Source of the DNA: Amycolatopsis granulosa
GTDB lineage: Bacteria; Actinomycetota; Actinomycetes; Mycobacteriales; Pseudonocardiaceae
Direction: 5' to 3'
Length of the DNA stretch: 64,000 bases
NCBI RefSeq assembly: GCF_011758745.1
Contig: NZ_JAANOV010000001.1
Span: 1,054,001-1,118,000, forward strand
Made by a program: the position numbers and the translations under genes. The notes beneath the pieces are model-generated. The model did no database searches. It was given only the letters and a program-made list of their open reading frames with translations, and was not told where the DNA came from. How positions within the stretch are numbered: position 1 is the stretch's first letter; each line of letters starts with the position of its first letter. Below, piece after piece: positions 1-64,000 of this stretch.

Positions 1-50
1 CGGACCTCGGGAACGCGGATGCGTTCGTTGATGCGTGTCTCGGAGCTGAT
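1..50 (-). CDS. infC: Translation initiation factor IF-3, N-terminal fragment
   Basis: Only the first 16-17 codons are inside the window; the gene continues past its left edge. The minus strand reads S-S-E-T-R-I-N-E-R-I-R-V-P-E-V-R, the conserved N-terminus of actinobacterial IF-3, which binds the 30S subunit and checks start-codon selection. The first codon of this block is ATC (48-50), preceded by AAGGAGG at 55-61. infC is known to start on AUU/AUC-type codons in many bacteria, which lets IF-3 repress its own translation, so ATC is the likely start. An in-frame GTG at 108-110 would add about 20 residues and is the alternative. rpmI and rplT are expected beyond the edge. The identification is secure; the start is inferred. 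Confidence 0.85.
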   Translation of the reverse strand, partial: MSSETRINERIRVPEV

Positions 51-54
51 GTGG

Positions 55-61
55 CCTCCTT
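55..61 (-). promoter_or_regulatory. Shine-Dalgarno before the non-canonical infC start
   Basis: AAGGAGG on the minus strand lies 4 nt upstream of the ATC codon that begins the conserved IF-3 sequence. No ATG, GTG or TTG sits at this spacing. It is the main sequence argument for the ATC start. Confidence 0.7.
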
Positions 62-317
62 GGTCCGAGGTGTGTTGTCTAGCCTGCTCGACCTGGTGCC
101 CACATACCACGGGCCCCGTCCCCGGCCGATGTGCCAGGATGCGGGGCCCTGCTTTCCGATCACGTCCGACAGCGATGCCGAACGTTCCGCCGTCACCGAC
201 CACGGCCGATGACGGGACCGGACCCGGCCGCCTCGTGCGGCGACTCGGGTGGGAGCGGGGCTCCACTTGCCGCCCCCGATTTCTCGGGGACTGGTCGCAC
301 GTGGAAGGGTACCAGAC

Positions 318-686
318 GTGCTTGACGACGGTTCCAACGCGCCCGACCCGGGCGATATTTCCGCGCCCGTGCGCGACCTGCAGGACATCCCCAGCGTCGA
401 GGTCATCAGCCGGGCGGCGGTGATGCTGCTGTCCGCCGCGGCCGAACGGCTCGGGCTCGCCGACGAGGACCCGGACACCAGCCCGCAGCGGGACCTGGAC
501 GAGGCCCGGCGCCTGATCACCGCGCTGGCCGGGCTGGTCACCGCCTCCGCCGAGTACCTCGGCGTGCACGCCGCTCCCCTGCGCGACGGCCTGCAATCGC
601 TGCAGAAGGCGTTCCGGGAGGCGTCGGCGGTGCCCGATGCGCCCGGCCAGGGCCCCGGGGAGAAGTACACCGGTCCGGTGTACTGA
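318..686 (+). CDS. DUF1844 family protein
   Basis: A 122-residue cytoplasmic protein of unknown function. The core, from about residue 20, contains IPSVEVISRAAVMLLSAAAE, DLDEARRLITALAGL and the end GPGEKYTGPVY, typical of actinobacterial DUF1844 proteins, which are normally encoded beside infC as here. I chose GTG at 318 because GGAAGGG (303-309) lies 8 nt upstream; an earlier in-frame start at 249 would add unconserved residues. It is divergent from infC, so both promoters must lie in 51-317. Alpha-helical by composition, with no membrane segment or catalytic motif visible. Confidence 0.85.
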   Translation: MLDDGSNAPDPGDISAPVRDLQDIPSVEVISRAAVMLLSAAAERLGLADEDPDTSPQRDLDEARRLITALAGLVTASAEYLGVHAAPLRDGLQSLQKAFREASAVPDAPGQGPGEKYTGPVY

Positions 687-780
687 CGGTTCCCGGCCAG
701 CCGACGTGCGGCGAGGACGCGGGGGTGGCGACCGCGGCGCGGACGCCACCCCGCCGAGGCGGTCCCGGGCCGGCCCGGCC

Positions 781-1161
781 TCAGTCCACGACCGCCAGCA
801 GGTCGATCTCCACCAGCACACCCTTCGGCAGCCCGACGTACACCGTGGTCCGCGCCGGGTAGGGCTCGCGCATCAGCTCGTTGTACACCTCGTTGAACTC
901 GCCGAAGTGGGCGGTGTCGGTCAGGTACGCGCGGACCATCACCACGTCCTGCCAGCCGGATCCGGCCTCGGTGAGGACCGCCTCCAGGTTCGCGAACACC
1001 TGACGCGTCTGTTCCGCGATCGTGCTGCCGACGATCTCGCCGGTCTCCGGGTCGAACGGGACCTGCCCGGCCAGCTGGAGGATGGGGCCCTTGCGCACGG
1101 CGGGCGAGTAGTTCGCCGCCGGCTTGGGAGCCTTCTCCGTGGTGATCGCGACCTTGGCCAT
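781..1161 (-). CDS. ridA: RidA/YjgF/Rid family deaminase
   Basis: A 126-residue protein of the Rid superfamily, which hydrolyses reactive enamine/imine intermediates such as 2-aminoacrylate to 2-oxoacids. Seen: GPILQLAGQVPFDPETGEIV, EQTRQVFANLEAVL, VVMVRAYLTD and the C-terminal EIDLLAVVD; the conserved substrate-binding Arg is in VRAYL. Start at ATG 1161 with AGAGGA about 10 nt upstream. It begins 17 nt after the IclR regulator gene and is probably cotranscribed with it. Its place opposite a D-serine-dehydratase-like enzyme makes chemical sense, because such an enzyme releases 2-aminoacrylate. The link is inferred from position. Confidence 0.9.
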   Translation of the reverse strand: MAKVAITTEKAPKPAANYSPAVRKGPILQLAGQVPFDPETGEIVGSTIAEQTRQVFANLEAVLTEAGSGWQDVVMVRAYLTDTAHFGEFNEVYNELMREPYPARTTVYVGLPKGVLVEIDLLAVVD

Positions 1162-1178
1162 GTGAACCGGTTCCTCTC

Positions 1179-1922
1179 TCACGGGGTCCATCCGTTGTGG
1201 ACGGACGCGTCCTCGGCGGCGGCCCGCAGTACCGGCAGCAGTGCCAGCAGGCCGTCGTGATCCAGCAGCACCTTCGGCACCGACAGGGACACCGCCGCGA
1301 GGACAGCCCCACCGGGACCGCGCACCGGCGCGGCGATGCCGTGGATGAAGTCTTCGTACTCGGCGTCGTCGACCGCGTACCCGCGTTCCGCGACCCGTGC
1401 CAGCTCGGCCAGGTACGCCTCGGGGGCGGTGATGGTGTTCGCGGTCAGCGGGGTGTAGTCCAGGCCGCGCGCGATCGTCTCGCGCCGGGCCGGCGGCAGC
1501 GCGGCGACCAGGATCTTGCCGGCCGCGGTGCAGTGCAACGGCGCGCGTTCACCGATGCGGGAGTACATCCGCACGCTGTGCCGGCCTTCGTACTTGTCGA
1601 CGTAGACGACCTCGCCGTCCTCGAAGGTGGCCAGGTGCACGGTGTAGCCGGTGCGGTCGTTGAGCGCGGCGAGCGCCGGCGCGGACTCGCGCCGCACGTC
1701 GCGGCCCTCCAGGGCGCGGGCGGCCAGGTCGAACAGGGCGCTGCCGAGCCGGTAGCCCCGGGACCCCGCGCGCTGCACGAAGTGCTGCGTCTCCAGAGTG
1801 CGCAGCAGCCGCAGCACCGTCGACTTGTGCACGCCGAGCTCAGCGGCGAGCTCGTTCAGGGTGCTCGCGCCCCCGGCGAGCGCGTGGAGCAGGCTCAGCC
1901 CACGGTCAAGACTCTGGCTCAC
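1179..1922 (-). CDS. IclR family transcriptional regulator
   Basis: A 247-residue regulator. The N-terminal winged helix-turn-helix (about residues 1-60) reads LSLLHALAGG, LNELAAELGVHKSTVLRLL; the C-terminal effector domain (about 75-240) has LHCTAAGKILVA and AAPVRGPGGAVLAAVSLSVP typical of the family. Start GTG 1922 with GGAG 5 nt upstream. It is divergent from the PLP enzyme at 2014, and a perfect palindrome lies between them, so it most likely controls that gene and its own operon with ridA. The effector is unknown; a D-amino acid or its product is a reasonable guess. Confidence 0.92.
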   Translation of the reverse strand: MSQSLDRGLSLLHALAGGASTLNELAAELGVHKSTVLRLLRTLETQHFVQRAGSRGYRLGSALFDLAARALEGRDVRRESAPALAALNDRTGYTVHLATFEDGEVVYVDKYEGRHSVRMYSRIGERAPLHCTAAGKILVAALPPARRETIARGLDYTPLTANTITAPEAYLAELARVAERGYAVDDAEYEDFIHGIAAPVRGPGGAVLAAVSLSVPKVLLDHDGLLALLPVLRAAAEDASVHNGWTP

Positions 1923-1974
1923 GCTCGCTCCGTTGACCGGTCACCCGGGGAATGCTACACCTGACGCAGTCACT

Positions 1975-2005
1975 TTGTGCAACGTGCGTTGCACAATACG
2001 CAACG
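1975..2005. promoter_or_regulatory. IclR operator palindrome
   Basis: TTGTGCAACG (1975-1984) and CGTTGCACAA (1987-1996) form a perfect 10-bp inverted repeat with a 2-bp spacer. A third half site, GCAACG (2000-2005), follows. It lies in the divergent spacer, 53 bp from the IclR start and just before the Shine-Dalgarno of the gene at 2014, a position suited to controlling both directions. Confidence 0.75.
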
Positions 2006-2013
2006 GAGCTCGC

Positions 2014-3309
2014 ATGGCCGACTGTACCCTCGACGCGGCGGCGCTGGCGGCGCTCGCCGGCGAACGGCTCGACTGGCGGTTCAAGTCAATCCCCGCCACG
2101 CTCTGGGGCCACACGCTGGCCGACGCTGCCGCCCTGCGGCCCGGGCTGTTCACCGACGGGTTCGTCGGCCCCGTCGTCGTGCTCGAAGCCGACGCGCTGG
2201 AGCACAACCTGCGCACGATGGCGCAGTGGTGCGCGCGGGCCGGGGTCAAACTCGCACCACACGGCAAGACCACGATGGCGCCACAGCTGTTCGCCCGGCA
2301 GGCCGAGCACGGCGCGTGGGGCATCACCGCCGCCAACGCCGGCCAGCTGCGCGTCTACCGCGCCTTCGGCGTGTCCCGGATCCTGCTGGCCAACGAGCTG
2401 GTCGACCCGGCGGCGCTGCGCTGGCTCGGCGCGGAGCTGGACGCGCATCCGGAGTTCGAGTTCAGCTGCTGGGTCGACTCGGTCCGCTCGGTCGAGCTGA
2501 TGACCGAGGCGCTGCGCGGTACCCGCCGCCCGGTGGACGTGCTGGTGGAACTGGGTGCCGACGGCGGCCGGACCGGCGCGCGCGACCTGGGCACCGCGCT
2601 GACCATCGCCGCGGCCGCGCACGCCAGCCCCGCGCTGCGCCTGACCGGTACCGGCGGGTACGAGGGCGCGCTGGCCCACGACCCGGGCCCGGCCTCGCGC
2701 CGGGTCGTCGACACCTACCTGCGGCGGCTGCGGGAACTCACCATCGCCCTCGGCCGGCGCGGACTGTTCGCGGACCTGGACCAGGTGATCGTCACCGCCG
2801 GCGGTAGCGCCTATTTCGACCAGGTCGCCAGCGCTCTCACCGGCGACTGGGCCGGCCTGCCCGTGGTGCCGGTGCTGCGCAGCGGCGCGTACCTGACGCA
2901 CGACGACGGCTTCTACCGCGGCATCTCCCCGCTGGGCGAGCACCCGCGGATCGCCGGGACACCGCGGTTCCGCTCCGCGCTGCGCGCCTGGGCCCAGGTC
3001 ACCTCCCGTCCCGCCGGCGACCTGGCGCTGCTGACCCTGGGCAAGCGCGACGCCTCCTTCGACGAGGGCCTGCCCGTACCGCAGTGGCACCGGCGCCCCG
3101 GACAGGAACCCGCGGAGCTGACCGGGCACACCGTGACCGCGCTCAACGACCAGCACGCGTTCGTCGCGCTGCCCCCGGGCTCGCCGGTGCGGGTCGGCGA
3201 CTGGATCGGGCTGGGCCTGTCGCACCCGTGCACGGTGTTCGACAAGTGGCCGCTGCTGCCCGTGGTCGACGGCGACACCGTCGTGGACTTCGTCCGCACC
3301 TACTTCTAG
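2014..3309 (+). CDS. D-serine dehydratase / D-threonine aldolase-like PLP enzyme
   Basis: A 431-residue fold-type III (alanine racemase-like barrel) PLP enzyme. The PLP lysine is in LAPHGKTTMAP near residue 87. The C-terminal domain carries NDQHAFVAL and LSHPCTVFDKW: the His and the H-P-C pair match the zinc ligands of the eukaryotic-type D-serine dehydratase and related D-threonine aldolases. Zn-dependent D-serine dehydratase gives pyruvate and ammonia through 2-aminoacrylate, which fits the nearby ridA. Start ATG 2014 with GGAG 6 nt upstream. Length is normal for the family. D-threo-3-hydroxyaspartate or another beta-hydroxy D-amino acid could be the true substrate. Confidence 0.85.
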   Translation: MADCTLDAAALAALAGERLDWRFKSIPATLWGHTLADAAALRPGLFTDGFVGPVVVLEADALEHNLRTMAQWCARAGVKLAPHGKTTMAPQLFARQAEHGAWGITAANAGQLRVYRAFGVSRILLANELVDPAALRWLGAELDAHPEFEFSCWVDSVRSVELMTEALRGTRRPVDVLVELGADGGRTGARDLGTALTIAAAAHASPALRLTGTGGYEGALAHDPGPASRRVVDTYLRRLRELTIALGRRGLFADLDQVIVTAGGSAYFDQVASALTGDWAGLPVVPVLRSGAYLTHDDGFYRGISPLGEHPRIAGTPRFRSALRAWAQVTSRPAGDLALLTLGKRDASFDEGLPVPQWHRRPGQEPAELTGHTVTALNDQHAFVALPPGSPVRVGDWIGLGLSHPCTVFDKWPLLPVVDGDTVVDFVRTYF

Positions 3310-3905
3310 AAGTCCACGGTGGACCTCGTGCCGCGGGATGCGCACGGTGGCGGGCTCGCAGTCGCGCCCGCATCGACAAGGCACGCTCATGCGGATGTGC
3401 CGCTGCTCGCGGCACCGGGTTCGCCGTCGCCGGGCGAGGGAGTCCGAAGTGGACCGGTGCGTGAGCTGGTCGGACGTGCGAGGTGGCCGGCACGCCTGGT
3501 GGCTGCCACAGCTCGCACCGCCGCAGCTGCCTTGCGGGTGCGCCGGACGCGTTCGGGAAGAGGGTGGAGGTGTGCGGCACGGGCCGTTTGCGTGCCGATC
3601 CGGCTGGTTCCTCCCGATGGGCGCGGTATGCGGCATTACCGGCGAGGCGCTGCCGCGTTCCTCGACGCCGCACCCTAGGGTCTTCGGTCAGTTTCCGGGC
3701 AGATGCGACAGCGATTCTCACGCCATGCTTGTGCTCTTGCACACACGGTGAAAACGCCGCACCAGGGCCGAATTCAACCGTCCACTAGGGACCGGTTAGA
3801 GCCGCTCCCGGTGGAAAACCTTCTATCTCAAGGGCCTTCAGTCGATGTTGCCCCGGCCGTAGCATTGGCCGGATCGCTGAGGGAGCAGCGGGGCGGGGAG
3901 GTCTC
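3310..3905. other. Intergenic region without a gene
   Basis: No reading frame here has a convincing start, ribosome binding site or domain. A short palindrome (GTCCAC/GTGGAC) follows the stop of the upstream gene. From about 3690 the composition becomes less GC-rich, and a promoter for the ABC exporter operon is visible at 3837-3865. Confidence 0.6.
3837..3865 (+). promoter_or_regulatory. Putative promoter of the exporter-peptide-kinase operon
   Basis: TTCAGT (3837-3842) and TAGCAT (3860-3865) are separated by 17 bp and would place the transcript start about 33 nt before the ATG at 3906. Recognised by eye only. Confidence 0.45.
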
Positions 3906-5756
3906 ATGGTCACCACCGGCAGACGAGCCGGGCACGTCGGTGAGGTACCGCGCGCGTCCGGCGACCGGCGCCGCCGGCGGATGCTACCGCAGGCGCTCGC
4001 CGTTGCCGCACCCGTGGTCCGCCCGCACCTGCCGGCTCTGGCCGCAACCTCCGTGCTGGAATTGTTCGGGGCCGGCGTGTCCCTGCTCCGCCCGTGGCCA
4101 CTGGCCCTGGCCGTCGACCACGCGATCGGCGGCAGGCCGGCCTCGGGTTTGCTGGTACGGCTCAACGGGTTTTCGCCGGCCTCAATCCTCCTGCTCGCGG
4201 GAGCGGCGACCGTGCTGCTCAGCGTCGTCGCGGGCGTGCTGAACCTCGCCTCCACGGTGTCCGCGGAGCGCGCCGCCGAAGGCGTCGGCGCCAGGCTGCG
4301 GGAATCGGTGTTCGAGCACACGATGGAACTGTCCCTGCGGTGGCACGACCGGATGCCCAGCGGCGAGTTGCTGTCCCGCCTGACCAGCGACGTGGCCCGG
4401 ATGCTGGCCGCCGTGGTCGCGGTGGCGACGATCCTCATCCCGGACACGTTCGTCCTGGTGGTGGTACTCGTCGTACTCGCCCTGTTCGACCCCGGGCTGG
4501 CACTGGTCGGTCTCGCGGTCCTGCCGCTGCTGGTCGTCCTCGCGGTGTGGCAACGGCGCCGGGTGCGGCGCGCGCAGAACGACGCCCGTGACGCCTGGGG
4601 AAACCTGAGTGCGGTCACCAACGACCTGCTGCGCAACGTCCGCGCCGTGCAGGCGTTCGGCCGCGTCGACCGCGCCCGGGAACTGTTCGCCCGGCCCAAC
4701 CGGCGGTTGCGGGACACCGAGGTCAAGGCGGCCACGGTCTCGGCGCGCTGGAGCCCGATCGCGGACATCGTCCTGTCCCTGGGCGCGGGCCTGGTGCTGG
4801 TGATCGGCGGGCGCGCGGTGCTGTCCGGGTCGCTGAGCACCGGTGATCTCCTGGTGATCCTGGCCTACCTGGGCGACATGTACTCGCCCGTGCGCAGCCT
4901 GACCCGCCTGTCCTCGGTGCTGGCCAAGGCGGGTGCGAGCGGCAAGCGCGTGGATGAGGTGCTCACCGCTTCGGAATCGGTGGCCGACGCGGCGTGGGCG
5001 CAGCCGGCCCCGGAGCGCATCGGCGAGGTCCGCTTCGCGCGCGTCGGCTTCGCCTACGAACCCGGGCACCCGGTGCTGCGCGACTTCGACCTGGTCCTCC
5101 GCGCCGGCGAAACCGTGTGCCTGCTGGGACCCAGCGGCGCGGGCAAGAGCACAGTGCTGCACCTGCTGCTGCGGCTCTACGACGCCGACAGCGGCCACAT
5201 CATGATCAATCGCACCGACATCCGCGATCTCCAGCGGCACAGTCTCCGGCAACGGATCGCGTTCGTGCCGCAGGACCCCTGGCTCCTCGACGCGACCGTG
5301 GCGGACAACATCGCGTTCGGCGCCACGGCGGCGGACCGGGCGGCGGTCGAGGAGGCCGGACGGCAGGCCCTGGTGGACGAGTTCGTGCACACCCTGCCCC
5401 ACGGCTACGACACGACGCTCGGCGAAGGGGGCGTCCGCCTCTCCGGCGGTCAGCGGCGGCGGGTGGCGCTCGCCCGGGCCGCCGTGTCCGCCGCGCCGCT
5501 GGTGCTGCTGGACGAGCCGACGGCTTCGCTCGACCCGGTCTCGTCCGCGACCGTCGTCCAGGCGATCCGCGGCGCCACCGCCCACCGGACCGTTCTCATC
5601 GTGACGCACGACCGGGACCTGGCGGCGATCGCCGACCGGGTCGTCGTGCTCGACCGGGACCCGCAACAACCGCACGGAAACGGGAGAGGAGGTGAACCTC
5701 ATGCTGCTGATCAAAGGCCCGATGTCTTACCGCAAGCACGGGCACAAGCACGGTAA
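3906..5756 (+). CDS. ABC exporter, fused membrane and ATPase domains
   Basis: A 616-residue type I ABC half-transporter. An Arg-rich N-terminal tail is followed by a membrane domain (about residues 35-330) and an ATPase domain with Walker A GPSGAGKST (about 407), signature LSGGQRRRVALARA (about 511), Walker B LVLLDEPTAS and H-loop VTHDRD. No C39 peptidase domain is present, so it would not cleave a double-glycine leader. GGGGAGG lies 4 nt before the ATG. The last 56 nt overlap the gene for a small basic peptide in another frame, and a kinase gene follows. The natural inference is that it exports the peptide or a modified form; a lipid or drug substrate remains possible. Confidence 0.9.
   Translation: MVTTGRRAGHVGEVPRASGDRRRRRMLPQALAVAAPVVRPHLPALAATSVLELFGAGVSLLRPWPLALAVDHAIGGRPASGLLVRLNGFSPASILLLAGAATVLLSVVAGVLNLASTVSAERAAEGVGARLRESVFEHTMELSLRWHDRMPSGELLSRLTSDVARMLAAVVAVATILIPDTFVLVVVLVVLALFDPGLALVGLAVLPLLVVLAVWQRRRVRRAQNDARDAWGNLSAVTNDLLRNVRAVQAFGRVDRARELFARPNRRLRDTEVKAATVSARWSPIADIVLSLGAGLVLVIGGRAVLSGSLSTGDLLVILAYLGDMYSPVRSLTRLSSVLAKAGASGKRVDEVLTASESVADAAWAQPAPERIGEVRFARVGFAYEPGHPVLRDFDLVLRAGETVCLLGPSGAGKSTVLHLLLRLYDADSGHIMINRTDIRDLQRHSLRQRIAFVPQDPWLLDATVADNIAFGATAADRAAVEEAGRQALVDEFVHTLPHGYDTTLGEGGVRLSGGQRRRVALARAAVSAAPLVLLDEPTASLDPVSSATVVQAIRGATAHRTVLIVTHDRDLAAIADRVVVLDRDPQQPHGNGRGGEPHAADQRPDVLPQARAQAR
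5687..5695 (+). promoter_or_regulatory. Perfect Shine-Dalgarno for the small peptide gene
   Basis: AGGAGGTGA is a 9-nt perfect complement of the 16S anti-Shine-Dalgarno tail, 5 nt before the ATG at 5701 and inside the 3' end of the exporter gene. It is among the strongest ribosome sites I see in the window and the main reason to accept the 35-codon gene. Confidence 0.85.
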
Positions 5757-5808
5757 GCACGCCGGCAAGACCACTCGCACCACCCGGACCAGCCGTTCGC
5801 GTTGCTGA
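5701..5808 (+). CDS. 35-residue basic His/Lys/Ser/Thr-rich peptide ending in Cys
   Basis: I do not recognise this peptide. It begins MLLIKGPMSYRKHG, continues with alternating His and Lys (His13, 15, 17, 20), then an Arg/Thr/Ser tail K-T-T-R-T-T-R-T-S-R-S-R and a single C-terminal Cys35. It has ten Lys/Arg and no acidic residue. It has no signal peptide and no double-glycine leader. The gene overlaps the exporter by 56 nt, has a perfect Shine-Dalgarno, and is followed by a hairpin before the kinase gene, the usual layout of an abundant precursor peptide. The R-T/S tail looks like a basic kinase target, so phosphorylation by the neighbouring kinase, or dehydration and ring closure on Cys35, are possible. 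A metal-binding peptide is another option. Function is not established. Confidence 0.7.
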   Translation: MLLIKGPMSYRKHGHKHGKHAGKTTRTTRTSRSRC

Positions 5809-5831
5809 TACCGGTATCGATGACCTGGCGG

Positions 5832-5849
5832 CCCGCGCTCGGGCGCGGG
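5832..5849 (+). terminator. Hairpin between peptide and kinase genes
   Basis: CCCGCGC (5832-5838) and GCGCGGG (5843-5849) form a 7-bp stem with a TCGG tetraloop, 23 nt after the peptide stop. There is no T tract. It probably stabilises the upstream mRNA or partly terminates transcription, giving more peptide than kinase. Confidence 0.5.
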
Positions 5850-5877
5850 TCGCCGGGCTCCGGCGGGAAGGACAGGC

Positions 5878-6705
5878 ATGAGCGAAGCCGCGCTCGACGA
5901 CGACGGCGAACCGGTGTGGGACATGGCGGAGGGCGCCGAGTGCCCCGGCCGGACCCGCGCGGTGCGCCGGCTCGGGGTGGGCTGGCGCTGCGAGACCTGG
6001 CTCGTGTGGTCGGTCCCGCTGTGGTGCCCGATGGTGCTGAAACTTCCGCGCCCGCACATGCGCGAGCACCCGCGCGCGGTACGCGCGTTGCGGCGGGAGG
6101 TGACGGCGCTGTCCGGGCCACCACACCCGGGGCTGCCGAGGCTGATCACGGACGGTACCGCCGAACCGCTGCCCCACCTGCTGTTCGAGTACCTCGATGG
6201 TCCCGACCTCGACGACGTCCTGGACGAGGTCGGCCCGCTGGCCGGAGCCGAGGCGGCGTTGCTGGGGGTGCAGCTGCTGTCGGCGGTGGCGGCGGTGCAC
6301 CGGGAAGGCCTGGCGCATCTGGACGTCAAGCCCGGCAACGTCGTCCTGCGCGACGGCAAACCGGTCCTCATCGACTTCGGCAGCGCACGTGCGCTCGGAT
6401 CGCCCCAACCACCGGGACATCCGATCGGGACCCGTGGCTACACATCCCCCGAGCAGGAGGCGTGCCTGACGGTGTCACCGGGGATGGACGTCTACGGGGT
6501 CGGGGCGACCCTGCACGCGGTCGTGACCGGGCACCGGCCGGGAACGGGCGGCCAACCCTGCCCGCCGATGCTGACGGGACTGCTCGCGACCGATCCGGCG
6601 CGGCGCCTGGACGTCAGCGACGCGATCGCCGCGCTCCTCGAGTGGATTCCGGCGGAGTTCCGGCCATGGCCGGAGTGGGCCGACGCCTACCTCGGTGGAG
6701 CGTGA
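5878..6705 (+). CDS. Single-domain Ser/Thr protein kinase
   Basis: A 275-residue Hanks-type kinase with no membrane segment and no extra domain. Key residues are present: Lys55 in VLKLPRP, Glu74 in LRREVTAL, catalytic loop HLDVKPGN (Asp149, Lys151, Asn154), IDFGSA (Asp166), activation segment GTRGYTSPEQ and Asp204 in MDVYGVG. The glycine loop is degenerate. GGAAGGA precedes the ATG. It has no cyclase domain, so it is not a class III/IV lanthipeptide synthetase. The likely substrate is the adjacent peptide or the exporter, by inference from the operon. It is convergent with the NlpC/P60 gene. Confidence 0.88.
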   Translation: MSEAALDDDGEPVWDMAEGAECPGRTRAVRRLGVGWRCETWLVWSVPLWCPMVLKLPRPHMREHPRAVRALRREVTALSGPPHPGLPRLITDGTAEPLPHLLFEYLDGPDLDDVLDEVGPLAGAEAALLGVQLLSAVAAVHREGLAHLDVKPGNVVLRDGKPVLIDFGSARALGSPQPPGHPIGTRGYTSPEQEACLTVSPGMDVYGVGATLHAVVTGHRPGTGGQPCPPMLTGLLATDPARRLDVSDAIAALLEWIPAEFRPWPEWADAYLGGA

Positions 6706-6726
6706 CTGCCGCGCCCGGTGCCGTCG

Positions 6727-7239
6727 TCAGATCCGGCGGGCGTTGTGGAAGGGCATGCCGGCCATCGAGGAGATCTTCACCGGCTGACCGGCGGTGCTGG
6801 CGTGCACGATCTTGCCGTCGCCGACGTAGATGCCGACGTGGCTGACCGGCGTGTAGAAGAACACCAGATCACCGGGCCGCAGCTGGGACAGCGCGACCGG
6901 GGTGCCCATCGTGGACTGAGCGCGGGAGCTGTGCGGGAGGTTCACCCCGGCCTGCTTGAAGGCCCACTGGACGAGGCCGGAGCAGTCGTAGGCGTTGGGA
7001 CCCGCGGCACCCCAGACGTAGGGCTTGCCCAGCTGGGTGAGCGCGTCGCGCAGGGCGGTCGCGCCGACGCTGGTGCCGGTGATCGAGGCCGGCGCGACGG
7101 CCGGTGCGGTGTCGGTCGGGGCGGCCGTGCTGGCGAACGCCGGGCCGGCAGCACCGGCGAGCGCGGCCGCCAGCACGGCGCTGGTGACACCGGCGCGCAG
7201 GAGTTTGCGGCCGGACTTCGGCTGCGGGGACTGTCGCAT
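6727..7239 (-). CDS. Secreted NlpC/P60 peptidoglycan hydrolase
   Basis: A 170-residue secreted cysteine peptidase that would cut stem peptides of peptidoglycan. The signal peptide (residues 1 to about 37) has a basic start, a hydrophobic core and a likely cut after A-F-A. The NlpC/P60 domain covers about residues 60-165 with Cys86 in YDCSGL, His134 in SHVGIYVG and His146 in [13 protein letters not shown] lies before the ATG but falls inside a long structured leader (see 7246-7359), so translation may be regulated. In actinobacteria such hydrolases are often under RNA or second-messenger control. Monocistronic as far as can be seen. Confidence 0.92.
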   Translation of the reverse strand: MRQSPQPKSGRKLLRAGVTSAVLAAALAGAAGPAFASTAAPTDTAPAVAPASITGTSVGATALRDALTQLGKPYVWGAAGPNAYDCSGLVQWAFKQAGVNLPHSSRAQSTMGTPVALSQLRPGDLVFFYTPVSHVGIYVGDGKIVHASTAGQPVKISSMAGMPFHNARRI

Positions 7240-7245
7240 GTCGAG

Positions 7246-7359
7246 CGTTTCCTTTCGCTTTCCACCACCCGTGGCGGGGGATCCACGAAATCGCGGTGGT
7301 GGCTTGCGGCCGTGATCTTTCGGGGTAGATCACTGGTTGCCGCAAGAGCGCTGGAAACG
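7246..7359 (-). ncRNA. Structured 5' leader with three-way junction enclosing the RBS
   Basis: On the minus strand CGTTTCC (7359-7353) pairs with GGAAACG (7252-7246), and after a small internal loop CGCT (7350-7347) pairs with AGCG (7259-7256), closing helix P1. Helix P2 is CTTGCGGC (7346-7339) with GCCGCAAG (7310-7303), extended by GTGATCT/AGATCAC. Helix P3 is CCACCAC (7302-7296) with GTGGTGG (7268-7262), extended by CGTGG/CCACG. P2 and P3 abut with no linker. The 3' strand of P1 includes the ribosome site AAAGGAAA of the NlpC/P60 gene, so closing P1 should block translation. I could not match it to the conserved core of the c-di-AMP (ydaO) riboswitch that often precedes such genes. Confidence 0.6.
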
Positions 7360-7492
7360 TTACGAAGCGAGCCCGGCAATTGTGAAGACCGGGTGCGATA
7401 TCACACAGATCAAAATCATTCCCGGTAATGGATCTTTCGCTGCTCGTGACAATTGATTTTGTCCCGGCGCGGTGCGCGCCGGGACAGTGACG

Positions 7493-7936
7493 TCACTGCT
7501 GCTGCGGGTGACCTTGCTGGACCTGACCCTGCTGCTGGTACTGCTGCTGCGCGCCGGTGTCGGTACCGTCGGGCACCACGTACACCGCCGTGCCGTAGGC
7601 GGCGATCTCGCTCGCGGTCTGGGCGATTTCGTTGCAGTCGAACCGCATGCCGAGCACCGCGTTCGCGCCGAATGCCATCGCTTCCTGACAGAGCCGCCCC
7701 AGCGCCTCGTGCCGCGAGTCGGACAGCAGCTTGGACAGGCCCTTCAGCTCGCCACCCGCCATCGCTTTCAGCCCGGCGCCGAAGTTGGAGAACATGTTGC
7801 GGCTGCGCACCGTCAGCCCGAACACCTCGCCGTACACGCGCATGACCCGGTACCCGGGCAGATCATTCATGGTGGACAGCAGGATCGGAAACCGCGGCTG
7901 CGGCTGCTGCTGTTGCTGTGGGTAAGGCTGGTTCAT
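7493..7936 (-). CDS. UPF0145/YbjQ family protein
   Basis: A 147-residue cytoplasmic protein. A Gln/Pro-rich N-terminus (residues 1-16) is followed by the YbjQ fold (about 17-125) with LPGYRVMRVYGEVFGLTVRS, LCQEAMAFGANAVLGMRFD and YGTAVYVVP, and a Gln-rich tail. The family forms pentameric rings; its function is unknown, although older annotation calls it heavy-metal binding. TACGAT (7944-7949) ends 7 nt before the ATG and there is no Shine-Dalgarno, which suggests a leaderless mRNA. Confidence 0.85.
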   Translation of the reverse strand: MNQPYPQQQQQPQPRFPILLSTMNDLPGYRVMRVYGEVFGLTVRSRNMFSNFGAGLKAMAGGELKGLSKLLSDSRHEALGRLCQEAMAFGANAVLGMRFDCNEIAQTASEIAAYGTAVYVVPDGTDTGAQQQYQQQGQVQQGHPQQQ

Positions 7937-8273
7937 GCCGCGGATCGTAGCGCCCGTCAGGTGACGGCCCGGTACCAAACCTGCGGACGCCCGGCCTGTC
8001 CGTATCGTCGTGCCCGCCGCACGAGCCCGCCGTCGGCCGGGGTACTCCAGGTACCATCGGGCGGTCACCGCGAACACCCGCGGCGAACGACCGTCCACCC
8101 CGGACTGTGCCGGTGTCTCGCCCGCTTGCCGGAGCCGACCGGGGACGGTTGTCCCGCAACGACGTGAACGGCTCGGCCTTCACCCGCTCCGGAGTGGACG
8201 ACCACGGCGACCACGAATCCCGCGACGCGCCGCTACCAGGACGGCGGCCCCGGCCCCACGGCCGGTCCGTCGC
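7937..8273. other. Intergenic, no gene seen
   Basis: Apart from the leaderless promoter of the YbjQ gene at its left end, I see no reading frame with a domain or ribosome site, and no strong repeat. Confidence 0.5.
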
Positions 8274-8726
8274 TCATCGCGTGCTCGTGGCGAGGTGGCT
8301 CTGGAGCCCCCGCAGGCCACGCCGCATCATCAGCGCGTGGTTGACCTGGAACAGCGGCCGGGCCAGCGGGGACAGCGCACGCAGCAGCCGTTTGGTGGCG
8401 ATCACGTGCTGGGTGATCTCCAGCCGGGTGCCGCCCGGGCGCCGCAGGACGACCGCGGCGAGCTCACCTTCCAGGTCACCGGTCAGGTGCACCCGCAACC
8501 GGCCGCGGTTCACGTCCTCTTCGTCGCGCCGCATCCGGATGACCAGGGCGTAAGGCAGCGCGGCCCGGCACACGAGCTCCGCGGTGTCGTCGTCCACCTG
8601 GCTCACCGCGCGGACGTCCGGCCACCACCGCGGGTAGCCCGCGACGTCGGTGACCGCGTCGAACACCTGAGGCACCGGCGCGGAGAGCAGCCAGGTGTCC
8701 CGGAACTGGTAGGCATTGACCCGCAT
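8274..8726 (-). CDS. SRPBCC family (polyketide cyclase/dehydrase-like) protein
   Basis: A 150-residue START/Bet v1-type helix-grip protein. The start of the fold, FRDTWLLSAPVPQVFDAVTD followed by YPRWWPDVRAV, and the C-terminal helix are typical. Members bind hydrophobic ligands or act as lipid-transfer or cyclase proteins; the ligand here cannot be told. GATAAT (8733-8738) ends 6 nt before the ATG, so the mRNA is probably leaderless. It stands alone between two gene-poor spaces. Confidence 0.85.
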   Translation of the reverse strand: MRVNAYQFRDTWLLSAPVPQVFDAVTDVAGYPRWWPDVRAVSQVDDDTAELVCRAALPYALVIRMRRDEEDVNRGRLRVHLTGDLEGELAAVVLRRPGGTRLEITQHVIATKRLLRALSPLARPLFQVNHALMMRRGLRGLQSHLATSTR

Positions 8727-9598
8727 GGGCCGATTATCCGCCGAGATCGACCGCGGGACACGCCGTCACCGGCCGGATCCGGCGGCCTGGTGCTCGCGTT
8801 CGCCCCGGACGGCTGACCGCGGATGGATGCCGTCGGCGCCGGACCGGCGGCGCGTCCCGGCGCGGTGCCGGTGCAGCCGGTGAGCTGCCGGAGGCCGTCC
8901 GGGTAGACGAGGACACCGGTGACCACGGCCTCGCGGCCACCGGCCATCCTTCGGCCCGCGCAGGTGCCCGCGGGGCGCTCGTCCGTGCGACCGGCTGTCC
9001 ACGGCGGACCGGTGGCACGTGCTTCCCCCGGTGCCGGTGCTCAGGCCCCGGAGATCCGCGGGAACGAGCCGACGGCCGCTCCGCCGGCGTGGGGCAGCGC
9101 CACCGGTCACCGGGCCGGGCAGGCGAATTCCGCGGCGAGCGTCCGGTCGCCGGGACCGGCTCCGTTGCCGGCACGTACCGGTTCACCCGCGTCCCGCGAG
9201 CTCGCACCGCCGCCCGGAACGCGGTCCTGGACGGCCCGGCGTGCCCGGCGGCACCGGGCAACGCTGGATCGCGCCCGCCGGCATCGGCCAGGGCCGGCGG
9301 CTTGCCGAGCACACCGAGGGGCACCAGCGGCGCGGGCAGCGTGCCTTCGGCCGCGCAGCACACCGGCGACGGGGCACCGCGCGAGCCGTGCCCGCGATCG
9401 GCCCCGGGCGGGAGCACGGGCGAGGGCCGGTTGCCCGCCGATCGCTCGGAGGCGAGCGGTGTGATCGACGCGCGGGCGCACCCGCCGCGGCCGTCCGTGC
9501 CGTGGCGGGAAGGCGCCTCGCCGCTGCTCGCCCCGATGGCACTGCCCGTGGGCGGAGCACCGGCACACCGAAGTGCACCGGCGGGCCGGACGGGCTCG
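8727..9598. other. Long gene-poor space after uvrA
   Basis: About 870 nt without a convincing gene. Frames on both strands are open because of the GC content, but their third-position bias is weak. One minus-strand stretch near 8850-9019 has strongly coding-like third positions (it reads REAVVTGVLVYPDGLRQLTG) but has no ribosome site, and its frame runs into the SRPBCC gene. It may be the remains of a lost gene. A minor secreted Pro/Ala-rich product cannot be excluded. Confidence 0.45.
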
Positions 9599-12454
<2,856 letters not shown>

Positions 12455-12507
12455 GGATGAGGTCCCTTCCTGGAATGTGACGGCCGGATCAGCCAGCCGC
12501 ATCCATG

Positions 12508-13767
12508 CTAGGACGACCCACCGACAGAAACCGGAGCCGGACCGTTCGGCTCCTCACCGACGAGGTCGTCCGGAGCCCTCCGCGGTGACGGCGCGGTGAC
12601 GCGCGGCGTGGTCAGCCAGCGGTGGGCCGGCCGTTCGACGAGCTTCGTGAGCAGCCATCCGGCGCCGATCGCCGCCCCCAGCACGAGCGGCAGCCGCGCC
12701 CAGCCCGGCAGACCCGCGAGCTGCAGCGCCTTGGCCAGGATGTAGCCCAGTTCCTGGTGCAACAGGTACACACCGTAGGAAATTCCGGCCAGCCACCCGA
12801 TGGCCGGCGCGACCGGCCGCAGGAACGTCCAGTCCGGGCCCTTCGCCGCCGCGCACACCAGCACCAGCACCACGGCGAACCCGATGTCGGAGGGCAGCCG
12901 CGCCGGGTCGGTGGGCAGCGCCACGTGGAACGGGTAGAGGTGCAGGTCCTGGGCGGCGACCGCGGCGGCCAGCAGCAGGGCCAGGTGCGGCGTGGACATC
13001 CGGTCCCGCGACCACAGCCACACCGCGATTCCCGCGGCGAACGCGTGCAGCCGGTGCAGCCCGAACCCGAACACGAGCGAGAACGCCCACGGTGACGGGT
13101 TGTTCACCCCCAGGACCCAGAACCGCAGCACCAGCGGCACCAGCGTCATCGCCCACAGCAGCAGCTTCGCGTGCCGGGCGGCGTGCGGCGAGCGGAACCA
13201 GCGGGTGCGCGACCACAGCAGCGCGGCACCGGCGAAGACCATGAGCTGCACGGGCAGCGTCCAGTAGGAGCCGTCGAGCCAGATGAAACCCGCGTGCCAG
13301 CTCTGGATCATGGTCAGGTTGACGAGCAGGTCCCAGCCGACCGGGACGTACCACGAGCTCGCCCACGCCACCCCGTCGCTGGTGGGGCCGAACAGCGTGT
13401 CCCACCAGCCGCCACCGAACCCCTGGCCGTTGAACGAGGCGTCCGCCCCGCGCATCACGAAGTAGGTGACGACCACCGCGACCAGGTACGGCGGGAGCAG
13501 CCGCGCGGTCTTCTTCCACATCCACCTGCCGGTGCCGCCACGCCGGATCGTCTGGCAGACGAAGAACGCCGAGACGACCATCAGGATCGCCGCGCCGAAC
13601 TGGGCGCTGATCCGGACCGGGTAGTCGTTCAGCTCGGGGTGGGCCAGCGGACCCTGGTGCGTGATGTGCCCGAGCACCACGGACAGGACGGCGAGGACGC
13701 GCACCGCGTCCCAGCTGATGCGTCGGGTGCTCCTGCGCTGGGGGGTTTCGGGGAGGGAACTCGGCAC
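12508..13767 (-). CDS. Acyltransferase 3 family membrane protein
   Basis: A 419-residue membrane protein of the OafA/acyltransferase 3 family, which moves acyl groups onto surface sugars or antibiotics. The first membrane helix carries the family signature [20 protein letters not shown] with the catalytic-type His; about ten hydrophobic helices follow, ending in [16 protein letters not shown] Pro-rich tail ends the protein. The GTG start at 13767 is uncertain since no clear Shine-Dalgarno precedes it. It is upstream of uvrA on the same strand, 53 nt from the uvrA start, and divergent from the MBL gene. The acceptor is unknown. Confidence 0.87.
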
Positions 13768-13881
13768 TGTTTCGGGCGTCTCACAAGATCGGGTCGGGGA
13801 CGCAGCGGAGCCTACGTTACCTTTCTGAGACCAACCTGAACGGGTGGAACGGGTTGTCGCGCGGCGACTACCGTTGGCGCC

Positions 13882-14559
13882 GTGAACGTCGTAGAGGACT
13901 ACACCGGCCACGTCGAGCCGGGCGGGGACGCGGCCCGGCGCGTGCTGGACGCCCTGACCATCACCAAGCTGTCGGTCGGGCCCATGGACAACAACGCCTA
14001 CCTGCTGGTTTGCCGCCGGCAGAACGAGGCGCTGCTGATCGACGCCGCGGCGGACCCGGAGCGGATCTCCGATCTGGTGGGCCACGGCCCGGACCGTCCG
14101 GCGCTGCGCACGGTCGTCACCACGCACCAGCACCCCGATCACTGGCAGGCGCTCGGCGCCGTCGCCGGCGCATACGGTGCGAACACGGCGGCTCACCCGT
14201 TGGACGCATCCGTGTTGCCCGTGCCGCCGGACTTCCTGGTCGAACACGGCGACACGCTCACGGTGGGTGACTGCACTCTTGAGGTGATTCACCTCCGCGG
14301 GCACACCCCCGGCTCGATCGCGTTGTTGTACCGCGATGCGGACGGCAGCACGCACCTGTTCACCGGGGACTCGCTCTTCCCCGGCGGCGTGGGGAAGACG
14401 GCCACACCGGCGGACTTCGAGTCCCTGATCGGCGACGTGGAGTCCCGGGTGTTCGACAGGCTCCCGGACGAAACCTGGTTCTACCCGGGGCACGGGGACG
14501 ACTCGACGCTGGGTGCGGAGCGGCCGAAGCTGGCCGAGTGGCGGCAGCGGGGCTGGTGA
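13882..14559 (+). CDS. MBL-fold metallo-hydrolase (glyoxalase II-like)
   Basis: A 225-residue metallo-beta-lactamase fold hydrolase. The binuclear metal motif is THQHPDHW, with further ligands in GHTPGS, FTGDSLF and YPGHGDD. Such proteins hydrolyse thioesters or related esters; hydroxyacylglutathione-type activity is less likely in a mycothiol-using actinobacterium, so the substrate is open. TACCGT (13869-13874) ends 7 nt before the GTG, suggesting a leaderless message. A neighbour of this type beside uvrA is common in actinobacteria. Confidence 0.9.
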   Translation: MNVVEDYTGHVEPGGDAARRVLDALTITKLSVGPMDNNAYLLVCRRQNEALLIDAAADPERISDLVGHGPDRPALRTVVTTHQHPDHWQALGAVAGAYGANTAAHPLDASVLPVPPDFLVEHGDTLTVGDCTLEVIHLRGHTPGSIALLYRDADGSTHLFTGDSLFPGGVGKTATPADFESLIGDVESRVFDRLPDETWFYPGHGDDSTLGAERPKLAEWRQRGW

Positions 14560-14886
14560 TCACCGGGATCGGTTCCGTACGGCCGACAGGACCGCCGGGG
14601 CGAGCATCGCCGGGCCGAGGTCGACACCGGTGCCCGGGGACCCCGGCCTCGTGCCGCTCGGTTCCGGATGGCCGCGGCGGGCGTGCTGTTCGGGCCGGGA
14701 CGGCTGGACGAAGGGGGCCCGCTGACGCACCGGCACGGCACGACCGGGCCGCTCACGGGCCGCTGACCAGCGCCGGGCGGCCTCGCCGAAACGGGGAAGC
14801 ACGGGTAAGCTCGGACCCACGGTTGAGCAAGTAGCCGTTCGGAGCTACCCGACAGGCGCTTGCCGCGCAGTGTGGAGGCCGTGCTC
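14560..14886. other. Intergenic, no gene seen
   Basis: This 327-nt space contains no credible reading frame. The element GGTTGAGC at 14821-14828 recurs at 55793-55800 upstream of the other STAS gene in the window; this could be a shared promoter element or chance. Confidence 0.4.
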
Positions 14887-15345
14887 ATGGCTCCTCCGGA
14901 AACCCGTCCCGCACCGGTCCAGCGGGGCATCCCCGTTCCGCGGGCGAAGGACGTCCCGGAAGCGATGCCGTTCACCGTCGACGTGTCCCAGCCCGAGCGG
15001 CACACGCTGCTCGTCGAGGTCGGCGGCGATGTGGACCTGGCCAGCGCACCACAGCTGGCGGACGTGCTCAGCCGCCGTTTCCGCGGCCCGGTGACACTCC
15101 TCGTGCTGGACCTGTCCGAGGTCAGCTTCTTCGGCACGGCGGGCCTGAGCGTGCTGGTCGAGACGCAGTACGCCGCCGCGCGGCGCGGTGTCGCGCTGCG
15201 TGTCACCGGCACCGGCGCCCGCCCGGTCGAGCGTGCGCTGCGGGCGGCCGGCATGCTGTACAGCCTGCCGCACTCCGACGAGCCCGCCGAGGATGTCGTG
15301 CTCCGGCACGTGGCCGAGCAGAGCGTGGGCCGGGCGCCCTGGTGA
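14887..15345 (+). CDS. STAS-domain anti-sigma factor antagonist
   Basis: A 152-residue protein with a 40-residue Pro-rich N-terminus and one STAS domain (about residues 45-145). LVEVGGDVDLASAPQL and VLDLSEVSFFGTAGLSVLVE are typical of RsbV/SpoIIAA proteins; the phosphorylatable position in FGTAGL is Thr rather than the common Ser. These proteins bind an anti-sigma kinase when unphosphorylated and so free a sigma factor. GGAGG (14874-14878) lies 8 nt before the ATG. No partner kinase is adjacent, so it probably acts with one encoded elsewhere. Confidence 0.88.
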   Translation: MAPPETRPAPVQRGIPVPRAKDVPEAMPFTVDVSQPERHTLLVEVGGDVDLASAPQLADVLSRRFRGPVTLLVLDLSEVSFFGTAGLSVLVETQYAAARRGVALRVTGTGARPVERALRAAGMLYSLPHSDEPAEDVVLRHVAEQSVGRAPW

Positions 15346-15399
15346 CTCCCGCTCATCCGTGACCGAGCCGGTGGTGCGGGCGCTGCTACGCTCTCGCGC

Positions 15400-15858
15400 G
15401 TGCAGGAGGACGGGCCGGTCGTGGACATCTACACGGACGGCGCGTGCAGCGGAAACCCCGGGCCCGGCGGGTGGGGCGCGGTGCTGCGGTACGGGCAGCA
15501 CGAGAAGGAGCTCTACGGAGCCGAGCCGGGCACGACGACGAACAACCGCATGGAGCTGATGGCGCCGATCCGCGCGCTGGAGGCGTTGACGCGGCCGTCG
15601 GTGGTGCGCGTGTACACCGATTCGAGTTATGTCCGCAACGGTGTCCTGCAATGGATGCCGCGGTGGAAGACCAACGGCTGGCAGACGGCGGCGCGGGAGC
15701 CGGTGAAGAACGCGGACCTGTGGCAGCGCCTCGACGCGGCGATCGGCCACCACGAGGTCCAGTGGCACTGGGTCAAGGGTCACGCGGGCCATCCCGACAA
15801 CGAACGCGCCGACCGGCTGGCGGTGCGCGGAGCACACGAGGCCGGCCGGCGAACGTGA
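15400..15858 (+). CDS. rnhA: Ribonuclease HI
   Basis: A 152-residue RNase HI that removes RNA from RNA-DNA hybrids. The four acidic catalytic positions are visible in [25 protein letters not shown] and NERADRLA, and the basic region [16 protein letters not shown] is present. TACGCT (15387-15392) ends 7 nt before GTG 15400, which favours that start as leaderless. GTG 15421, with AGGAGG 11 nt upstream, is the alternative and would remove seven residues. Confidence 0.95.
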
Positions 15859-15867
15859 CCGGAGCCC

Positions 15868-16198
15868 GTGCGGCACCGGAGGCCGGGCCGCACGCAGAAC
15901 AGGTCGTTGACGACACAGGTGTAGTCCTGCGCCGCGGTCTCCAGCTCGCGCAACGCCCGGGTGCCGCACGGCTCCGGTGGCCCCGCGGTCAGGTGCCGGA
16001 TCCGGGCCAGGCACAGGGCCACGTCCCAGGTTCCGCCGTGCGCCGCCACAGGTCCTGCAGCCCGCGCCGAGCGGCATGACCGGCCCGGGTGCGAGCCGGT
16101 TCGGACCGGCGTCCGCGGCGCCCTCGTTCGTGTACCGGCTGGAGCGGGCGTGCCATTCGTGAAGCCCGGGCTACCAGTCCTGCAGGCCCTTCACGCCG
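15868..16198 (-). pseudogene. Decayed terpene cyclase fragment
   Basis: Across three minus-strand frames I can read pieces of a terpene synthase: GVKGLQDW, then a stop, LHEWHARSSRYTNEG (the C-terminal W/RY motif), then GLQDLWRRTAEP and RELETAAQDYTCVVNDLF, which resembles the second metal motif NDLxSxxxE. The order, the in-frame stop, the frame changes and the missing first metal motif show a broken gene with internal deletions, perhaps a two-domain geosmin-type cyclase. Its 3' end is lost against rnhA. Assigned by eye; a profile search would settle it. Confidence 0.5.
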
Positions 16199-16389
16199 GC
16201 AACGGCCGGACACGCGATCCCGGCCGCTGTTCGGATGAGCCGCGCGGAACACCCCGGGTCGCCTCGATGTCCTTTTCGGACATCCGGTTTCGCTACTGCG
16301 ACTGGGGTTTCACCCGGGATACCGCGGGCATGCCACAGTGCGCGGCTCGTGGCCACCCAATGGGGCGATGCGGCGAGGGACATCCCGTC

Positions 16390-16896
16390 CTAGCGGCGCT
16401 CCACGATGCCACGGACGAACGCGGCCTGGCCGGCGTGCTGCAGGTCGTCGGACAGGATGCTCACCAGCCGGACGCCCAGGGTCACCGGCGGGTCCCACGC
16501 CTCGTCGACCACCCGGTCCAGCTCCGGCTCGCGCAACCCGCGCAGCCACGCCACCGTCGAGTCGTGCACCGCGTCGTGGTAGCCGGTGAGCAGTTTGGCT
16601 TCGGCGCGCACCGCGGCGACGTCCTCCGACCGGTGGCCGTAGCCGGTCGCGCCCCGGCCGAACGGCAACCCGAACCGGTCGTGCCAGCCCTGCTCGGTCC
16701 ACACCTGGCGGGTACCGGCCAGGTCGGCGATGTGGTCGTCCTGCACCCGCGTGAGGTGCCAGACCAGCCACGCGACCGAGTTCGCGTCCCGGTCGAGACG
16801 CTCGGCGAGCTGGTCCGCGGTCAGCCCGTCGACCGCCCCGTGCACGACCTCCCGGATGCGGCCGAACCCGTCGATCAGCAAGTCCGCAACAGTCAT
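16390..16896 (-). CDS. DinB/DUF664 family mycothiol-dependent enzyme
   Basis: A 168-residue four-helix DinB-superfamily protein. Metal-binding histidines appear in WLVWHLTRVQDDHIADL and DDLQHAGQAAFVRG. In actinobacteria this family (DUF664/DinB_2) includes mycothiol-dependent S-transferases and isomerases. TAGCGT (16903-16908) ends 6 nt before the ATG and no Shine-Dalgarno is seen, so it is likely leaderless. It is downstream of, and 9 nt from, the FetB-like permease gene. Confidence 0.9.
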   Translation of the reverse strand: MTVADLLIDGFGRIREVVHGAVDGLTADQLAERLDRDANSVAWLVWHLTRVQDDHIADLAGTRQVWTEQGWHDRFGLPFGRGATGYGHRSEDVAAVRAEAKLLTGYHDAVHDSTVAWLRGLREPELDRVVDEAWDPPVTLGVRLVSILSDDLQHAGQAAFVRGIVERR

Positions 16897-16905
16897 GCGT
16901 CCACG

Positions 16906-17652
16906 CTAGCGGCGATCGATCAGTCCCGCCGCGACCAGCTCGACGGTCACCAGCACCGCGATCGACTCGGCCGCCAGCAGGCCGAGCAGGACCAGCACCT
17001 GCGTCACCCCGGCCTGCACCGGCCCGGCCCCGCCCAGCAGCACGCCGACGAAGGCGCCCGGCAAGGTGACGAGGCCGACGGTGCGGGTCTGGTCGAGCGC
17101 CGGGATCAGCGCCTGGCCCGCGGTCGGGCGGCAGATCTCCAGTGCCGCGGCGCGCCGCAGGAACCCGAGCGCGAGGGCGGCCTCGTACTCGCCGCGCCGC
17201 GCGGTCAGCTCGTCGAGGGCCCGCCGCGCGGCCTGGGAGGTCGCGGTCATCGTGCCGCCGATGACGATGCCGGCGATCGGCACGACCGCGATCGGCCGCA
17301 GGGGCACCACACCGAGCCCCAGTACGAGCGCGAGCACCGGCAGCACCCCGCTCGCCAGGGCCAGCGCGACCCACGGCAACCGTCCCAGCGGAAGCCCGAC
17401 CCGGCGGGTCGAGGTCACGGCGGCGACGGTGAACATCAGCAGCACGAACAGCCCGGTCCACCAGCCCGACCGCAGCACCACGGTGATCAGCAGCGACACC
17501 GCGGCGAGCTGGGTGACAGCGCGCCCCGCCGCGGTCACCACCGCCCAGCCCGGCCCGAGCCGCCCCAGCCAGACCGCGAGCGCACCGGCCACCACGAGCG
17601 CGACGAGGACGACGGCCAGCAGAGGGCCGGCGTGCAGGGTCGCTCCGTTCAC
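16906..17652 (-). CDS. UPF0014/FetB-like ABC permease
   Basis: A 248-residue membrane protein with about seven hydrophobic segments and the UPF0014 signature (VPIAGIVIGGTMTATS, LGFLRRAAALEICRP and LIPALDQTRTVGLVTLPGAFVG). E. coli FetB of this family exports iron together with the ATPase FetA. No ATPase gene adjoins it here, so its partner would be elsewhere. GTG start at 17652 with CACGAT 7 nt upstream, possibly leaderless. Substrate unproven. Confidence 0.87.
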   Translation of the reverse strand: MNGATLHAGPLLAVVLVALVVAGALAVWLGRLGPGWAVVTAAGRAVTQLAAVSLLITVVLRSGWWTGLFVLLMFTVAAVTSTRRVGLPLGRLPWVALALASGVLPVLALVLGLGVVPLRPIAVVPIAGIVIGGTMTATSQAARRALDELTARRGEYEAALALGFLRRAAALEICRPTAGQALIPALDQTRTVGLVTLPGAFVGVLLGGAGPVQAGVTQVLVLLGLLAAESIAVLVTVELVAAGLIDRR

Positions 17653-17722
17653 GCGGACGATCGTGCCTCACCGGGCCGGGCGCCCGCCCGCTCCGGCGAC
17701 CACGCGCGCGGCCGGGATGGAG

Positions 17723-18217
17723 TCAGGGCAGGGACTTCGAGCAGCGCACCATCCCCTGCGGCGCCGACACCGACCGCTCGCTGACCACCACGCCGTCGAC
17801 GACGATCCGGCAGGTCAGCAGGCCGCCACCGGCACTTTGCGCGGTGAGGCTGAAGTACTGGTGGGCACCCTGCGCCCCGGTCCGCACCAGGGACGCCGAC
17901 CACGGCGTGCGGGTGTCCAGAACCTGCGCGATGTCGGCGCCCTGCGCCACGTAGGTGACGTTGAGCGCGTGCGCCCCACCGGTCAGCTCGTAGGTGACCT
18001 GGTAGGACACCTCCGGGGCGGGTGCGCCCGGAGCCACGATCGGTGCGCCGGCGCCGCTCAGCGAGCCCACCTCCGGATCGGTGGACCGCTGGCCCGCCAC
18101 GAGCAGCGAGGTGAGGCCGACCGTCAGGACCACGCCGAGGGCGGCGAACACCGCCATCGAGCTGGCCAGCGGCCGCCGCGGTCCCGGACTGGGGCGCACG
18201 GTGGGAACAACACCCAT
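17723..18217 (-). CDS. MmpS-like membrane-anchored protein
   Basis: A 164-residue protein with a basic N-terminus, one membrane helix (about residues 20-43) and an extracytoplasmic beta-rich domain containing VSYQVTYELTGGAHALNVTY, TPWSASL, LTAQSAGGGLLTCRIVVDG. This resembles the MmpS family that assists RND lipid or siderophore transporters in mycobacteria. No MmpL gene is adjacent. Two cysteines near the end (LLTCRIV and MVRCSKS) may form a disulfide. The family call is by resemblance. Confidence 0.7.
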   Translation of the reverse strand: MGVVPTVRPSPGPRRPLASSMAVFAALGVVLTVGLTSLLVAGQRSTDPEVGSLSGAGAPIVAPGAPAPEVSYQVTYELTGGAHALNVTYVAQGADIAQVLDTRTPWSASLVRTGAQGAHQYFSLTAQSAGGGLLTCRIVVDGVVVSERSVSAPQGMVRCSKSLP

Positions 18218-18443
18218 GGCGTCGTCTTCTCTCGGCTCTCCGCGCTTCCACCGAGCGCGTCAACCATTCCTCGCGAGCCGAGCACCAATCGTTACCTGCG
18301 GTGTACACCGTCATCGGCTTTTCACCCGTTTGGGGTAGTGCAACGGGCTGACCTGCGGACTTCCCCATGTCCACGGCGTCGGTCCCGCAGGTTCCGGCGA
18401 CCACCGGTATGCGGCGGGCGGCCCCCCGAGGCACGGGACGAGG

Positions 18444-19937
18444 TCAGTGCTCGCTCGCCCGCTGCCGCTCGGCCAGGAAGTGCGTGATGTCCTTCGTGGC
18501 GGGGTAGAGAGCGCGGTACCGCTCGTAGAACCGGTCGTAGATCTCCACCGCGGCCGGGTCCGGGCGCACCGTCCCGGCGACCGGGTTCCACCGCGCGGCA
18601 TCCGGTTCGGCGCCGATCGCGACCGCCGCCAGCAGCGCGTCCCCGAACGCCGCGCCGATCGTCTCGGCAGGCACCTGCTGCTCGGCACCGGTCACGTCGG
18701 TGACGATCTGCGTCCACAGCCCGCCCTGGGTGCCGCCGCCGACCGCGACCAGGCGGCCGGCCGCACCGCCGGAGTCGCGCATCGCCTCCAGGTTGTGCCG
18801 CACGCCGTAGGCGATACCCTCCAGCGCGGCCCGGTACAGCTCGCCGATGCCGTGCGCGGTGGTCAGCCCGGCGAGCACGCCCCGCGCATCCGGGTCGAAC
18901 AGCGGGGTCCGCTCCCCCGCGAAGTACGGCAGCAGCAACAGCCCTCGGCTGCCGGCCGGCACTTTGGCCGCCTCGGCGACCAGTGCGGCGAAGTCGCCGC
19001 CGACGAGACGGCGCAGCCAGTCGGTGATCGCCCCCGACGTGGCCATGCCCGCGGCGAGCGAGTACGTGCCTGGAAAGGCGCCGCAGGTGGTCCACAGGCC
19101 GGTGTGCGGCCGCGGGTCGGCGAGCACCTGGATCAGGAACATCGTCGTCCCGTACATCACCATCGTGTCGCCGGGCTCGCTGACCCCAACGCTGGCGGCC
19201 TCCGCCCACGCGTCGACGGTACCGGCGGTGACCGGAAGTCCCTGCGGCAGACCGGTTTCCGCCGCGGCGGCCGCACTGACCGTGCCGGCCACCTCGGTCG
19301 GCCAGACCAGCCGCGGCATCTCGACCCCGGGCGCGCACCGCTCCGCCCAGTCGCTCGCCCAGTCGCCCGCGCGCAGGTCGTACATCGGGTCGCACTGGCT
19401 GGCGGAATGGTGGTCCAGCACGTACTCGCCGGTCAGCCGGTGGACCAGGTAGGAGCTGCACATGAGGAACAGCCGGGTGCGCCGGAACACCTCCGGCTCG
19501 TGCCGGGCGAGCCACCGCCACTTCGGGCCGACCGCCTGCGACGACAACGCCGTGCCCGCGCGCTCCAGAATGGAGTCGGCGCCCAGTTCCGCGGTCAGTT
19601 CCTCGATCTCGCGTGAGGCGCGCGTGTCCACCCCGTACAGGATGGCCGGGCGCAGCGGCCGCCCGTAGGAGTCGGCGGGCAGCAGCACCGGGCCGATGCC
19701 GCTCACCGCGAGCGCGGCGAGGCGGCGCTCACCGGCCGCCGCGACCAGCTCCCGCGTCAGCGCCAGGAAGTCCTGCCACCACACCGCCTCCGCGTCGTGC
19801 TCCACCCACCCGGGGTGCGGGTAGGACGTCTCGTGCGCCCGTGACGCCCGGGCGACGATCTCACCGTCGCGGGTGACCAGGACACCCTTCGAGCTGGACG
19901 TCCCGATGTCGATGCCGAGCAGCAGGTCCTCAGCCAC
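18444..19937 (-). CDS. FGGY-family sugar kinase
   Basis: A 497-residue carbohydrate kinase of the FGGY family, related to xylulokinase and fuculokinase. Seen: the N-terminal ATPase fold LLGIDIGTSSSKGVLV, GIGPVLLPADSYGRPLRPA, the DCD-like region VTAGTVDAWAEAASVG and the C-terminal GGGTQGGLWTQIVTDV. It phosphorylates the ketose or sugar made by the isomerase gene before it: its GTG start (19937) overlaps the isomerase stop in the 8-nt sequence GTGGCTGA, so translation is coupled. The likely chain is LacI-controlled uptake, isomerisation, phosphorylation. Which sugar cannot be read from sequence. Confidence 0.9.
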   Translation of the reverse strand: MAEDLLLGIDIGTSSSKGVLVTRDGEIVARASRAHETSYPHPGWVEHDAEAVWWQDFLALTRELVAAAGERRLAALAVSGIGPVLLPADSYGRPLRPAILYGVDTRASREIEELTAELGADSILERAGTALSSQAVGPKWRWLARHEPEVFRRTRLFLMCSSYLVHRLTGEYVLDHHSASQCDPMYDLRAGDWASDWAERCAPGVEMPRLVWPTEVAGTVSAAAAAETGLPQGLPVTAGTVDAWAEAASVGVSEPGDTMVMYGTTMFLIQVLADPRPHTGLWTTCGAFPGTYSLAAGMATSGAITDWLRRLVGGDFAALVAEAAKVPAGSRGLLLLPYFAGERTPLFDPDARGVLAGLTTAHGIGELYRAALEGIAYGVRHNLEAMRDSGGAAGRLVAVGGGTQGGLWTQIVTDVTGAEQQVPAETIGAAFGDALLAAVAIGAEPDAARWNPVAGTVRPDPAAVEIYDRFYERYRALYPATKDITHFLAERQRASEH

Positions 19938-21345
19938 GGGACCACTCGTGCAGTTCGACGCCGAGCAGACCGGCCGCGGCACGCAGCTCGGCACGGCGGT
20001 CACCCGGGATGGCGTGGATGTGGTTGGCCCCGAACTCGGACAGGAACTTCTCCGCCGGCACGTCCAGGCGCGCCCACGCGTGCGGCCATTCCGGCGTGGA
20101 CTGCCGCATCAGCGCTTCGTTGGTCTCGTCGTCGTAGTTCTCGAACTCGCCCAGCATCAGCTGCAGACGGTACTCCCCCGCCCGCCGGGTGAGCCGCCCC
20201 AGTGTCATCTGCCCGGGCGCGGCGATGTGCTGCACCGAGGCGCCACCGGCCGGGAAGAAGAACACCTCCGGGTAGAGGTGGACCTTCGCGAGGTTCACCG
20301 CCGGGTCGTCGCTGCGCGCGGCGAACCAGGTGGCGTGCTGGCCGGAGTTGCACAGGTCCCAGATGTCGCGGTCGGCGTGGTAGTGACGCACGTCGGCGAA
20401 CAGGACGGGAGTGCCGGAGATCCGGTGCATCAGCTGCATCGTGAGCGCCCCGTCCATGTCCGCCTCCGTGGCCGTGACGTGCACCGGTTTGGGGCCGTCC
20501 CAGTCGTAGGGGTCGTTGAGGAGCGCTTCGGTGACGTCCATCGTGGCGAAGTGCTCGGTCAGCTCGGGCTGGCCCTTGATCCCGGAGAAGTCCAGGTTGC
20601 GCTCGGCGATGATGTCGCGGATGGCGAGGTAGGAGCGGATCTGCCGCTCCAGCAGTTCCGGGGTGAGCTTGGAACCGTCGTAGTGCACCCCGGCGGCGTG
20701 GTCCTCGAGCCACCGGCGGGCCTTGGCGGCCTCACCCACGTCGGCCTTCTCGGCGCGCAGCACCAGCTCGTACTGGTCGATCTCCTCGACGTCGATGCCG
20801 AACCGCCGCATCCACTGGTCGGTGTTGGCCACCGCGGTGTTCATCCCCATCGGCCGGCCACCGAAGCGGCCGAAGGTCGACCCGCGCAGGGAAGCGACCG
20901 CGGCCGCGGCACGGGCGTGCGCGCCGATCCGCTCGGTCAGATCCGCGTCGTCCGGGGCGCCCCACAACCGCGTGTGCGCACGGCCGATCTGGTCCAGCGC
21001 GCCACCGGCGGCGAGCATGCCGACCAGGCCCGGTTCGGTGGGGTCGGTGCTCGCGACGAGGATCAGGGGGCTGCTGGTGGCGTCCGCGGCGAGCATCGTG
21101 AAGTGCGGGAAGCTCCACACCGCGTAGTAGAAGACGGTGACGTCCACCCCGGCCGCGGCGACCTCGCGGGCGACCGACGAGGCCAGCGTGTTGGTCGCGA
21201 TCAGGTCGGAGCCCGCCACCACGTCGTGCCCGGCCGCGGTGAGCGACCGTACGAGATCGTCCTGTTTGGACTGGATGAACCGGGCGTTGCGCGCGTGCAC
21301 GTGGTCACGCCCGTCGGAAATGCTGATCACGCCGATGCGGGCCAC
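19930..21345 (-). CDS. L-fucose/L-arabinose-type sugar isomerase
   Basis: A 471-residue cytoplasmic protein of the fucose/arabinose isomerase superfamily, which turns an aldose into a ketose with Mn2+. The start RIGVISISDGRDHVHARN, the middle GRFGGRPMGMNTAVANTDQW and the C-terminal region APGQMTLGRLTRRAGEYRLQ match the fold. It is first in an operon with the FGGY kinase. GGAGG lies 6 nt before the GTG start, and a 12-bp palindrome (21364-21375) lies 18 bp further upstream, next to the divergent LacI gene. Distant from both classic AraA and FucI, so the substrate may be an unusual pentose or 6-deoxyhexose. Confidence 0.82.
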   Translation of the reverse strand: MARIGVISISDGRDHVHARNARFIQSKQDDLVRSLTAAGHDVVAGSDLIATNTLASSVAREVAAAGVDVTVFYYAVWSFPHFTMLAADATSSPLILVASTDPTEPGLVGMLAAGGALDQIGRAHTRLWGAPDDADLTERIGAHARAAAAVASLRGSTFGRFGGRPMGMNTAVANTDQWMRRFGIDVEEIDQYELVLRAEKADVGEAAKARRWLEDHAAGVHYDGSKLTPELLERQIRSYLAIRDIIAERNLDFSGIKGQPELTEHFATMDVTEALLNDPYDWDGPKPVHVTATEADMDGALTMQLMHRISGTPVLFADVRHYHADRDIWDLCNSGQHATWFAARSDDPAVNLAKVHLYPEVFFFPAGGASVQHIAAPGQMTLGRLTRRAGEYRLQLMLGEFENYDDETNEALMRQSTPEWPHAWARLDVPAEKFLSEFGANHIHAIPGDRRAELRAAAGLLGVELHEWSRG

Positions 21346-21363
21346 CGCTGCCTCCTCGGGCGG

Positions 21364-21375
21364 GTAATCGATTAC
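21364..21375. promoter_or_regulatory. LacI operator before the isomerase gene
   Basis: GTAATCGATTAC is a perfect 12-bp palindrome in the divergent space between the isomerase and LacI genes. A near copy lies before the importer ATPase gene at 26212-26223. A central CG is typical of LacI-family sites. Confidence 0.8.
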
Positions 21376-21457
21376 TCACGACGCTATTCTGGACCCCGGG
21401 CGGTGTCAATAGCGGCCCGGAGCCCGCGTGAGCGGCACGGAAGACGGGAGGTCGCGG

Positions 21458-22438
21458 GTGGCGACCATCAGCGACGTGGCCCACCACGCGGGCGTGTCGA
21501 CGGCCACGGTGTCCCGCGCGCTGAACGGCGTGTCCACAGTGGATCCGGTGCTGGTCGCGCGGGTGCGCGCGGCGGCCGAGGAGCTCGGCTACCGGCCCAA
21601 CGGGCTCGCGCGGAACCTGCGCCGCCAGGAGACCGCCGTCCTCGCACTGGTCATCTCCGACGTGGAGAACCCGTTCTTCACCGCGATCGCGCGGGGCGTC
21701 GAGGACGTGGCGCAGACGGCCGGCTACTCCGTGGTGCTCTGCAACTCCGATGAGAACGCGGAGAAGGAACGCCGCTACATCGACGTGGCGCTGCAGGAGC
21801 GGGTGGCCGGGGTGGTCATCTCGCCGACCGACGAGTGGGCCGGGGTGGAGATGCTGCTGCGGCGCGGCACCCCGGTGGTCGCGGTGGACCGGCCGCTGCG
21901 GGCGGGCACCGGCGATCAGGTGCTGGTGGACTCGCGCGCCGCCGCCCGCGCCGCGACGGAGCACCTGATCGCGGCGGGCTACCGGCGGGTCGGGTGCGTG
22001 ACGGGGCCGGCAGGTGTGCGCACGGCCGACGACCGGCTCGCCGGATACCGGGCCGCGCTCGGGCGCCGCAAACGGCGGGAACGGCGGGCGGAGTACCGCG
22101 CGGCCGGCGGTGCGGCGGCGACGCGCGAGCTGCTGGCCGGGGCCGAGCCGCCGGACGCGTTGCTGGTCGCCAACAGCGCCATGGCGATCGGGGTGCTGGA
22201 GACCTTGCGGGCCGAGGGGTTGCGGCTGGGGCGCGACGTGGGCGTGGTGGCGTTCGACGACGTCCCGTGGGCGACGCTCATCGACCCGCCGCTGACCGTG
22301 GTGGCGCAACCGGCCTACGAGATCGGCGCCGAGGCCGCGCGGCTGCTGCTGGCCCGCATCGCCGACGGCACCCTGCCCCCGACAGCCACGACGCTGGAGG
22401 CGCAGCTCATCGAGCGGGGCTCGAGCCACCGCGCCTGA
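21458..22438 (+). CDS. LacI family transcriptional repressor
   Basis: A 326-residue LacI/GalR regulator. The helix-turn-helix is ATISDVAHHAGVSTATVSRA, with hinge ELGYRPNGLARNLR; the sugar-binding core follows with LVISDVENPFF, VVAVDRP and VGVVAFDDVPW. GTG 21458 is chosen because GGGAGG (21446-21451) lies 6 nt upstream; GTG 21428 is possible. It is divergent from the isomerase-kinase operon, with the palindrome GTAATCGATTAC between, and a near-identical site precedes the importer operon, so it likely represses all of these until the sugar appears. Confidence 0.93.
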   Translation: MATISDVAHHAGVSTATVSRALNGVSTVDPVLVARVRAAAEELGYRPNGLARNLRRQETAVLALVISDVENPFFTAIARGVEDVAQTAGYSVVLCNSDENAEKERRYIDVALQERVAGVVISPTDEWAGVEMLLRRGTPVVAVDRPLRAGTGDQVLVDSRAAARAATEHLIAAGYRRVGCVTGPAGVRTADDRLAGYRAALGRRKRRERRAEYRAAGGAAATRELLAGAEPPDALLVANSAMAIGVLETLRAEGLRLGRDVGVVAFDDVPWATLIDPPLTVVAQPAYEIGAEAARLLLARIADGTLPPTATTLEAQLIERGSSHRA

Positions 22439-22489
22439 CGGCGGTTCGCCTTCGCGCGCGCACCCGGAAGGCCAGCGCGACCCAGGTGT

Positions 22490-22573
22490 GGCGAACACGG
22501 CGACCGCACCGGCCAACACGGCGGCCGGGGCGGCGAACACGGCGGCTGGGGCGGCCAATACCGGTGAGCGGCG
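22490..22573. repeat. Four 21-bp tandem repeats
   Basis: Units begin at 22490, 22511, 22532 and 22553, exactly 21 bp apart, with the pattern GGC(G/C)AACACGGCGGCC followed by a G-rich tail; the last unit is diverged. They fill the convergent space between the LacI and substrate-binding protein genes. The same unit recurs at 50475-50537. Confidence 0.85.
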
Positions 22574-22593
22574 CGTGCGGGGGGTGCGGGGAG

Positions 22594-23586
22594 TCAGGAG
22601 CCGGTGTTCAGCTCCGCGTAGGTGGCGGCCGCGTTCTCCTTGGTCACCAGCCTGGTCGGCAGCGTCTGGGTCTTGGGCACCTGCCCGCAGTCCAGCAGGA
22701 TGCGCTTCGCCGTGTCGACGGCTTCCCGGCCGCCCGTGGGGTAAACGAACGTCGCCGACAGCCGGCCCGCCTCCACCGCCTTCAGCCCGCCGGATTCGAT
22801 CGGCAGCCCGTCGATCCCGGTGATCGGCAGGTCGGGCCGGCCGGCGTTCTGCGCCGCGATCCGCGCGCCCTCCCCCATCGGGTCGTTCTGCGAGTAGATC
22901 CCCTGGATGTCGGGGTGGGCCTGGAGGATCGCGTCGGCCTGCTGCTGTCCCTTGTCGCGCAGCCAGTCGGCATCCTGGGCCGCCACGATCTCGATCTTCG
23001 AGCCGTCGATGCCCTGCATGAACCCGTCGTGCCGTTCCCGCGCCGGGGTGGACCCGGCCAGCCCGCGCAGTTCGGCGATCTTCCCGCCGTGCGGCAGCAA
23101 CACGTTCTTGAAGTACTCGCCGGCCTGCCTGCCGATGCCGGTGTTGTCCGCGCCGATGAACGAGGTGTAGGCGTCCCCGTCGACCTTGCGGTCCAGCACC
23201 AGCACCGGGATGCCCTTGTCGAAGGCGCGTTTCACCGGCGCGGTCAGCGGGGTCGCCTCGTTCGGGCTGATGATGAGCAGGTCGATCTGCTGGGTGAGGA
23301 ACGTGTCCACCTGCTCGACCTGCTTGGAGTTGTCCTGCGCGGCGTCGGCGAAGTCGACGGCGAACTGCGGCACCGCCGCGACGGCCGACCGGATGTCGTC
23401 GTTCATCCGCTGCCGGTAGGGTTCGGCGACGTTGGCCTGGCTCATCCCGATCGTGTACTTCCCGTCGGCACCGCACTTCGCCGGCGCGCCGTGGCCGCCG
23501 CCGGCGCCGGCGTTCTCGTGCGTGGTGCCGCAGGCGGCGAGCAGCAGGCACACACCCGCCGCGGCCATGGCCCGGGACTTCTTCAT
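22594..23586 (-). CDS. Sugar ABC transporter substrate-binding lipoprotein
   Basis: A 330-residue periplasmic-binding-fold lipoprotein of the ribose/autoinducer-2 type. The signal peptide ends in the lipobox LLLAACG (Cys19), so it is anchored outside the membrane. The domain contains YTIGMSQANVAEPYRQRMND, DLLIISPNEATPLTAPVK, FIGADNTGIGRQAGEYFK and ITGIDGLPIESGG. GAGGGA precedes the ATG. It is third in the importer operon, 15 nt after the permease gene. With the neighbouring isomerase and kinase it would deliver the sugar those enzymes use. Confidence 0.93.
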   Translation of the reverse strand: MKKSRAMAAAGVCLLLAACGTTHENAGAGGGHGAPAKCGADGKYTIGMSQANVAEPYRQRMNDDIRSAVAAVPQFAVDFADAAQDNSKQVEQVDTFLTQQIDLLIISPNEATPLTAPVKRAFDKGIPVLVLDRKVDGDAYTSFIGADNTGIGRQAGEYFKNVLLPHGGKIAELRGLAGSTPARERHDGFMQGIDGSKIEIVAAQDADWLRDKGQQQADAILQAHPDIQGIYSQNDPMGEGARIAAQNAGRPDLPITGIDGLPIESGGLKAVEAGRLSATFVYPTGGREAVDTAKRILLDCGQVPKTQTLPTRLVTKENAAATYAELNTGS

Positions 23587-23601
23587 GCGCTTTCCCTCTC
23601 G

Positions 23602-24633
23602 TCAGGCAACCGATGCCGGGCGCAGGCGCTGCAACCCCGCGGCGAGCACGATGACCAGGCCGATGACGAGCAACTGGACGTTGGAGTCCACGTTGTTCAG
23701 GGCCAGGATGTTGCGCAGCACGCCCACCAGCAGTGCACCGGCGACCGTGCCGACGACCGAGCCGCGCCCGCCCATCAGGCTCGTGCCGCCGATGACCACG
23801 GCGGCGATGGCGTCCAGTTCGTACATCGCGCCGTCGTTGGGGCCGCCGAAGTTCAGCTGCCCGGCGTGCACGATCCCGGCCAGCGCGGCCAGCAGCCCGC
23901 ACAGTCCGAACACGACGATCTTGACCCGCTTCACCGGCACCCCGGACAGGCGCGCAGCCTTCTCGTTGCCGCCGATCGCGTAGACGTGCCGGGAGAACGC
24001 GCTGACCCGCAGCAGCACCACGGCCAGCGCCGCGACCACTCCGAAGATCAGCGCGGGGATCGGCACCAGCCCGTCGAACGTGCGCTCCCCCAGCAGCGAG
24101 AACGTCACCGGTGCCTGCCCGGGCCGGTCGCCGTAGGTGATCGACACGCCCTGCCCGCCGGACCAGATGCGCGCGAGCCCGCGGGCGATCTGCATGCCGG
24201 CGAGCGTGACGACGAACGCCTGGATGCCGAACGACGTGATCGCGATCCCCTGCAGCAGCCCGAATCCCAGGCCGATCGCCAGCACCGCGAGCACGGCGGG
24301 CACCAGGCCGAGGTCGTTCCCGGTCAGCAGCACCGCCGAACCGACACTGGCCAGGCCGAGCACCGAGCCGACGGACAGGTCGATGCCGCCGATGAGGATG
24401 ACGAGCGTCATCCCGACCGCGAGGATCCCGATCTCCGACATCGAGCGGACGACGTTGAACAGGTTGCCCGAATCCAGGAACACGAGCTCGCCGTTCTTGC
24501 TCGGCGAGTACACCACCGCCGCGGCGAACACCAGCACCAGGCCGAACAGGCTCTGGAATCGGAACAGCGTCGCCAGCACACCGCCGCCGGGACGCCCGGA
24601 CCCGGGCAGCGCGGCCACCTTGGCCTGGGTCAT
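23602..24633 (-). CDS. Sugar ABC transporter permease (RbsC-like)
   Basis: A 343-residue membrane permease of the ribose-type importer family with about ten hydrophobic segments. Signatures: VGMTLVILIGGIDLSVGSVL, the coupling region NEKAARLSGVPVKRVKI, and VIGGTSLMGGRGSVVGTVAGAL. ATG 24633 overlaps the ATPase stop as ATGA, so the two are translationally coupled. It pairs as a homodimer with the duplicated ATPase and takes sugar from the lipoprotein encoded next. Confidence 0.93.
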   Translation of the reverse strand: MTQAKVAALPGSGRPGGGVLATLFRFQSLFGLVLVFAAAVVYSPSKNGELVFLDSGNLFNVVRSMSEIGILAVGMTLVILIGGIDLSVGSVLGLASVGSAVLLTGNDLGLVPAVLAVLAIGLGFGLLQGIAITSFGIQAFVVTLAGMQIARGLARIWSGGQGVSITYGDRPGQAPVTFSLLGERTFDGLVPIPALIFGVVAALAVVLLRVSAFSRHVYAIGGNEKAARLSGVPVKRVKIVVFGLCGLLAALAGIVHAGQLNFGGPNDGAMYELDAIAAVVIGGTSLMGGRGSVVGTVAGALLVGVLRNILALNNVDSNVQLLVIGLVIVLAAGLQRLRPASVA

Positions 24634-26204
24634 GACGTCCCTTCCGCCACCAGGTCCTCGACGGCCCCCTCGCCCATCGAGAACGCCAGCAGCTCCGCTT
24701 CGCTGGTGTTCGCCGCGTCCAGTTCCCGCACGCTGCGCCCGTCCCGCAGCACGACGACGCGATGGCACACGCCGATCAGTTCGGCCGGTTCCGACGACGC
24801 GAGCAGCACCCCCACGCCCCGGTCCGCCGCTTCCCCGAGCAGCCGGTAGATCTCGGCCTTCGCGCCGACGTCGACGCCACGGGTCGGCTCGTCCAGCAAC
24901 AGCAGCGCGGGATCGGTGAGCAGGCCGCGTCCCAGCACGACCTTTTGCTGGTTGCCACCGGACAACGACCCGGCCGGGTCGCGCAGCGAACCGAGCTTTA
25001 CGCCGAGCCGCTCGACGATCTCCTTCGCCGCGCCGCGTTCCCGCCGGCGGGACACCACCCCGGCCCGTGCGATCCGGTCCACGACGGACAGCACGGTGTT
25101 GGCCAGCACCGAGTGCTCCAGCGCCAGTCCGGCGACGCGGCGGTCCTCCGGCACGAACGCCAGCCCGAGCCGCAGCGCGCCGCGCGGGCTGCGCGGCCGG
25201 ATCTCCTTTCCCCGCAACAGCATCCGCCCGGCGAAGCGTCCGCCGACGCCGTAGATCGTCTCGAGCAGTTCGGTCCGCCCGGACCCGAGCAGGCCGGCCA
25301 CGCCGACGATCTCGCCGCGTCCCACGGTCAGGCTGATGCCGGCCGGGTCGCGCCGGCCCGGCCGCCGCGACGGCACCACGAGGTCCTCGACCCGGAGCAG
25401 CTCCTCCCCCGCGCCCGCACCGCCACCGGTGCGGAACACCGATTCGACCGGCCTGCCGACCATCGCCTCGGACGCCTGGCGCGCGGTCAGCGCCCGGGCG
25501 TCGAACTCGGCGACGACCTCACCGTTGCGCAACACGGTCGCCCGGTCGGCGACGCGGCCGATCTCGTCCATCCGGTGCGAGATGTAGACGATGCCGGCAC
25601 CGCCGCCGCGCAGCTGCGCGATGACCGCGAACAGCCGGTCGATCTCGGGCGCGGACAGCGCCGAGGTCGGCTCGTCCATGACGAGGATCCGCGCGTCCAG
25701 GGACAGCGCCTTGGCGATGGTGACCAGCTGCTGCTCACCGGTGCGCAGCTGCTCCACGGGCCGCCGCGGGTCGAGCGCGATCCCGATGCGGTCGAGCAGT
25801 GCCACGGTGTCCCGCCGCATCCGGCGACGGTCCACCGTGCCGAGGCGGGTGCGTGGTTCCCGGCCGAGGAACACGTTCTCCGCCACCGGCAAGGCCGGGA
25901 CGAGATCGAGTTCCTGGTGGATCATCGCGACCCCGGCGCGCTGCGCGTCGGCGGGACCGGCGAACCGGGCGGGCGCGCCGCCGACGCGGATCTCGCCCCG
26001 GTACCCGCCGACCTCGCCGGCGAGCACCTTCATCAGGGTGGACTTGCCCGCGCCGTTCTCCCCGAGCAGCGCGTGCACCTCGCCGGCGCGGACGGTGAAA
26101 TCGACACCGCGCACCGCGTGGATCCCGCCGTAGGACTTGCTCACCCCGGCGAGCTCGACCAGCGGCGGCCGCGCCTCCGCGTCCAATCTCGTCCCCCTCG
26201 CCAC
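24630..26204 (-). CDS. Sugar ABC transporter ATPase, two domains (RbsA-like)
   Basis: A 524-residue protein with two ABC ATPase domains, as in RbsA/MglA. The first has Walker A GENGAGKSTLMKVLAGE and Walker B ILVMDEPTSALS; the second has signature SLSGGNQQKVVLGRGL and LLLLDEPTRGVDVG. As usual for the family, the second P-loop is degenerate (VAGLLGSGRTELLE). GTG 26204 is taken as the start; TTG 26186 with AGGGG upstream is possible. A LacI-type operator (26212-26223) sits only 7 bp before the GTG, so repression would block this operon directly. Confidence 0.92.
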   Translation of the reverse strand: MARGTRLDAEARPPLVELAGVSKSYGGIHAVRGVDFTVRAGEVHALLGENGAGKSTLMKVLAGEVGGYRGEIRVGGAPARFAGPADAQRAGVAMIHQELDLVPALPVAENVFLGREPRTRLGTVDRRRMRRDTVALLDRIGIALDPRRPVEQLRTGEQQLVTIAKALSLDARILVMDEPTSALSAPEIDRLFAVIAQLRGGGAGIVYISHRMDEIGRVADRATVLRNGEVVAEFDARALTARQASEAMVGRPVESVFRTGGGAGAGEELLRVEDLVVPSRRPGRRDPAGISLTVGRGEIVGVAGLLGSGRTELLETIYGVGGRFAGRMLLRGKEIRPRSPRGALRLGLAFVPEDRRVAGLALEHSVLANTVLSVVDRIARAGVVSRRRERGAAKEIVERLGVKLGSLRDPAGSLSGGNQQKVVLGRGLLTDPALLLLDEPTRGVDVGAKAEIYRLLGEAADRGVGVLLASSEPAELIGVCHRVVVLRDGRSVRELDAANTSEAELLAFSMGEGAVEDLVAEGTS

Positions 26205-26211
26205 GCTGCGA

Positions 26212-26223
26212 GAAATCGATTAC
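26212..26223. promoter_or_regulatory. LacI operator before the importer operon
   Basis: GAAATCGATTAC matches the palindrome GTAATCGATTAC at 21364 in 11 of 12 positions. It lies immediately upstream of the importer ATPase start, tying the importer to the same LacI repressor 4.8 kb away. Confidence 0.75.
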
Positions 26224-26337
26224 CCGGCCGAACTTAGGGTGACCGGCGACACATGTCAAGAGTGGACGAGGTACCGTCCACTCCGGTCGGTTTCCCCCGG
26301 CGCGCACGAATCCGCACGCCGGGCTATGCTCGGGCGC

Positions 26338-26922
26338 ATGACGGTCGCGCTGGAGAACGTCCTCGCCAAGGCCGGTCTCCGGATCGACGCCGAGGACTTC
26401 CTGTCGCTGGTCGAGGACGCCGCCCGCCGGCTGTCCCCGCCGCACCCGGATCCGGCGTCGTTCTTCGGCGCGAGCCAGCGCGCCGCACTCACCGCGGCCG
26501 GGCTCGACCTCTCACCCCGCCGGGACGACGAGGCCGACGGCCGCGCCGCGTCCGTCGCCGCGCACGCGGTGCTGGCCGAGTCCGCCCTCACGGTCACCGA
26601 AGCCGCGCAGCGGCTCGACGTGGACCCGAGCCGGATCCGGCACCGGCTCGCCGAGCGGCGCCTGACCGGCTGGAAGGACCAGGGCGGATGGCGGCTGCCG
26701 TTGTGGCAGTTCGGCGAGCGTGAGCCGCTGCCGGGCCTGGACCTGGTCCTCGCCGCCGTGCCCGACGACCAGCCGGCGCTGGTCGTGGCCGCGTTCATGA
26801 ACAGCACCCAGCCGGACCTGGAGATCGGCGGACATCCGGTGACCCCACGCCAGTGGCTGCTCGCCGGGGGCGACCCCGCGCCGGTCGCCGCGCTCGCCGC
26901 CACCCTCGGCACCCCGTTCTGA
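26338..26922 (+). CDS. Putative antitoxin of a RES-type toxin pair
   Basis: A 194-residue protein with a helix-turn-helix-like segment (SALTVTEAAQRLDVDPSRIR, then a wing GWKDQGGWRLPLWQF) and a C-terminal region (HPVTPRQWLLAGGDPAPV) resembling the toxin-binding end of MbcA/Xre-type antitoxins. It precedes the RES-domain gene by 18 nt, the normal antitoxin-first order. TATGCT (26325-26330) ends 7 nt before the ATG, suggesting a leaderless transcript. It is longer than MbcA (about 113 residues), with an extra N-terminal 80 residues of unknown role. The pairing is inferred from order and resemblance. Confidence 0.75.
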   Translation: MTVALENVLAKAGLRIDAEDFLSLVEDAARRLSPPHPDPASFFGASQRAALTAAGLDLSPRRDDEADGRAASVAAHAVLAESALTVTEAAQRLDVDPSRIRHRLAERRLTGWKDQGGWRLPLWQFGEREPLPGLDLVLAAVPDDQPALVVAAFMNSTQPDLEIGGHPVTPRQWLLAGGDPAPVAALAATLGTPF

Positions 26923-26940
26923 GGGCCGCAGCACCAGCTC

Positions 26941-27597
26941 ATGGCACGTCTTCCCCTGCCGCCCGCGCGGGCCGAACTGGTCGCCGCGCTGCGCGCGGAA
27001 ACCGACCTCGTCACCGTGCCGCCCACCCAGCGGCTGGTCCGGATCTTCAGCACCGGCGGCACCCACCCGCAGCAGTGGAACACGTTCCGCTACACCGGCC
27101 CGCTGCCGCACGGGCGGTTCGACCCCCAGCCACCGGGTCGCGACGGTGGCCCGGTCACCGATTCCGGCCACGGGGTGCTGTACTTCGGGCTCACCGTGCG
27201 GACGAGCGTGGCCGAGGTGTTCCAGACGACGTCGCTGGTCGACCGCAAGACGCGCGTCCCGCGGCTGGTCGTGGTGCGGCCGGGACGGCCGCTGCGGCTG
27301 CTCGACCTGACCGGTCTGTGGCCCACCCGGGTCGGCGCCTCCCAGGAGATCTCCAGCGGGCCGAAGAAGATCACACAGGCGTGGGCGCGGGCGATCCGCA
27401 CGGCGTTCGACGGCCTCGACGGGCTGTGGTACCGCTCGTCGATGGACGGCGGATCGCCCGCGCTGTGCCTGTGGGACCCACCGGCCGGGGACGCGCTCCC
27501 GCTGGCGCCGGACATCCTGCTGCCGCTGGACCACCCCGGGCTGGACGTGCCGCTGGCACGCGTGTGCGAGGAGCTCAACTACGTGCTGCTGAACTGA
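26941..27597 (+). CDS. RES-domain protein, probable NAD+-degrading toxin
   Basis: A 218-residue RES-domain protein. The family is named for conserved Arg, Glu and Ser; the Arg is in TQRLVRIFS, a Tyr in VLYFGLTVRTSV and the Glu in VAEVFQTTS. MbcT of Mycobacterium tuberculosis, a member, destroys NAD+ and kills the cell unless bound by its antitoxin. Length and order after a helix-turn-helix gene fit such a module. No Shine-Dalgarno is seen before the ATG, so translation may depend on the upstream gene. A strong hairpin follows the stop. Confidence 0.82.
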   Translation: MARLPLPPARAELVAALRAETDLVTVPPTQRLVRIFSTGGTHPQQWNTFRYTGPLPHGRFDPQPPGRDGGPVTDSGHGVLYFGLTVRTSVAEVFQTTSLVDRKTRVPRLVVVRPGRPLRLLDLTGLWPTRVGASQEISSGPKKITQAWARAIRTAFDGLDGLWYRSSMDGGSPALCLWDPPAGDALPLAPDILLPLDHPGLDVPLARVCEELNYVLLN

Positions 27598-27621
27598 CCC
27601 GCGGGCAGGCCCGCCCGCGGG
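27598..27621. terminator. Convergent terminator hairpin
   Basis: CCCGCGGGC (27598-27606) and GCCCGCGGG (27613-27621) make a 9-bp perfect stem with a 6-nt loop between the RES gene and the convergent S9 peptidase gene. No T tract, as is common in actinobacteria. Confidence 0.65.
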
Positions 27622-27634
27622 CCGGTTCGGCTCG

Positions 27635-29566
27635 TCACGACAAGTGGCGCGACCACCACTCCAGGATCGAGGCGAAGCGCTGCAGCCGGTGCCGTGGCTT
27701 GCCGGACCGGCTCAGCTCGTGGCCCTCGCCGGGGAAGAGCAGCATCTCCACCGCCGCGCCGTTGCGCTTGAGCTCCACGAACAGCCGCTGGGCCTGCTCG
27801 ACCGGGCACCGCCAGTCGTGTTCGGAGTGGACCACGGCGAACGGGATGCCGATCTGGTGGGCGTAGGTCAGTGGGCTGCGGTCGCGCTGCACCACCGGGT
27901 CCGCACCGACGTAGGCCGCACTGAAGTACCAGCCGATGTCCGAGCTGCCGGTGAAGGAGTCCCACGCGTTGACCGCCCGCTCGCTCCAGGCGGCCCGGAA
28001 CCGCGAACCGTGGTGGGCCGCGAGCCAGGTGGTCATGAACCCGCCGTAGGACCCGCCCATGACGCCGACGCGCGAGGCGTCCAGGTCCTCGCGTGCCAGG
28101 GCCGCGTCCAGCAAGGCCAGCACGTCGTCCACATCCACCGTGCCGAGGCCGTGCACGATCGCCTGACCGTGGCTCTCGCCGTAGCCGGCCGAGCCCCGCG
28201 GGTTGCCCATCACCACCGCGTATCCGGCCGAGGCGTACACCTGCGCCTCGTCGAACAGGCCCCAGTCGTAGGCGGCGAACGGCCCACCGTGCACCACGAG
28301 CAGCACCGGGTGCGGCCCGTCGCCGTCCGGCCGCACCAGCCAGCCGTGCACCGGGTAGCCGTCGGGTGCGGTGGCCGTCAGCTCCTCGGCCGGCCGGATC
28401 CCCTTGCCCCGCAAGGGTTCGGAGAAGTCGGTGAGCACCCGTTGCCCGGCGCCGTCGAGCAGCACCACGTCGCCGGAGCTGTCCGGCCGCGCCACCACCG
28501 CGGCGATCCGCTCCCCGTGCACGGCGAACGAGCGCACCGCACACCGGTCGCCGAGCAGCCGGTCCAGCCCGTCCAGCGGCACCCGGTCGGCGTCCCGGGG
28601 CACGCCGCGCAGCTCGACCGCACCGCGGTTGAGCACGGCCACCAGGACCTGGTCGCGAAACCGCGCCGGCGGGACGTCGGCCGCGCAGTACACCGACTCG
28701 GCATCGGTCAGCCGCCGTGGTTTCGCCGGCTCGCCGTCGGCGGGCAGCTCCGCCGCCCACACTCCGGGGTTGCGGGCGACGGCGTGCGGCCAGGTGAACT
28801 CGGCGCCGTAGTAGTAGACGGTGCCGTCGTCGAACACGGCGGGCTTGGCGGCGCTGCCGGCGGTGCGCACCACGAGCACCGGTTCGCCGCCACCGGCGGG
28901 CACCCGGTAGAGGTCGCTCTCCCCGGTGTCGGTCGTGCCCCACTCGCGCGGTGCCACGACGAGCAGGGCCGAGCCGTCGGGCAACCAAGCCGGGTCGGAC
29001 ACGTCGGCCCGGTCGTCGGTCAGCGGCTCCGGTTCACCCGGATCGGTGGCATCGACCACGAACAGCCGCGACGGCCGGTCACGCAGGAACCCGACGTTGT
29101 CCAGCCGGTAGTCGTAGCGGGTGATCCGGCGGGGCGCCTCCGCATCCGGTTCGACGACCTCGCCGTCCTCCCCCGGGGTGCCGTAGCGGCCCGGTTCGGG
29201 CAGTCGCGCGGTGAAGGCGATGCGGCGGGAGTCCGGTGCCCACACCGGGGCGCCGGCGCCGAGCGGCAGATCGGTGATCCGCCGGGCGTCCCCGCCGTCG
29301 GCCGGCATCACGTGGAGCTGGGGCCTGCCCTTGTCCTCCGCCCGGAGGAAGGCCACCCAGCGGCCGTCCGGCGAGATGGCGGGAGCGCTGTCCCGCTCGC
29401 CGTGGGTCCACTGCCGGGCCGGCCCGCCGTCCGGGTGGGCCCGCCACAACGCGCTGCGGTAGGTGTTGCCGCCGAGGTCAGGGGTGGCGACCGCGGTCAG
29501 CAGCAGGGTGCCGTGCAGCGCGGGCGGACCGGGCACGGCGACGAGTTCGAGATCCGAAGGACGCAT
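27635..29566 (-). CDS. S9 family prolyl-oligopeptidase-type peptidase
   Basis: A 643-residue cytoplasmic serine peptidase or acylaminoacyl peptidase. The N-terminal half is a beta-propeller with WD40-like repeats (for example AISPDGRWVAFLRAEDKG, WAPDSRRIAFTARLP); the C-terminal alpha/beta hydrolase domain has nucleophile GGSYGGFMT (about residue 503), Asp in HSEHDWRCP and His in GEGHELSRSG. No signal peptide. TAGGTT (29573-29578) ends 6 nt before the ATG, so it is probably leaderless. Likely role is turnover of short peptides. Confidence 0.93.
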   Translation of the reverse strand: MRPSDLELVAVPGPPALHGTLLLTAVATPDLGGNTYRSALWRAHPDGGPARQWTHGERDSAPAISPDGRWVAFLRAEDKGRPQLHVMPADGGDARRITDLPLGAGAPVWAPDSRRIAFTARLPEPGRYGTPGEDGEVVEPDAEAPRRITRYDYRLDNVGFLRDRPSRLFVVDATDPGEPEPLTDDRADVSDPAWLPDGSALLVVAPREWGTTDTGESDLYRVPAGGGEPVLVVRTAGSAAKPAVFDDGTVYYYGAEFTWPHAVARNPGVWAAELPADGEPAKPRRLTDAESVYCAADVPPARFRDQVLVAVLNRGAVELRGVPRDADRVPLDGLDRLLGDRCAVRSFAVHGERIAAVVARPDSSGDVVLLDGAGQRVLTDFSEPLRGKGIRPAEELTATAPDGYPVHGWLVRPDGDGPHPVLLVVHGGPFAAYDWGLFDEAQVYASAGYAVVMGNPRGSAGYGESHGQAIVHGLGTVDVDDVLALLDAALAREDLDASRVGVMGGSYGGFMTTWLAAHHGSRFRAAWSERAVNAWDSFTGSSDIGWYFSAAYVGADPVVQRDRSPLTYAHQIGIPFAVVHSEHDWRCPVEQAQRLFVELKRNGAAVEMLLFPGEGHELSRSGKPRHRLQRFASILEWWSRHLS

Positions 29567-29575
29567 GCCCCGAAC

Positions 29576-30556
29576 CTACCTGATTTCGTTAGCCTCGCTA
29601 AGAGCTTCCGTCTTCTCGTCGCGCTTCGCCTTCGCCAGGCTGAACAGGGTGGTGACGGCGAGGACGACCACGATCACGCCGAGGGACACCCAGTTGCCGA
29701 TGTCCAGCCAGTCCGGCACCGCGTGGTACTCGTGCAGCGCGTGCAGGATCAGCTTCGCGCCGATGAAGGCGAGGATCACGGCCAGCCCGTAGGACAGGTA
29801 GACCAGCTTCTTCACCAGGCCGCCGAGCAGGAAGTACAGCTGCCGCAGGCCCATCAGCGCGAACGCGTTGGCGGTGAACACCAGGAACGCCTCCTGGGTG
29901 ATGCCGAAGATCGCCGGTATCGAGTCGACCGCGAAGAGCAGGTCCGCGCTGCCGATCGCGACGATCACCACGAACATCGGGGTCAGCCACCGCCTGCCGT
30001 CCCGCTTGAGCGTCATCCGGTGACCGTGGAAGTCCTCGGTCACCGGGTAGAGCTTGCGGATCCAGCGCACGACCGCGTTCTCGTGGTACTCCTCGTCGTG
30101 GTCGTCACCGCGGACCAGGCTGATCGCCGTCCACACCAGCACCGCGCCGAACAGGAAGAACACCCACACGAACTGGGCGATGAGCGCGGCGCCGATCGCG
30201 ATGAAGACGCTGCGCATGGCCAGCGCGAGCAGGATGCCGATCAGCAGCACCCGGTGCTGGTGGATCGCCGGCACCCGGAACGACGCCATGATGATCATGA
30301 AGATGAACAGGTTGTCCACCGACAGGGAGTACTCGGTGATGTATCCGGTGAAGAACTGCACCCCGTAGTCGTGCCCGGCGAGAACCCAGACGCCGATGCC
30401 GAACAGCACCGCGCAACCGACGTAGAACACGACCCACCTGGCCGCTTCCCCAGTGGTGACCTCATGCGGTTTGCGGTCGACGATCACCAGGTCGACGGCG
30501 ATGAGGACCAGCAGGCCCGCCACCGTGGCAGCCCACAGCCACACGGGAACACTCAT
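29576..30556 (-). CDS. TerC family membrane protein, probable Mn2+ exporter
   Basis: A 326-residue integral membrane protein with about eight hydrophobic segments. The family motifs TEYSLSVDNLFIFMIIMA and SADLLFAVDSIPAIFGIT contain the conserved acidic pairs in the membrane. Related Alx/MeeF-type proteins export manganese. Start ATG 30556 with GGAGG 10 nt upstream; that GGAGG is part of a riboswitch switching helix (30567-30693). The yybP-ykoY element senses Mn2+, so export would be switched on by excess Mn2+. Confidence 0.93.
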   Translation of the reverse strand: MSVPVWLWAATVAGLLVLIAVDLVIVDRKPHEVTTGEAARWVVFYVGCAVLFGIGVWVLAGHDYGVQFFTGYITEYSLSVDNLFIFMIIMASFRVPAIHQHRVLLIGILLALAMRSVFIAIGAALIAQFVWVFFLFGAVLVWTAISLVRGDDHDEEYHENAVVRWIRKLYPVTEDFHGHRMTLKRDGRRWLTPMFVVIVAIGSADLLFAVDSIPAIFGITQEAFLVFTANAFALMGLRQLYFLLGGLVKKLVYLSYGLAVILAFIGAKLILHALHEYHAVPDWLDIGNWVSLGVIVVVLAVTTLFSLAKAKRDEKTEALSEANEIR

Positions 30557-30566
30557 GTACGCAATA

Positions 30567-30693
30567 CCTCCGGTTAGCGCGCAACAGCAGCTAGCCGGAG
30601 GTCTCTTCCGCCGGTGGGACACCGGCCGACGGTGCCGGGTGTCCCGCAGGACCGCCGTGCTGACGACACCGCCGCGAAGGAATACTCCCCTCC
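30567..30693 (-). promoter_or_regulatory. yybP-ykoY (Mn2+) riboswitch controlling terC
   Basis: On the minus strand the 5' part carries GGAGGGGAGTA (30693-30683) and the 3' part AAGAGACCTCCGG, the two conserved loops of the yybP-ykoY class. Aptamer helix P1 pairs GGAGG (30693-30689) with CCTCC (30601-30597). The same CCTCCGGCTAGC (30601-30590) can instead pair with GCTAACCGGAGG (30578-30567), 7 bp plus 4 bp, which hides the ribosome site. Mn2+ binding should hold P1 and free GGAGG for translation. Class assignment rests on these loops and the TerC context. Confidence 0.8.
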
Positions 30694-30819
30694 ACGTCTG
30701 GATCCATCTTCCCTGACGAACCGGACGAACACCACCTCAGGTAAGGCTCATCACCCGGATCCCCCCGGGATCCGGACCGCGCCGCGGCGTTCTCAGGAAA
30801 GCTCCCATACCGTTTCGGT

Positions 30820-33651
30820 GTGCCCCGAATCCCGCTGCCGCACACGCGCCGTGCCCGGGCGGTGACCCTCGCGGTCGTCGTCGTGGTGCTCGCCGCCGTG
30901 GCGCTCGTCTGGACCCGCTCGCCGAGCGAGCCCGCCGCGGTCCCGACGCAGGACGCCGTCCTCGACGTGCCGGCCGCGCCCGGCTCGGCGGCGACGGTGC
31001 GCCTGGACACCACGCTCTACCTGCCCGCGCACACGCCCGCGCCGGCGATCCTGCTGCCGCACGGGTTCGGCGCCGACAAGACCAGCGTCGCCGGGGACGC
31101 GCAGGACCTGGCGCGCCGCGGGTTCGTGGTGCTCACCTACTCGGCACGCGGCTTCGGGCACAGCACCGGCGAGATCGGGCTGAACGACCCGGACTTCGAG
31201 GTCGCCGACGCCACACACCTGGTCGACTGGCTCGCCACGCGCCCCGAAGTCCGCCTCGACGGTCCCGGCGACCCGCGGATCGGGGTGCTCGGCGCCTCCT
31301 ACGGCGGCGCACTCGCGCTGCAGCTGGCCGGCCGGGACAAGCGGATCGACGCGATCGCGCCGATGATCACCTACAACGACCTGGCCCAGGGGCTCACGCC
31401 GAACGCGGCGACGACCACGCCGACCGCCGGGACGGCCGCGGCCGGGGCGTTCGCGCCCGACGGGGTGTTCAAGAAGGGCTGGGCCGGGCTGCTGTTCTCG
31501 GCCGGCAGCTCGTCCCCCGGCGGCGGCCTGAGCGCCGACGCGCCCGAGCCCGGTCAGCAGACCCAGGACAACCAGTCCGGCGGCACGGGGAGTGGCGGCG
31601 GTTCGGCGGCCGGTGCGGCCCCGGGCCCCGGGCAGGCGCCACCCCAGCGCGGCTCGGCGGCCTGCGGCCGGTTCACCGACGAGATCTGCCGGGCCTACAC
31701 CGAGCTCGCCACCACGGGCAGGGTCAGCCCGCAGGTCGCGGCCCTGCTGCGGCGGCTGTCGCCCTCGGCCGTCACCGGGCGCATCACCGCGCCCACGCTG
31801 CTGGTGCAGGGCGAGGCCGACACCCTGTTCGGGCTCGACCAGTCCGACGCGACGGCCCGGCAGATCACCGCCGCCGGCGGTCACGTGCAACAGGTCTGGT
31901 ACACCGGCGGGCACGACGGCGGGCGTCCCGGGCCGCAACTGCGCGCGAAGATCGGCGACTGGCTGTGGTTCCAGCTCACCGGCGAGGGCGGCAATCCGTT
32001 CAGCGGGTTCTCCTACGACGTGGAGGGATCACTGCGCGCCTCGGGTTCACCGTCGGTGCGCACGGTCGACGCCGGCGAGTACCCGGCGCAGGCGCAACGG
32101 CGCACGCTCCGGCTGAGCGGCGCCGAGCAGACGATCGTGAACCCGCCCGGCGGCACGCCCGCCGCGGTCAGCGGGATCCCCGGGCTGAACGGGGCGGTCA
32201 GCGGCTCGTCGCGGCTGTCCGGCCTGTTCACCGCCGACCCGCCGGGGCAGTCGGCGCGGTTCACCACGGCACCGGTCGACTCGCAGCTGCTCGTGACCGG
32301 CTCCTCGACGGTGCGGCTCCGGGTGTCCGGCACCGGCGATGCGGTGCTGTTCGCCAAGCTCTACGACCTGAACCCGGACGGCACGCGCACGCTGCCGGCG
32401 AACGAGGTCGCCCCGATCCGGGTGGCGATCCCGGCGTCCGGCACCGCCGACGTGACCGTGACGCTGCCCGGGATCGTGCGGCCGGTGGAAGCCGGGCACG
32501 CGCTGCAGCTCGTGGTCACCACGACCGACCAGGCGTACGCCACGCCGGTCGCACCGGCCGCGTACCGGGTCGCCCTGGCCGACCCGGTGCTGGCCGCGCC
32601 GGTGGTGCCCGGGCACGCCGAAGGCGGCGGGTGGCCGGTCGGGACGCTCCTCGGCATCGCGGTGACGCTGGCGATCGCCGCGGCGGCCGCGGCGATCGCG
32701 GCGCTGCGCAGGCGCCGCTCGCATGGGGCTGACCCGGAGCTCGCCGCGGTGCCGCTGGTGATCGACGGGCTGACCAAGTCCTACCCGGGCGGCGTCACCG
32801 CGGTGAACGACCTGTCCTTCCGGGTGGAGCCGGGCCAGGTGCTGGGCCTGCTCGGCCCGAACGGGGCGGGCAAGACCACCACCCTGCGAATGTTGATGGG
32901 GCTGATCACCCCGACGGCCGGGGAGATCGTGGTGTTCGGCTACCGGGTGACGCCGGGTGCGCCGGTGCTGTCGCGGATCGGGTCGTTCGTCGAGGGCTCG
33001 GGGTTCCTGCCGCACCTGTCCGGCGCCGCGAACCTGCGGCTCTACTGGGACGCGACCGGGCGGCCCACCGAGCAGGCGCATCTGGAGCAGGCGCTGGAGA
33101 TCGCCGGGCTGGGCAACGCGGTGCACCGCAAGGTCCGCACCTACAGCCAGGGCATGCGGCAGCGGCTGGCGATCGCGCAGGCCATGCTCGGGCTGCCGGA
33201 GCTGCTCGTGCTCGACGAACCGACCAACGGGCTCGACCCGCCGCAGATCCACCAGATGCGCGAGGTGCTGCAGCGGTACGCCGCGACCGGGCGGACCGTG
33301 GTGGTCTCCAGCCACCTGCTGGCCGAAGTGGAGCAGACCTGCACGCACGTCGTCGTGATGCACCGCGGCCGGCTGGTGGCCGCGGGCGAGGTCGGCGACA
33401 TCGTGGCCGCCGGTGGCGAGGCCACCTTCCGGGTGGACCGGCCGGAAGCCGCGGCCGACGCGTTGCGCGGCGTGCCCGGGGTGTCCACTGTGGACGTCGA
33501 CGGCAACCTTGTGCACGCCGACCTGGACGGCATGCCGCGCGCCGACGCTGTTGCCGTGCTGGTGCACGCCGGGGTCGCGGTCGAGCAGGCCGGTCCCCGG
33601 CGGCGGCTGGAGGACGTGTTCCTGCAGCTGGTGGGAGAGGACGGCGCATGA
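30820..33651 (+). CDS. Fusion of secreted alpha/beta hydrolase and ABC ATPase
   Basis: A 943-residue protein with an unusual order: N-terminal membrane helix (about 13-31); CocE/X-Pro-peptidase-type alpha/beta hydrolase (about 45-370) with ILLPHGFGADK, nucleophile GASYGGALAL, Asp in GEADTLFGLD and His in GGHDGG; a beta-rich X-Pro-peptidase C-terminal domain (about 400-590); a second membrane helix (about 605-628); then an ABC ATPase (about 640-943) with GPNGAGKTTTLRML, YSQGMRQRLAIAQ and LLVLDEPTNGLD. The two helices would put the hydrolase outside and the ATPase inside. A permease gene follows. TACCGT ends 6 nt before the GTG start. Substrate unknown; a peptide or ester is likely. Confidence 0.85.
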   Translation: MPRIPLPHTRRARAVTLAVVVVVLAAVALVWTRSPSEPAAVPTQDAVLDVPAAPGSAATVRLDTTLYLPAHTPAPAILLPHGFGADKTSVAGDAQDLARRGFVVLTYSARGFGHSTGEIGLNDPDFEVADATHLVDWLATRPEVRLDGPGDPRIGVLGASYGGALALQLAGRDKRIDAIAPMITYNDLAQGLTPNAATTTPTAGTAAAGAFAPDGVFKKGWAGLLFSAGSSSPGGGLSADAPEPGQQTQDNQSGGTGSGGGSAAGAAPGPGQAPPQRGSAACGRFTDEICRAYTELATTGRVSPQVAALLRRLSPSAVTGRITAPTLLVQGEADTLFGLDQSDATARQITAAGGHVQQVWYTGGHDGGRPGPQLRAKIGDWLWFQLTGEGGNPFSGFSYDVEGSLRASGSPSVRTVDAGEYPAQAQRRTLRLSGAEQTIVNPPGGTPAAVSGIPGLNGAVSGSSRLSGLFTADPPGQSARFTTAPVDSQLLVTGSSTVRLRVSGTGDAVLFAKLYDLNPDGTRTLPANEVAPIRVAIPASGTADVTVTLPGIVRPVEAGHALQLVVTTTDQAYATPVAPAAYRVALADPVLAAPVVPGHAEGGGWPVGTLLGIAVTLAIAAAAAAIAALRRRRSHGADPELAAVPLVIDGLTKSYPGGVTAVNDLSFRVEPGQVLGLLGPNGAGKTTTLRMLMGLITPTAGEIVVFGYRVTPGAPVLSRIGSFVEGSGFLPHLSGAANLRLYWDATGRPTEQAHLEQALEIAGLGNAVHRKVRTYSQGMRQRLAIAQAMLGLPELLVLDEPTNGLDPPQIHQMREVLQRYAATGRTVVVSSHLLAEVEQTCTHVVVMHRGRLVAAGEVGDIVAAGGEATFRVDRPEAAADALRGVPGVSTVDVDGNLVHADLDGMPRADAVAVLVHAGVAVEQAGPRRRLEDVFLQLVGEDGA

Positions 33652-33737
33652 CCGAGTACGAGGGCCACGGCCCACGCCGCGCGGATCGGTGCGCTGCCGG
33701 GCGGCCGGCGCGCCCGCGGCGGGAGGGAGACGCATGA
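33648..33737 (+). CDS. 29-codon bridging ORF
   Basis: ATG at 33648 overlaps the upstream stop (ATGA), and its own TGA overlaps the permease ATG at 33734 (ATGA again). The product begins MTEYEGHGPRRADRC and is basic. The nine bases ATGACCGAG occur at both starts, so it may be a relic of an earlier permease start, or simply a coupling ORF that carries ribosomes to the permease gene. No homology recognised. Confidence 0.35.
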   Translation: MTEYEGHGPRRADRCAAGRPARPRREGDA

Positions 33738-34660
33738 CCGAGAACGGCGTCCACACCGACCCGGCGGCTCTGGACGACCTCACCGACGCCGCGAGTCACA
33801 CCCACAGCGGCGTCGGCGCGGACGGCGCCGTCGCCGGCTACCGGGCGCGGCGCACCCTCCGGCTGGGCGTCGAGCTGCGGCGGCAGCTGCGGCGGCGGCG
33901 CACCCAGCTGGTGCTCGGCTTCGTCGTGCTGCTGCCGTTCATCCTGGTGGTGGCTTTCGAAATCGGGCAGTCCAGCCCGAACCGGCGCTCCGGCGGGTTC
34001 GTCGACCTGGCGACCGCGAGCGCGCCGAACTTCGTGGTGCTGGCGCTGTTCGTGTCCGGGACATTCCTGCTGCCCACGATCGTCGCCCTGTTCTTCGGGG
34101 ACACGATCGCGAGCGAGGCGTCCTGGTCGAGCCTGAAGTACCTGCTCGCGATCCCGGTGCCGCGGCACCGGCTGCTCCGGCAGAAGGCCGTCGCGTCCGG
34201 GCTGCTGTCGGTGGCGGCGCTGGTGCTGCTGCCGCTGGTGTCGCTCGTGGCGGGGCTGATCTTCTACGGCGCCGGGGACGCGGTGAGCCCGACCGGCGAC
34301 GCGATCCCGTTCGGCCGCAGCCTGGTGGCGATCGCGCTGTCCACGGTGTTCGTGGTGGTCCAGCTGGCGTGGGTGGCCGGGCTGGCGCTGCTGCTGTCGG
34401 TGCTCACCGACGCGCCGCTCGGCGCGGTCGGCGGGGCGGTGCTCGCGGCGATCCTGTCGCAGATCCTGGACCAGATCACCGCGCTGGGCACACTGCGCGA
34501 CTACCTGCCGACGCACTACGCGTACGGGTGGATGGACCTCATCGCGACCGATATCGACTGGACGAACATGGCGGCCGGGCTGTTGTCCGCGGTGATCTAC
34601 GCGACGGTGTTCACGTTGCTGGCCGCCCGCCGGTTCGCGACCAAGGACATCACCAGCTGA
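33734..34660 (+). CDS. ABC-2 type permease
   Basis: A 308-residue membrane protein with about six hydrophobic segments after a charged N-terminus. EASWSSLKYLLAIPVPRHRLL is typical of ABC-2 permeases of the NatB/LinJ kind. GGGAGGGAGACGC precedes the ATG. It follows the hydrolase-ATPase fusion and surely forms the exporter with that ATPase. The transported molecule may be linked to the extracytoplasmic hydrolase domain. Confidence 0.87.
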   Translation: MTENGVHTDPAALDDLTDAASHTHSGVGADGAVAGYRARRTLRLGVELRRQLRRRRTQLVLGFVVLLPFILVVAFEIGQSSPNRRSGGFVDLATASAPNFVVLALFVSGTFLLPTIVALFFGDTIASEASWSSLKYLLAIPVPRHRLLRQKAVASGLLSVAALVLLPLVSLVAGLIFYGAGDAVSPTGDAIPFGRSLVAIALSTVFVVVQLAWVAGLALLLSVLTDAPLGAVGGAVLAAILSQILDQITALGTLRDYLPTHYAYGWMDLIATDIDWTNMAAGLLSAVIYATVFTLLAARRFATKDITS

Positions 34661-34678
34661 GCCCGCTACGGTGGGCCG

Positions 34679-35434
34679 ATGACGATCGAGGTGGACAAGG
34701 CCGGCGACGTGGCCGTGCTCACGCTGGCCCACGGCAAGGCGAACGCACTGGACACCGAGCTGTGCCGGGAACTGGTGGCGCAGCTGGAGAACGCCGAGCT
34801 CAACGGCACGCGGGCGGTGGTGCTGGCCGGGCGGGACGGAATGTTCTCCGCGGGCGTGGACCTCAAGCGGGTGTCCGCAGGCGGGGCGGACTACGTGCGG
34901 GAGTTCCTGCCGGCGCTGTCGGATGCGTTCCTGGCGGTGTTCGGGTTCCCCGGCCCGGTGGTGGCGGCGATGACCGGGCATGCGATCGCCGGCGGGGCGG
35001 TGCTGGCCGCGGCGTGTGACCGGCGGGTGCTCAACGCCCGGCAGGGGCGGGTGGGCGTGACCGAGCTGCTGGTCGGGGTGCCGTTTCCGCTGGTGGCGCT
35101 GGAGATCCTGCGGTGCGCGTACGGGACGGACCGGCTGCCCGGGCTGACGTTCCTCGCCGAGACGTACGCCGGGGAGGAGGCGCTGGCCCGCGGGCTGGTC
35201 GACGAACTGGCCGCGCCGGAGGAGGTGCTTCCGCGGGCGATCGAGACGGCCACGCGGCTGGCGGCGGTGCCCGGGGACGTGTTCCGCCACACGAAGGCGC
35301 AGATCCACCGCCCGTTCGACGAGCGGATCGGTGAGCAGCGCGCCGGGGACGACGTCTACGTCGAGCAAGTGTGGTCGTCGGCGCCCGCGCTGGCGGCGAT
35401 CGAGCAGTACGTGCGGGCACACCTCGGCGGGTGA
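34679..35434 (+). CDS. Enoyl-CoA hydratase/isomerase family protein
   Basis: A 251-residue crotonase-fold protein. The oxyanion-hole segments are MFSAGVDLKRVS and MTGHAIAGGAVLAAACDRR. The two classic catalytic glutamates are not obvious: position one is within VTELLVG, while the second is shifted, so hydratase activity is not certain. TACGGT (34667-34672) ends 6 nt before the ATG, a leaderless signature. Beta-oxidation or related CoA metabolism is likely. Confidence 0.88.
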   Translation: MTIEVDKAGDVAVLTLAHGKANALDTELCRELVAQLENAELNGTRAVVLAGRDGMFSAGVDLKRVSAGGADYVREFLPALSDAFLAVFGFPGPVVAAMTGHAIAGGAVLAAACDRRVLNARQGRVGVTELLVGVPFPLVALEILRCAYGTDRLPGLTFLAETYAGEEALARGLVDELAAPEEVLPRAIETATRLAAVPGDVFRHTKAQIHRPFDERIGEQRAGDDVYVEQVWSSAPALAAIEQYVRAHLGG

Positions 35435-35516
35435 CCGGCCCGGACCGCCGGGCGGCCGGGCCGCGGCCGGCCGGCGGGTAACCCGGGTGCGGGCGGCAGC
35501 CGACGCGGCCACCGCC

Positions 35517-35574
35517 CGCGGCCACCGGACCGAATGACAGCCGCCCGCCCCGCGGCCACCGGGTCGAACGACAG
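35517..35574. repeat. Imperfect 24-bp direct repeat
   Basis: Copies at 35517-35540 and 35551-35574 share CGCGGCCACCGG and GACAG with three differences between, at a 34-bp period. They lie in the convergent space between the enoyl-CoA hydratase and uvrB genes (35435-35732), in which no gene is visible. Confidence 0.6.
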
Positions 35575-35732
35575 TCACCAGGCGGTGACCGGCCGGGCGC
35601 CTCGGGAAGGCACCGCAGATCCCGGCACGACGACTTGTCCGGTAGCCGCGTCCCTTCCGGATCACCGTCCCCGTGGGCGGCGGTGCTCGTGCTCCTCGGG
35701 GGTGGTGGTGCGCGGGCCGCGGCGCACCGACG

Positions 35733-37886
35733 TCACTTCAGCCCGGCGGCGTCCATGCCTCGCAGTTCCTTCTTCAGCTCCGCGATCTCGTCGCGCAGGC
35801 GGGCGGCCAGCTCGAACTGCAGGTCGCGGGCGGCCTGCATCATCTGGTCGGTCATCTGCTGGATCAGGTCGGCCAGTTCGGCGCGCGGCATGCCGGCCAC
35901 GTCGCGGTCCACCAGCACCCCCGAGCTGCGGCCACCCTGCTCGGGCTTCTTGCCGCGGGAGGCGTTGCGGCCCGAACCGCCGACCTGCACCGCCTGCTCG
36001 GAGTCCTCGGCCTCGCTGTAGACGCGGTCGAGGATGTCGGCGATCTTCTTCCGCAGCGGCTGCGGGTCGAGGCCGCGCTCCTTGTTGTAGGCGATCTGCT
36101 TCTCGCGGCGCCGGTTGGTCTCGTCGATCGCGTACCGCATCGAATCGGTGATCTTGTCCGCGTACATGTGGACCTCACCGGAAACGTTGCGCGCTGCCCG
36201 GCCGATCGTCTGGATCAGCGAGGTGCCGCTGCGCAGGAAGCCCTCCTTGTCCGCGTCGAGGATCGCCACCAGCGACACCTCGGGCAGGTCCAGGCCCTCG
36301 CGCAGCAGGTTGATGCCGATCAGCACGTCGAAATCACCCGAGCGCAGCTGCCGCAGCAGCTCCACCCGCCGCAGCGTGTCCACCTCGGAATGCAGGTACC
36401 GCACGCGGATACCCAGCTCCAGCAGGTAGTCCGTGAGGTCCTCGGCCATCTTCTTGGTCAGCGTGGTGACCAGGACCCGTTCGTCCCGCTCGGCGCGCAC
36501 CCGGATCTCGTGCACCAGGTCGTCGATCTGCCCCTCGGTCGGCTTGACGACGACCTCCGGGTCGACCAGGCCGGTCGGCCGGATGACCTGCTCGACGAAC
36601 TCGCCGCCGGTCTGGCCCAGCTCGTACGGGCCCGGCGTAGCCGACAGGTACACGGTCTGCCCGATGCGGTCGGTGAACTCCTCCCAGGTCAGCGGCCGGT
36701 TGTCCAGTGCGCTGGGCAGCCGGAACCCGTGCTCGACGAGGGTGCGCTTGCGCGACGCGTCGCCTTCGTACATGCCACCGATCTGGGGCACCGTCACGTG
36801 CGACTCGTCGATGACCAGCAGGAAGTCCTCGGGGAAGTAGTCGATCAGGGTGGCCGGCGCCGACCCGGGCGGGCGGCCGTCGATGTGCCGCGAGTAGTTC
36901 TCGATGCCGGAGCAGAACCCGACCTGGCGCATCATCTCGATGTCGTAGCTGGTGCGCATGCGCAGCCGCTGGGCCTCCAGCAGCTTGCCCTGCTTCTCCA
37001 GGTGCGCCAGCTGGTCGGCCAGCTCCTCCTCGATGCCGCCGATCGCCTTCTCCATGCGCTCCGGCCCCGCCACGTAGTGGGTGGCCGGGAAGATGCGCAC
37101 CTCGTCGACCTCGCGCACGATCTCACCGGTGAGCGGGTGCAGGTAGTACAGCTTGTCGACCTCGTCGCCGAAGAACTCGACCCGCACGGCCAGCTCCTCG
37201 TACGCGGGAATGATCTCGACCGTGTCGCCCCGCACGCGGAACGTGCCGCGCGAGAACGCCAGGTCGTTGCGGGTGTACTGCACGTCGACCAGGGCCCGCA
37301 GGAACGTGTCGCGCTCGACCTCCATGCCGACCGAGAGCCGGGCGGACCGGTCGAGGTAGGACTGCGGCGTGCCCAGGCCGTAGATGCACGACACCGACGC
37401 GACCACGATGACGTCCCGCCGCGACAGCAGGTTCATCGTGGCGGAGTGCCGGAGCCGCTCGACGTCGTCGTTGATCGACGAGTCCTTCTCGATGTAGGTG
37501 TCGGTCTGCGGGACGTAGGCTTCCGGCTGGTAGTAGTCGTAGTAGCTGACGAAGTACTCGACCGCGTTGTGCGGGAACAGCTCACGCAGCTCGTTGGCCA
37601 GCTGGGCGGCCAGCGTCTTGTTCGGCGCCATGACCAGGGTGGGCCGCTGGACCCGCTCGATCAGCCACGCGGTGGTCGCCGATTTGCCCGTACCGGTGGC
37701 ACCCAGCAGCACGACGTCCTTCTCGCCGCGCTCGAGGCGCTCGGCGAGCTCGTCGATGGCCGCCGGCTGGTCACCGGCGGGCTGGTACTCGCTGACGACC
37801 TTGAACCGGCCGTCCGCGCGCGGGATGTCGGAGACGGGCCGGAACTCGGACTGGGCGAGCACGGGGTGTTCGGTTGCGAAAGCCAC
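35733..37886 (-). CDS. uvrB: Excinuclease ABC subunit B
   Basis: A 717-residue UvrB, the helicase-like damage verifier of nucleotide excision repair. Seen: Walker [15 protein letters not shown], the beta-hairpin [20 protein letters not shown], helicase motifs [11 protein letters not shown] and [12 protein letters not shown], and the C-terminal UVR motif for UvrC binding ([20 protein letters not shown]). GTG 37886 is chosen since TACTCT (37894-37899) ends 7 nt upstream in the leaderless pattern; GTG 37892 and 37916 are alternatives. Full length. Confidence 0.97.
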
Positions 37887-37935
37887 GTCCACCAGAGTAG
37901 GCGGGCCCACCGACAATTTTCAGCGTGGCGGGGTT

Positions 37936-38190
37936 TCAGCAGGCCAGGCGCCGATCGCGGGCGGCGCGGGCCAGGCACGCCTCGCACGGCATGCCGCAGA
38001 TGCGCTCCAGCAGCTCGGCGCTGCCGCACCGGATCGGGGCGCCGCAGCGGGCGACGAGGACCTCCGGGATGGGGCCGGTCTCCGGGATCGGGACGAGGTG
38101 GCACACCCGGTCGCGTTCACCCCCGGCGCCCGGCCGCAGCCGCACGAGCGCCATCACTCCGGTCGGTTCGGCGTACACGACGTTCCCCAT
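37936..38190 (-). CDS. 84-residue Cys-rich conserved hypothetical protein
   Basis: MGNVVYAEPTGVMALVRLRP opens a small protein with five cysteines, two in MPCEACL near the end (CxxC), suggesting zinc or redox chemistry. I recognise no domain, but the tight composition and the promoter argue that it is real: TACGAT (38197-38202) ends exactly 6 nt before the ATG. It lies just upstream of uvrB on the same strand (49 nt gap). Role unknown. Confidence 0.75.
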   Translation of the reverse strand: MGNVVYAEPTGVMALVRLRPGAGGERDRVCHLVPIPETGPIPEVLVARCGAPIRCGSAELLERICGMPCEACLARAARDRRLAC

Positions 38191-38361
38191 ACGGAGATCG
38201 TAAACCGGAATAATCGTGGAATCTTCGTGCCCTCGGCCCAATCCTCCGGTCGGGTACTGGTCTTGAGAGACGAAAGCGGGACGACGCGGGCGGACGCGAA
38301 GCGGCGCGGACAGCAGCGATGACGCGAATGACGGCGCCGGTGGTTCCCGCGGGCGGGCAGC

Positions 38362-38407
38362 AGGCTCAGTGGGCTCGGTGGGCTCAGCGGGCTCGGTGGG
38401 CTCAGCG
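38362..38407. repeat. 9-bp tandem repeat
   Basis: Five head-to-tail units of the form GGGCTC(A/G)G(T/C), alternating as an 18-bp pair. They lie in the gene-free space 38242-38475 after the PucR gene. No gene is visible in that space. Confidence 0.75.
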
Positions 38408-38475
38408 GGCGGACGACGAAGGCCATGACGACGGGACCTCCGGCAGCCACGGCCGCCGGCCCGTGCACCGGGGAC

Positions 38476-39729
38476 CTACGGCGCGGTCAGCACGGCCGCG
38501 CCGAGCCGGTGGCACAACCGCAGCGCCAGTTCCACGTCAAGGCGGTTCTCGGCGACCGGGCGGCCCAGCATCTCCTCCGCCTTGCGCACCCGGTACTGCA
38601 CCGAGTTCTTGTGCATCGTCAGCTGGGTGGCCGCGGCGGTGTAGCTGCCGCCGGTGGACAGGAACACCCGCAGCGTCTCGCGCAGCCGGGCGTGGTGCTC
38701 GTCGTCGGTGGCGAGCTGGTTGAGCGTGTCGGCCACCCAGCCCCGCGCGGCCGCGATGTCACCGGCCATCAGGGCGATGGCGCCGACGTCGCGGAAGGTC
38801 AGGAACCGGTCGCAGTGCTCCCCCGCGGCGAAGGCCAGGTTGTAGACGCGCTGGGCCTGCCGGTGGCTGCGGCGGAACCCGTCCACGCCCGCACCGGGGT
38901 CGCCGAGCACGAACCGGACGCCGGGGTCGGCCTTGTCGAGCACCTTCCGGACCCGCTCCTCGTCCGGCATCGCGGCCCGCTCCAGGGGGAACCAGACCCA
39001 CGCGCACATCTCGTCGTTCGGCACGAACAGCGGCGCTCCGACGCTGGGCAGCCCGCCGGCCAGCTCGGTCGCGACCGTCTCCAACGCGCCGAGAACGTGG
39101 CCGCCCGGCGGGAGGGGCGCCTGCCACACGATCATCGCCAGGTGGGTGCCGCGCAGGCGGTAACCGAGGCTGGTCTCGCTGGTGTCGGTGGCGCCGCCCT
39201 CGATCAGCGTCCGCACCCGCGCGGCGCGCACCGCGCTGCGGTTGACCAGCCAGCGGTCGCGCTCCTCCTGGTAGGCGGACACCGCCTGCTGCGTGACCCG
39301 GTCGATGAAGGCGAACGCCTCGGTCAGCGCGTGGCTCATCATCCCGCCCACCACGGCGGGGTCGCGCTCCAACCGCACCGCCTCGGGCAAGGCGTACTCC
39401 AGCAGCGCGGTCTGGCCCAGGTAGTAGGCGCGGATCAGGTCGACGACCGGGGTGCCGCGCTGGGCGAGGCGGCGCGCGTACTCCGTCGCGGCGGCGGGCG
39501 CCTCCACGCGGCGCGGATCGATGCCGTGCTGGAAGATCCGCAGCGCGGTGTCGACGTTCTGGTAGACGCTCGCCGACAGCAGGCTGACCACGCTCTCGTC
39601 GTCGTTGACCAGGTTCGGGAGCTCACGCGCGTACACCTGCACGACCTTCTCGGTGAGCTCGGTGGCCCGGTCGGCGAGCAACGCGGCCACGCGCGCTACT
39701 GCCTCGATCGCGTCTGCCTCGTCCGCCAC
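38476..39729 (-). CDS. PucR/CdaR family transcriptional regulator
   Basis: A 417-residue regulator. The N-terminal two thirds hold a helical sensor region and a degenerate GGDEF-like domain; the C-terminal helix-turn-helix is the PucR type (RETLRVFLSTGGSYTAAATQ, LTMHKNSVQYRVRKAEEMLG). TAGGGT (39736-39741) ends 6 nt before the GTG start. It is divergent from the DUF402 gene with an inverted repeat between (39756-39783), possibly its operator. Effector unknown. Confidence 0.9.
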   Translation of the reverse strand: MADEADAIEAVARVAALLADRATELTEKVVQVYARELPNLVNDDESVVSLLSASVYQNVDTALRIFQHGIDPRRVEAPAAATEYARRLAQRGTPVVDLIRAYYLGQTALLEYALPEAVRLERDPAVVGGMMSHALTEAFAFIDRVTQQAVSAYQEERDRWLVNRSAVRAARVRTLIEGGATDTSETSLGYRLRGTHLAMIVWQAPLPPGGHVLGALETVATELAGGLPSVGAPLFVPNDEMCAWVWFPLERAAMPDEERVRKVLDKADPGVRFVLGDPGAGVDGFRRSHRQAQRVYNLAFAAGEHCDRFLTFRDVGAIALMAGDIAAARGWVADTLNQLATDDEHHARLRETLRVFLSTGGSYTAAATQLTMHKNSVQYRVRKAEEMLGRPVAENRLDVELALRLCHRLGAAVLTAP

Positions 39730-39755
39730 GCGATCACCCTACCGCCGCGACAATT

Positions 39756-39783
39756 CCGTTCTGCCTGTAAACCAGCAGAATGG
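39756..39783. promoter_or_regulatory. Inverted repeat in the PucR-DUF402 divergent space
   Basis: CCGTTCTGC (39756-39764) and GCAGAATGG (39775-39783) are complementary at 8 of 9 positions plus a G-T pair, spaced by 10 bp. The right arm overlaps the hexamer CAGAAT before the DUF402 gene, a good place for a repressor. Confidence 0.5.
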
Positions 39784-39787
39784 AGCC

Positions 39788-40315
39788 ATGACCGCGCACG
39801 CCGGGACGATCCACTCCCCCAAGATCGAGACCTTCGACGTCGCGAACCGGACCAACACCGACCCCAAGGGCATCGCCCGCGCGGTCGAGGAGTACCGGGT
39901 CGAACCCTTCGGGCTCTACCTCGCCCGCCACACGCCGGGCCGGGCCCAGTTCCACTACCTGGAGTCCTGGCTGCTGCCGAGGCTCGGGCTGCGCGTGACC
40001 GACTACTGGTTCCGCCCCGGGCACGAGCGTGATCAGGACTTCTACCTCGACGTGGTCTCGGTGGAGCGCGACGGCGCCACCTGGCGCACCACGGACTGGT
40101 ACCTCGACCTCGTGGTGCGCGAGGGCGAGCGGGTCGACGTGCTCGACACCGACGAACTCCTCGCCGCCACCGGCGCCGGGCTGCTCACCCCGCGCGAGGC
40201 CGAACGCGCGCTGGCGATCACCTACGGCACGGTCGACGGCCTCGCGGCACACGAGTACCGGCTGGACCGCTGGCTCGCCACCCGCGGCGTCCAGCTGACC
40301 TGGCGCCGGCGCTGA
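39788..40315 (+). CDS. DUF402 family protein
   Basis: A 175-residue cytoplasmic protein. The DUF402 core is visible as GLRVTDYWFRPGHERDQDFY and WYLDLVVREGERVDVLDTDE. Some family members are nucleoside phosphatases acting on mRNA 5' ends or on small nucleotides; the function here is not known. CAGAAT (39776-39781) ends 6 nt before the ATG, and GGAG is too close (2 nt) to act as a normal Shine-Dalgarno. It is divergent from the PucR regulator. Confidence 0.85.
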   Translation: MTAHAGTIHSPKIETFDVANRTNTDPKGIARAVEEYRVEPFGLYLARHTPGRAQFHYLESWLLPRLGLRVTDYWFRPGHERDQDFYLDVVSVERDGATWRTTDWYLDLVVREGERVDVLDTDELLAATGAGLLTPREAERALAITYGTVDGLAAHEYRLDRWLATRGVQLTWRRR

Positions 40316-40617
40316 TCCCGCCCGGCCCGCCGGCGGAGAAGTAGTTGACGTTCGAGGGCAACCGAACCGCCCCCGGCCGCGTCACAGTTGCGGAGCTCGC
40401 CCGCCTTCCGGTGTGCACCACCGCGGGGGCGGGCCGGCTGCTGCCGCTCGTCAGGCGGGGCCGCCGCGGCGGTTCCGGCGACGAGCGCGGTTTCCCGGCG
40501 GCTGGTCGGCATCTGCTTGGGGGTATGCCGACCAGCCGCCGGCACTCCGCGATCGGTGGGTGGTTCCGGGTCACCGGGGGGTGGTGTCCACACGGGACGG
40601 ACGGCGGCCGCGCCGCG
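40316..40617. other. Convergent intergenic region with long palindromes
   Basis: This 302-nt space holds no gene but two inverted repeats: CGCTCGTC/GACGAGCG in 40446-40485 and the 18-bp perfect palindrome at 40495-40542. Confidence 0.6.
40495..40542. terminator. 18-bp perfect inverted repeat
   Basis: The arms 40495-40512 (CCGGCGGCTGGTCGGCAT) and 40525-40542 are exact reverse complements around a 12-nt loop. Between the convergent DUF402 and coaE genes it can end transcription in both directions; the length is unusual for a plain terminator. Confidence 0.6.
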
Positions 40618-41811
40618 TCAGGCCGACCAGCCGGTGCGCTCCGCCCACTCCTCGGCGCGCGTGAAGGCGGCGTTGACCCAGCCCTGCTTCTCCTCGGCGT
40701 AGCCGTCCACCGAGCAGTCCTGCGCGTGGGCCCGCGCCAGCTCGGCCTTCACCGCGGCGTAGGCGTCCCGCTCGGCCGGGTTCGCCCGCAGCCACGCGGC
40801 GAACAGCAGTGCCAGCCGCCACGCCGGAGTCGCGGTGCTGCGCACGTGGACGTTGACCGGCCGCCCCGGGTCGGCGCCGTAGTGGAACCGCTTCGGCCAT
40901 GGCCGTCCGCCGCCCTGCGGGTCGTCCCACCACTCCCCCGCGGCGCGGAGGAAACCGCCCTCGGACAGCACGTCGGCGAACTCGTCCGCCTGCTCCAGCG
41001 TCGACACGGTCACCTGGAGGTCGAGGACGTCCTTCGCGGGCAGCCCGGGCACCGACGTCGAGCCGATGTGGTCCACCCGCAGCGCGCGGCCGGCGGTCAG
41101 CAGCCGCAGCCGGGCGAGCGCGCGGGCGGCCTGCGCGGGCCACGCCGGGTCGTAGGGCACCAGCTCGGGCGCCCGCGGCGGACGGGGCCGGCGCAGGCGC
41201 ACGTTCTCCTCGAACGGCACCAGCCGCTCGGTCCACAACCGGTCCACCTCGGGCAGCACCGCTCCGGCCGGCCCGGAGTTGTCCAGCCACACGTCGGCGA
41301 CCGCCCGGCGCTGCTCGTCAGCGGCCTGCGCGCGGATCCGGGCGCGGGCGTCCTCCTCCGGCATCCCCCGCTGTTCGATCAGCCGCCGCACCCGGGTCTC
41401 CACCGGCGCGTCCACGATCACCACGAGGTGGTAGTTCGGCGCGTACCCGCCCTCAACCAGCAGTGGCACGTCGTGCAGCACGATCCCGTCCGGCGGCACC
41501 GCGGCCATCCGTTCCGCGGTGCGGGCGCCGATCAGCGGGTGCAGGATGCCGTTGAGCCGGCCGCGGGAGTCCTCGTCCGCGAACGCCTTCGCCGCGAGCG
41601 CCGGGCGGTTCAGCCCGCCGTCCGCGGCCAGGACGTCCGCCCCGAACGCCTCGACGACCTTCGCGAGTCCCTCGGTGCCCGGTTCCACGACCTCGCGCGC
41701 GATCGCGTCGGCGTCGATGTGCACCGCGCCGTGCTCCACGAGCCGCGCCGCGACGGTCGACTTCCCCGCGCCGATTCCTCCGGACAGTCCCACCCGCAGC
41801 ATGATTCGCAT
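40618..41811 (-). CDS. coaE: Dephospho-CoA kinase fused to GrpB domain
   Basis: A 397-residue fusion. Residues 1 to about 205 are dephospho-CoA kinase, the last step of coenzyme A synthesis, with P-loop GLSGGIGAGKSTVAARL, DADAIAREVV and HDVPLLVEGGYAPNYHLVVI. Residues about 215-397 are a GrpB/UPF0157 domain (VRVDHIGSTSVPGLPAKDVL), a nucleotidyltransferase-like fold of unknown role. The fusion is normal for actinobacteria. Start ATG 41811 with GAGGTG 9 nt upstream; ATG 41802 is an alternative. Confidence 0.95.
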   Translation of the reverse strand: MRIMLRVGLSGGIGAGKSTVAARLVEHGAVHIDADAIAREVVEPGTEGLAKVVEAFGADVLAADGGLNRPALAAKAFADEDSRGRLNGILHPLIGARTAERMAAVPPDGIVLHDVPLLVEGGYAPNYHLVVIVDAPVETRVRRLIEQRGMPEEDARARIRAQAADEQRRAVADVWLDNSGPAGAVLPEVDRLWTERLVPFEENVRLRRPRPPRAPELVPYDPAWPAQAARALARLRLLTAGRALRVDHIGSTSVPGLPAKDVLDLQVTVSTLEQADEFADVLSEGGFLRAAGEWWDDPQGGGRPWPKRFHYGADPGRPVNVHVRSTATPAWRLALLFAAWLRANPAERDAYAAVKAELARAHAQDCSVDGYAEEKQGWVNAAFTRAEEWAERTGWSA

Positions 41812-41955
41812 TGAACCAGACACCTCGATCGGGTGTCCTTTACTCCCTGATCGGCTTGTGACGGAAACGAGACTGGTGACACGCCGGGGTGCTACTACGC
41901 TTCCCGCCGTTCGTTGCGTACGGTGCGCGCGGAAGGTCGCCCACACGGAGGAACG

Positions 41956-42168
41956 ATGTCGCGGAGCAAGCACACCGGGAGGCACCGCCTCGGCACGCCG
42001 GGTCTGGTGCACTGCGTCCTGCATCGCCCCGTGGCACTCGCACTGGAGGAGTACCGGCGCACCTGGCTGACCGCGCTGCTGGTACCGGCGAAGCACAGCC
42101 TGGCCGGGCTGAAGCGCCGGGCCAGCGCGGCGGCGCTCGAACGCGCGTGGGCACCCGCCACCACCTGA
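41956..42168 (+). CDS. 70-residue basic hypothetical protein
   Basis: A small, strongly basic protein beginning MSRSKHTGRHRLGTPGLVHC, with GGAGG (41947-41951) 4 nt before the ATG and a perfect bidirectional terminator 20 nt after the stop. No domain recognised. It is divergent from coaE. The ribosome site and terminator support a real gene. Confidence 0.6.
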   Translation: MSRSKHTGRHRLGTPGLVHCVLHRPVALALEEYRRTWLTALLVPAKHSLAGLKRRASAAALERAWAPATT

Positions 42169-42187
42169 TCGCCTCCCCCTGACACCA

Positions 42188-42222
42188 CGAGGCCCCGCCG
42201 GGAACAACCCGGCGGGGCCTCG
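42188..42222. terminator. Strong bidirectional terminator
   Basis: CGAGGCCCCGCCGGG (42188-42202) and its exact complement (42208-42222) form a 15-bp stem with loop AACAA, between the 70-residue gene and the convergent LCP gene. Confidence 0.85.
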
Positions 42223-42234
42223 GTGAACCACGCG

Positions 42235-43440
42235 CTAGTTCACGCAACCCGACATGTCGGTGCTGGAGGTGGGCGGGACCGGCGCGGCCGGGGTGGTGGC
42301 CGGGGCGGGGGCGGCATCCGCGGCCTGCCTGGCGACGGTCGTGGGCGTCGCGGAGGTGCTGGCGGTCGCCGGCCCGGTGCGGCCCATCAGGGCGGCGAGG
42401 AAGTCGCGCACCTGGCCGGGGTCGACCTGCACCGCGTCACCGTCATCGGGGGTGGACAGGCTCAGGCTCTGCACCGGGATCGTGGCGAAGGTGATCGCGC
42501 CCGCGGACAGGTTGTGCAGCTGCTCGGCGAAGGTGAGCACGTCCCAGCCCTGGTCGAGGACGACCGACTGGCGCACCGCGTCGACGAGCGCGGACAGCCG
42601 CGACGGGTCGGTGAGGGTTCCGCTGCCCAGCACCACCTGCGCCATCCCGGACAGGAACGCCTGCTGCCGGGCGATGCGGTCGAGGTCGCCGCTGGGCAGC
42701 CCGTGCCGCTGCCGCACGAACGCCAGCGCCTGCGCACCGGACAGCGTCTGCTTCCCGGCCGGGAAGTCGGCGCCGGAGTAGGTGTCGTGCACCGGCTCCT
42801 TCAAGCAGACGGGCACGCCGCCGACGGCGTTGCTCAGGGCGTAGAACCCGGCCAGGTTGATCGCGGCGTAGTGGTTGATGGCGAGCCCGGTGAACTCCTC
42901 GACCGTCTCGATCGTGGTGCGCGCCCCCGCCGCGTCCGCCTCGCGTTCCAGTTCCGCCCCGCTCACCCCCTGTGCACGCAGGGTGCTCAGCGCGGCCTGC
43001 TTACCGTAGGTGTACGCCGAGTTGATCTTGTGCTTGCCGTATCCGCCGGCAAGCTGCACGTAGGAGTCGCGGGGGATGCTGATCGCGGTGGCCGAGCCGC
43101 CACCCGCCGGGACGTGCACGACCATCATCGTGTCGGTGGTGTCCCCGCCGTCGCTCGCGTCGCCGGCGTGCAGCTGGTCGAGCAGGCTCTGCGGCAGCGG
43201 ATCACCCTGCGCGTCGGTGCGGGAGTCGAGGCCGACGAGCAGGATGTTCTGGTCCACCGACAGGCTCGGCCCGGCCGGGACCCGGGCCGAGGGCGCGATG
43301 ACGTTGGCGGTCGCCAGACCGCTGTCCAGCCGGGACAGCTGGGTCCAGGCGTAACCGGTGCCCGCGAGCACGAGCAGTGACGCCAGCCCCACGGCGGTGT
43401 AAGCGGCCGGGCGCCAACGGTGACGCGGAGCAGACGACAT
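42235..43440 (-). CDS. LytR-CpsA-Psr (LCP) family glycopolymer ligase
   Basis: A 401-residue membrane-anchored protein with one N-terminal helix (about 10-32) and an extracytoplasmic LCP domain (about 60-330). Conserved pieces: NILLVGLDSRTD, DTMMVVHVPAGG, AISIPRDSYV, KINSAYTYG and ALAFVRQRHGLPSGDLDRIAR. LCP enzymes attach glycopolymers such as arabinogalactan or teichoic-acid-like chains to peptidoglycan. An Ala/Thr/Pro tail ends in SGCVN. AAGGAG lies 5 nt before the ATG. It could attach the glycan made by the heptose operon at the right edge, but that is speculation. Confidence 0.93.
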   Translation of the reverse strand: MSSAPRHRWRPAAYTAVGLASLLVLAGTGYAWTQLSRLDSGLATANVIAPSARVPAGPSLSVDQNILLVGLDSRTDAQGDPLPQSLLDQLHAGDASDGGDTTDTMMVVHVPAGGGSATAISIPRDSYVQLAGGYGKHKINSAYTYGKQAALSTLRAQGVSGAELEREADAAGARTTIETVEEFTGLAINHYAAINLAGFYALSNAVGGVPVCLKEPVHDTYSGADFPAGKQTLSGAQALAFVRQRHGLPSGDLDRIARQQAFLSGMAQVVLGSGTLTDPSRLSALVDAVRQSVVLDQGWDVLTFAEQLHNLSAGAITFATIPVQSLSLSTPDDGDAVQVDPGQVRDFLAALMGRTGPATASTSATPTTVARQAADAAPAPATTPAAPVPPTSSTDMSGCVN

Positions 43441-43557
43441 CGTCACTCCTTGTCTGCGCAGCACCGTGCGTTCCCTTCGCACATCACTCCATCCAGCTAA
43501 CACCAGGATCCACGAAAAAACTGATGGTTTGCTGTGAAAATTGGCGTGCGCAGACAC

Positions 43558-43586
43558 GAAGGCCGCCCCGATGCGGGGCGGCCTTC
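43558..43586. terminator. Hairpin after the zinc-ribbon gene
   Basis: GAAGGCCGCCCC (43558-43569) and GGGGCGGCCTTC (43575-43586) form a 12-bp perfect stem with loop GATGC, 122 nt beyond the stop of the minus-strand zinc-ribbon gene and before the LCP promoter. Confidence 0.7.
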
Positions 43587-43707
43587 ATGCCGGGGGATGG
43601 AATGAGCGCGGCGGGGTGCCGGAATATCGCGGGCAGGCTGGGCACGAGCCCGCCGCGCTCGACCGACCGGCGCGAGGGGGGAGGGCGCCGGGCGGCTGGA
43701 CCGGGGA

Positions 43708-43878
43708 TCAGGAGGCCGCGGAGGTGGTCCCGGCCGAGCGGGCGAGCGCCCAGGACGGCGGACCGCACTGCGGCCGCCATGTGCCCAGGTGCACCCACTG
43801 CCGTCCCCAGCTGTACCCGGCGAGCACCACCTGGCGGTGGCACCGCGGGCAGGGCTGCGGCGGCGAATCGACCTGCAT
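43708..43878 (-). CDS. 56-residue zinc-ribbon microprotein
   Basis: Begins MQVDSPPQPCPRCHRQVVLA and has CPRCH plus a third Cys in WRPQCG, with aromatic residues between, which suggests a small zinc-binding fold. The second ATG (43878) is chosen because GGAGG lies 8 nt upstream; ATG 43884 is too close. It is 101 nt downstream of the LuxR-type regulator gene on the same strand. Function unknown. Confidence 0.65.
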   Translation of the reverse strand: MQVDSPPQPCPRCHRQVVLAGYSWGRQWVHLGTWRPQCGPPSWALARSAGTTSAAS

Positions 43879-43980
43879 GACCATTTCCTCCGGTGTTCGG
43901 TTTCGGTCGCAACTACCAGAGTGCCTGCCGCACCGGCCCGGGAAACCGGGAGTCTTACGCATTTGGGTACGTAGACCGGG

Positions 43981-46296
43981 CTACGTACCGTCCTCGCCGG
44001 CGCGCTGTTCGGTGAGCCAGGCCGCGATCTGGGCACGCGAGGTGAAGCCGAGCTTGGTGAGGATGTTCTCCACGTGCGTCTCGGCGGTGCGCTGCGCGAT
44101 GACCAGGCGGGCGGCGATCTGCTTGTTGCTCAGCCCGTCGGCGACCAGCTCGGCGATCTCGCGTTCCCGCCGGGTCAGGCCACCGGGACTGCTCTCCCGC
44201 GACCGCCGCGCCGGCCGGGGGCCGGCCGGCTTCTCCGCCAGGGCGTAGGCGATCGCCTCGTCCACGCCGCCACCGCTGGTCGCGGCGAACGCGGCGTGGT
44301 AGGCGTCGTCACCCAGTGCCTCCCGGGCGCGCGCCTCGCACTCCTGCTCGAACTGCTGGTGCGGCCGGGTTTCGGACACCGCGGCGCCGCTGAGCCGCCA
44401 GATCGCGGACGCCGCGCCGAGCAGGCCGGCGGCCCGCTCGTGCTCGCCCCCGGCGCCGGCGCACCACGCGAGCGCACTGAGGTTCAACGCCAGCTGGGTG
44501 CGGTCCGTCAGCCGCATCCCGATGGCCTCGCGCAACAGCGCCGACGCCCGGCGGTGGTCGCCGTGCCGCCAGGTGTGGATGGCCACCGCCCACAGCGCGT
44601 AGGCCTTGGACCAGTCGGCCTGGTGCGTCTCGCACAGCGCCAGGGCCTCCTCGGCCACCGGCAGCCCCGCGGGCTCGTCCAGGTAGAACAGCACCGCGGC
44701 CAGCAGGATCAGGGTGTTGCACACCTGGGCCAGGTCGCCGGTGCGCCGGAACCCGGCCAGCGCCTGCTCCAGCAGCTGCCGTCCGCCCACCAGGTCACCG
44801 AGGTAGAAGGTGCCCGCCCCGGCGCACTGGGCCCACCCGGCGCGCAGGCCGTCATCGTCCAGGGCTTCGGCCAGCTCGCGCAGCTCCGCCAGCATCGCGC
44901 GGGCCGGCTCCTCGTCGCCGATCTGGATCGCCGCGAACGCCGCGCCCTGCACCGCCCGGGCGTGCACCAGGAGGTCGCAGCCGGCGTCGCGCGCCAGCGA
45001 CGCCCGCAGCCACCGGTAGCCCTCGCGCACGTACCCGCCCGCGAACCAGTAGTCCCACAGCGGCCCCGTGATCTCCGCGGCGCGGCAGGCACCCTCCGGT
45101 CCGCCGCTCATGCAGTGCTCCAGCGCCACGCGCACGTTGGGCTGCTCGCGCCGCATCCGCTCCACCCACTCCAGCTGGTGCGGGCCGAAGTTCTCGTCGC
45201 GGTAGCGCCGCGTCAGCCGCACGACGTAGTCCACCTGCGCGCCGCGCACCGCCTCCTCCCGGCCGGACGCGACCAGCTTGACGTCCCCGAACTCGCGGAG
45301 GGTCTCCAGCATCCCGTACCGCGCGGAGCGCCCGAAGGTGCCGTCCAGGCGGGCCAGGATGGACTTGTCCACCATGCCGGCGACCAGGTCGAGCACCTCA
45401 CCGGCGTCGATACCGGCCGCGGCGCACACGGCCTCGGCGGCTTCCAGGTCGAATCCGCCCGCGAACACCGACACCGCCTCCCACACCGCCTGCTCCGCGC
45501 CGGTGCACAGGTCGAAGCTCCACGCGATCGCCGCCTCCAGCGTCTGCTGCCGGCCCGGCGCACTGCGGCTACCGCCGGTGAGCAGCCGGAACCGGTCGTC
45601 CAGCCGCTCGAGCAACTGGCCGAGCGAGAGCACGCGCAACCGCACGGCGGCGAGTTCGAGCGCGAGCGGGATGCCGTCCAGGCGGCGGCAGATCCGCACG
45701 ACGGTGTCGCGATTGGACGAGTCCACGGTGAACCCGGGCACCACGGCGGCGGCGCGCTCGGCGAACAGCGTCACCGCCTCGACCGCCGGCTCACCCGCGG
45801 AGGGCACCGGCAGCGGCGGCACCACGAGCACCTGCTCGCCGTCGGCACGCAGCAGCTGCCGGCTGGTCGCCAGCACCCGCACCGAGGAGGTGGCCGACAG
45901 CAGCTTCGCGACCAGCACCGCGCACGCGTCCAGCACGTGCTCGCAGTTGTCCAGGACCAGCAGCACCCGCTGGTCCTCGAGGAACTCCGCGAGCCCGGCC
46001 ACCTGCGCCCCGGCCTGGTCGGTCAGGCCGAGCGTGGTGGCGATGGTGTACGCCAGCAGTGCGGGGTCGCGCAGTTCGGCCAGCGGCACGAACCACACGC
46101 CGTCGGGGAACGCCCGGCGCACGTCGGCGGCCGCGCGCAGCGCCAGCCGGGTCTTCCCGACGCCGCTCGCACCCGTCAGCGTCACCAGCCGGGCGGAAGC
46201 CAGGAGGCGGCGGGTTTCGGCGAGCTCGCGGCGCCGCCCCACGAAACTGGTGAGCTCGCTGGGAAGGTTGCCTGCGCCGCGCGTGACGTCGGGCAT
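43981..46296 (-). CDS. Large LuxR-family ATPase regulator
   Basis: A 771-residue signal-transduction ATPase. An NB-ARC/AAA-type domain starts near residue 10 (LPSELTSFVGRRRELAET, P-loop TLTGASGVGKTRLALR, Walker B VLLVLDNCEHVL), followed by a long helical repeat region and a C-terminal LuxR helix-turn-helix (GLTRREREIAELVADGLSNK, IAARLVIAQRTAETHVENIL). Such regulators bind ATP and act on antibiotic or stress genes. It starts 9 nt after the hydrolase gene. TAGAAT (46303-46308), overlapping the hydrolase stop, ends 6 nt before ATG 46296, so it may also have its own leaderless message. Confidence 0.92.
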   Translation of the reverse strand: MPDVTRGAGNLPSELTSFVGRRRELAETRRLLASARLVTLTGASGVGKTRLALRAAADVRRAFPDGVWFVPLAELRDPALLAYTIATTLGLTDQAGAQVAGLAEFLEDQRVLLVLDNCEHVLDACAVLVAKLLSATSSVRVLATSRQLLRADGEQVLVVPPLPVPSAGEPAVEAVTLFAERAAAVVPGFTVDSSNRDTVVRICRRLDGIPLALELAAVRLRVLSLGQLLERLDDRFRLLTGGSRSAPGRQQTLEAAIAWSFDLCTGAEQAVWEAVSVFAGGFDLEAAEAVCAAAGIDAGEVLDLVAGMVDKSILARLDGTFGRSARYGMLETLREFGDVKLVASGREEAVRGAQVDYVVRLTRRYRDENFGPHQLEWVERMRREQPNVRVALEHCMSGGPEGACRAAEITGPLWDYWFAGGYVREGYRWLRASLARDAGCDLLVHARAVQGAAFAAIQIGDEEPARAMLAELRELAEALDDDGLRAGWAQCAGAGTFYLGDLVGGRQLLEQALAGFRRTGDLAQVCNTLILLAAVLFYLDEPAGLPVAEEALALCETHQADWSKAYALWAVAIHTWRHGDHRRASALLREAIGMRLTDRTQLALNLSALAWCAGAGGEHERAAGLLGAASAIWRLSGAAVSETRPHQQFEQECEARAREALGDDAYHAAFAATSGGGVDEAIAYALAEKPAGPRPARRSRESSPGGLTRREREIAELVADGLSNKQIAARLVIAQRTAETHVENILTKLGFTSRAQIAAWLTEQRAGEDGT

Positions 46297-46305
46297 CACC
46301 CGATT

Positions 46306-47367
46306 CTATGCCGGTGCCGGGCCCGGTCCGGCCGGGCGCGACCGGGCGTGGTGCCGCAGCAGCGCGACGATCCGGTCGTTGACCTGATCGGGGTACTCCA
46401 TCGGGAAGGCGTGCCCGGCGGCGGGCAGGACGACGAGTTCGGCACCGGGCACCGCGCCGGCGATGGCCTCGCTGTGCGCGGGCGGTGTGACGGCATCCTC
46501 GGCGCCGGCCAGGACGAGACAGTCGACGCGGTGGAGCGCGGCGAGCGCGGCGACCTTGTCGTGCACGCGGAACTGCGGGAAGAAGTCGGCCAGCACGTCC
46601 AGGGGCGTGGCTTCGATCATTCCGGCGAGGAAGTCGGCGACGTGCGGCGGCACGTCGGAGGCGAACGCGTGCCGGGCCACCAGCGCGCCGGTCAGCTCCC
46701 GCAGGGCACCCACCCGCGGTCCGGCGCGGTGCAGCGCCGCCAGCACCCACGGGGCGAGCCGGTGCAGCACCCGCATCCCCGGACGGGGCAGGCCGAGGTC
46801 GCCCAGCACCGGCTCGGCGCTGGTGGCGAGCAGGGCCACCGCGACGACGCGCGGGCCGAACAGGTCCGGGTACTGCTCCGCGAGCGCCATGATCGTCATG
46901 CCGCCCATCGAGTGCCCGGCGAGCACCACCGGCCCGTCCGGCGTGGTCTGCTCGAGCACCGCCCGCAGGTCGCGGCCCAGCTGGTCGACAGTCGCGTGGG
47001 CGGCCGGCCCGCGCTGGGAGCGGCCGTGCCCGCGCTGGTCCCACGTCACGACGCGGGCGTGGCGGGCCAGCTCGGCGGTCTGGAAGCACCAGCTCGCCGA
47101 CGACAGCGCGTAGCCGTGGCACAGCACCACGGTGACCGGCGCGGTCGCGGCGCCCCGTTTGTCGGCGGGCAGGATCCCGGCGGGCAGGATCTCGGCGTGC
47201 AGGGTGACGCCGTCGTCGGCGATCACCGTCCGGGCCGCGCCGGGAACCGGGTCGGCCAGGACGGCCGGCTCGGGGCGGCCCAGGGTGCCGGTGACGGCAC
47301 GCACGGCGGTGCGGGTCAGCGCGAGCCCGGCCACCACGCCCAGTTCCACCGCCTTCACCGCGCGCAT
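46306..47367 (-). CDS. Alpha/beta hydrolase
   Basis: A 353-residue alpha/beta hydrolase with an N-terminal hydrophobic stretch (about 5-20). The nucleophile is in AGHSMGGMTIMA, with Asp in GAEDAVTPP and His in AAGHAFPMEY; HGYALSSASW is the oxyanion segment. GGAGGG lies 6 nt before ATG 47367. It forms an operon with the LuxR-family regulator. Members are lipases, esterases or haloperoxidase-like; the substrate is unknown. Confidence 0.88.
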   Translation of the reverse strand: MRAVKAVELGVVAGLALTRTAVRAVTGTLGRPEPAVLADPVPGAARTVIADDGVTLHAEILPAGILPADKRGAATAPVTVVLCHGYALSSASWCFQTAELARHARVVTWDQRGHGRSQRGPAAHATVDQLGRDLRAVLEQTTPDGPVVLAGHSMGGMTIMALAEQYPDLFGPRVVAVALLATSAEPVLGDLGLPRPGMRVLHRLAPWVLAALHRAGPRVGALRELTGALVARHAFASDVPPHVADFLAGMIEATPLDVLADFFPQFRVHDKVAALAALHRVDCLVLAGAEDAVTPPAHSEAIAGAVPGAELVVLPAAGHAFPMEYPDQVNDRIVALLRHHARSRPAGPGPAPA

Positions 47368-47472
47368 GTCTTCCCTCCGGTGCGCCACCACGACGGGTCC
47401 GAGCCTGCCCGCCCACCGGCGGCCGGGACACCGGGAAAGTACGTAACCGGCTACGGAGCCCCTGAGGCGACC

Positions 47473-48330
47473 TCAGCAGCCGGAGTAGCGGTGCGCGGGC
47501 ATCCCGCGCACCCCCGGCCGCACCCGGAACAGGGCACCGGCCTCCGGCTGGGTGCCCTCCCCGACCCCCTGGCGCGACGTCGTGATGTACAGCTCGGACA
47601 GGTCCGTGCCGCCGAAGGTGCACGCGGAGACCTGGGTGACCGGGAGCGCGACCCGGGCGAGCTGCGCACCGCCGGGCGCGTAGCAGTGCACCGCGCCGCC
47701 GCCCCAGAGCGCGACCCACAGGTTGCCCTCGGCGTCGACGGTCAGGCCGTCCGGCGAGCCCACGTCGGCGGGGATGGTGACCACCGGGCGGCGGTGCGTC
47801 AGCCCGGCCGCGGCCGTGTAGTCGAAGGCGTCGATGCGGCCGGTCGCCGTGTCCACGTAGTACGCCGTGCCGCCGTCCGGGCTCCAGGCCAGGCCGTTGG
47901 AGATGGTCACACCGGTGAGGACGGTGGTGATCGTGCCGTCCGGGTCCAGCCGGTACAGCGCGGCGGCACCGGGGGTCTCGTCGTAGGCCATCGAACCGCA
48001 GTAGAACCGGCCGTCCGGATCGCATCCGCCGTCGTTCATGCGGATGCCGGGGTCGCTCCAGACCTCTCCCAGCGGCCGCACGTCCGCCAGCGTCGCGTCG
48101 GCGAGCGCGAATCCGCGTTCCACCGCCACGACCACACCGCCGGCCACGCCCGGGCGCAGCGCCGCGGCGACCGACCCGACGTGGTGGCGGCGGACCTCGT
48201 CGCCGTCCAGTTCCAGCACGTCCCCGGCGAGCATGTCCACCCACCGCACGCTGGGCCACTCCGGCGCCCACACCGGGCCTTCGCCGTGCTCGGCCACCGG
48301 TGCGGTCACCTGGTCCACAGTGGACGTCAT
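47473..48330 (-). CDS. SMP-30/gluconolactonase family protein
   Basis: A 285-residue six-bladed propeller lactonase. Metal ligands are visible as Glu in EHGEGPVWAPE, Asn in TISNGLAWSPDGG and Asp in GSPDGLTVDAEGN, and the loop RMNDGGCDPDGRFYCGSM is typical. It would hydrolyse sugar-acid lactones in oxidative sugar pathways. GGAGG lies 7 nt before ATG 48330. It is transcribed on its own, divergent from the NTF2-like gene. Confidence 0.92.
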   Translation of the reverse strand: MTSTVDQVTAPVAEHGEGPVWAPEWPSVRWVDMLAGDVLELDGDEVRRHHVGSVAAALRPGVAGGVVVAVERGFALADATLADVRPLGEVWSDPGIRMNDGGCDPDGRFYCGSMAYDETPGAAALYRLDPDGTITTVLTGVTISNGLAWSPDGGTAYYVDTATGRIDAFDYTAAAGLTHRRPVVTIPADVGSPDGLTVDAEGNLWVALWGGGAVHCYAPGGAQLARVALPVTQVSACTFGGTDLSELYITTSRQGVGEGTQPEAGALFRVRPGVRGMPAHRYSGC

Positions 48331-48442
48331 GTCGGGCCTCCCTCGCCAGGCGCCCGCTGGAAAGCCGGCGGGACGCGTTCCCGGGTCGTGCCGACGGTAT
48401 CCGCCGACGCCCGTCGCCGCACCCGGGCATAAGGTCTCGACC

Positions 48443-48820
48443 ATGGATACGAGCTGGGCGCGGAAGTTCACCGAGGACTGGGTCACCGCGTGGAACGCGC
48501 ATGACCTGGAGTCCGTGCTGGCGCACTTCACCGACGACGTGGTGTTCACCTCGCCGGTCGCGGCACAGCTCGTGGATACCGCGGTGATCCGCGGCAAGGA
48601 CGCGTTGCGCGCGTACTGGCGCGAGGGCCTGCGCCGGATCCCCGATCTGCGCTTCGAGGTCGTCGGCGTCTACTCCGGGGTGGACATGCTGGTCATCAAC
48701 TACCGCAACCAGAAGGGCGGTCTGGTCAGCGAGGTGCTGCGGTTCGACGGCCCACTGGTGCGCGAGGGCCACGGCACCTACCTCGGCGAGGACTCGAACC
48801 CGGCCGGCGCGACGTCCTGA
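48443..48820 (+). CDS. NTF2-like (SnoaL) fold protein
   Basis: A 125-residue protein of the NTF2/SnoaL fold: WNAHDLESVLAHFTDDVVFT, GKDALRAYWREGLRRIPDL and FEVVGVYSG. These proteins bind small hydrophobic ligands or act as cyclases or isomerases; the role here is open. TAAGGT (48430-48435) ends 7 nt before the ATG, a leaderless signature. The 3' end overlaps the convergent methyltransferase gene by 43 nt. Confidence 0.87.
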   Translation: MDTSWARKFTEDWVTAWNAHDLESVLAHFTDDVVFTSPVAAQLVDTAVIRGKDALRAYWREGLRRIPDLRFEVVGVYSGVDMLVINYRNQKGGLVSEVLRFDGPLVREGHGTYLGEDSNPAGATS

Positions 48821-49608
48821 CCGGTGCGCACCGCCACCACCGCCAGGGTGGTGTAGTCCATCGTGAAGCCACCGCCGAGCGCGTCGACGGCGGTGCCGAC
48901 CGCGTCCAGGATCTCGGCCCGGACGGCGGGCGCGAGCCCGGTGAGGCCGCCGGTGGTCGCCAGCAGGTCCAGCCATTCCTCGCGGGTGTAGGGCCGGGCC
49001 CAGTCGAACCGCCACTGCTCCGGTTCGCCGAACCCGTGCCCGGCGGCGATGTGCTCGGCGAACCGGGCGAACCCGGCCCGGTGGAAGTCCACCACGTTCC
49101 CGGAGGGCTGCGCGGGGAACGGTGAGCCGGGCACCAGGCGCCGGTAGGCCTCGGCGAACGCGTCGGCCACCGGCGGCGGTGGCGCGAAGACGTGCGCGAA
49201 CACCGCGAGCAGACCGCCCGGGCGCAGCACTCGTGCCGCCGTCGCCGGACCGGCCACCGGGTCGACCCAGTGCCAGGACTGCCCGGCCACGACCGCGTCG
49301 AACACCCGGCCGGCGGGGTTCCAGTCCTCGAAGGTGGACACCTCCACCTCGACCCCGCCGCGCCGGGCGAAGTCGGCCATCCGCGGATCCGGCTCGACGC
49401 CGAGCACGCGGCACCCGGCCGCCTGGAACTGCCGGGCCTCGATGCCGGTGCCGCACCCGACGTTCAGGAACACGCGGCCCGGGGCCCCGGCGACGACGCG
49501 ATCGATCAGTTCACGCGGATAGGGCGGCCGGGCGCGGTCGTACCGGTCGGCGTCCACACCGAAGGATTCCGCGATCTGCCGCGCTCGGTGCGCTGATGAA
49601 GTGGGCAT
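48778..49608 (-). CDS. Class I SAM-dependent methyltransferase
   Basis: A 276-residue methyltransferase. Motif I reads FLNVGCGTGIEARQF, with the acidic post-I residue in VLGVEPDPRM and motif III near VLRPGGLLAVFAH. QSWHWVDP is typical of the group of small-molecule methylases. The ATG at 49608 lies within the operator GTGGGC-ATGC-GCCCAC, so binding of the divergent TetR regulator should block it. Substrate unknown; a resistance or detoxification role is suggested by the TetR pairing. Confidence 0.88.
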   Translation of the reverse strand: MPTSSAHRARQIAESFGVDADRYDRARPPYPRELIDRVVAGAPGRVFLNVGCGTGIEARQFQAAGCRVLGVEPDPRMADFARRGGVEVEVSTFEDWNPAGRVFDAVVAGQSWHWVDPVAGPATAARVLRPGGLLAVFAHVFAPPPPVADAFAEAYRRLVPGSPFPAQPSGNVVDFHRAGFARFAEHIAAGHGFGEPEQWRFDWARPYTREEWLDLLATTGGLTGLAPAVRAEILDAVGTAVDALGGGFTMDYTTLAVVAVRTGQDVAPAGFESSPR

Positions 49609-49635
49609 GCGCCCACCATAATGGGCAGGTGCCCA
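49601..49635. promoter_or_regulatory. Paired TetR operators
   Basis: Two palindromes share TGGGC(A)nnnGCCCA: one at 49601-49616 (GTGGGCATGCGCCCAC) and one at 49622-49635 (TGGGCAGGTGCCCA). Centre spacing is 20 bp, two helical turns. CATAAT (49617-49622) lies between them, so a bound TetR dimer pair would cover the promoter. Confidence 0.8.
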
Positions 49636-49680
49636 CATCCGCCATCGGGTACCCCCACGCGGATCGAGGACAATGAACAC

Positions 49681-50274
49681 ATGCCGACCGGGGTGCACAT
49701 CCGCGACGTGCGCAAGCAGCTGTTCGACGCCGCCGGGCGCGTCCTGCTCCGGGACGGTGCGAGCGCGCTGACCAGCCGCGCGGTGACCGCGGAAGCCGGC
49801 GTCGCCAAGGGCGTGCTGCACCGGCACTTCACCGACTTCGACGCCTTCCTCGCCGAACTCGCCGGAGCCCGGATCGCCCGGATCGAGGACCAGGCCGCGG
49901 CCCTGCGCGCGGCGGCCGGGACCGGGACCGTGGCCGGCAACGTGACCCGGGCGCTGACCGAGCTGTTCGACCCGGTCGCCGTGGCCCTGACCCGGCTGGT
50001 CCTGTTCCGCGACGAGCTGCGCACGCGGCTGCGCCGCGGACGGCCGCACGGCATCCCGATCCTGACCGAGGGCACCGCGATGCTCGCCGCGTACCTCAGC
50101 GCCGAGTGCGAGCTGGGCCGGGTCGCGGCCGACACCGACGCCGGCTCGCTCGCGCCGGCCCTGATCGGCGCCGGGCACCTGCTGTTCACCGATCCGCGAC
50201 CGCCGGAACCGGCCGACGTCGCCCGCGTCGTGGCGACCGTCCTCGCCGACGTGCTCCAGCGGCGCCTGCTCTGA
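49681..50274 (+). CDS. TetR family transcriptional regulator
   Basis: A 197-residue repressor. The N-terminal helix-turn-helix reads LTSRAVTAEAGVAKGVLHRH; the ligand domain follows with LTRLVLFRDELRTRL. ATG 49681 follows GAGGA by about 10 nt. It is divergent from a methyltransferase gene, and two similar palindromes sit in the spacer, so it most likely represses both itself and the methyltransferase. Confidence 0.92.
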   Translation: MPTGVHIRDVRKQLFDAAGRVLLRDGASALTSRAVTAEAGVAKGVLHRHFTDFDAFLAELAGARIARIEDQAAALRAAAGTGTVAGNVTRALTELFDPVAVALTRLVLFRDELRTRLRRGRPHGIPILTEGTAMLAAYLSAECELGRVAADTDAGSLAPALIGAGHLLFTDPRPPEPADVARVVATVLADVLQRRLL

Positions 50275-50474
50275 CCGGTCAGCCGGCTCAGGCGCGGCAC
50301 CGCGATGCCGCGCCGAGGATCAGCACCAGCACGACCAGCGGCGCTTCTCCTCGGCCTGCTCCCGGGTGGACACCTGATCCGCGGCCTTCTTCGCGGTGAC
50401 CGGGCGATGGGTGCCGTGGTGGGCGGCGGGGGCACCAAGAGGTCGAGTCGGCGAGGCGCCGCGGCTTGTGAACC

Positions 50475-50537
50475 CGCGAACACGACGCCGGAAACGGCGA
50501 ACACGGCGACCGGACGGGCGAACACGGCGGCCGCCGG
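50475..50537. repeat. Three 21-bp tandem repeats
   Basis: Units begin at 50475, 50496 and 50517, each 21 bp, with GCGAACACG(A/G)CG followed by a CCGG-like tail. They match the unit at 22490-22573 and again lie in a convergent space (TetR gene and a 58-residue gene). Apart from these, 50275-50547 holds no gene I can support. Confidence 0.8.
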
Positions 50538-50547
50538 GGGGCGGGCG

Positions 50548-50724
50548 CTAGTGGTTGTCGGGGGGTCCGCCGGCCAGGGGCACGTCGGGGTCGTCGTCGG
50601 CCGGGGGCTCCGGGTCGCGCCACTCCTCCACGCGGCTGGACCGGTTGCCCTGCAACGTGCCGCGCAGCTCGGCCTTGAGCGCGTCGTCCTCGCGCGGGCT
50701 GTGCTTCTCGCTACCGCGTTCCAT
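50548..50724 (-). CDS. 58-residue acidic hypothetical protein
   Basis: MERGSEKHSPREDDALKAEL opens a small hydrophilic protein with an acidic end (PADDDPDVPLAGG). Its ATG overlaps the DUF3140 stop (ATGA), so it is translated with that gene. Similar short proteins follow DUF3140 genes in actinobacteria as far as I recall. No function known. Confidence 0.7.
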   Translation of the reverse strand: MERGSEKHSPREDDALKAELRGTLQGNRSSRVEEWRDPEPPADDDPDVPLAGGPPDNH

Positions 50725-51065
50725 CAGCCGGCTCCCTTCAACGGGTCGTGCCCGATCGTCATCAGCCGGTGCCGCCAGTTCTCCTGCCCGGCGGTCGGCT
50801 CCAGGTCGTCCCGGCGCTCGGCGTGCACCTTCTCCACCACCTTGCGCATCACGCGTTCGTCGTCCTCGGTCAGGTCCGTGCGGCGCTTGCCGAGGATTTC
50901 CAGGACCCGCTGGCCGGTTTTGGTGCCCGCCTGGTCCGGCAGCTCCTCGCTGTGCGGGCCGGCCGAGCGGACCCGCAGCCAGTCCGCCAGCTCCCGGGAG
51001 GACATGTTCACCACGCGGTGGAACTCGTCCCACAGCGCTTCGTCCACATGCGACTGGGTCGTCAT
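50724..51065 (-). CDS. DUF3140 family protein
   Basis: A 113-residue cytoplasmic protein. LWDEFHRVVNMSSRELADWL and GQRVLEILGKRRTDLTEDDE are the DUF3140 signature. Function unknown; such genes often sit in stress-related small-gene operons. It begins 4 nt after the DUF3618 gene. The only ribosome-site candidate is GGAGGTGACCCG before the ATG. Confidence 0.88.
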   Translation of the reverse strand: MTTQSHVDEALWDEFHRVVNMSSRELADWLRVRSAGPHSEELPDQAGTKTGQRVLEILGKRRTDLTEDDERVMRKVVEKVHAERRDDLEPTAGQENWRHRLMTIGHDPLKGAG

Positions 51066-51069
51066 CGGG

Positions 51070-51288
51070 TCACCTCCGGGCGGTCAGCCTGCGCACCAGG
51101 ACCAAGACCAAGACCAGGATCCCGAGCCCGGCACCCGTGCCCAGGGCGATCCGCTGGGTGCGGTGCGCGGTCTCCTTCATCTTCCCGGCCAGTGCCTCGG
51201 CGGTCTCGCCCAGCTCCTGACGGGTCAGTTCGAGGTCGAGGCGCGCTTGTTCGGCGTCGTGCGGGAACGTGTCGCGCTTGGCCGTCAT
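51070..51288 (-). CDS. DUF3618 family membrane-anchored protein
   Basis: A 72-residue protein with an amphipathic helix (LDLELTRQELGETAEALAGK) and one C-terminal membrane segment (GLGILVLVLVLVRRL). This is the DUF3618 layout. ATG 51288 overlaps the stop of the holin-like gene (ATGA). It may act in the envelope together with that protein. Confidence 0.87.
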   Translation of the reverse strand: MTAKRDTFPHDAEQARLDLELTRQELGETAEALAGKMKETAHRTQRIALGTGAGLGILVLVLVLVRRLTARR

Positions 51289-51704
51289 CGGCGCATTCCC
51301 TCTCGTACGGCCGCCACGTCCTTGGGCAACCCGGACACGGCCTCCTGCGGCACCGGCGGCACCGCGCCGGACAGCTGCTTCTTGCCGATCAGCCCGGCCA
51401 GGCCGCCGATGAGCAGCAACGCGCCGCCGATGATCAGCGCCGAGGCCCACGCGGGCAGCACCAGCGCCAGCGCCAGCACCGCGGCGGCGATGAGGGTTCC
51501 CGCCCCGAACAGCGCGAGGATCCCGGCCGCACCGGCCAGGCCCGCGCCCGCGCCGGCCCGCTTACCCTTCTGCCGCAGTTCTTCGGTCGCCAGCCGCAGC
51601 TCGTCCCGTACCAGCCGCTGGACCTGCTGCGACATGTCCTGGACGAGCTGGGCGATCGAGCGATCTTCGACCGCCGTCGACCCGCGACCCGTGTCCTCAC
51701 TCAT
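51285..51704 (-). CDS. Actinobacterial holin-X/phage holin family protein
   Basis: A 139-residue protein with an N-terminal amphipathic part (IAQLVQDMSQQVQRLVRDEL) and two membrane helices (about 48-75 and 80-105). It matches the actinobacterial putative holin superfamily (DUF1469-like), which is chromosomal and not a sign of prophage. First of four overlapping small genes on the minus strand. GGGAGG lies before the ATG. Confidence 0.88.
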   Translation of the reverse strand: MSEDTGRGSTAVEDRSIAQLVQDMSQQVQRLVRDELRLATEELRQKGKRAGAGAGLAGAAGILALFGAGTLIAAAVLALALVLPAWASALIIGGALLLIGGLAGLIGKKQLSGAVPPVPQEAVSGLPKDVAAVREGMRR

Positions 51705-51757
51705 GCGTCGCCTCCCTCGGAGTAGCTCGCAGTCCGGCTACCCGCGGGCGAGGAGCG

Positions 51758-53542
51758 TTAATCGTCGTGCGTGGTGGGTGAGGTGCCGCTGGTGAGGCTC
51801 TCGGTGGCGGTCTCCGAGGGCGTTTTCGTCGCCTCGGAGTGCGGGATGGTCTTGCCCGTCAGCGTGATGTGCCCTTCTTCGTGCAGGCGCTCCACCAGGT
51901 GCGGGTAGTGCATCTCGAACGCCGGCCGTTCCGACCGGACCCGCGGCAGCGACAGGAAGTTGTGGCGCGGCGGCGGACAGGTGGTGGCCCATTCCAGCGA
52001 GTTGCCGAAACCCCACGGGTCGTCCACTTCGACCGGATCGCCGTACCGGTAGCTGCGGACCACGTTGTACATGAACGGCAGCATGGAGGCGCCCAGGATG
52101 AACGCGCCGATCGTGGAGACCGTGTTCAGGATCGTGAAGTTGTCCGTGGCCAGGTAGTCGGCGTAGCGCCGCGGCATGCCCATGTCGCCGAGCCAGTGCT
52201 GCACCAGGAATGTGGTGTGGAACCCGACGAACGTGGTCCAGAAGTGCAGCTTGCCGAGACGCTCGTCGAGCATCCGGCCGGTCATCTTCGGGAACCAGAA
52301 GTAGAAGCCGGCGAAGGTCGCGAACACGATCGTGCCGAACAGCACGTAGTGGAAGTGCGCGACCACGAAGTAGGTGTCGGTGATGTGGAAGTCCAGCGGC
52401 GGCGACGCCAGGATGACCCCGGTCAGCCCGCCGAGCAGGAACGTCACCAGGAACCCGACCGCCCACAGCATGGGCGTCTCGAAGCTCAGCTGCCCCTTCC
52501 ACATGGTGCCGATCCAGTTGAAGAACTTGATCCCGGTCGGCACCGCGATGAGGAACGTCATGAACGAGAAGAACGGCAGGAGCACCGCGCCGGTGGCGAA
52601 CATGTGGTGCGCCCACACCGCGAACGACAGCGCCATGATGCCCATCGTCGCGAACACCATCAGCCGGTACCCGAACAGCGGTTTGCGGCTGAACACCGGG
52701 ATGACCTCGGTGATGATGCCGAAGTAGGGCAACGCGATGATGTAGACCTCGGGATGGCCGAAGAACCAGAACATGTGCTGCCACAGGATCGCCCCGCCGT
52801 TGGCGGGGTCGAACACGTGCGCGCCGATGATGCGGTCCGCGGCCAGCCCGAACAGCGCCGCGGTGAGGATCGGGAACACCGCCAGCACCAGCACGCTGGT
52901 GAACAGGATGTTCCAGGTGAAAATGGGCATTCGCCACATCGTCATGCCCGGGCAGCGCAGGGTGACGATCGTGGTGAGCATGTTGACGCCGCCGAGGATC
53001 GTGCCCAGACCGGACACGATCAGCCCGAAGATCCACAGGTTCCCGCCGATGCCCGGTGAGTTCGCCGCGTCGGACAGCGGGGTGTAGGCGGTCCAGCCGA
53101 AGTCCGCGGCGCCGCCCGGGGTGAGGAACGACGAGAGCACGATCGTCCCGCCGAACAGGAACAACCAGTAGGAAAACGCGTTCAGCCGCGGGAACGCGAC
53201 GTCCGGCGAGCCGATCTGCAGCGGCAGGACCATGTTGGCGAAGGCGAACACGTTCGGTGTCGCGTAGAGCAGCAGCATGATCGTGCCGTGCATGGTGAAC
53301 AGCTGGTTGTACTGCTCCTGCGACAGGAACTGCAACCCCGGCCGGGCGAGCTCGCCCCGCATGAGCAACGCCAGCGCGCCGCCGATGACGAAGAAGGCCA
53401 GCGACGTGTACAGGTACATCAGGCCGATCAGCTTGTGGTCGGTCGTCCGTGCCATGCGCAACAGCAGGCTGCCCCGGCGGTGCCTGGTCGGCAGCTCGTA
53501 CCGGTTGCCCAGGGCGATGGGACGTGCCTTCAGTTCCGTCAT
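51758..53542 (-). CDS. ctaD: Cytochrome c oxidase subunit I
   Basis: A 594-residue heme-copper oxidase subunit I with 12 membrane helices, the catalytic subunit of the aa3 oxidase. Heme a ligand in [14 protein letters not shown], CuB ligands and cross-linked Tyr in [14 protein letters not shown], and the binuclear-centre histidines in [22 protein letters not shown] lies before the ATG. Subunits II and III are not nearby; in actinobacteria ctaD is often separate from ctaC and ctaE. Full length. Confidence 0.97.
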
Positions 53543-53600
53543 GCGGCCCTCCCGGCTGCCGAGTGGACGAATCCAGGGTGCTCCGGATCACATCGGGGAA

Positions 53601-54317
53601 TCAAGACCCCAACCCGTACGTGGCGTACGCGCTGCGGATGACCGGCTGGGCGACGTTGCGCACCCGCACCCCGCCCGGGGTCACGCCCTGTTCGCAGCCG
53701 AAGTGGGCGTGCCCGTGGATCGCCAGGTCGGCACCGCATTCGTCGATCACCTCGCCGAGCTGGTAGGCACCCAGGAACGGGTAGATCTCGGGCGGTTCGC
53801 CCCGCAGGGTCTCCGGGATGGGCGAGTAGTGCGTCAGCGCGATCCGGAAGTCGGTGTCGTCGAGCTCCAGCATCGCCCGGCGCAGCGCGTCGGCCCGCTC
53901 GACGCTGTGCTCGACGAACGCCTTCATCTCGCGCTCGCCGAACGCGCTCGCGCACTTGCCGGCGAACCCGCCGCCGAAGCCCTTCACCCCGGCGATGCCC
54001 AGCCGCTGCCCGCCGGCCGCCACCCGGGTCGCGGAGCCCTCCAAGACCTGGATGCCGTGGTCCTCCAGGAGCTTGGTGATGTCGTCCTGGCGGTCGCTGT
54101 GGTAGTCGTGGTTGCCCAGCACCGCCACCACCGGCCGGTCCAGGCCGCTGAACTCGTCGGCGACCACCTCGGCCTCCTCCAGTGCGCCGTGCCGCGTCAG
54201 GTCGCCGGCCAGCAGCAGCACGTCCGCCAGGTCGCCCAGGTGTTCCAGCGCGGGGCGCAGCAGCCCCCGCGCGTCCTCGCCGAGGTGCACGTCCCCGACC
54301 GCCGCCACGCGGATCAC
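53601..54317 (-). CDS. Calcineurin-like metallophosphoesterase
   Basis: A 238-residue phosphoesterase. The two-metal motifs are GDVHLG, LLAGDLT, VLGNHDYHSD and AIHGHAHFG. It could act on nucleotides or phosphoproteins; the substrate is unknown. ATG 54317 overlaps the BON gene stop (ATGA). Third gene of an operon with a nucleotidyltransferase and a BON-domain protein. Confidence 0.9.
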   Translation of the reverse strand: MIRVAAVGDVHLGEDARGLLRPALEHLGDLADVLLLAGDLTRHGALEEAEVVADEFSGLDRPVVAVLGNHDYHSDRQDDITKLLEDHGIQVLEGSATRVAAGGQRLGIAGVKGFGGGFAGKCASAFGEREMKAFVEHSVERADALRRAMLELDDTDFRIALTHYSPIPETLRGEPPEIYPFLGAYQLGEVIDECGADLAIHGHAHFGCEQGVTPGGVRVRNVAQPVIRSAYATYGLGS

Positions 54318-54577
54318 CGCAGGTCCTCCCTCCGGGCCGGCTCGCGCGTGTCGGCCACCCGCACGTCGTTGTGCACCCGCAGGCCCGGCGCGGCCTCGTG
54401 CAGCACGGTCTCCAGCTCGGTGCGCCGCTCGTCGCAGGTCACCTCCCCGGACAGGTGCACGTCGTCGCCGCGGACGTTCACCCGGACGCCCATCTCGGCC
54501 GTCCGCGGGTCCTCGGCCAGGGCGCGGCGCAGGTGGGCCGCGCGGTACTGGGGTGTTTCCCGCCCGTCGGTCATCAC
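54314..54577 (-). CDS. BON-domain protein
   Basis: An 87-residue single BON domain (ALAEDPRTAEMGVRVNVRGD, VHLSGEVTCDERRTELETVL). BON domains bind membranes or ligands; no signal peptide is present, so it is cytoplasmic. GTG 54577 or ATG 54574 may start it; both overlap the end of the nucleotidyltransferase gene. It ends inside the metallophosphoesterase start. Confidence 0.85.
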   Translation of the reverse strand: MMTDGRETPQYRAAHLRRALAEDPRTAEMGVRVNVRGDDVHLSGEVTCDERRTELETVLHEAAPGLRVHNDVRVADTREPARREDLR

Positions 54578-55131
54578 GCGGTTCCTTCGAGCTCGACGAC
54601 GTCCAGCGAGTCCAGCAGCGTCAGGAACGCCTGCGCGTACGGCGACTCGCCGGTCTCCTTCGCCACCCGCTCCCAGTCCACCTGTTCCCGCAGGTCACGG
54701 GCGATGTGCAGGAGCGGTGCGAGATCGCAGCGGTGGGCATCGAGGACGAGCAGCTTGTCGATCATGATGTCGGTGCCGCCCAGGACCGGTGCCATGGTCG
54801 GGCCGACGCGCATCACGTCCGCGCGGCGCAGGGTCTCCTCGGTGACCGGGCGGTAGTTGGGCCGGAAGATCAGATCGACCAGGACCTCCCCGTCCCAGAC
54901 CTTGCTCAGCCAGTCCTCCGGCGGGTCGTCGGCCCGCATGCCCTCCGCCACCAGGGCCGCCCGTGCCGCCGCCACGTCCTCCTCCTTGAGGAACACGTCC
55001 ACGTCGTGGTCGGAGGGCGGGCCACCGCGGGCGTAGACCGCGCAGCCGCCCGCCACGGTGAACGGGATCTCCCGAGCCGTCAGCGTGGTGACCACCCTGG
55101 TCAGCGTCCGCAGCAACGACTGCTCGTCCAT
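54574..55131 (-). CDS. Nucleotidyltransferase-fold protein
   Basis: A 185-residue protein of the polymerase-beta-like nucleotidyltransferase superfamily. The core is PFTVAGGCAVYARGGPPSDH followed by DVDVFL, where the D-x-D pair binds metal, then LVDLIFRPNYRP. It resembles AbiEii/aminoglycoside adenylyl-type folds, but no partner toxin or antitoxin is seen. First of three overlapping genes. An upstream start is possible but lacks support. Confidence 0.8.
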   Translation of the reverse strand: MDEQSLLRTLTRVVTTLTAREIPFTVAGGCAVYARGGPPSDHDVDVFLKEEDVAAARAALVAEGMRADDPPEDWLSKVWDGEVLVDLIFRPNYRPVTEETLRRADVMRVGPTMAPVLGGTDIMIDKLLVLDAHRCDLAPLLHIARDLREQVDWERVAKETGESPYAQAFLTLLDSLDVVELEGTA

Positions 55132-55247
55132 CCCGGCCGGGTACCCGCGCCCGACCGGGGCAAACGGGTGCCGCGGCGGATGCGTTTCGCGCCTCGCCCC
55201 CCGGGTATGACCCGTCGCGTTCGTGAAGGTTGGGAGCGATCGAGGCG

Positions 55248-55613
55248 ATGCGGCGCAGCACCGAACTGAGGCTGGCCCGGACGGTGGACGCCGCACGCCG
55301 GGCACGCCGGTTCACCACGGAGGTGTGCGCACGCTGGCGCGTCGCCCAGTTGGCGCCGGACGCGGCGGTCGTCGTGACCGAGCTGGTGGAGAACACGCTG
55401 CGGCACACCCGGGGGGCACCACGGCTCGCCCTCGAACTGCACCGGGACGAGCTGACGGTCCGGGTGACCGACGACGACCCGCACGAGGCGGTGATGCGGG
55501 AGGGTGGTCATCCGCCGGGGCTGGGGCTGCTGCTGGTGGCGCAGACGTCCCGGGAGTGGGGATGCGATCGGGTCCCCTCCGGCGGCAAGACGGTGTGGGC
55601 CGTCCTGCGCTGA
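55248..55613 (+). CDS. HATPase (RsbW-like anti-sigma kinase) protein
   Basis: A 121-residue GHKL ATPase domain. The N box is VTELVENTLRHTRGAP, followed by RVTDDDPHEA and GLGLLLVAQTS. Small proteins of this kind phosphorylate STAS partners and hold sigma factors. ATG 55248 is taken as the start; TTG 55230 is possible. The STAS gene at 55916 follows on the same strand and is a likely partner. Some members lack kinase activity. Confidence 0.85.
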   Translation: MRRSTELRLARTVDAARRARRFTTEVCARWRVAQLAPDAAVVVTELVENTLRHTRGAPRLALELHRDELTVRVTDDDPHEAVMREGGHPPGLGLLLVAQTSREWGCDRVPSGGKTVWAVLR

Positions 55614-55915
55614 CGCGAGGCCGGCGGTGCGGGCCACCGCTGTCCCGCACCGCCGGTGCACCCACCACGGACGGCGTGCGCCGCGCCCTGCGGCACCCTG
55701 CCGACCTGCACCGGGTACCCCGCGCTCCCGTCGTCAACCGGGATGAAGCGGGTTGCCAAGCAGCAGGGCGGGTCCGTACGGTCGAAGGTGAGCGGTTGAG
55801 CTACCAGCCGTGCCGGGAACGGGCACACCCGGCCGGAGATTTCGAAGACATTTCGAATACCTGGACGTGTGTGCGGCCGTCCCCGCTGTGCTCACCACCA
55901 ACCGGGGAGACTCCC
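55614..55915. other. Space between the HATPase and STAS genes
   Basis: No gene seen in 302 nt. TTTCGAA occurs at 55840-55846 and 55851-55857, an 11-bp direct repeat close to the STAS promoter region, and GGTTGAGC (55793-55800) matches the element before the other STAS gene at 14821. Confidence 0.45.
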
Positions 55916-56290
55916 GTGTACCAAGCTCACGAGCTCCGCATCGACATCGCCGACCGGCCCGACGGGATCCGGCTGGCCCGCCTGTCCGGTGAACTGGACC
56001 TGGGCGCCGCACCCGCACTCCGCCGTTGCCTGAACGACTGCCTCGACCACGGGCGCACCTTCGTCGTGGACATGGAGGCGGTCACCTTCCTCGGCTCGGC
56101 CGGCCTGCAGGCCCTGGTCGACGCCGACGAAACGGCCACGCACCGCGAACTGCGCTGGGCCCTGGTCGCCAGCCACCGCACCATCGTCCGCCCGCTGCAG
56201 ATCACCGGGCTGCACGAGCAGCTGCCGCTGTACCCGAGCGTGACGGTGGCGGCACGTCACCTCTCGGAAACCACCTCGATCACCGGCTGA
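55916..56290 (+). CDS. STAS-domain anti-sigma factor antagonist
   Basis: A 124-residue STAS protein of the RsbV/SpoIIAA type: LARLSGELDLGAAPALRRCL and VVDMEAVTFLGSAGLQALVD, with the phosphorylatable Ser in LGSAGL. GTG 55916 has GGGGAG 6 nt upstream. It follows an HATPase gene that could phosphorylate it, making a partner-switching pair. It is convergent with the UDP-sugar dehydrogenase operon. Confidence 0.9.
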   Translation: MYQAHELRIDIADRPDGIRLARLSGELDLGAAPALRRCLNDCLDHGRTFVVDMEAVTFLGSAGLQALVDADETATHRELRWALVASHRTIVRPLQITGLHEQLPLYPSVTVAARHLSETTSITG

Positions 56291-56323
56291 GGCACCCACC
56301 GCGCTGCCGTGTCGTGGCCGGGA

Positions 56324-57583
56324 TCATGTTCCGGCGGCCCGTCCCAGCCGGACGAGCCGCAGGCCGCTGCCCCGGACCGTGGCCGGGTCGAGCACGTTGC
56401 GGGTGTCGACCACGACGTCGCCCTCGGCGACGGCGGCCAGCTGGCTCCAGTCGAGCCGCGCGAACTCGGGCCATTCGGTCAGCACCACCAGCACCCGGGC
56501 GCCCTTGGCGGCCAGAACCGGGTCGTCCACGCGCTGAACCGGTCCGGTCTCGGCGGTCACGCCGGGGTCGTAGCCGGTCAGCACGGCGCCGGCGGCCGCC
56601 AGCCGCCCGGCGACCGCCAGCGCCGGGGAGTCCCGCAGGTCTTCGGTGCCGGCCTTGAACGCCAGCCCGAACAGGCCGATCCGGGCACCGTCGAGTCTGC
56701 CGCCCGCGGCGTCGCGGATCCGGGCGGCCACGTGGTCGTACTGCCGGTCGTTGGCCTCGATCGCGGCGCGCAGGACGGTGAGGTCGACCCCGGCGCCGGC
56801 GGCGGAGGCGACCAGCGCCCGGGTGTCCTTGGGCAGGCACGACCCGCCCCAGCCGGGGCCGGGGCGCAGGAAGTGCGGGCCGATCCGCTCGTCCAGGCCC
56901 ATCGTGCGGGTGACCGCGTCGATGTCGGCGCCGGTGCGTTCGCACAGCCGGGCCAGCAGGTTGACGTAGGACAGCTTGAGCGCCAGGAACGCGTTGCTGG
57001 CGTATTTGCCCAGCTCCGCGCCCGCGTGGCCGGTGCGCACGATCGGCGCGCCGAGGTCCGCGTAGAGCGCGGCGACCCGGTCCACCGCGCGCTCGTCGCC
57101 GCCGAGGACGACGCGGTCGGGGTGCCGGAAATCGTGCACGGCGTGCCCCTCGCGCAGGAACTCCGGGTTGCTCACCACGGCGATCCCGGTGGTACCGGCG
57201 ATGCGGGCGCAGGTGCCGACCGGCACGGTCGACTTCACCACCAGCACGGTGTGCGGCGCCGGGCGGATCGCGGCCAGCACGGCCTCCAGCGCGCCGAGGT
57301 CGGCCGTGCCGTCGGGACCGGTGGGCGTGGGCACGCAGGCGAACACGAACTCCCGCGTACCGGCCGCCCGCACGTCCGCGGTGAACCGCAGCCGCCCCAC
57401 GGCCAGGCCCTCGCGCACCAGTGGCGCCAGGTCCGGCTCGGCGAGCGTGACCTCGCCCCGGGACAGCCGTGCCACCTTGGCCTCGTCGACCTCGGCGCAC
57501 AGCACGTCGTGGCCGAGCGCGGCGAGGCAGGCAGCGGTGGTGAGGCCCACGTACCCCGCCCCGGCGATCCCGACCGCGGCCAT
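56324..57583 (-). CDS. UDP-glucose/GDP-mannose 6-dehydrogenase family enzyme
   Basis: A 419-residue NAD-dependent sugar-nucleotide dehydrogenase that oxidises C6 twice to a uronic acid. The Rossmann start is VGIAGAGYVGLTTAACLA; the catalytic Cys is in GGSCLPKDTRAL; EFLREGHAVHDFRHPDRVV and LGKYASNAFLALKLSYVN are conserved. Last gene of the heptose operon, starting 1 nt after the GT9 gene. It would supply UDP-glucuronate or a related uronic acid for the same glycan. Confidence 0.93.
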   Translation of the reverse strand: MAAVGIAGAGYVGLTTAACLAALGHDVLCAEVDEAKVARLSRGEVTLAEPDLAPLVREGLAVGRLRFTADVRAAGTREFVFACVPTPTGPDGTADLGALEAVLAAIRPAPHTVLVVKSTVPVGTCARIAGTTGIAVVSNPEFLREGHAVHDFRHPDRVVLGGDERAVDRVAALYADLGAPIVRTGHAGAELGKYASNAFLALKLSYVNLLARLCERTGADIDAVTRTMGLDERIGPHFLRPGPGWGGSCLPKDTRALVASAAGAGVDLTVLRAAIEANDRQYDHVAARIRDAAGGRLDGARIGLFGLAFKAGTEDLRDSPALAVAGRLAAAGAVLTGYDPGVTAETGPVQRVDDPVLAAKGARVLVVLTEWPEFARLDWSQLAAVAEGDVVVDTRNVLDPATVRGSGLRLVRLGRAAGT

Positions 57584-57584
57584 G

Positions 57585-58517
57585 TCAGACCTCCGCGACC
57601 TTGCGGCCGGCCGCGACCACCTCGTCGACGGTGATGGCCAGCAGGCCACGGGCCGGTTCCGTGGCGAACGGGTCGCCCTCCTCGCCCGCCCACAGCACCA
57701 CGTGCCGGTCCTCGGTGCCCGGTGGCGGACCCCACCGCCACGGCGCGGTCGGGCCGAACAGCAGCACCGACGGCGTGCCGTAGGCGGTGGCCAGGTGCGC
57801 GACGCCGGTGTCCCCGCTGATCAGCAGCCGCGCCCCGGACACGAGCGCGGCCAGTTCGGTCAGCCGGGTGCGCCCGGCCAGCACGGCGGCCGGGGGCAGG
57901 CCGGCCGCCGCGGCGAGCTCTCCCGCGAGGTCCCGCTCCGCGGCGCTACCGGTCACCACGACCCGGTGACCCGCGGCGGAGAACTCGCGCGCGACCTCGG
58001 CGAACCGGCCGGGCGGCCAGCGCCGCGACCCGTACGCCGCGCCGGGGTGCACGACGATCGCGTCCGGCGCCGGGCTCGGCACGTCCGGCCGGGTCAGCGC
58101 GAGGTCGCCGGGGTCGGCGTCGATCCCGTAGTGGGCGAGCATCCGGCACCAGCGCCGCGCCTCGTGCTGGTCGGCCACCCAGTCCGGGCCGTCCGGTTCG
58201 CCGGAGGCCGGGTGCCGGTGGGTCAGCAGCCGGCCGGGCCGGGTGCCGAGCAGGTCGCGCACGCTCTCCGGGCCGCTGCCGTGCAGGTTGACGGCGACGG
58301 CGGGCGGCGCACCGTCCCAGCGCAGCTCGCCCAGGCCCGGGGTGGGCAGCACCCGGTCGACCGCGCCGGTGAGCGCGGCGACCTCGTCCAGTGCCGCGGG
58401 CGCGGCCACGGTGATCCGCGCGTCCGGCAACGCGGCCCGCAGACCGCGCAGCGCCGGAACGGTGACCAGGAGGTCACCGAGCCCGAGCGCCCGCAGCACC
58501 AGGACGTCGCCGGTCAC
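57585..58517 (-). CDS. GT9 family heptosyltransferase-like glycosyltransferase
   Basis: A 310-residue GT-B glycosyltransferase of family 9, the family of ADP-heptose:LPS heptosyltransferases. Seen: VLVLRALGLGDLLVTVPALR, IVVHPGAAYGSRRWPPGRFA, VVVTGSAAERDLA and LISGDTGVAHLATAYGTPSV. Its ATG overlaps the SDR stop (ATGA... 58514-58517). A Gram-positive host has no LPS, so the acceptor must be another glycan or metabolite. Second GT9 gene of this operon. Confidence 0.9.
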   Translation of the reverse strand: MTGDVLVLRALGLGDLLVTVPALRGLRAALPDARITVAAPAALDEVAALTGAVDRVLPTPGLGELRWDGAPPAVAVNLHGSGPESVRDLLGTRPGRLLTHRHPASGEPDGPDWVADQHEARRWCRMLAHYGIDADPGDLALTRPDVPSPAPDAIVVHPGAAYGSRRWPPGRFAEVAREFSAAGHRVVVTGSAAERDLAGELAAAAGLPPAAVLAGRTRLTELAALVSGARLLISGDTGVAHLATAYGTPSVLLFGPTAPWRWGPPPGTEDRHVVLWAGEEGDPFATEPARGLLAITVDEVVAAGRKVAEV

Positions 58518-59212
58518 GGCCAGGAGCCCTCCTCCGAGTGCGCGACGACCAGCTCACGCACCTCGCAACCGGCCGGCTGGGACAGTGCGAACAGGACGGT
58601 CGCGGCGACGTTGCCCGGATGGTTCAGCTTCGCGTCGGCCGGCGGCTTGTACTGCTCGTCGCGCTCGTCGAAGAACGCGGTGTGCATGCCACCGGGGACC
58701 AGCATGGTCACCCCGATGCGGCCCGCGGTCTCGGCGGCCAGTGCGCGGGTGAACCCGACCACGCCCCACTTCGAGGCGCAGTACGCGGTGGCGTCGCTGA
58801 CCGCCTTGATGCCCAGGGTGGACGCGACGGTCACCACCTTGCCGTGCGAGCGCTCCAGGTACGGCAGCGCGGCACGCACCACCGCGGCGGTGCCGAACAG
58901 GTTGACCTGGACGACCCGCTCCCAGTCCGCTGTGGACACCTGGTCCAGCCTGCCGGGGAAGTCGATACCGGCGGCGGTGAACACCGCGTCCAGCCCGCCC
59001 GCCTGCTCGGCGAGCTCCCGCACGGCCCGCTCGGTCTCGGCCGTGTCGGTGAGGTCGACCGGGACGTAGGGCACCCCCGCGGCCGGGGGCTTGCGGTCGA
59101 GCACCAGCGGGGTCCCGCCGGCCTGTGCGACGGCCTCCACGGTCGCCGCGCCCAGCCCGGACGCACCCCCGGTGATCAGCACCTTGCCTACCTTGCCTGG
59201 CGAAGTCGGCAT
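58514..59212 (-). CDS. Short-chain dehydrogenase/reductase
   Basis: A 232-residue classical SDR. Cofactor motif KVLITGGASGLGAATV and catalytic Tyr-x3-Lys in ATAYCASKWGVV, with Ser in TVASTLG. NAD(P)-dependent oxidation or reduction of a sugar or lipid hydroxyl is likely; it is not an HldD-type epimerase by length and motifs. It starts 10 nt after the HldE-like gene; GGGGAG is just before the ATG. Confidence 0.92.
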   Translation of the reverse strand: MPTSPGKVGKVLITGGASGLGAATVEAVAQAGGTPLVLDRKPPAAGVPYVPVDLTDTAETERAVRELAEQAGGLDAVFTAAGIDFPGRLDQVSTADWERVVQVNLFGTAAVVRAALPYLERSHGKVVTVASTLGIKAVSDATAYCASKWGVVGFTRALAAETAGRIGVTMLVPGGMHTAFFDERDEQYKPPADAKLNHPGNVAATVLFALSQPAGCEVRELVVAHSEEGSWP

Positions 59213-59222
59213 GTCTCCCCTT

Positions 59223-60587
59223 CTATCCGTTGGACACGGTCTCGATGAGCCGTGTGGTCGAGTAGCCCTCGACGGTGGGCACGAGCACGACCTTGCCGCC
59301 GCCGGCGCGCACGACCTCGGCCTCCGGCAGGTCGGCGCCCTCGTAGTCGCCGCCCTTGACCCAGATGTCCGGGCACAGCCGGCGCAGCACCTCCACCGGC
59401 GAGGACTCCTCGAACACCACGACGGCGTCGACGGACTCCAGCGCGCTGAGCACGCGCACCCGGTCGGCCGCGGTCACCACCGGGCGCCCCGGCCCCTTCA
59501 GCCGGCGCACCGAGTCGTCGGAGTTGACGCACACGATCAGCACGTCGCCCAGTTCGCGGGCGCGGCGGAGCAGGGCCACGTGTCCCGGGTGCAGGATGTC
59601 GAAGCACCCGCCGGTGGCCACGACCCGCCCGCCGCGGTGGCGCACCCGCTCGGCCAGCTCGAAGCCGGACAGGCCGGGTTCGCGCGCGCGGACCGGCTCG
59701 GCGGGCTCGGACAACGCGGTGGCCGCGCCGGCGGCGACGAACCGGGCCGCGGACTCCACCGCCGAGGCGACCGCGTTGTCCAGCGCGGCGCCCTCGAACA
59801 GGGCCGCGGCGACGGCGCTGGCGAAGCGGTCCCCGGCGCCGCAGGTGTCCGGCCGCACGCTCGCCGGGACGCGGGACGCGTTCGGCACCGGGATCGCCCG
59901 CGTGCCGGTGCCGTCGGCGAGCACGGCGCCCTGCGCCCCGACGGTCACCGCGACCGCCTCGGCCGCCCACTCCGCGCGCAGGCGCCCGGCCAGTTCCCCG
60001 GGGGTGCCGGGTCCGCCGGCGAACTTCGCCGCCTCGCTGTCGTTGGGGGTCACCAGTGCCGCGCCGGGAACGGGCGGCCCGCCACGCGGGTGCGGATCCC
60101 AGACCACCGGTGCGCCGGTCTCGGCCAGCAGTTGCCGGATCTGCGGGTGGCTCGCCACGCCCCGGCCGTAGTCGGCGACCAGGATCGCCGAGGCATCGCG
60201 CAGCACGGACACGGTGCGCGCGTCCAGCGGCTCGCGGGAAGCACGCCCGTCGCCGTGGTCCAGTCGCACCACCGACTGGCCCGCCGCGCGGATGCGGGTC
60301 TTGCGGACGGTCCCGCCCCGCAGCGGCAGCGCGCACAGCTCGACCTCGCCGGCCAGCAGCCGCGCCAGCCGCGCGCCGCCTTCGTCGTCGCCGAGGGCCG
60401 TGACCAGCACGACGTCCGCGGCCGACCGGGCGGCCAGGCGCGCGGCCAGCCCGGCGCCACCGGGCCGGTGCCATTCCCGGCCGACGTCGACCACCGGCAC
60501 GGGCGCCTCCGGGCACAACCGGTCCGCGCTGCCGTCGACGTCGATGTCGAGCAGTGTGTCGCCGACCACCACCAGGGGGCCGGTCAC
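59223..60587 (-). CDS. hldE: Bifunctional heptose kinase/adenylyltransferase (HldE-like)
   Basis: A 454-residue fusion as in HldE. The PfkB kinase part (about 1-305) has PGGAGLAARLAARS, VVWDPHPRGG, TPNDSEAAKF and DTCGAGDRFASA; it would phosphorylate heptose 7-phosphate at C1. The cytidylyltransferase-like part (about 320-454) has VVATGGCFDILHPGHVALL with the HxGH motif and VKGGDYEGADLPEAEVV, adding AMP to heptose 1-phosphate. GTG 60587 overlaps the gmhA stop (GTGA). Together with GmhA and the GmhB-like HAD domain this completes ADP-heptose synthesis. Nucleotide specificity (ADP or GDP) is not certain. Confidence 0.93.
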   Translation of the reverse strand: MTGPLVVVGDTLLDIDVDGSADRLCPEAPVPVVDVGREWHRPGGAGLAARLAARSAADVVLVTALGDDEGGARLARLLAGEVELCALPLRGGTVRKTRIRAAGQSVVRLDHGDGRASREPLDARTVSVLRDASAILVADYGRGVASHPQIRQLLAETGAPVVWDPHPRGGPPVPGAALVTPNDSEAAKFAGGPGTPGELAGRLRAEWAAEAVAVTVGAQGAVLADGTGTRAIPVPNASRVPASVRPDTCGAGDRFASAVAAALFEGAALDNAVASAVESAARFVAAGAATALSEPAEPVRAREPGLSGFELAERVRHRGGRVVATGGCFDILHPGHVALLRRARELGDVLIVCVNSDDSVRRLKGPGRPVVTAADRVRVLSALESVDAVVVFEESSPVEVLRRLCPDIWVKGGDYEGADLPEAEVVRAGGGKVVLVPTVEGYSTTRLIETVSNG

Positions 60588-61147
60588 GAGGGCACTCCCA
60601 GCGCCTGGTCGAGTGCCGCGCACAGCCCGTGGATCACCGCGAGGTGCGCCTCCTGCACCGTGCCGGTGCTCGGGGCCTCGATCACCACGGCGTCGTCGCA
60701 GATCGCGGCGAGCGCGTTCGGTCCCGGTCCGGTCAGGGCCCACGTCGTCATGCCCAGTTCGTGGGCGGTCTTCGCCGCCGCGCACACGTTCTGGCTGCGC
60801 CCGCTGGTGGACAGCGCCACGAGCACGTCGCCGGTGCGCCCGTGCGCGCGCACCTGGCGGGCGAACACCTCCTGGTCGCCGTAGTCGTTCACGATCGCCG
60901 TGGCCGCCGAGGTGTCGGCGTGCAGGGCGATCGCCGACAGCGGCTGCCGGTCGTGCACGAACCGGCCGACCAGCTCGCCGGTCAGATGCTGCGCCTCGGC
61001 GGCGCTGCCGCCGTTGCCGCAGGCGAGCAGCCGTCCGCCGGCTCCGAGCACCTCGGCGAGGTGACGACCCCACGCCTCGATCCTCGGTGCCAGCGCGGTC
61101 AGGTCCCGCATGGTCGCGGCCAGAGCCGCGAACCGCTCCTCGATCAC
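60584..61147 (-). CDS. gmhA: Phosphoheptose isomerase
   Basis: A 187-residue SIS-domain protein that turns sedoheptulose 7-phosphate into D-glycero-D-manno-heptose 7-phosphate, the first step of heptose synthesis. LLACGNGGSAAEAQHLTGEL and VALSTSGRSQNV are the GmhA signatures, and VQEAHLAVIHGLC holds metal-binding Glu and His residues. It overlaps the GT9 gene before it (ATGA at 61144-61147). Confidence 0.93.
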   Translation of the reverse strand: MIEERFAALAATMRDLTALAPRIEAWGRHLAEVLGAGGRLLACGNGGSAAEAQHLTGELVGRFVHDRQPLSAIALHADTSAATAIVNDYGDQEVFARQVRAHGRTGDVLVALSTSGRSQNVCAAAKTAHELGMTTWALTGPGPNALAAICDDAVVIEAPSTGTVQEAHLAVIHGLCAALDQALGVPS

Positions 61148-62160
61148 GCTGCACCTCCTAGTTTCTCGACGGCCATCAGGACGTCCTCGGGCGGAACCCG
61201 GCCCAGGCAGGGATGCCCGGCCACCGGACAGATCCGGGCCCGGGTGTCGCGGCAGGGCGCATCCTGGTCACCGAGCAGGACGACCGGCACACCGTGGGGC
61301 GCCCACCGCGCGGCCGGCACGACGGGCGCGAACAACGACACCACCGGAGTGCCCACGGCCGCGGCCAGGTGCGCCGGCCCGGTGTTCGGGGCGACGGCGA
61401 CCCGGGCCCCGGCGAGCACGGCGGCCAGGCCGTGCAGATCGGTCCGGCCCGCCAGGTCCAGGCCGTGGTCGCCGGCGACCCGCGCGGTGAGGTCGCGTTC
61501 GGACGGTGCGCCGGTGACCACCACGCGGTGGCCGGACTGGGCGAGCAGCCGCACGACCTCGGCGTTGTGCTCGGCCGGGTACTGCCGGGCCGGCACCGAG
61601 GCGGCCGGGTGGACCACCACGTAGCCGGGTTCGCCGACCAGCTCCGACACGTCGGGCAGCGGGCGGCGCACGGCGAGGTGCCCGTCGTCACCGGGCGGCA
61701 GCTCGTACCCGGCGGCCCGTGCCAGCGACAGGGCGCGCTCGGCCTCCGGCGGGTCGCCCTCGATGCGGTGCCGCAGGTCCAGCAGCGAGCCCGGGTAGTC
61801 CTCGCAGATCGCGCCGATCCACGGCACCCCGCACTCGCGCAGGATCAGTGCGAGCGGCAGCGGTGACTGGTGGAACGAGGTCACCACGAGCGCCGCATCC
61901 GGTTGGGCCGCACGGATGTGCGCGCGCAGTTCCGCGAGGTGGGCGGGGGCCGCGGCGGGCGGTTCCGGGTCGATCCACGGGGCGCACCACTCGATGACCT
62001 CGCCGACACCGGGCAGCAGTTCGGCGGCGGCGCGACCGTGCGGCCCGGCCAGGAACGTGACCGGCCCGGCCGTGGCCGCCACCGCGCGCACCAGCGGGCC
62101 GGACAGCAGGACGTCGCCCGCGTTGTCCAGCCGCGCCACCAGAACCCGTGTGCTCACCAT
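61144..62160 (-). CDS. GT9 family heptosyltransferase-like glycosyltransferase
   Basis: A 338-residue family 9 glycosyltransferase: RVLVARLDNAGDVLLSGPLV, VVVHPAASVPARQYPAEHNA, VVVTGAPSERDLT and VAPNTGPAHLAAAVGTPVVS. It lacks a membrane segment and would transfer a heptose from its nucleotide form. Its ATG overlaps the GT2-HAD gene by 7 nt. Cys residues near the end (DAPCRDTRARICPVAGHPCL) recall other GT9 enzymes with a C-terminal Cys cluster. Confidence 0.92.
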   Translation of the reverse strand: MVSTRVLVARLDNAGDVLLSGPLVRAVAATAGPVTFLAGPHGRAAAELLPGVGEVIEWCAPWIDPEPPAAAPAHLAELRAHIRAAQPDAALVVTSFHQSPLPLALILRECGVPWIGAICEDYPGSLLDLRHRIEGDPPEAERALSLARAAGYELPPGDDGHLAVRRPLPDVSELVGEPGYVVVHPAASVPARQYPAEHNAEVVRLLAQSGHRVVVTGAPSERDLTARVAGDHGLDLAGRTDLHGLAAVLAGARVAVAPNTGPAHLAAAVGTPVVSLFAPVVPAARWAPHGVPVVLLGDQDAPCRDTRARICPVAGHPCLGRVPPEDVLMAVEKLGGAA

Positions 62161-63644
62161 GCCCGGTCCCCCATCGCCAGCGCGACCGCTTCGGCCAGGT
62201 CACCCGCCACCTGCGCGTCGCGCCGCGCGGCCGCGATCTCCGCGGGCCGCGTCCGGGGCGTGGGCACCAGCACCGCACGCGCGCCCGCCGCGCGCGCCGC
62301 CTCCACGTCGGCCCCGATGTCCCCGATGACCACGCAGTCCTGCGGGCGCACCCCCAGCGCCAGCGCGGCCCGGGTCACCAGTCCCGGTTTCGGTTTGCGG
62401 CAGCAGCAGCCGTCGTCCTCGGCGTGCACGCACACCTGCCACGTGCCGAACGGTCCGAGCAGCTCCTCGACCCGGGCGTTGACCGCGGTCAGTTCGTCCG
62501 GCGTGATGAGCCCGCGCGCCACGCCGGACTGGTTGCTCACCACGCCCACCGGCACACCGGCGGCGCGCAGGCGGCGCAGCACCTCCTCGGCACCCGGCAC
62601 CGGGCGCACCAGCTCCGGGTCGTTGTTGTACGGCTCGTCGTGGACGAGGGTGTCGTCGCGGTCGAAGAGGATCGCCCTGGCGGCGGCGCGCGGGCGGCGC
62701 ACGCGCAGCTCGCCGGCCAGCCGGTGGCGCACCGCGACCGGCGGGATGAGCACGCTGGTGACCGCCATCTTCGCCAGTTCCGCCGGGGTCCTCGGGCCGG
62801 GCAGGATGCGCCGCAACGCGAATTCCGCGGTGAGGCCGAGCCACGCGATTCCGGCGAATGCGGCCGGCGTGGGCCGCCGCGCCGCGGCGCAGGCGAGCGC
62901 GGCGAGGCCGCTGAGCGTGGTCAGGGTGTGCCGGCCCAGGCGTCCCGGACCGGCCGCGGTCAACTCCCTCCACTGTGGACCGAATTTGCGCCGCATCAGC
63001 GCGTTGTCGGCGTTGCCGCGCTGCGCCCGGACGCTGGCGAAGAACCCGCCGTGGCGCGCCGGGTGCAGGGTGGTGCGGATGCCGCGTTCCAGCCGCCATC
63101 CCGCCTGCCGCACCCGCAGCGCCAGGTCGGCGTCCTCACGGAAGGCGCGCGGGAAACGTTCGTCGAACCCGCCCACGGCGGACAGGACGTCGCGCCGGTA
63201 GGCCATGTCCGCGGTGATCCACTCCGCGGTCGCCAGTCCGGCCGTGTCGCGTTCGAGATCCGTCGGCCGGCGTCCCCCGGTCGGGCCGGGCACCACGATG
63301 CGGCCCTGCGACCCGGCCACGTCGGCGGCCAGCGCGGTCAGGTCGGACTCCAGCCGGGAGGCCCAGTCGGCGGTCGGGCGCACGTCGTCGTCGAGGAAGG
63401 CGATCCATTCGGTGCCCGCGGCACGCCACCCGGCGTTCCGCGCCGCCGCCGGGCCGCGCCCGCCGGAGTGCAGCACGCGCACCGGCGTTGTCAGCTCCGG
63501 CAGCGGCAGGCCGCCCGGGTCCGGGCGGTCGTCGACGACGATGATCTCGGCGGGCCGCGGTCCGATGCCGTGGCCGAGCGCGGACAGCAGAGCCCGCAGG
63601 CTGTCCCGGCCGGTCGTCGGGACAACCACGGTGTAGGCGATCAT
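62154..63644 (-). CDS. GT2 glycosyltransferase fused to GmhB-like HAD phosphatase
   Basis: A 496-residue fusion. Residues 1 to about 230 are a GT-A family 2 glycosyltransferase (YTVVVPTTGRDSLRALLSAL, EIIVVDDRPD, FLDDDVRPTADW, FREDADLALRVRQAGW). A hydrophobic stretch follows (about 235-290). Residues about 330-490 are a HAD phosphatase (ILFDRDDTLVHDEPYNNDPE, GVVSNQSGVARG) with the zinc loop CVHAEDDGCCCRKPKPG typical of GmhB, which removes the C7 phosphate of heptose 1,7-bisphosphate. Its ATG overlaps the carbamoyltransferase stop. The fusion ties donor synthesis to transfer. Confidence 0.87.
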   Translation of the reverse strand: MIAYTVVVPTTGRDSLRALLSALGHGIGPRPAEIIVVDDRPDPGGLPLPELTTPVRVLHSGGRGPAAARNAGWRAAGTEWIAFLDDDVRPTADWASRLESDLTALAADVAGSQGRIVVPGPTGGRRPTDLERDTAGLATAEWITADMAYRRDVLSAVGGFDERFPRAFREDADLALRVRQAGWRLERGIRTTLHPARHGGFFASVRAQRGNADNALMRRKFGPQWRELTAAGPGRLGRHTLTTLSGLAALACAAARRPTPAAFAGIAWLGLTAEFALRRILPGPRTPAELAKMAVTSVLIPPVAVRHRLAGELRVRRPRAAARAILFDRDDTLVHDEPYNNDPELVRPVPGAEEVLRRLRAAGVPVGVVSNQSGVARGLITPDELTAVNARVEELLGPFGTWQVCVHAEDDGCCCRKPKPGLVTRAALALGVRPQDCVVIGDIGADVEAARAAGARAVLVPTPRTRPAEIAAARRDAQVAGDLAEAVALAMGDRAW

Positions 63645-64000
63645 TCCGGCCTCCGGACGACGAACGGCCCGAGGGCCAGCAGGTCGATCGGGCTCGATCC
63701 GAAGCACTCCAGCGCGTCCCGTGGCGAGTCCACCATCGGCCGGCCCGCGGTGTTCAGGCTCGTGTTCACCACCACGGGAATCCCGGTCCGGGATTCGAAC
63801 TCCGCCAGCATGCGCGCGACCAGCGGCTCGTCCGCCGGGTCCACGGTCTGCACGCGGGCCGTACCGTCCACATGCGTCACCGCCGGGATGCGGTCCCTCC
63901 ACTCCGGACGGACGTCGTGCACGAACAGCATGTAGGGGCTGGGCACCGGACCGCGCTCGAACAGCTCGCGCGCGCGGTCGGCGAGCACCACCGGCGCGAC
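63641..64000 (-). CDS. Carbamoyltransferase, C-terminal fragment
   Basis: The last 119 residues of a NodU/CmcH-type carbamoyltransferase; the gene continues beyond the right edge. The C-terminal domain motif VVNTSLNTAGRPMVDSPRDA is clear, as is YMLFVHDVRPEWRDRIPAVT. These enzymes carbamoylate hydroxyls of sugars or antibiotics using carbamoyl phosphate via carbamoyladenylate. As the most upstream visible gene of the heptose operon it suggests the product carries an O-carbamoyl group. Confidence 0.88.
   Translation of the reverse strand, partial: VAPVVLADRARELFERGPVPSPYMLFVHDVRPEWRDRIPAVTHVDGTARVQTVDPADEPLVARMLAEFESRTGIPVVVNTSLNTAGRPMVDSPRDALECFGSSPIDLLALGPFVVRRPE

Follow-up and report, generated by a model that had tools for sequence, protein, structure and literature searches.

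An ABC exporter, a short basic peptide and a single-domain Ser/Thr kinase form one conserved unit in some Actinomycetota, and the best reading of this cassette, drawn from sequence and held with about even confidence, is that the kinase would phosphorylate the RS/RT tail of the peptide and the ABC protein would export it. The cassette of Amycolatopsis granulosa lies in a stretch of 64 kb, referred to as the window, and comprises, together with the gene behind it, the following features:

3906-5756, plus strand: ABC exporter, 616 aa, first gene of the cassette (Pfam ABC_membrane 1.1e-42, ABC_tran 9.5e-32)
5687-5695, plus strand: Shine-Dalgarno sequence AGGAGGTGA, within the exporter ORF and 5 nt upstream of the peptide's ATG at 5701
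5701-5808, plus strand: 35-residue Arg/Lys/His-rich peptide with an R-T/R-S tail, second gene (ORF in 21/21 genomes; purifying selection)
5824-5857, plus strand: 15-bp stem-loop, a possible attenuator, between peptide stop and kinase start (window fold z -2.74)
5878-6705, plus strand: single-domain Ser/Thr kinase, 275 aa, third gene (Pkinase 2.3e-23)
6727-7239, minus strand: NlpC/P60 gene, starting 21 bp beyond the kinase

The order exporter, small basic peptide, kinase was recovered in 21/21 genomes found with the cassette kinase lineage, spread over five families and two classes of Actinomycetota; “all 21” denotes all carriers found, and the genomes searched were samples except for small groups, which were taken whole. 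Genome G012 (L002) is almost identical to the window and has the peptide; it was omitted from the 20-locus counts (tree and Shine-Dalgarno comparison), and the same stretches occurring twice (L035/L178, L036/L175/L240, L037/L174, L116/L179) were counted once per genome. The exporter is adjacent to the kinase throughout the lineage (21/21), and the refuting condition named at the outset, homologous loci without the peptide ORF, did not arise within it, all 21 genomes having the ORF. The original prediction of exporter, peptide and kinase as one unit is thus supported, the three genes being conserved as such in every genome with the kinase lineage. In genus g438, an (RS)n peptide was detected at E < 1e-6 in 7/38 genomes, and the kinase was present in 7/7 of these. 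According to clustered gene calls from a simple GC3 script, which are rough, no further gene is common to all 16 compared neighbourhoods; the NlpC/P60 neighbour occurs among these 16 loci in the window and L242 only. It also qualifies the earlier statement that no LanC, LanB, radical SAM or protease gene adjoins the peptide, which is not exact as regards the protease: an NlpC/P60 gene follows the kinase at 21 bp.

In four further loci (L046, L084, L091 and L142), exporter and kinase genes abut and leave no space for a peptide. Their kinases share 33-41% identity with the query; that of L142 falls outside the cassette clade, and the other three were not included in the tree. Such pairs indicate that an exporter can be paired with a kinase for other reasons. 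As to the spread of the cassette, a viral route was rejected, the kinase query having no relative in viral contigs, as was a plasmid route, for which the plasmid collection held one weak match only (31.7% identity). A role in anti-phage defence was likewise dismissed, since nothing beyond the generic kinase and ATPase portions matched.

The peptide gene itself is genuine. The perfect 9-nt Shine-Dalgarno sequence described for the 3' end of the exporter gene was found, and 8 or 9 of its 9 positions are conserved in 20/20 cassette loci. Throughout the 64-kb window and on both strands, the peptide ORF is the only one of 20-60 aa to pass the Shine-Dalgarno filter. With a single filter applied to all loci, a small ORF with a strong Shine-Dalgarno sequence and an R-S/R-T pair was found upstream of the kinase in 20/20 cassette loci vs 0/52 other kinase loci, the limits of this filter (basic fraction >= 0.15, >= 1 R-S/R-T) having been chosen after the cassette peptides were seen. 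The comparison set consisted of 64 kinases, restated as 52 + 12 after 12 of these loci were found to belong to a second system and to carry a different Ser/Arg-rich peptide. Across six related genomes, the differences within the ORF number 5 at the first codon position, 0 at the second and 35 at the third, with 97% identity in the coding part vs 70% downstream, and the ORF is under purifying selection in these relatives. Filter, locus comparison and codon-position pattern together rule out a spurious ORF of GC-rich DNA. A simple DNA repeat was rejected as well: the R-S/R-T tails are encoded by mixed Arg and Ser codons, in contrast to the true hexamer array of G1261 (L230).

A stem-loop follows the peptide stop in 21/21 loci folded, with z <= -1.44 in 20/21, and in L034 a T-rich stretch comes after the hairpin; a scan of 3300-7300 returned no promoter or terminator consensus. 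Attenuation has just this layout, a short ORF dominated by two amino acids with a terminator-like hairpin behind it, and the ORF could accordingly be a leader peptide, itself functionless, whose translation controls the stem-loop and thus kinase expression, to which the T-rich stretch of L034 would add. We consider this very improbable, since the N-terminal motif is kept in most peptides, several Arg and Ser codons are used in the tails, selection acts at the amino-acid level and L183 carries the peptide gene in two complete tandem copies.

The cassette peptides are 25-46 aa long, and R-S/R-T pairs are the feature common to all 21; this is what kinase action on the pairs would predict. Six genomes feature a pure (RS)9 tail, and an N-terminal [IV]-[KR] motif is present in 12/13 aligned rows. 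At the other end, the G015 peptide has one R-S pair only and that of G903 has few R-S/R-T pairs and a net charge of +4, so that on paper both would be poor RS substrates. No Pfam domain scored above cut-off in the seven peptides scanned. Further features singled out in the window peptide are present, namely a Cys at residue 35 and four His in eight residues (residues 13-20), but did not prove general. Cys occurs in 7/21 peptides and as C-terminal residue in 5/21, and Cys35 as functional centre was rejected with 14/21 peptides lacking Cys altogether. The His count varies from one to five per peptide, with two in most (RS)9 forms, and metal binding via His was consequently discarded as a common function.

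With one exception, the listed peptides have a net charge of +9 to +14, which could also suit a peptide that is secreted unmodified as cationic antimicrobial or signal, next to a kinase that controls the cassette or confers immunity while leaving the peptide untouched. A small gene with a strong Shine-Dalgarno sequence and a subsequent stem-loop would fit such secretion, as would the two-component genes adjoining the exporter in 8/16 compared loci. We nevertheless rate this option as rather unlikely, because it accounts neither for the conservation of R-S/R-T pairs beyond mere charge nor for a second kinase lineage that has a Ser/Arg-rich partner of its own.

In the kinase, the catalytic Lys, Glu, HxD, Asn and DFG Asp are invariant (9/9 rows), as expected of a Hanks-type Ser/Thr kinase; the DFG Phe varies among the 9 rows (F, L or A) and the Gly is Glu in L177. 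The predicted model is kinase-like at moderate quality (mean pLDDT 77.5, pTM 0.70), with residues 78-106 poorly modelled. The sequence matches Pkinase better than APH (2.3e-23 vs 4.2e-09), and an NCBIfam LanL match (7.1e-22) across the kinase part remains far below the LanL cut-off. Among the best 60 of 2003 structure-sequence matches, PknB is the nearest solved relative (2.9e-40) and no SRPK appears; a match to PD-T4-6 (4.6e-33) reflects the general kinase domain. The cassette kinases form one clade (support 0.988). A strongly acidic kinase was rejected, the difference in mean net charge per 100 aa being small (-4.4 for cassette kinases, n=20, vs -3.1 for others, n=64), and an acidic groove for RS docking is therefore not evident.

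The exporter combines TMD and NBD, with no C39 peptidase domain reported by Pfam, and its Walker A, LSGGQ and Walker B residues are invariant in five aligned homologues. Kinase distances track exporter distances (r 0.955, 0/999 permutations), a comparison in which many exporters are partial owing to the 1.5 kb flanks; such co-divergence is likewise expected under plain vertical descent.

Apart from the cassette, a separate kinase lineage in the family of the window has a small Ser/Arg-rich protein of another kind as its partner in 23/249 genomes, the peptide lying 66-188 nt from the kinase match on the same strand in 23/23 places. No exporter gene was found within the stretches searched, so that export does not generally belong to the pairing. 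RS-rich chains of eukaryotes bind nucleic acids, and together with this exporter-free system this could suggest a peptide that remains intracellular and binds nucleic acids or proteins under the control of phosphorylation, with the exporter moving something else. We regard this as unlikely for the cassette, where the exporter is adjacent in all 21 genomes and co-diverges with the kinase. More broadly, and with somewhat less than even confidence, we propose that Ser/Thr kinases of Actinomycetota have on at least two occasions been recruited as dedicated enzymes for Arg-Ser-rich peptides encoded beside them, which they phosphorylate, and that one of the two forms exports the phosphorylated chain as its product, which would constitute a secreted class defined by repeated Ser/Thr phosphorylation and encoded in a cluster without lyase, cyclase or protease genes.

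Following the preferred reading of phosphorylation and export, the cassette would make, modify and export a short polycationic peptide, which the strong Shine-Dalgarno sequence and the stem-loop before the kinase could render the major product. The dedicated kinase would recognise it, perhaps via the N-terminal [IV]-[KR] motif, and phosphorylate Ser/Thr of the R-S/R-T tail, so that a chain of strong positive charge, possibly toxic to its own producer, would come to alternate in charge. The ABC protein would then carry the phosphopeptide outside, where removal of phosphate could free the cationic form. The sequences show a real peptide gene in a conserved three-gene unit with no further gene in common, R-S/R-T pairs in all tails, conserved catalytic residues and a kinase and exporter that diverge together; the peptide as substrate, its export, motif docking, charge masking and any antagonistic or signalling role are what we infer.

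Arg-Ser dipeptide repeats are the target of SRPK kinases in eukaryotic SR proteins, and the cassette resembles SR proteins and SRPK/CLK kinases in having such repeats as likely kinase target. This likeness is an analogy only: the peptides comprise 25-46 aa with no RNA-recognition domain found by Pfam in the seven scanned, PknB is the nearest solved relative of the kinase, and an exporter belongs to the unit. With PknB-type and PD-T4-6 kinases, the cassette kinase shares the fold family and general kinase-domain matches, and we know of no pairing of these families with a peptide and exporter.

As in RiPPs in the broad sense, a short precursor gene lies beside a candidate modifying enzyme in 21/21 genomes. 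The SapB cluster contains RamC/RamS plus ABC genes, and the cassette shares with such class III/IV lanthipeptides a kinase-like domain, a short peptide and an ABC exporter. Unlike these, its 275-aa kinase has no lyase or LanC-like domain and most peptides lack the Cys that the core of class I-IV lanthipeptides features; no LanC-like dehydratase/cyclase is common to the 16 loci. In class V lanthipeptides (CaoK/CaoY, LxmK/LxmY), Ser/Thr of the precursor are modified by a free-standing kinase (PMC9486802), as is predicted here, but CaoK is APH-type and paired with a HopA1-type lyase. Kinase followed by lyase is the class III-V route (PMC9486802), and with Cys in a third of the cassette peptides (7/21), phosphorylation could be a first step, after which a lyase in trans dehydrates Ser/Thr to a lanthipeptide-like or dehydrated peptide. 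This appears quite improbable, as no lyase or cyclase gene is common to the 16 neighbourhoods (clustered script gene calls), 14/21 peptides are free of Cys, and 7/21 carrier genomes, two of them rated 100% complete, have no LANC_like match. In the lasso peptides paeninodin (PadeK) and pseudomycoidin (PsmK), Ser of a small precursor is phosphorylated by a kinase encoded in the same cluster (PMC9266682). There the modified residue is the C-terminal Ser, and the leader is removed and the ring closed by B and C proteins, which these clusters also require. The cassette likewise links a kinase gene, here a candidate, to a small ribosomal peptide, but its tail is an R-S/R-T repeat and B1/B2 or C proteins are neither common to the 16 loci nor among the Pfam-typed neighbours of L035, L036 and L037; a protease gene common to these 16 is also missing. 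Judged by neighbours (Pfam typing; 16 compared neighbourhoods), no known RiPP class fits, as had been proposed, and no described counterpart was found in the family libraries and literature searched. Overall, the original interpretation is partly supported.

Peptide genes of this kind are easily overlooked, owing to their shortness and GC-rich surroundings. The three-gene unit would represent a novel type of peptide system in bacteria, comparable to the SR-protein/kinase pairs of animals and plants. If true, a phosphorylation-only class would be added to bacterial secreted peptides, orphan bacterial Ser/Thr kinases would gain a gene-linked substrate, which is usually hard to find, and the cassette would offer a minimal bacterial model for RS-repeat phosphorylation.

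The original prediction of an ABC exporter, a 35-codon ORF and a single-domain Ser/Thr kinase following one another on the + strand holds for the window, where the cassette comprises:

3906-5756, +, ABC exporter
5687-5695, +, Shine-Dalgarno (SD) sequence AGGAGGTGA, 5 nt ahead of the ATG at 5701 and within the exporter 3' end
5701-5808, +, peptide ORF of 35 codons
5824-5857, 15-bp stem (z -2.74)
5878-6705, +, single-domain kinase

Among the possible peptide starts (GTG 5692, ATG 5701, ATG 5722), the alignment of homologues agrees with 5701, and the peptide reads MLLIKGPMSYRKHGHKHGKHAGKTTRTTRTSRSRC. The window further holds, on the - strand, an NlpC/P60 endopeptidase-family gene (6727-7239) convergent with the kinase and otherwise present only in L242 among 16 loci, as well as an Endoribonuclease L-PSP (RidA-type) gene adjoining an IclR-type regulator gene (781-1191 and 1179-1922).

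Because a peptide query reaches only close relatives (3 of 19 genomes of the genus at E <= 0.01), homologues were searched via the kinase, which identified cassette carriers in 4/19 genomes of the genus, 4/249 of the family, 2/394 of a class sample, 4/396 of a phylum sample, 2/245 of the family of genome G333, 13/322 of its order (with 11 additional genomes featuring weaker kinases only) and 3/3 of the class of genome G876. In the order-level search, a score gap separated the cassette kinases (E <= 1.2e-87) from the next kinases (2e-61 or weaker). Combined, these overlapping sets contain 21 distinct carrier genomes from six genera, five families and two classes, including matches to the named records Microlunatus flavus (L035), a Marmoricola MAG (L037) and an uncultured actinobacterium MAG (L036).

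As predicted, the small ORF recurs at the homologous loci: in 21/21 carriers the exporter lies directly upstream, and an ORF of 25-46 codons stands between it and the kinase. A scripted re-count, its filter fixed once the peptides were known, found 20/20 cassette loci and 0/52 other kinase loci to have an ORF bearing one or more R-S/R-T pairs behind an SD that shares 8 or 9 of 9 positions with AGGAGGTGA; the near-identical genome G012 was left out, and 12 more comparison loci belong to the second system described below. Exporter and kinase are the only gene clusters common to all 16 compared neighbourhoods (L036 and L240 being one stretch). Two-component genes (HisKA_3 and/or LuxR-type response regulator) occur near the exporter in 8/16 loci (upstream in L035 and L231-L237; L216:59-1435, - strand) and are possible regulators. 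The histidine-kinase cluster is found in 7/16 and the response-regulator cluster in 5/16 neighbourhoods, all in families f128 and f56; a single example of either type is confirmed by Pfam (HisKA_3 in L216, Response_reg/GerE in L035). L241 (genome G015) has an additional exporter-like gene of 650 aa, which clusters with the exporters and precedes the cassette exporter, at about 2.6-4.5 kb ahead of the kinase.

Homologous peptides include MRIKPVMHHGRSRSRSRSRSRSRSRSRSRG (L185, L187, L188 and L190), MIIIRIKGLVADRKHGRSRSRSRSRSYSRSRSRY (L035), MVKKAIRKHRTRTRSRSRSRSRSHG (L116) and MSRGRGRGRRVRGGHKVFSHHGGHSASSMSKSRTRTRTRTRTRG (L036). The least typical are MQRIKQPISYDRCDDWCGYGHRRRHRRRSWRRYSRWGW of L034 (G015) with one R-S pair and MSSAFRSGGVKGLAQVHAAGCGWRTSTTSRSCSSRSQSCD of L177 (G903) with a net charge of +4. 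An N-terminal [IV]-[KR] is present in 12/13 aligned peptides, with G or P next in 9/13, and L183 (also L236) carries two tandem RS-peptide genes in one cassette, each with its own SD. Conservation of Cys35, which the original reading suggested testing, was not borne out, as 14/21 peptides are devoid of Cys and 5/21 have a C-terminal one.

Across six genomes of genus g438, differences at codon positions 1/2/3 amount to 5/0/35 over 29 codons, and identity is 97% in the coding sequence vs 70% over 110 nt downstream. The (RS)n peptide was found at E below 1e-6 in 7/38 g438 genomes, all seven of them kinase carriers (7/7); this query misses two more g438 carriers, G1273 and G1291, whose peptides have diverged. 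An eighth match (E 0.0075; L230:1350-1650, genome G1261) was rejected: it is a DNA hexamer repeat that can be read as RS in a single frame and lacks a start codon immediately ahead, and it serves as a negative control. A comparison of the peptide genes of the window and genome G002 gives 6 synonymous and 7 nonsynonymous base differences, the amino-acid changes being K/R (twice), A/T, G/S and T/S.

A long stem immediately 3' of the peptide stop appeared in 21/21 folded loci, with energy z-scores for the first 90 nt after the stop of <= -1.44 in 20/21 and +0.56 in L176. The strong SD together with this stem-loop suggests a predicted output of far more peptide than kinase.

The alignment of nine kinase homologues shows no variation at the glycine-loop, VAIK Lys, helix-C Glu, HxD, Lys, Asn, DFG Asp and APE Glu positions. 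The DFG Phe position carries F, L or A, and in L177 a Glu replaces the DFG Gly. The AlphaFold2 model displays a kinase-like layout at moderate confidence. Twenty cassette kinases form one clade (0.988), and kinase and exporter tree distances correlate (r 0.955, 0/999 permutations), which vertical descent alone could also yield. Outside the window, G000:C1:1730684-1731487 holds a kinase-like frame with one internal TAG, perhaps a broken kinase gene.

Directly upstream of 12/64 comparison kinases lies a different Ser/Arg-rich small protein, which starts much like MDLSKLFxxVSPAKH (SPAKH-type N-terminus), carries SSSDHRRR-like repeats and measures 49-82 aa in 20 loci. This second system, in other genera of the window's family (L152-L155, L157-L161, L163, L167, L170, L202-L209, L243-L254), matched by profile in 23/249 genomes of that family, the peptide ending 66-188 nt ahead of a same-strand kinase match in 23/23 places. 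Of its kinases, the tree included 13, which group in a clade of their own (0.996), and the 24 stretches examined yielded no relative of the window's exporter. Since two separate kinase lineages both have Arg/Ser-rich partners, this is the best indirect sign that these partners may be kinase substrates.

Searches of Pfam, NCBIfam, PADLOC and PHROGs gave no match to the window peptide; six homologous peptides gave nothing above cut-off in Pfam and NCBIfam, and one gave no PHROGs match. Sub-threshold matches of the homologues to eukaryotic SR-rich proteins and a viral nucleocapsid are due to composition. No description of the cassette emerged from the texts reached by a literature search with most subscription journals outside its scope. 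Lasso-peptide kinases (PMC9266682) and the class V lanthipeptide kinase CaoK (PMC9486802) offer precedents, in that they act on gene-linked peptides; the former need and the latter works with further enzymes, which the cassette loci do not have in common. LANC_like is present in 14/21 carriers and without match in 7/21, two of the latter rated 100% complete.

We favour a reading in which the kinase would phosphorylate the RS/RT tail and the phosphorylated peptide would then be exported. Arguments against it are that the peptides of G015 and G903 resemble RS repeats only weakly and that the kinase is no more than slightly acidic, together with four loci (L046, L084, L091 and L142) where exporter and a related kinase abut with no peptide gene between. 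Makers of some antibiotics are protected by phosphorylation, and, if the tail is indeed phosphorylated first, the masking of charge ahead of export could likewise shield the producer.
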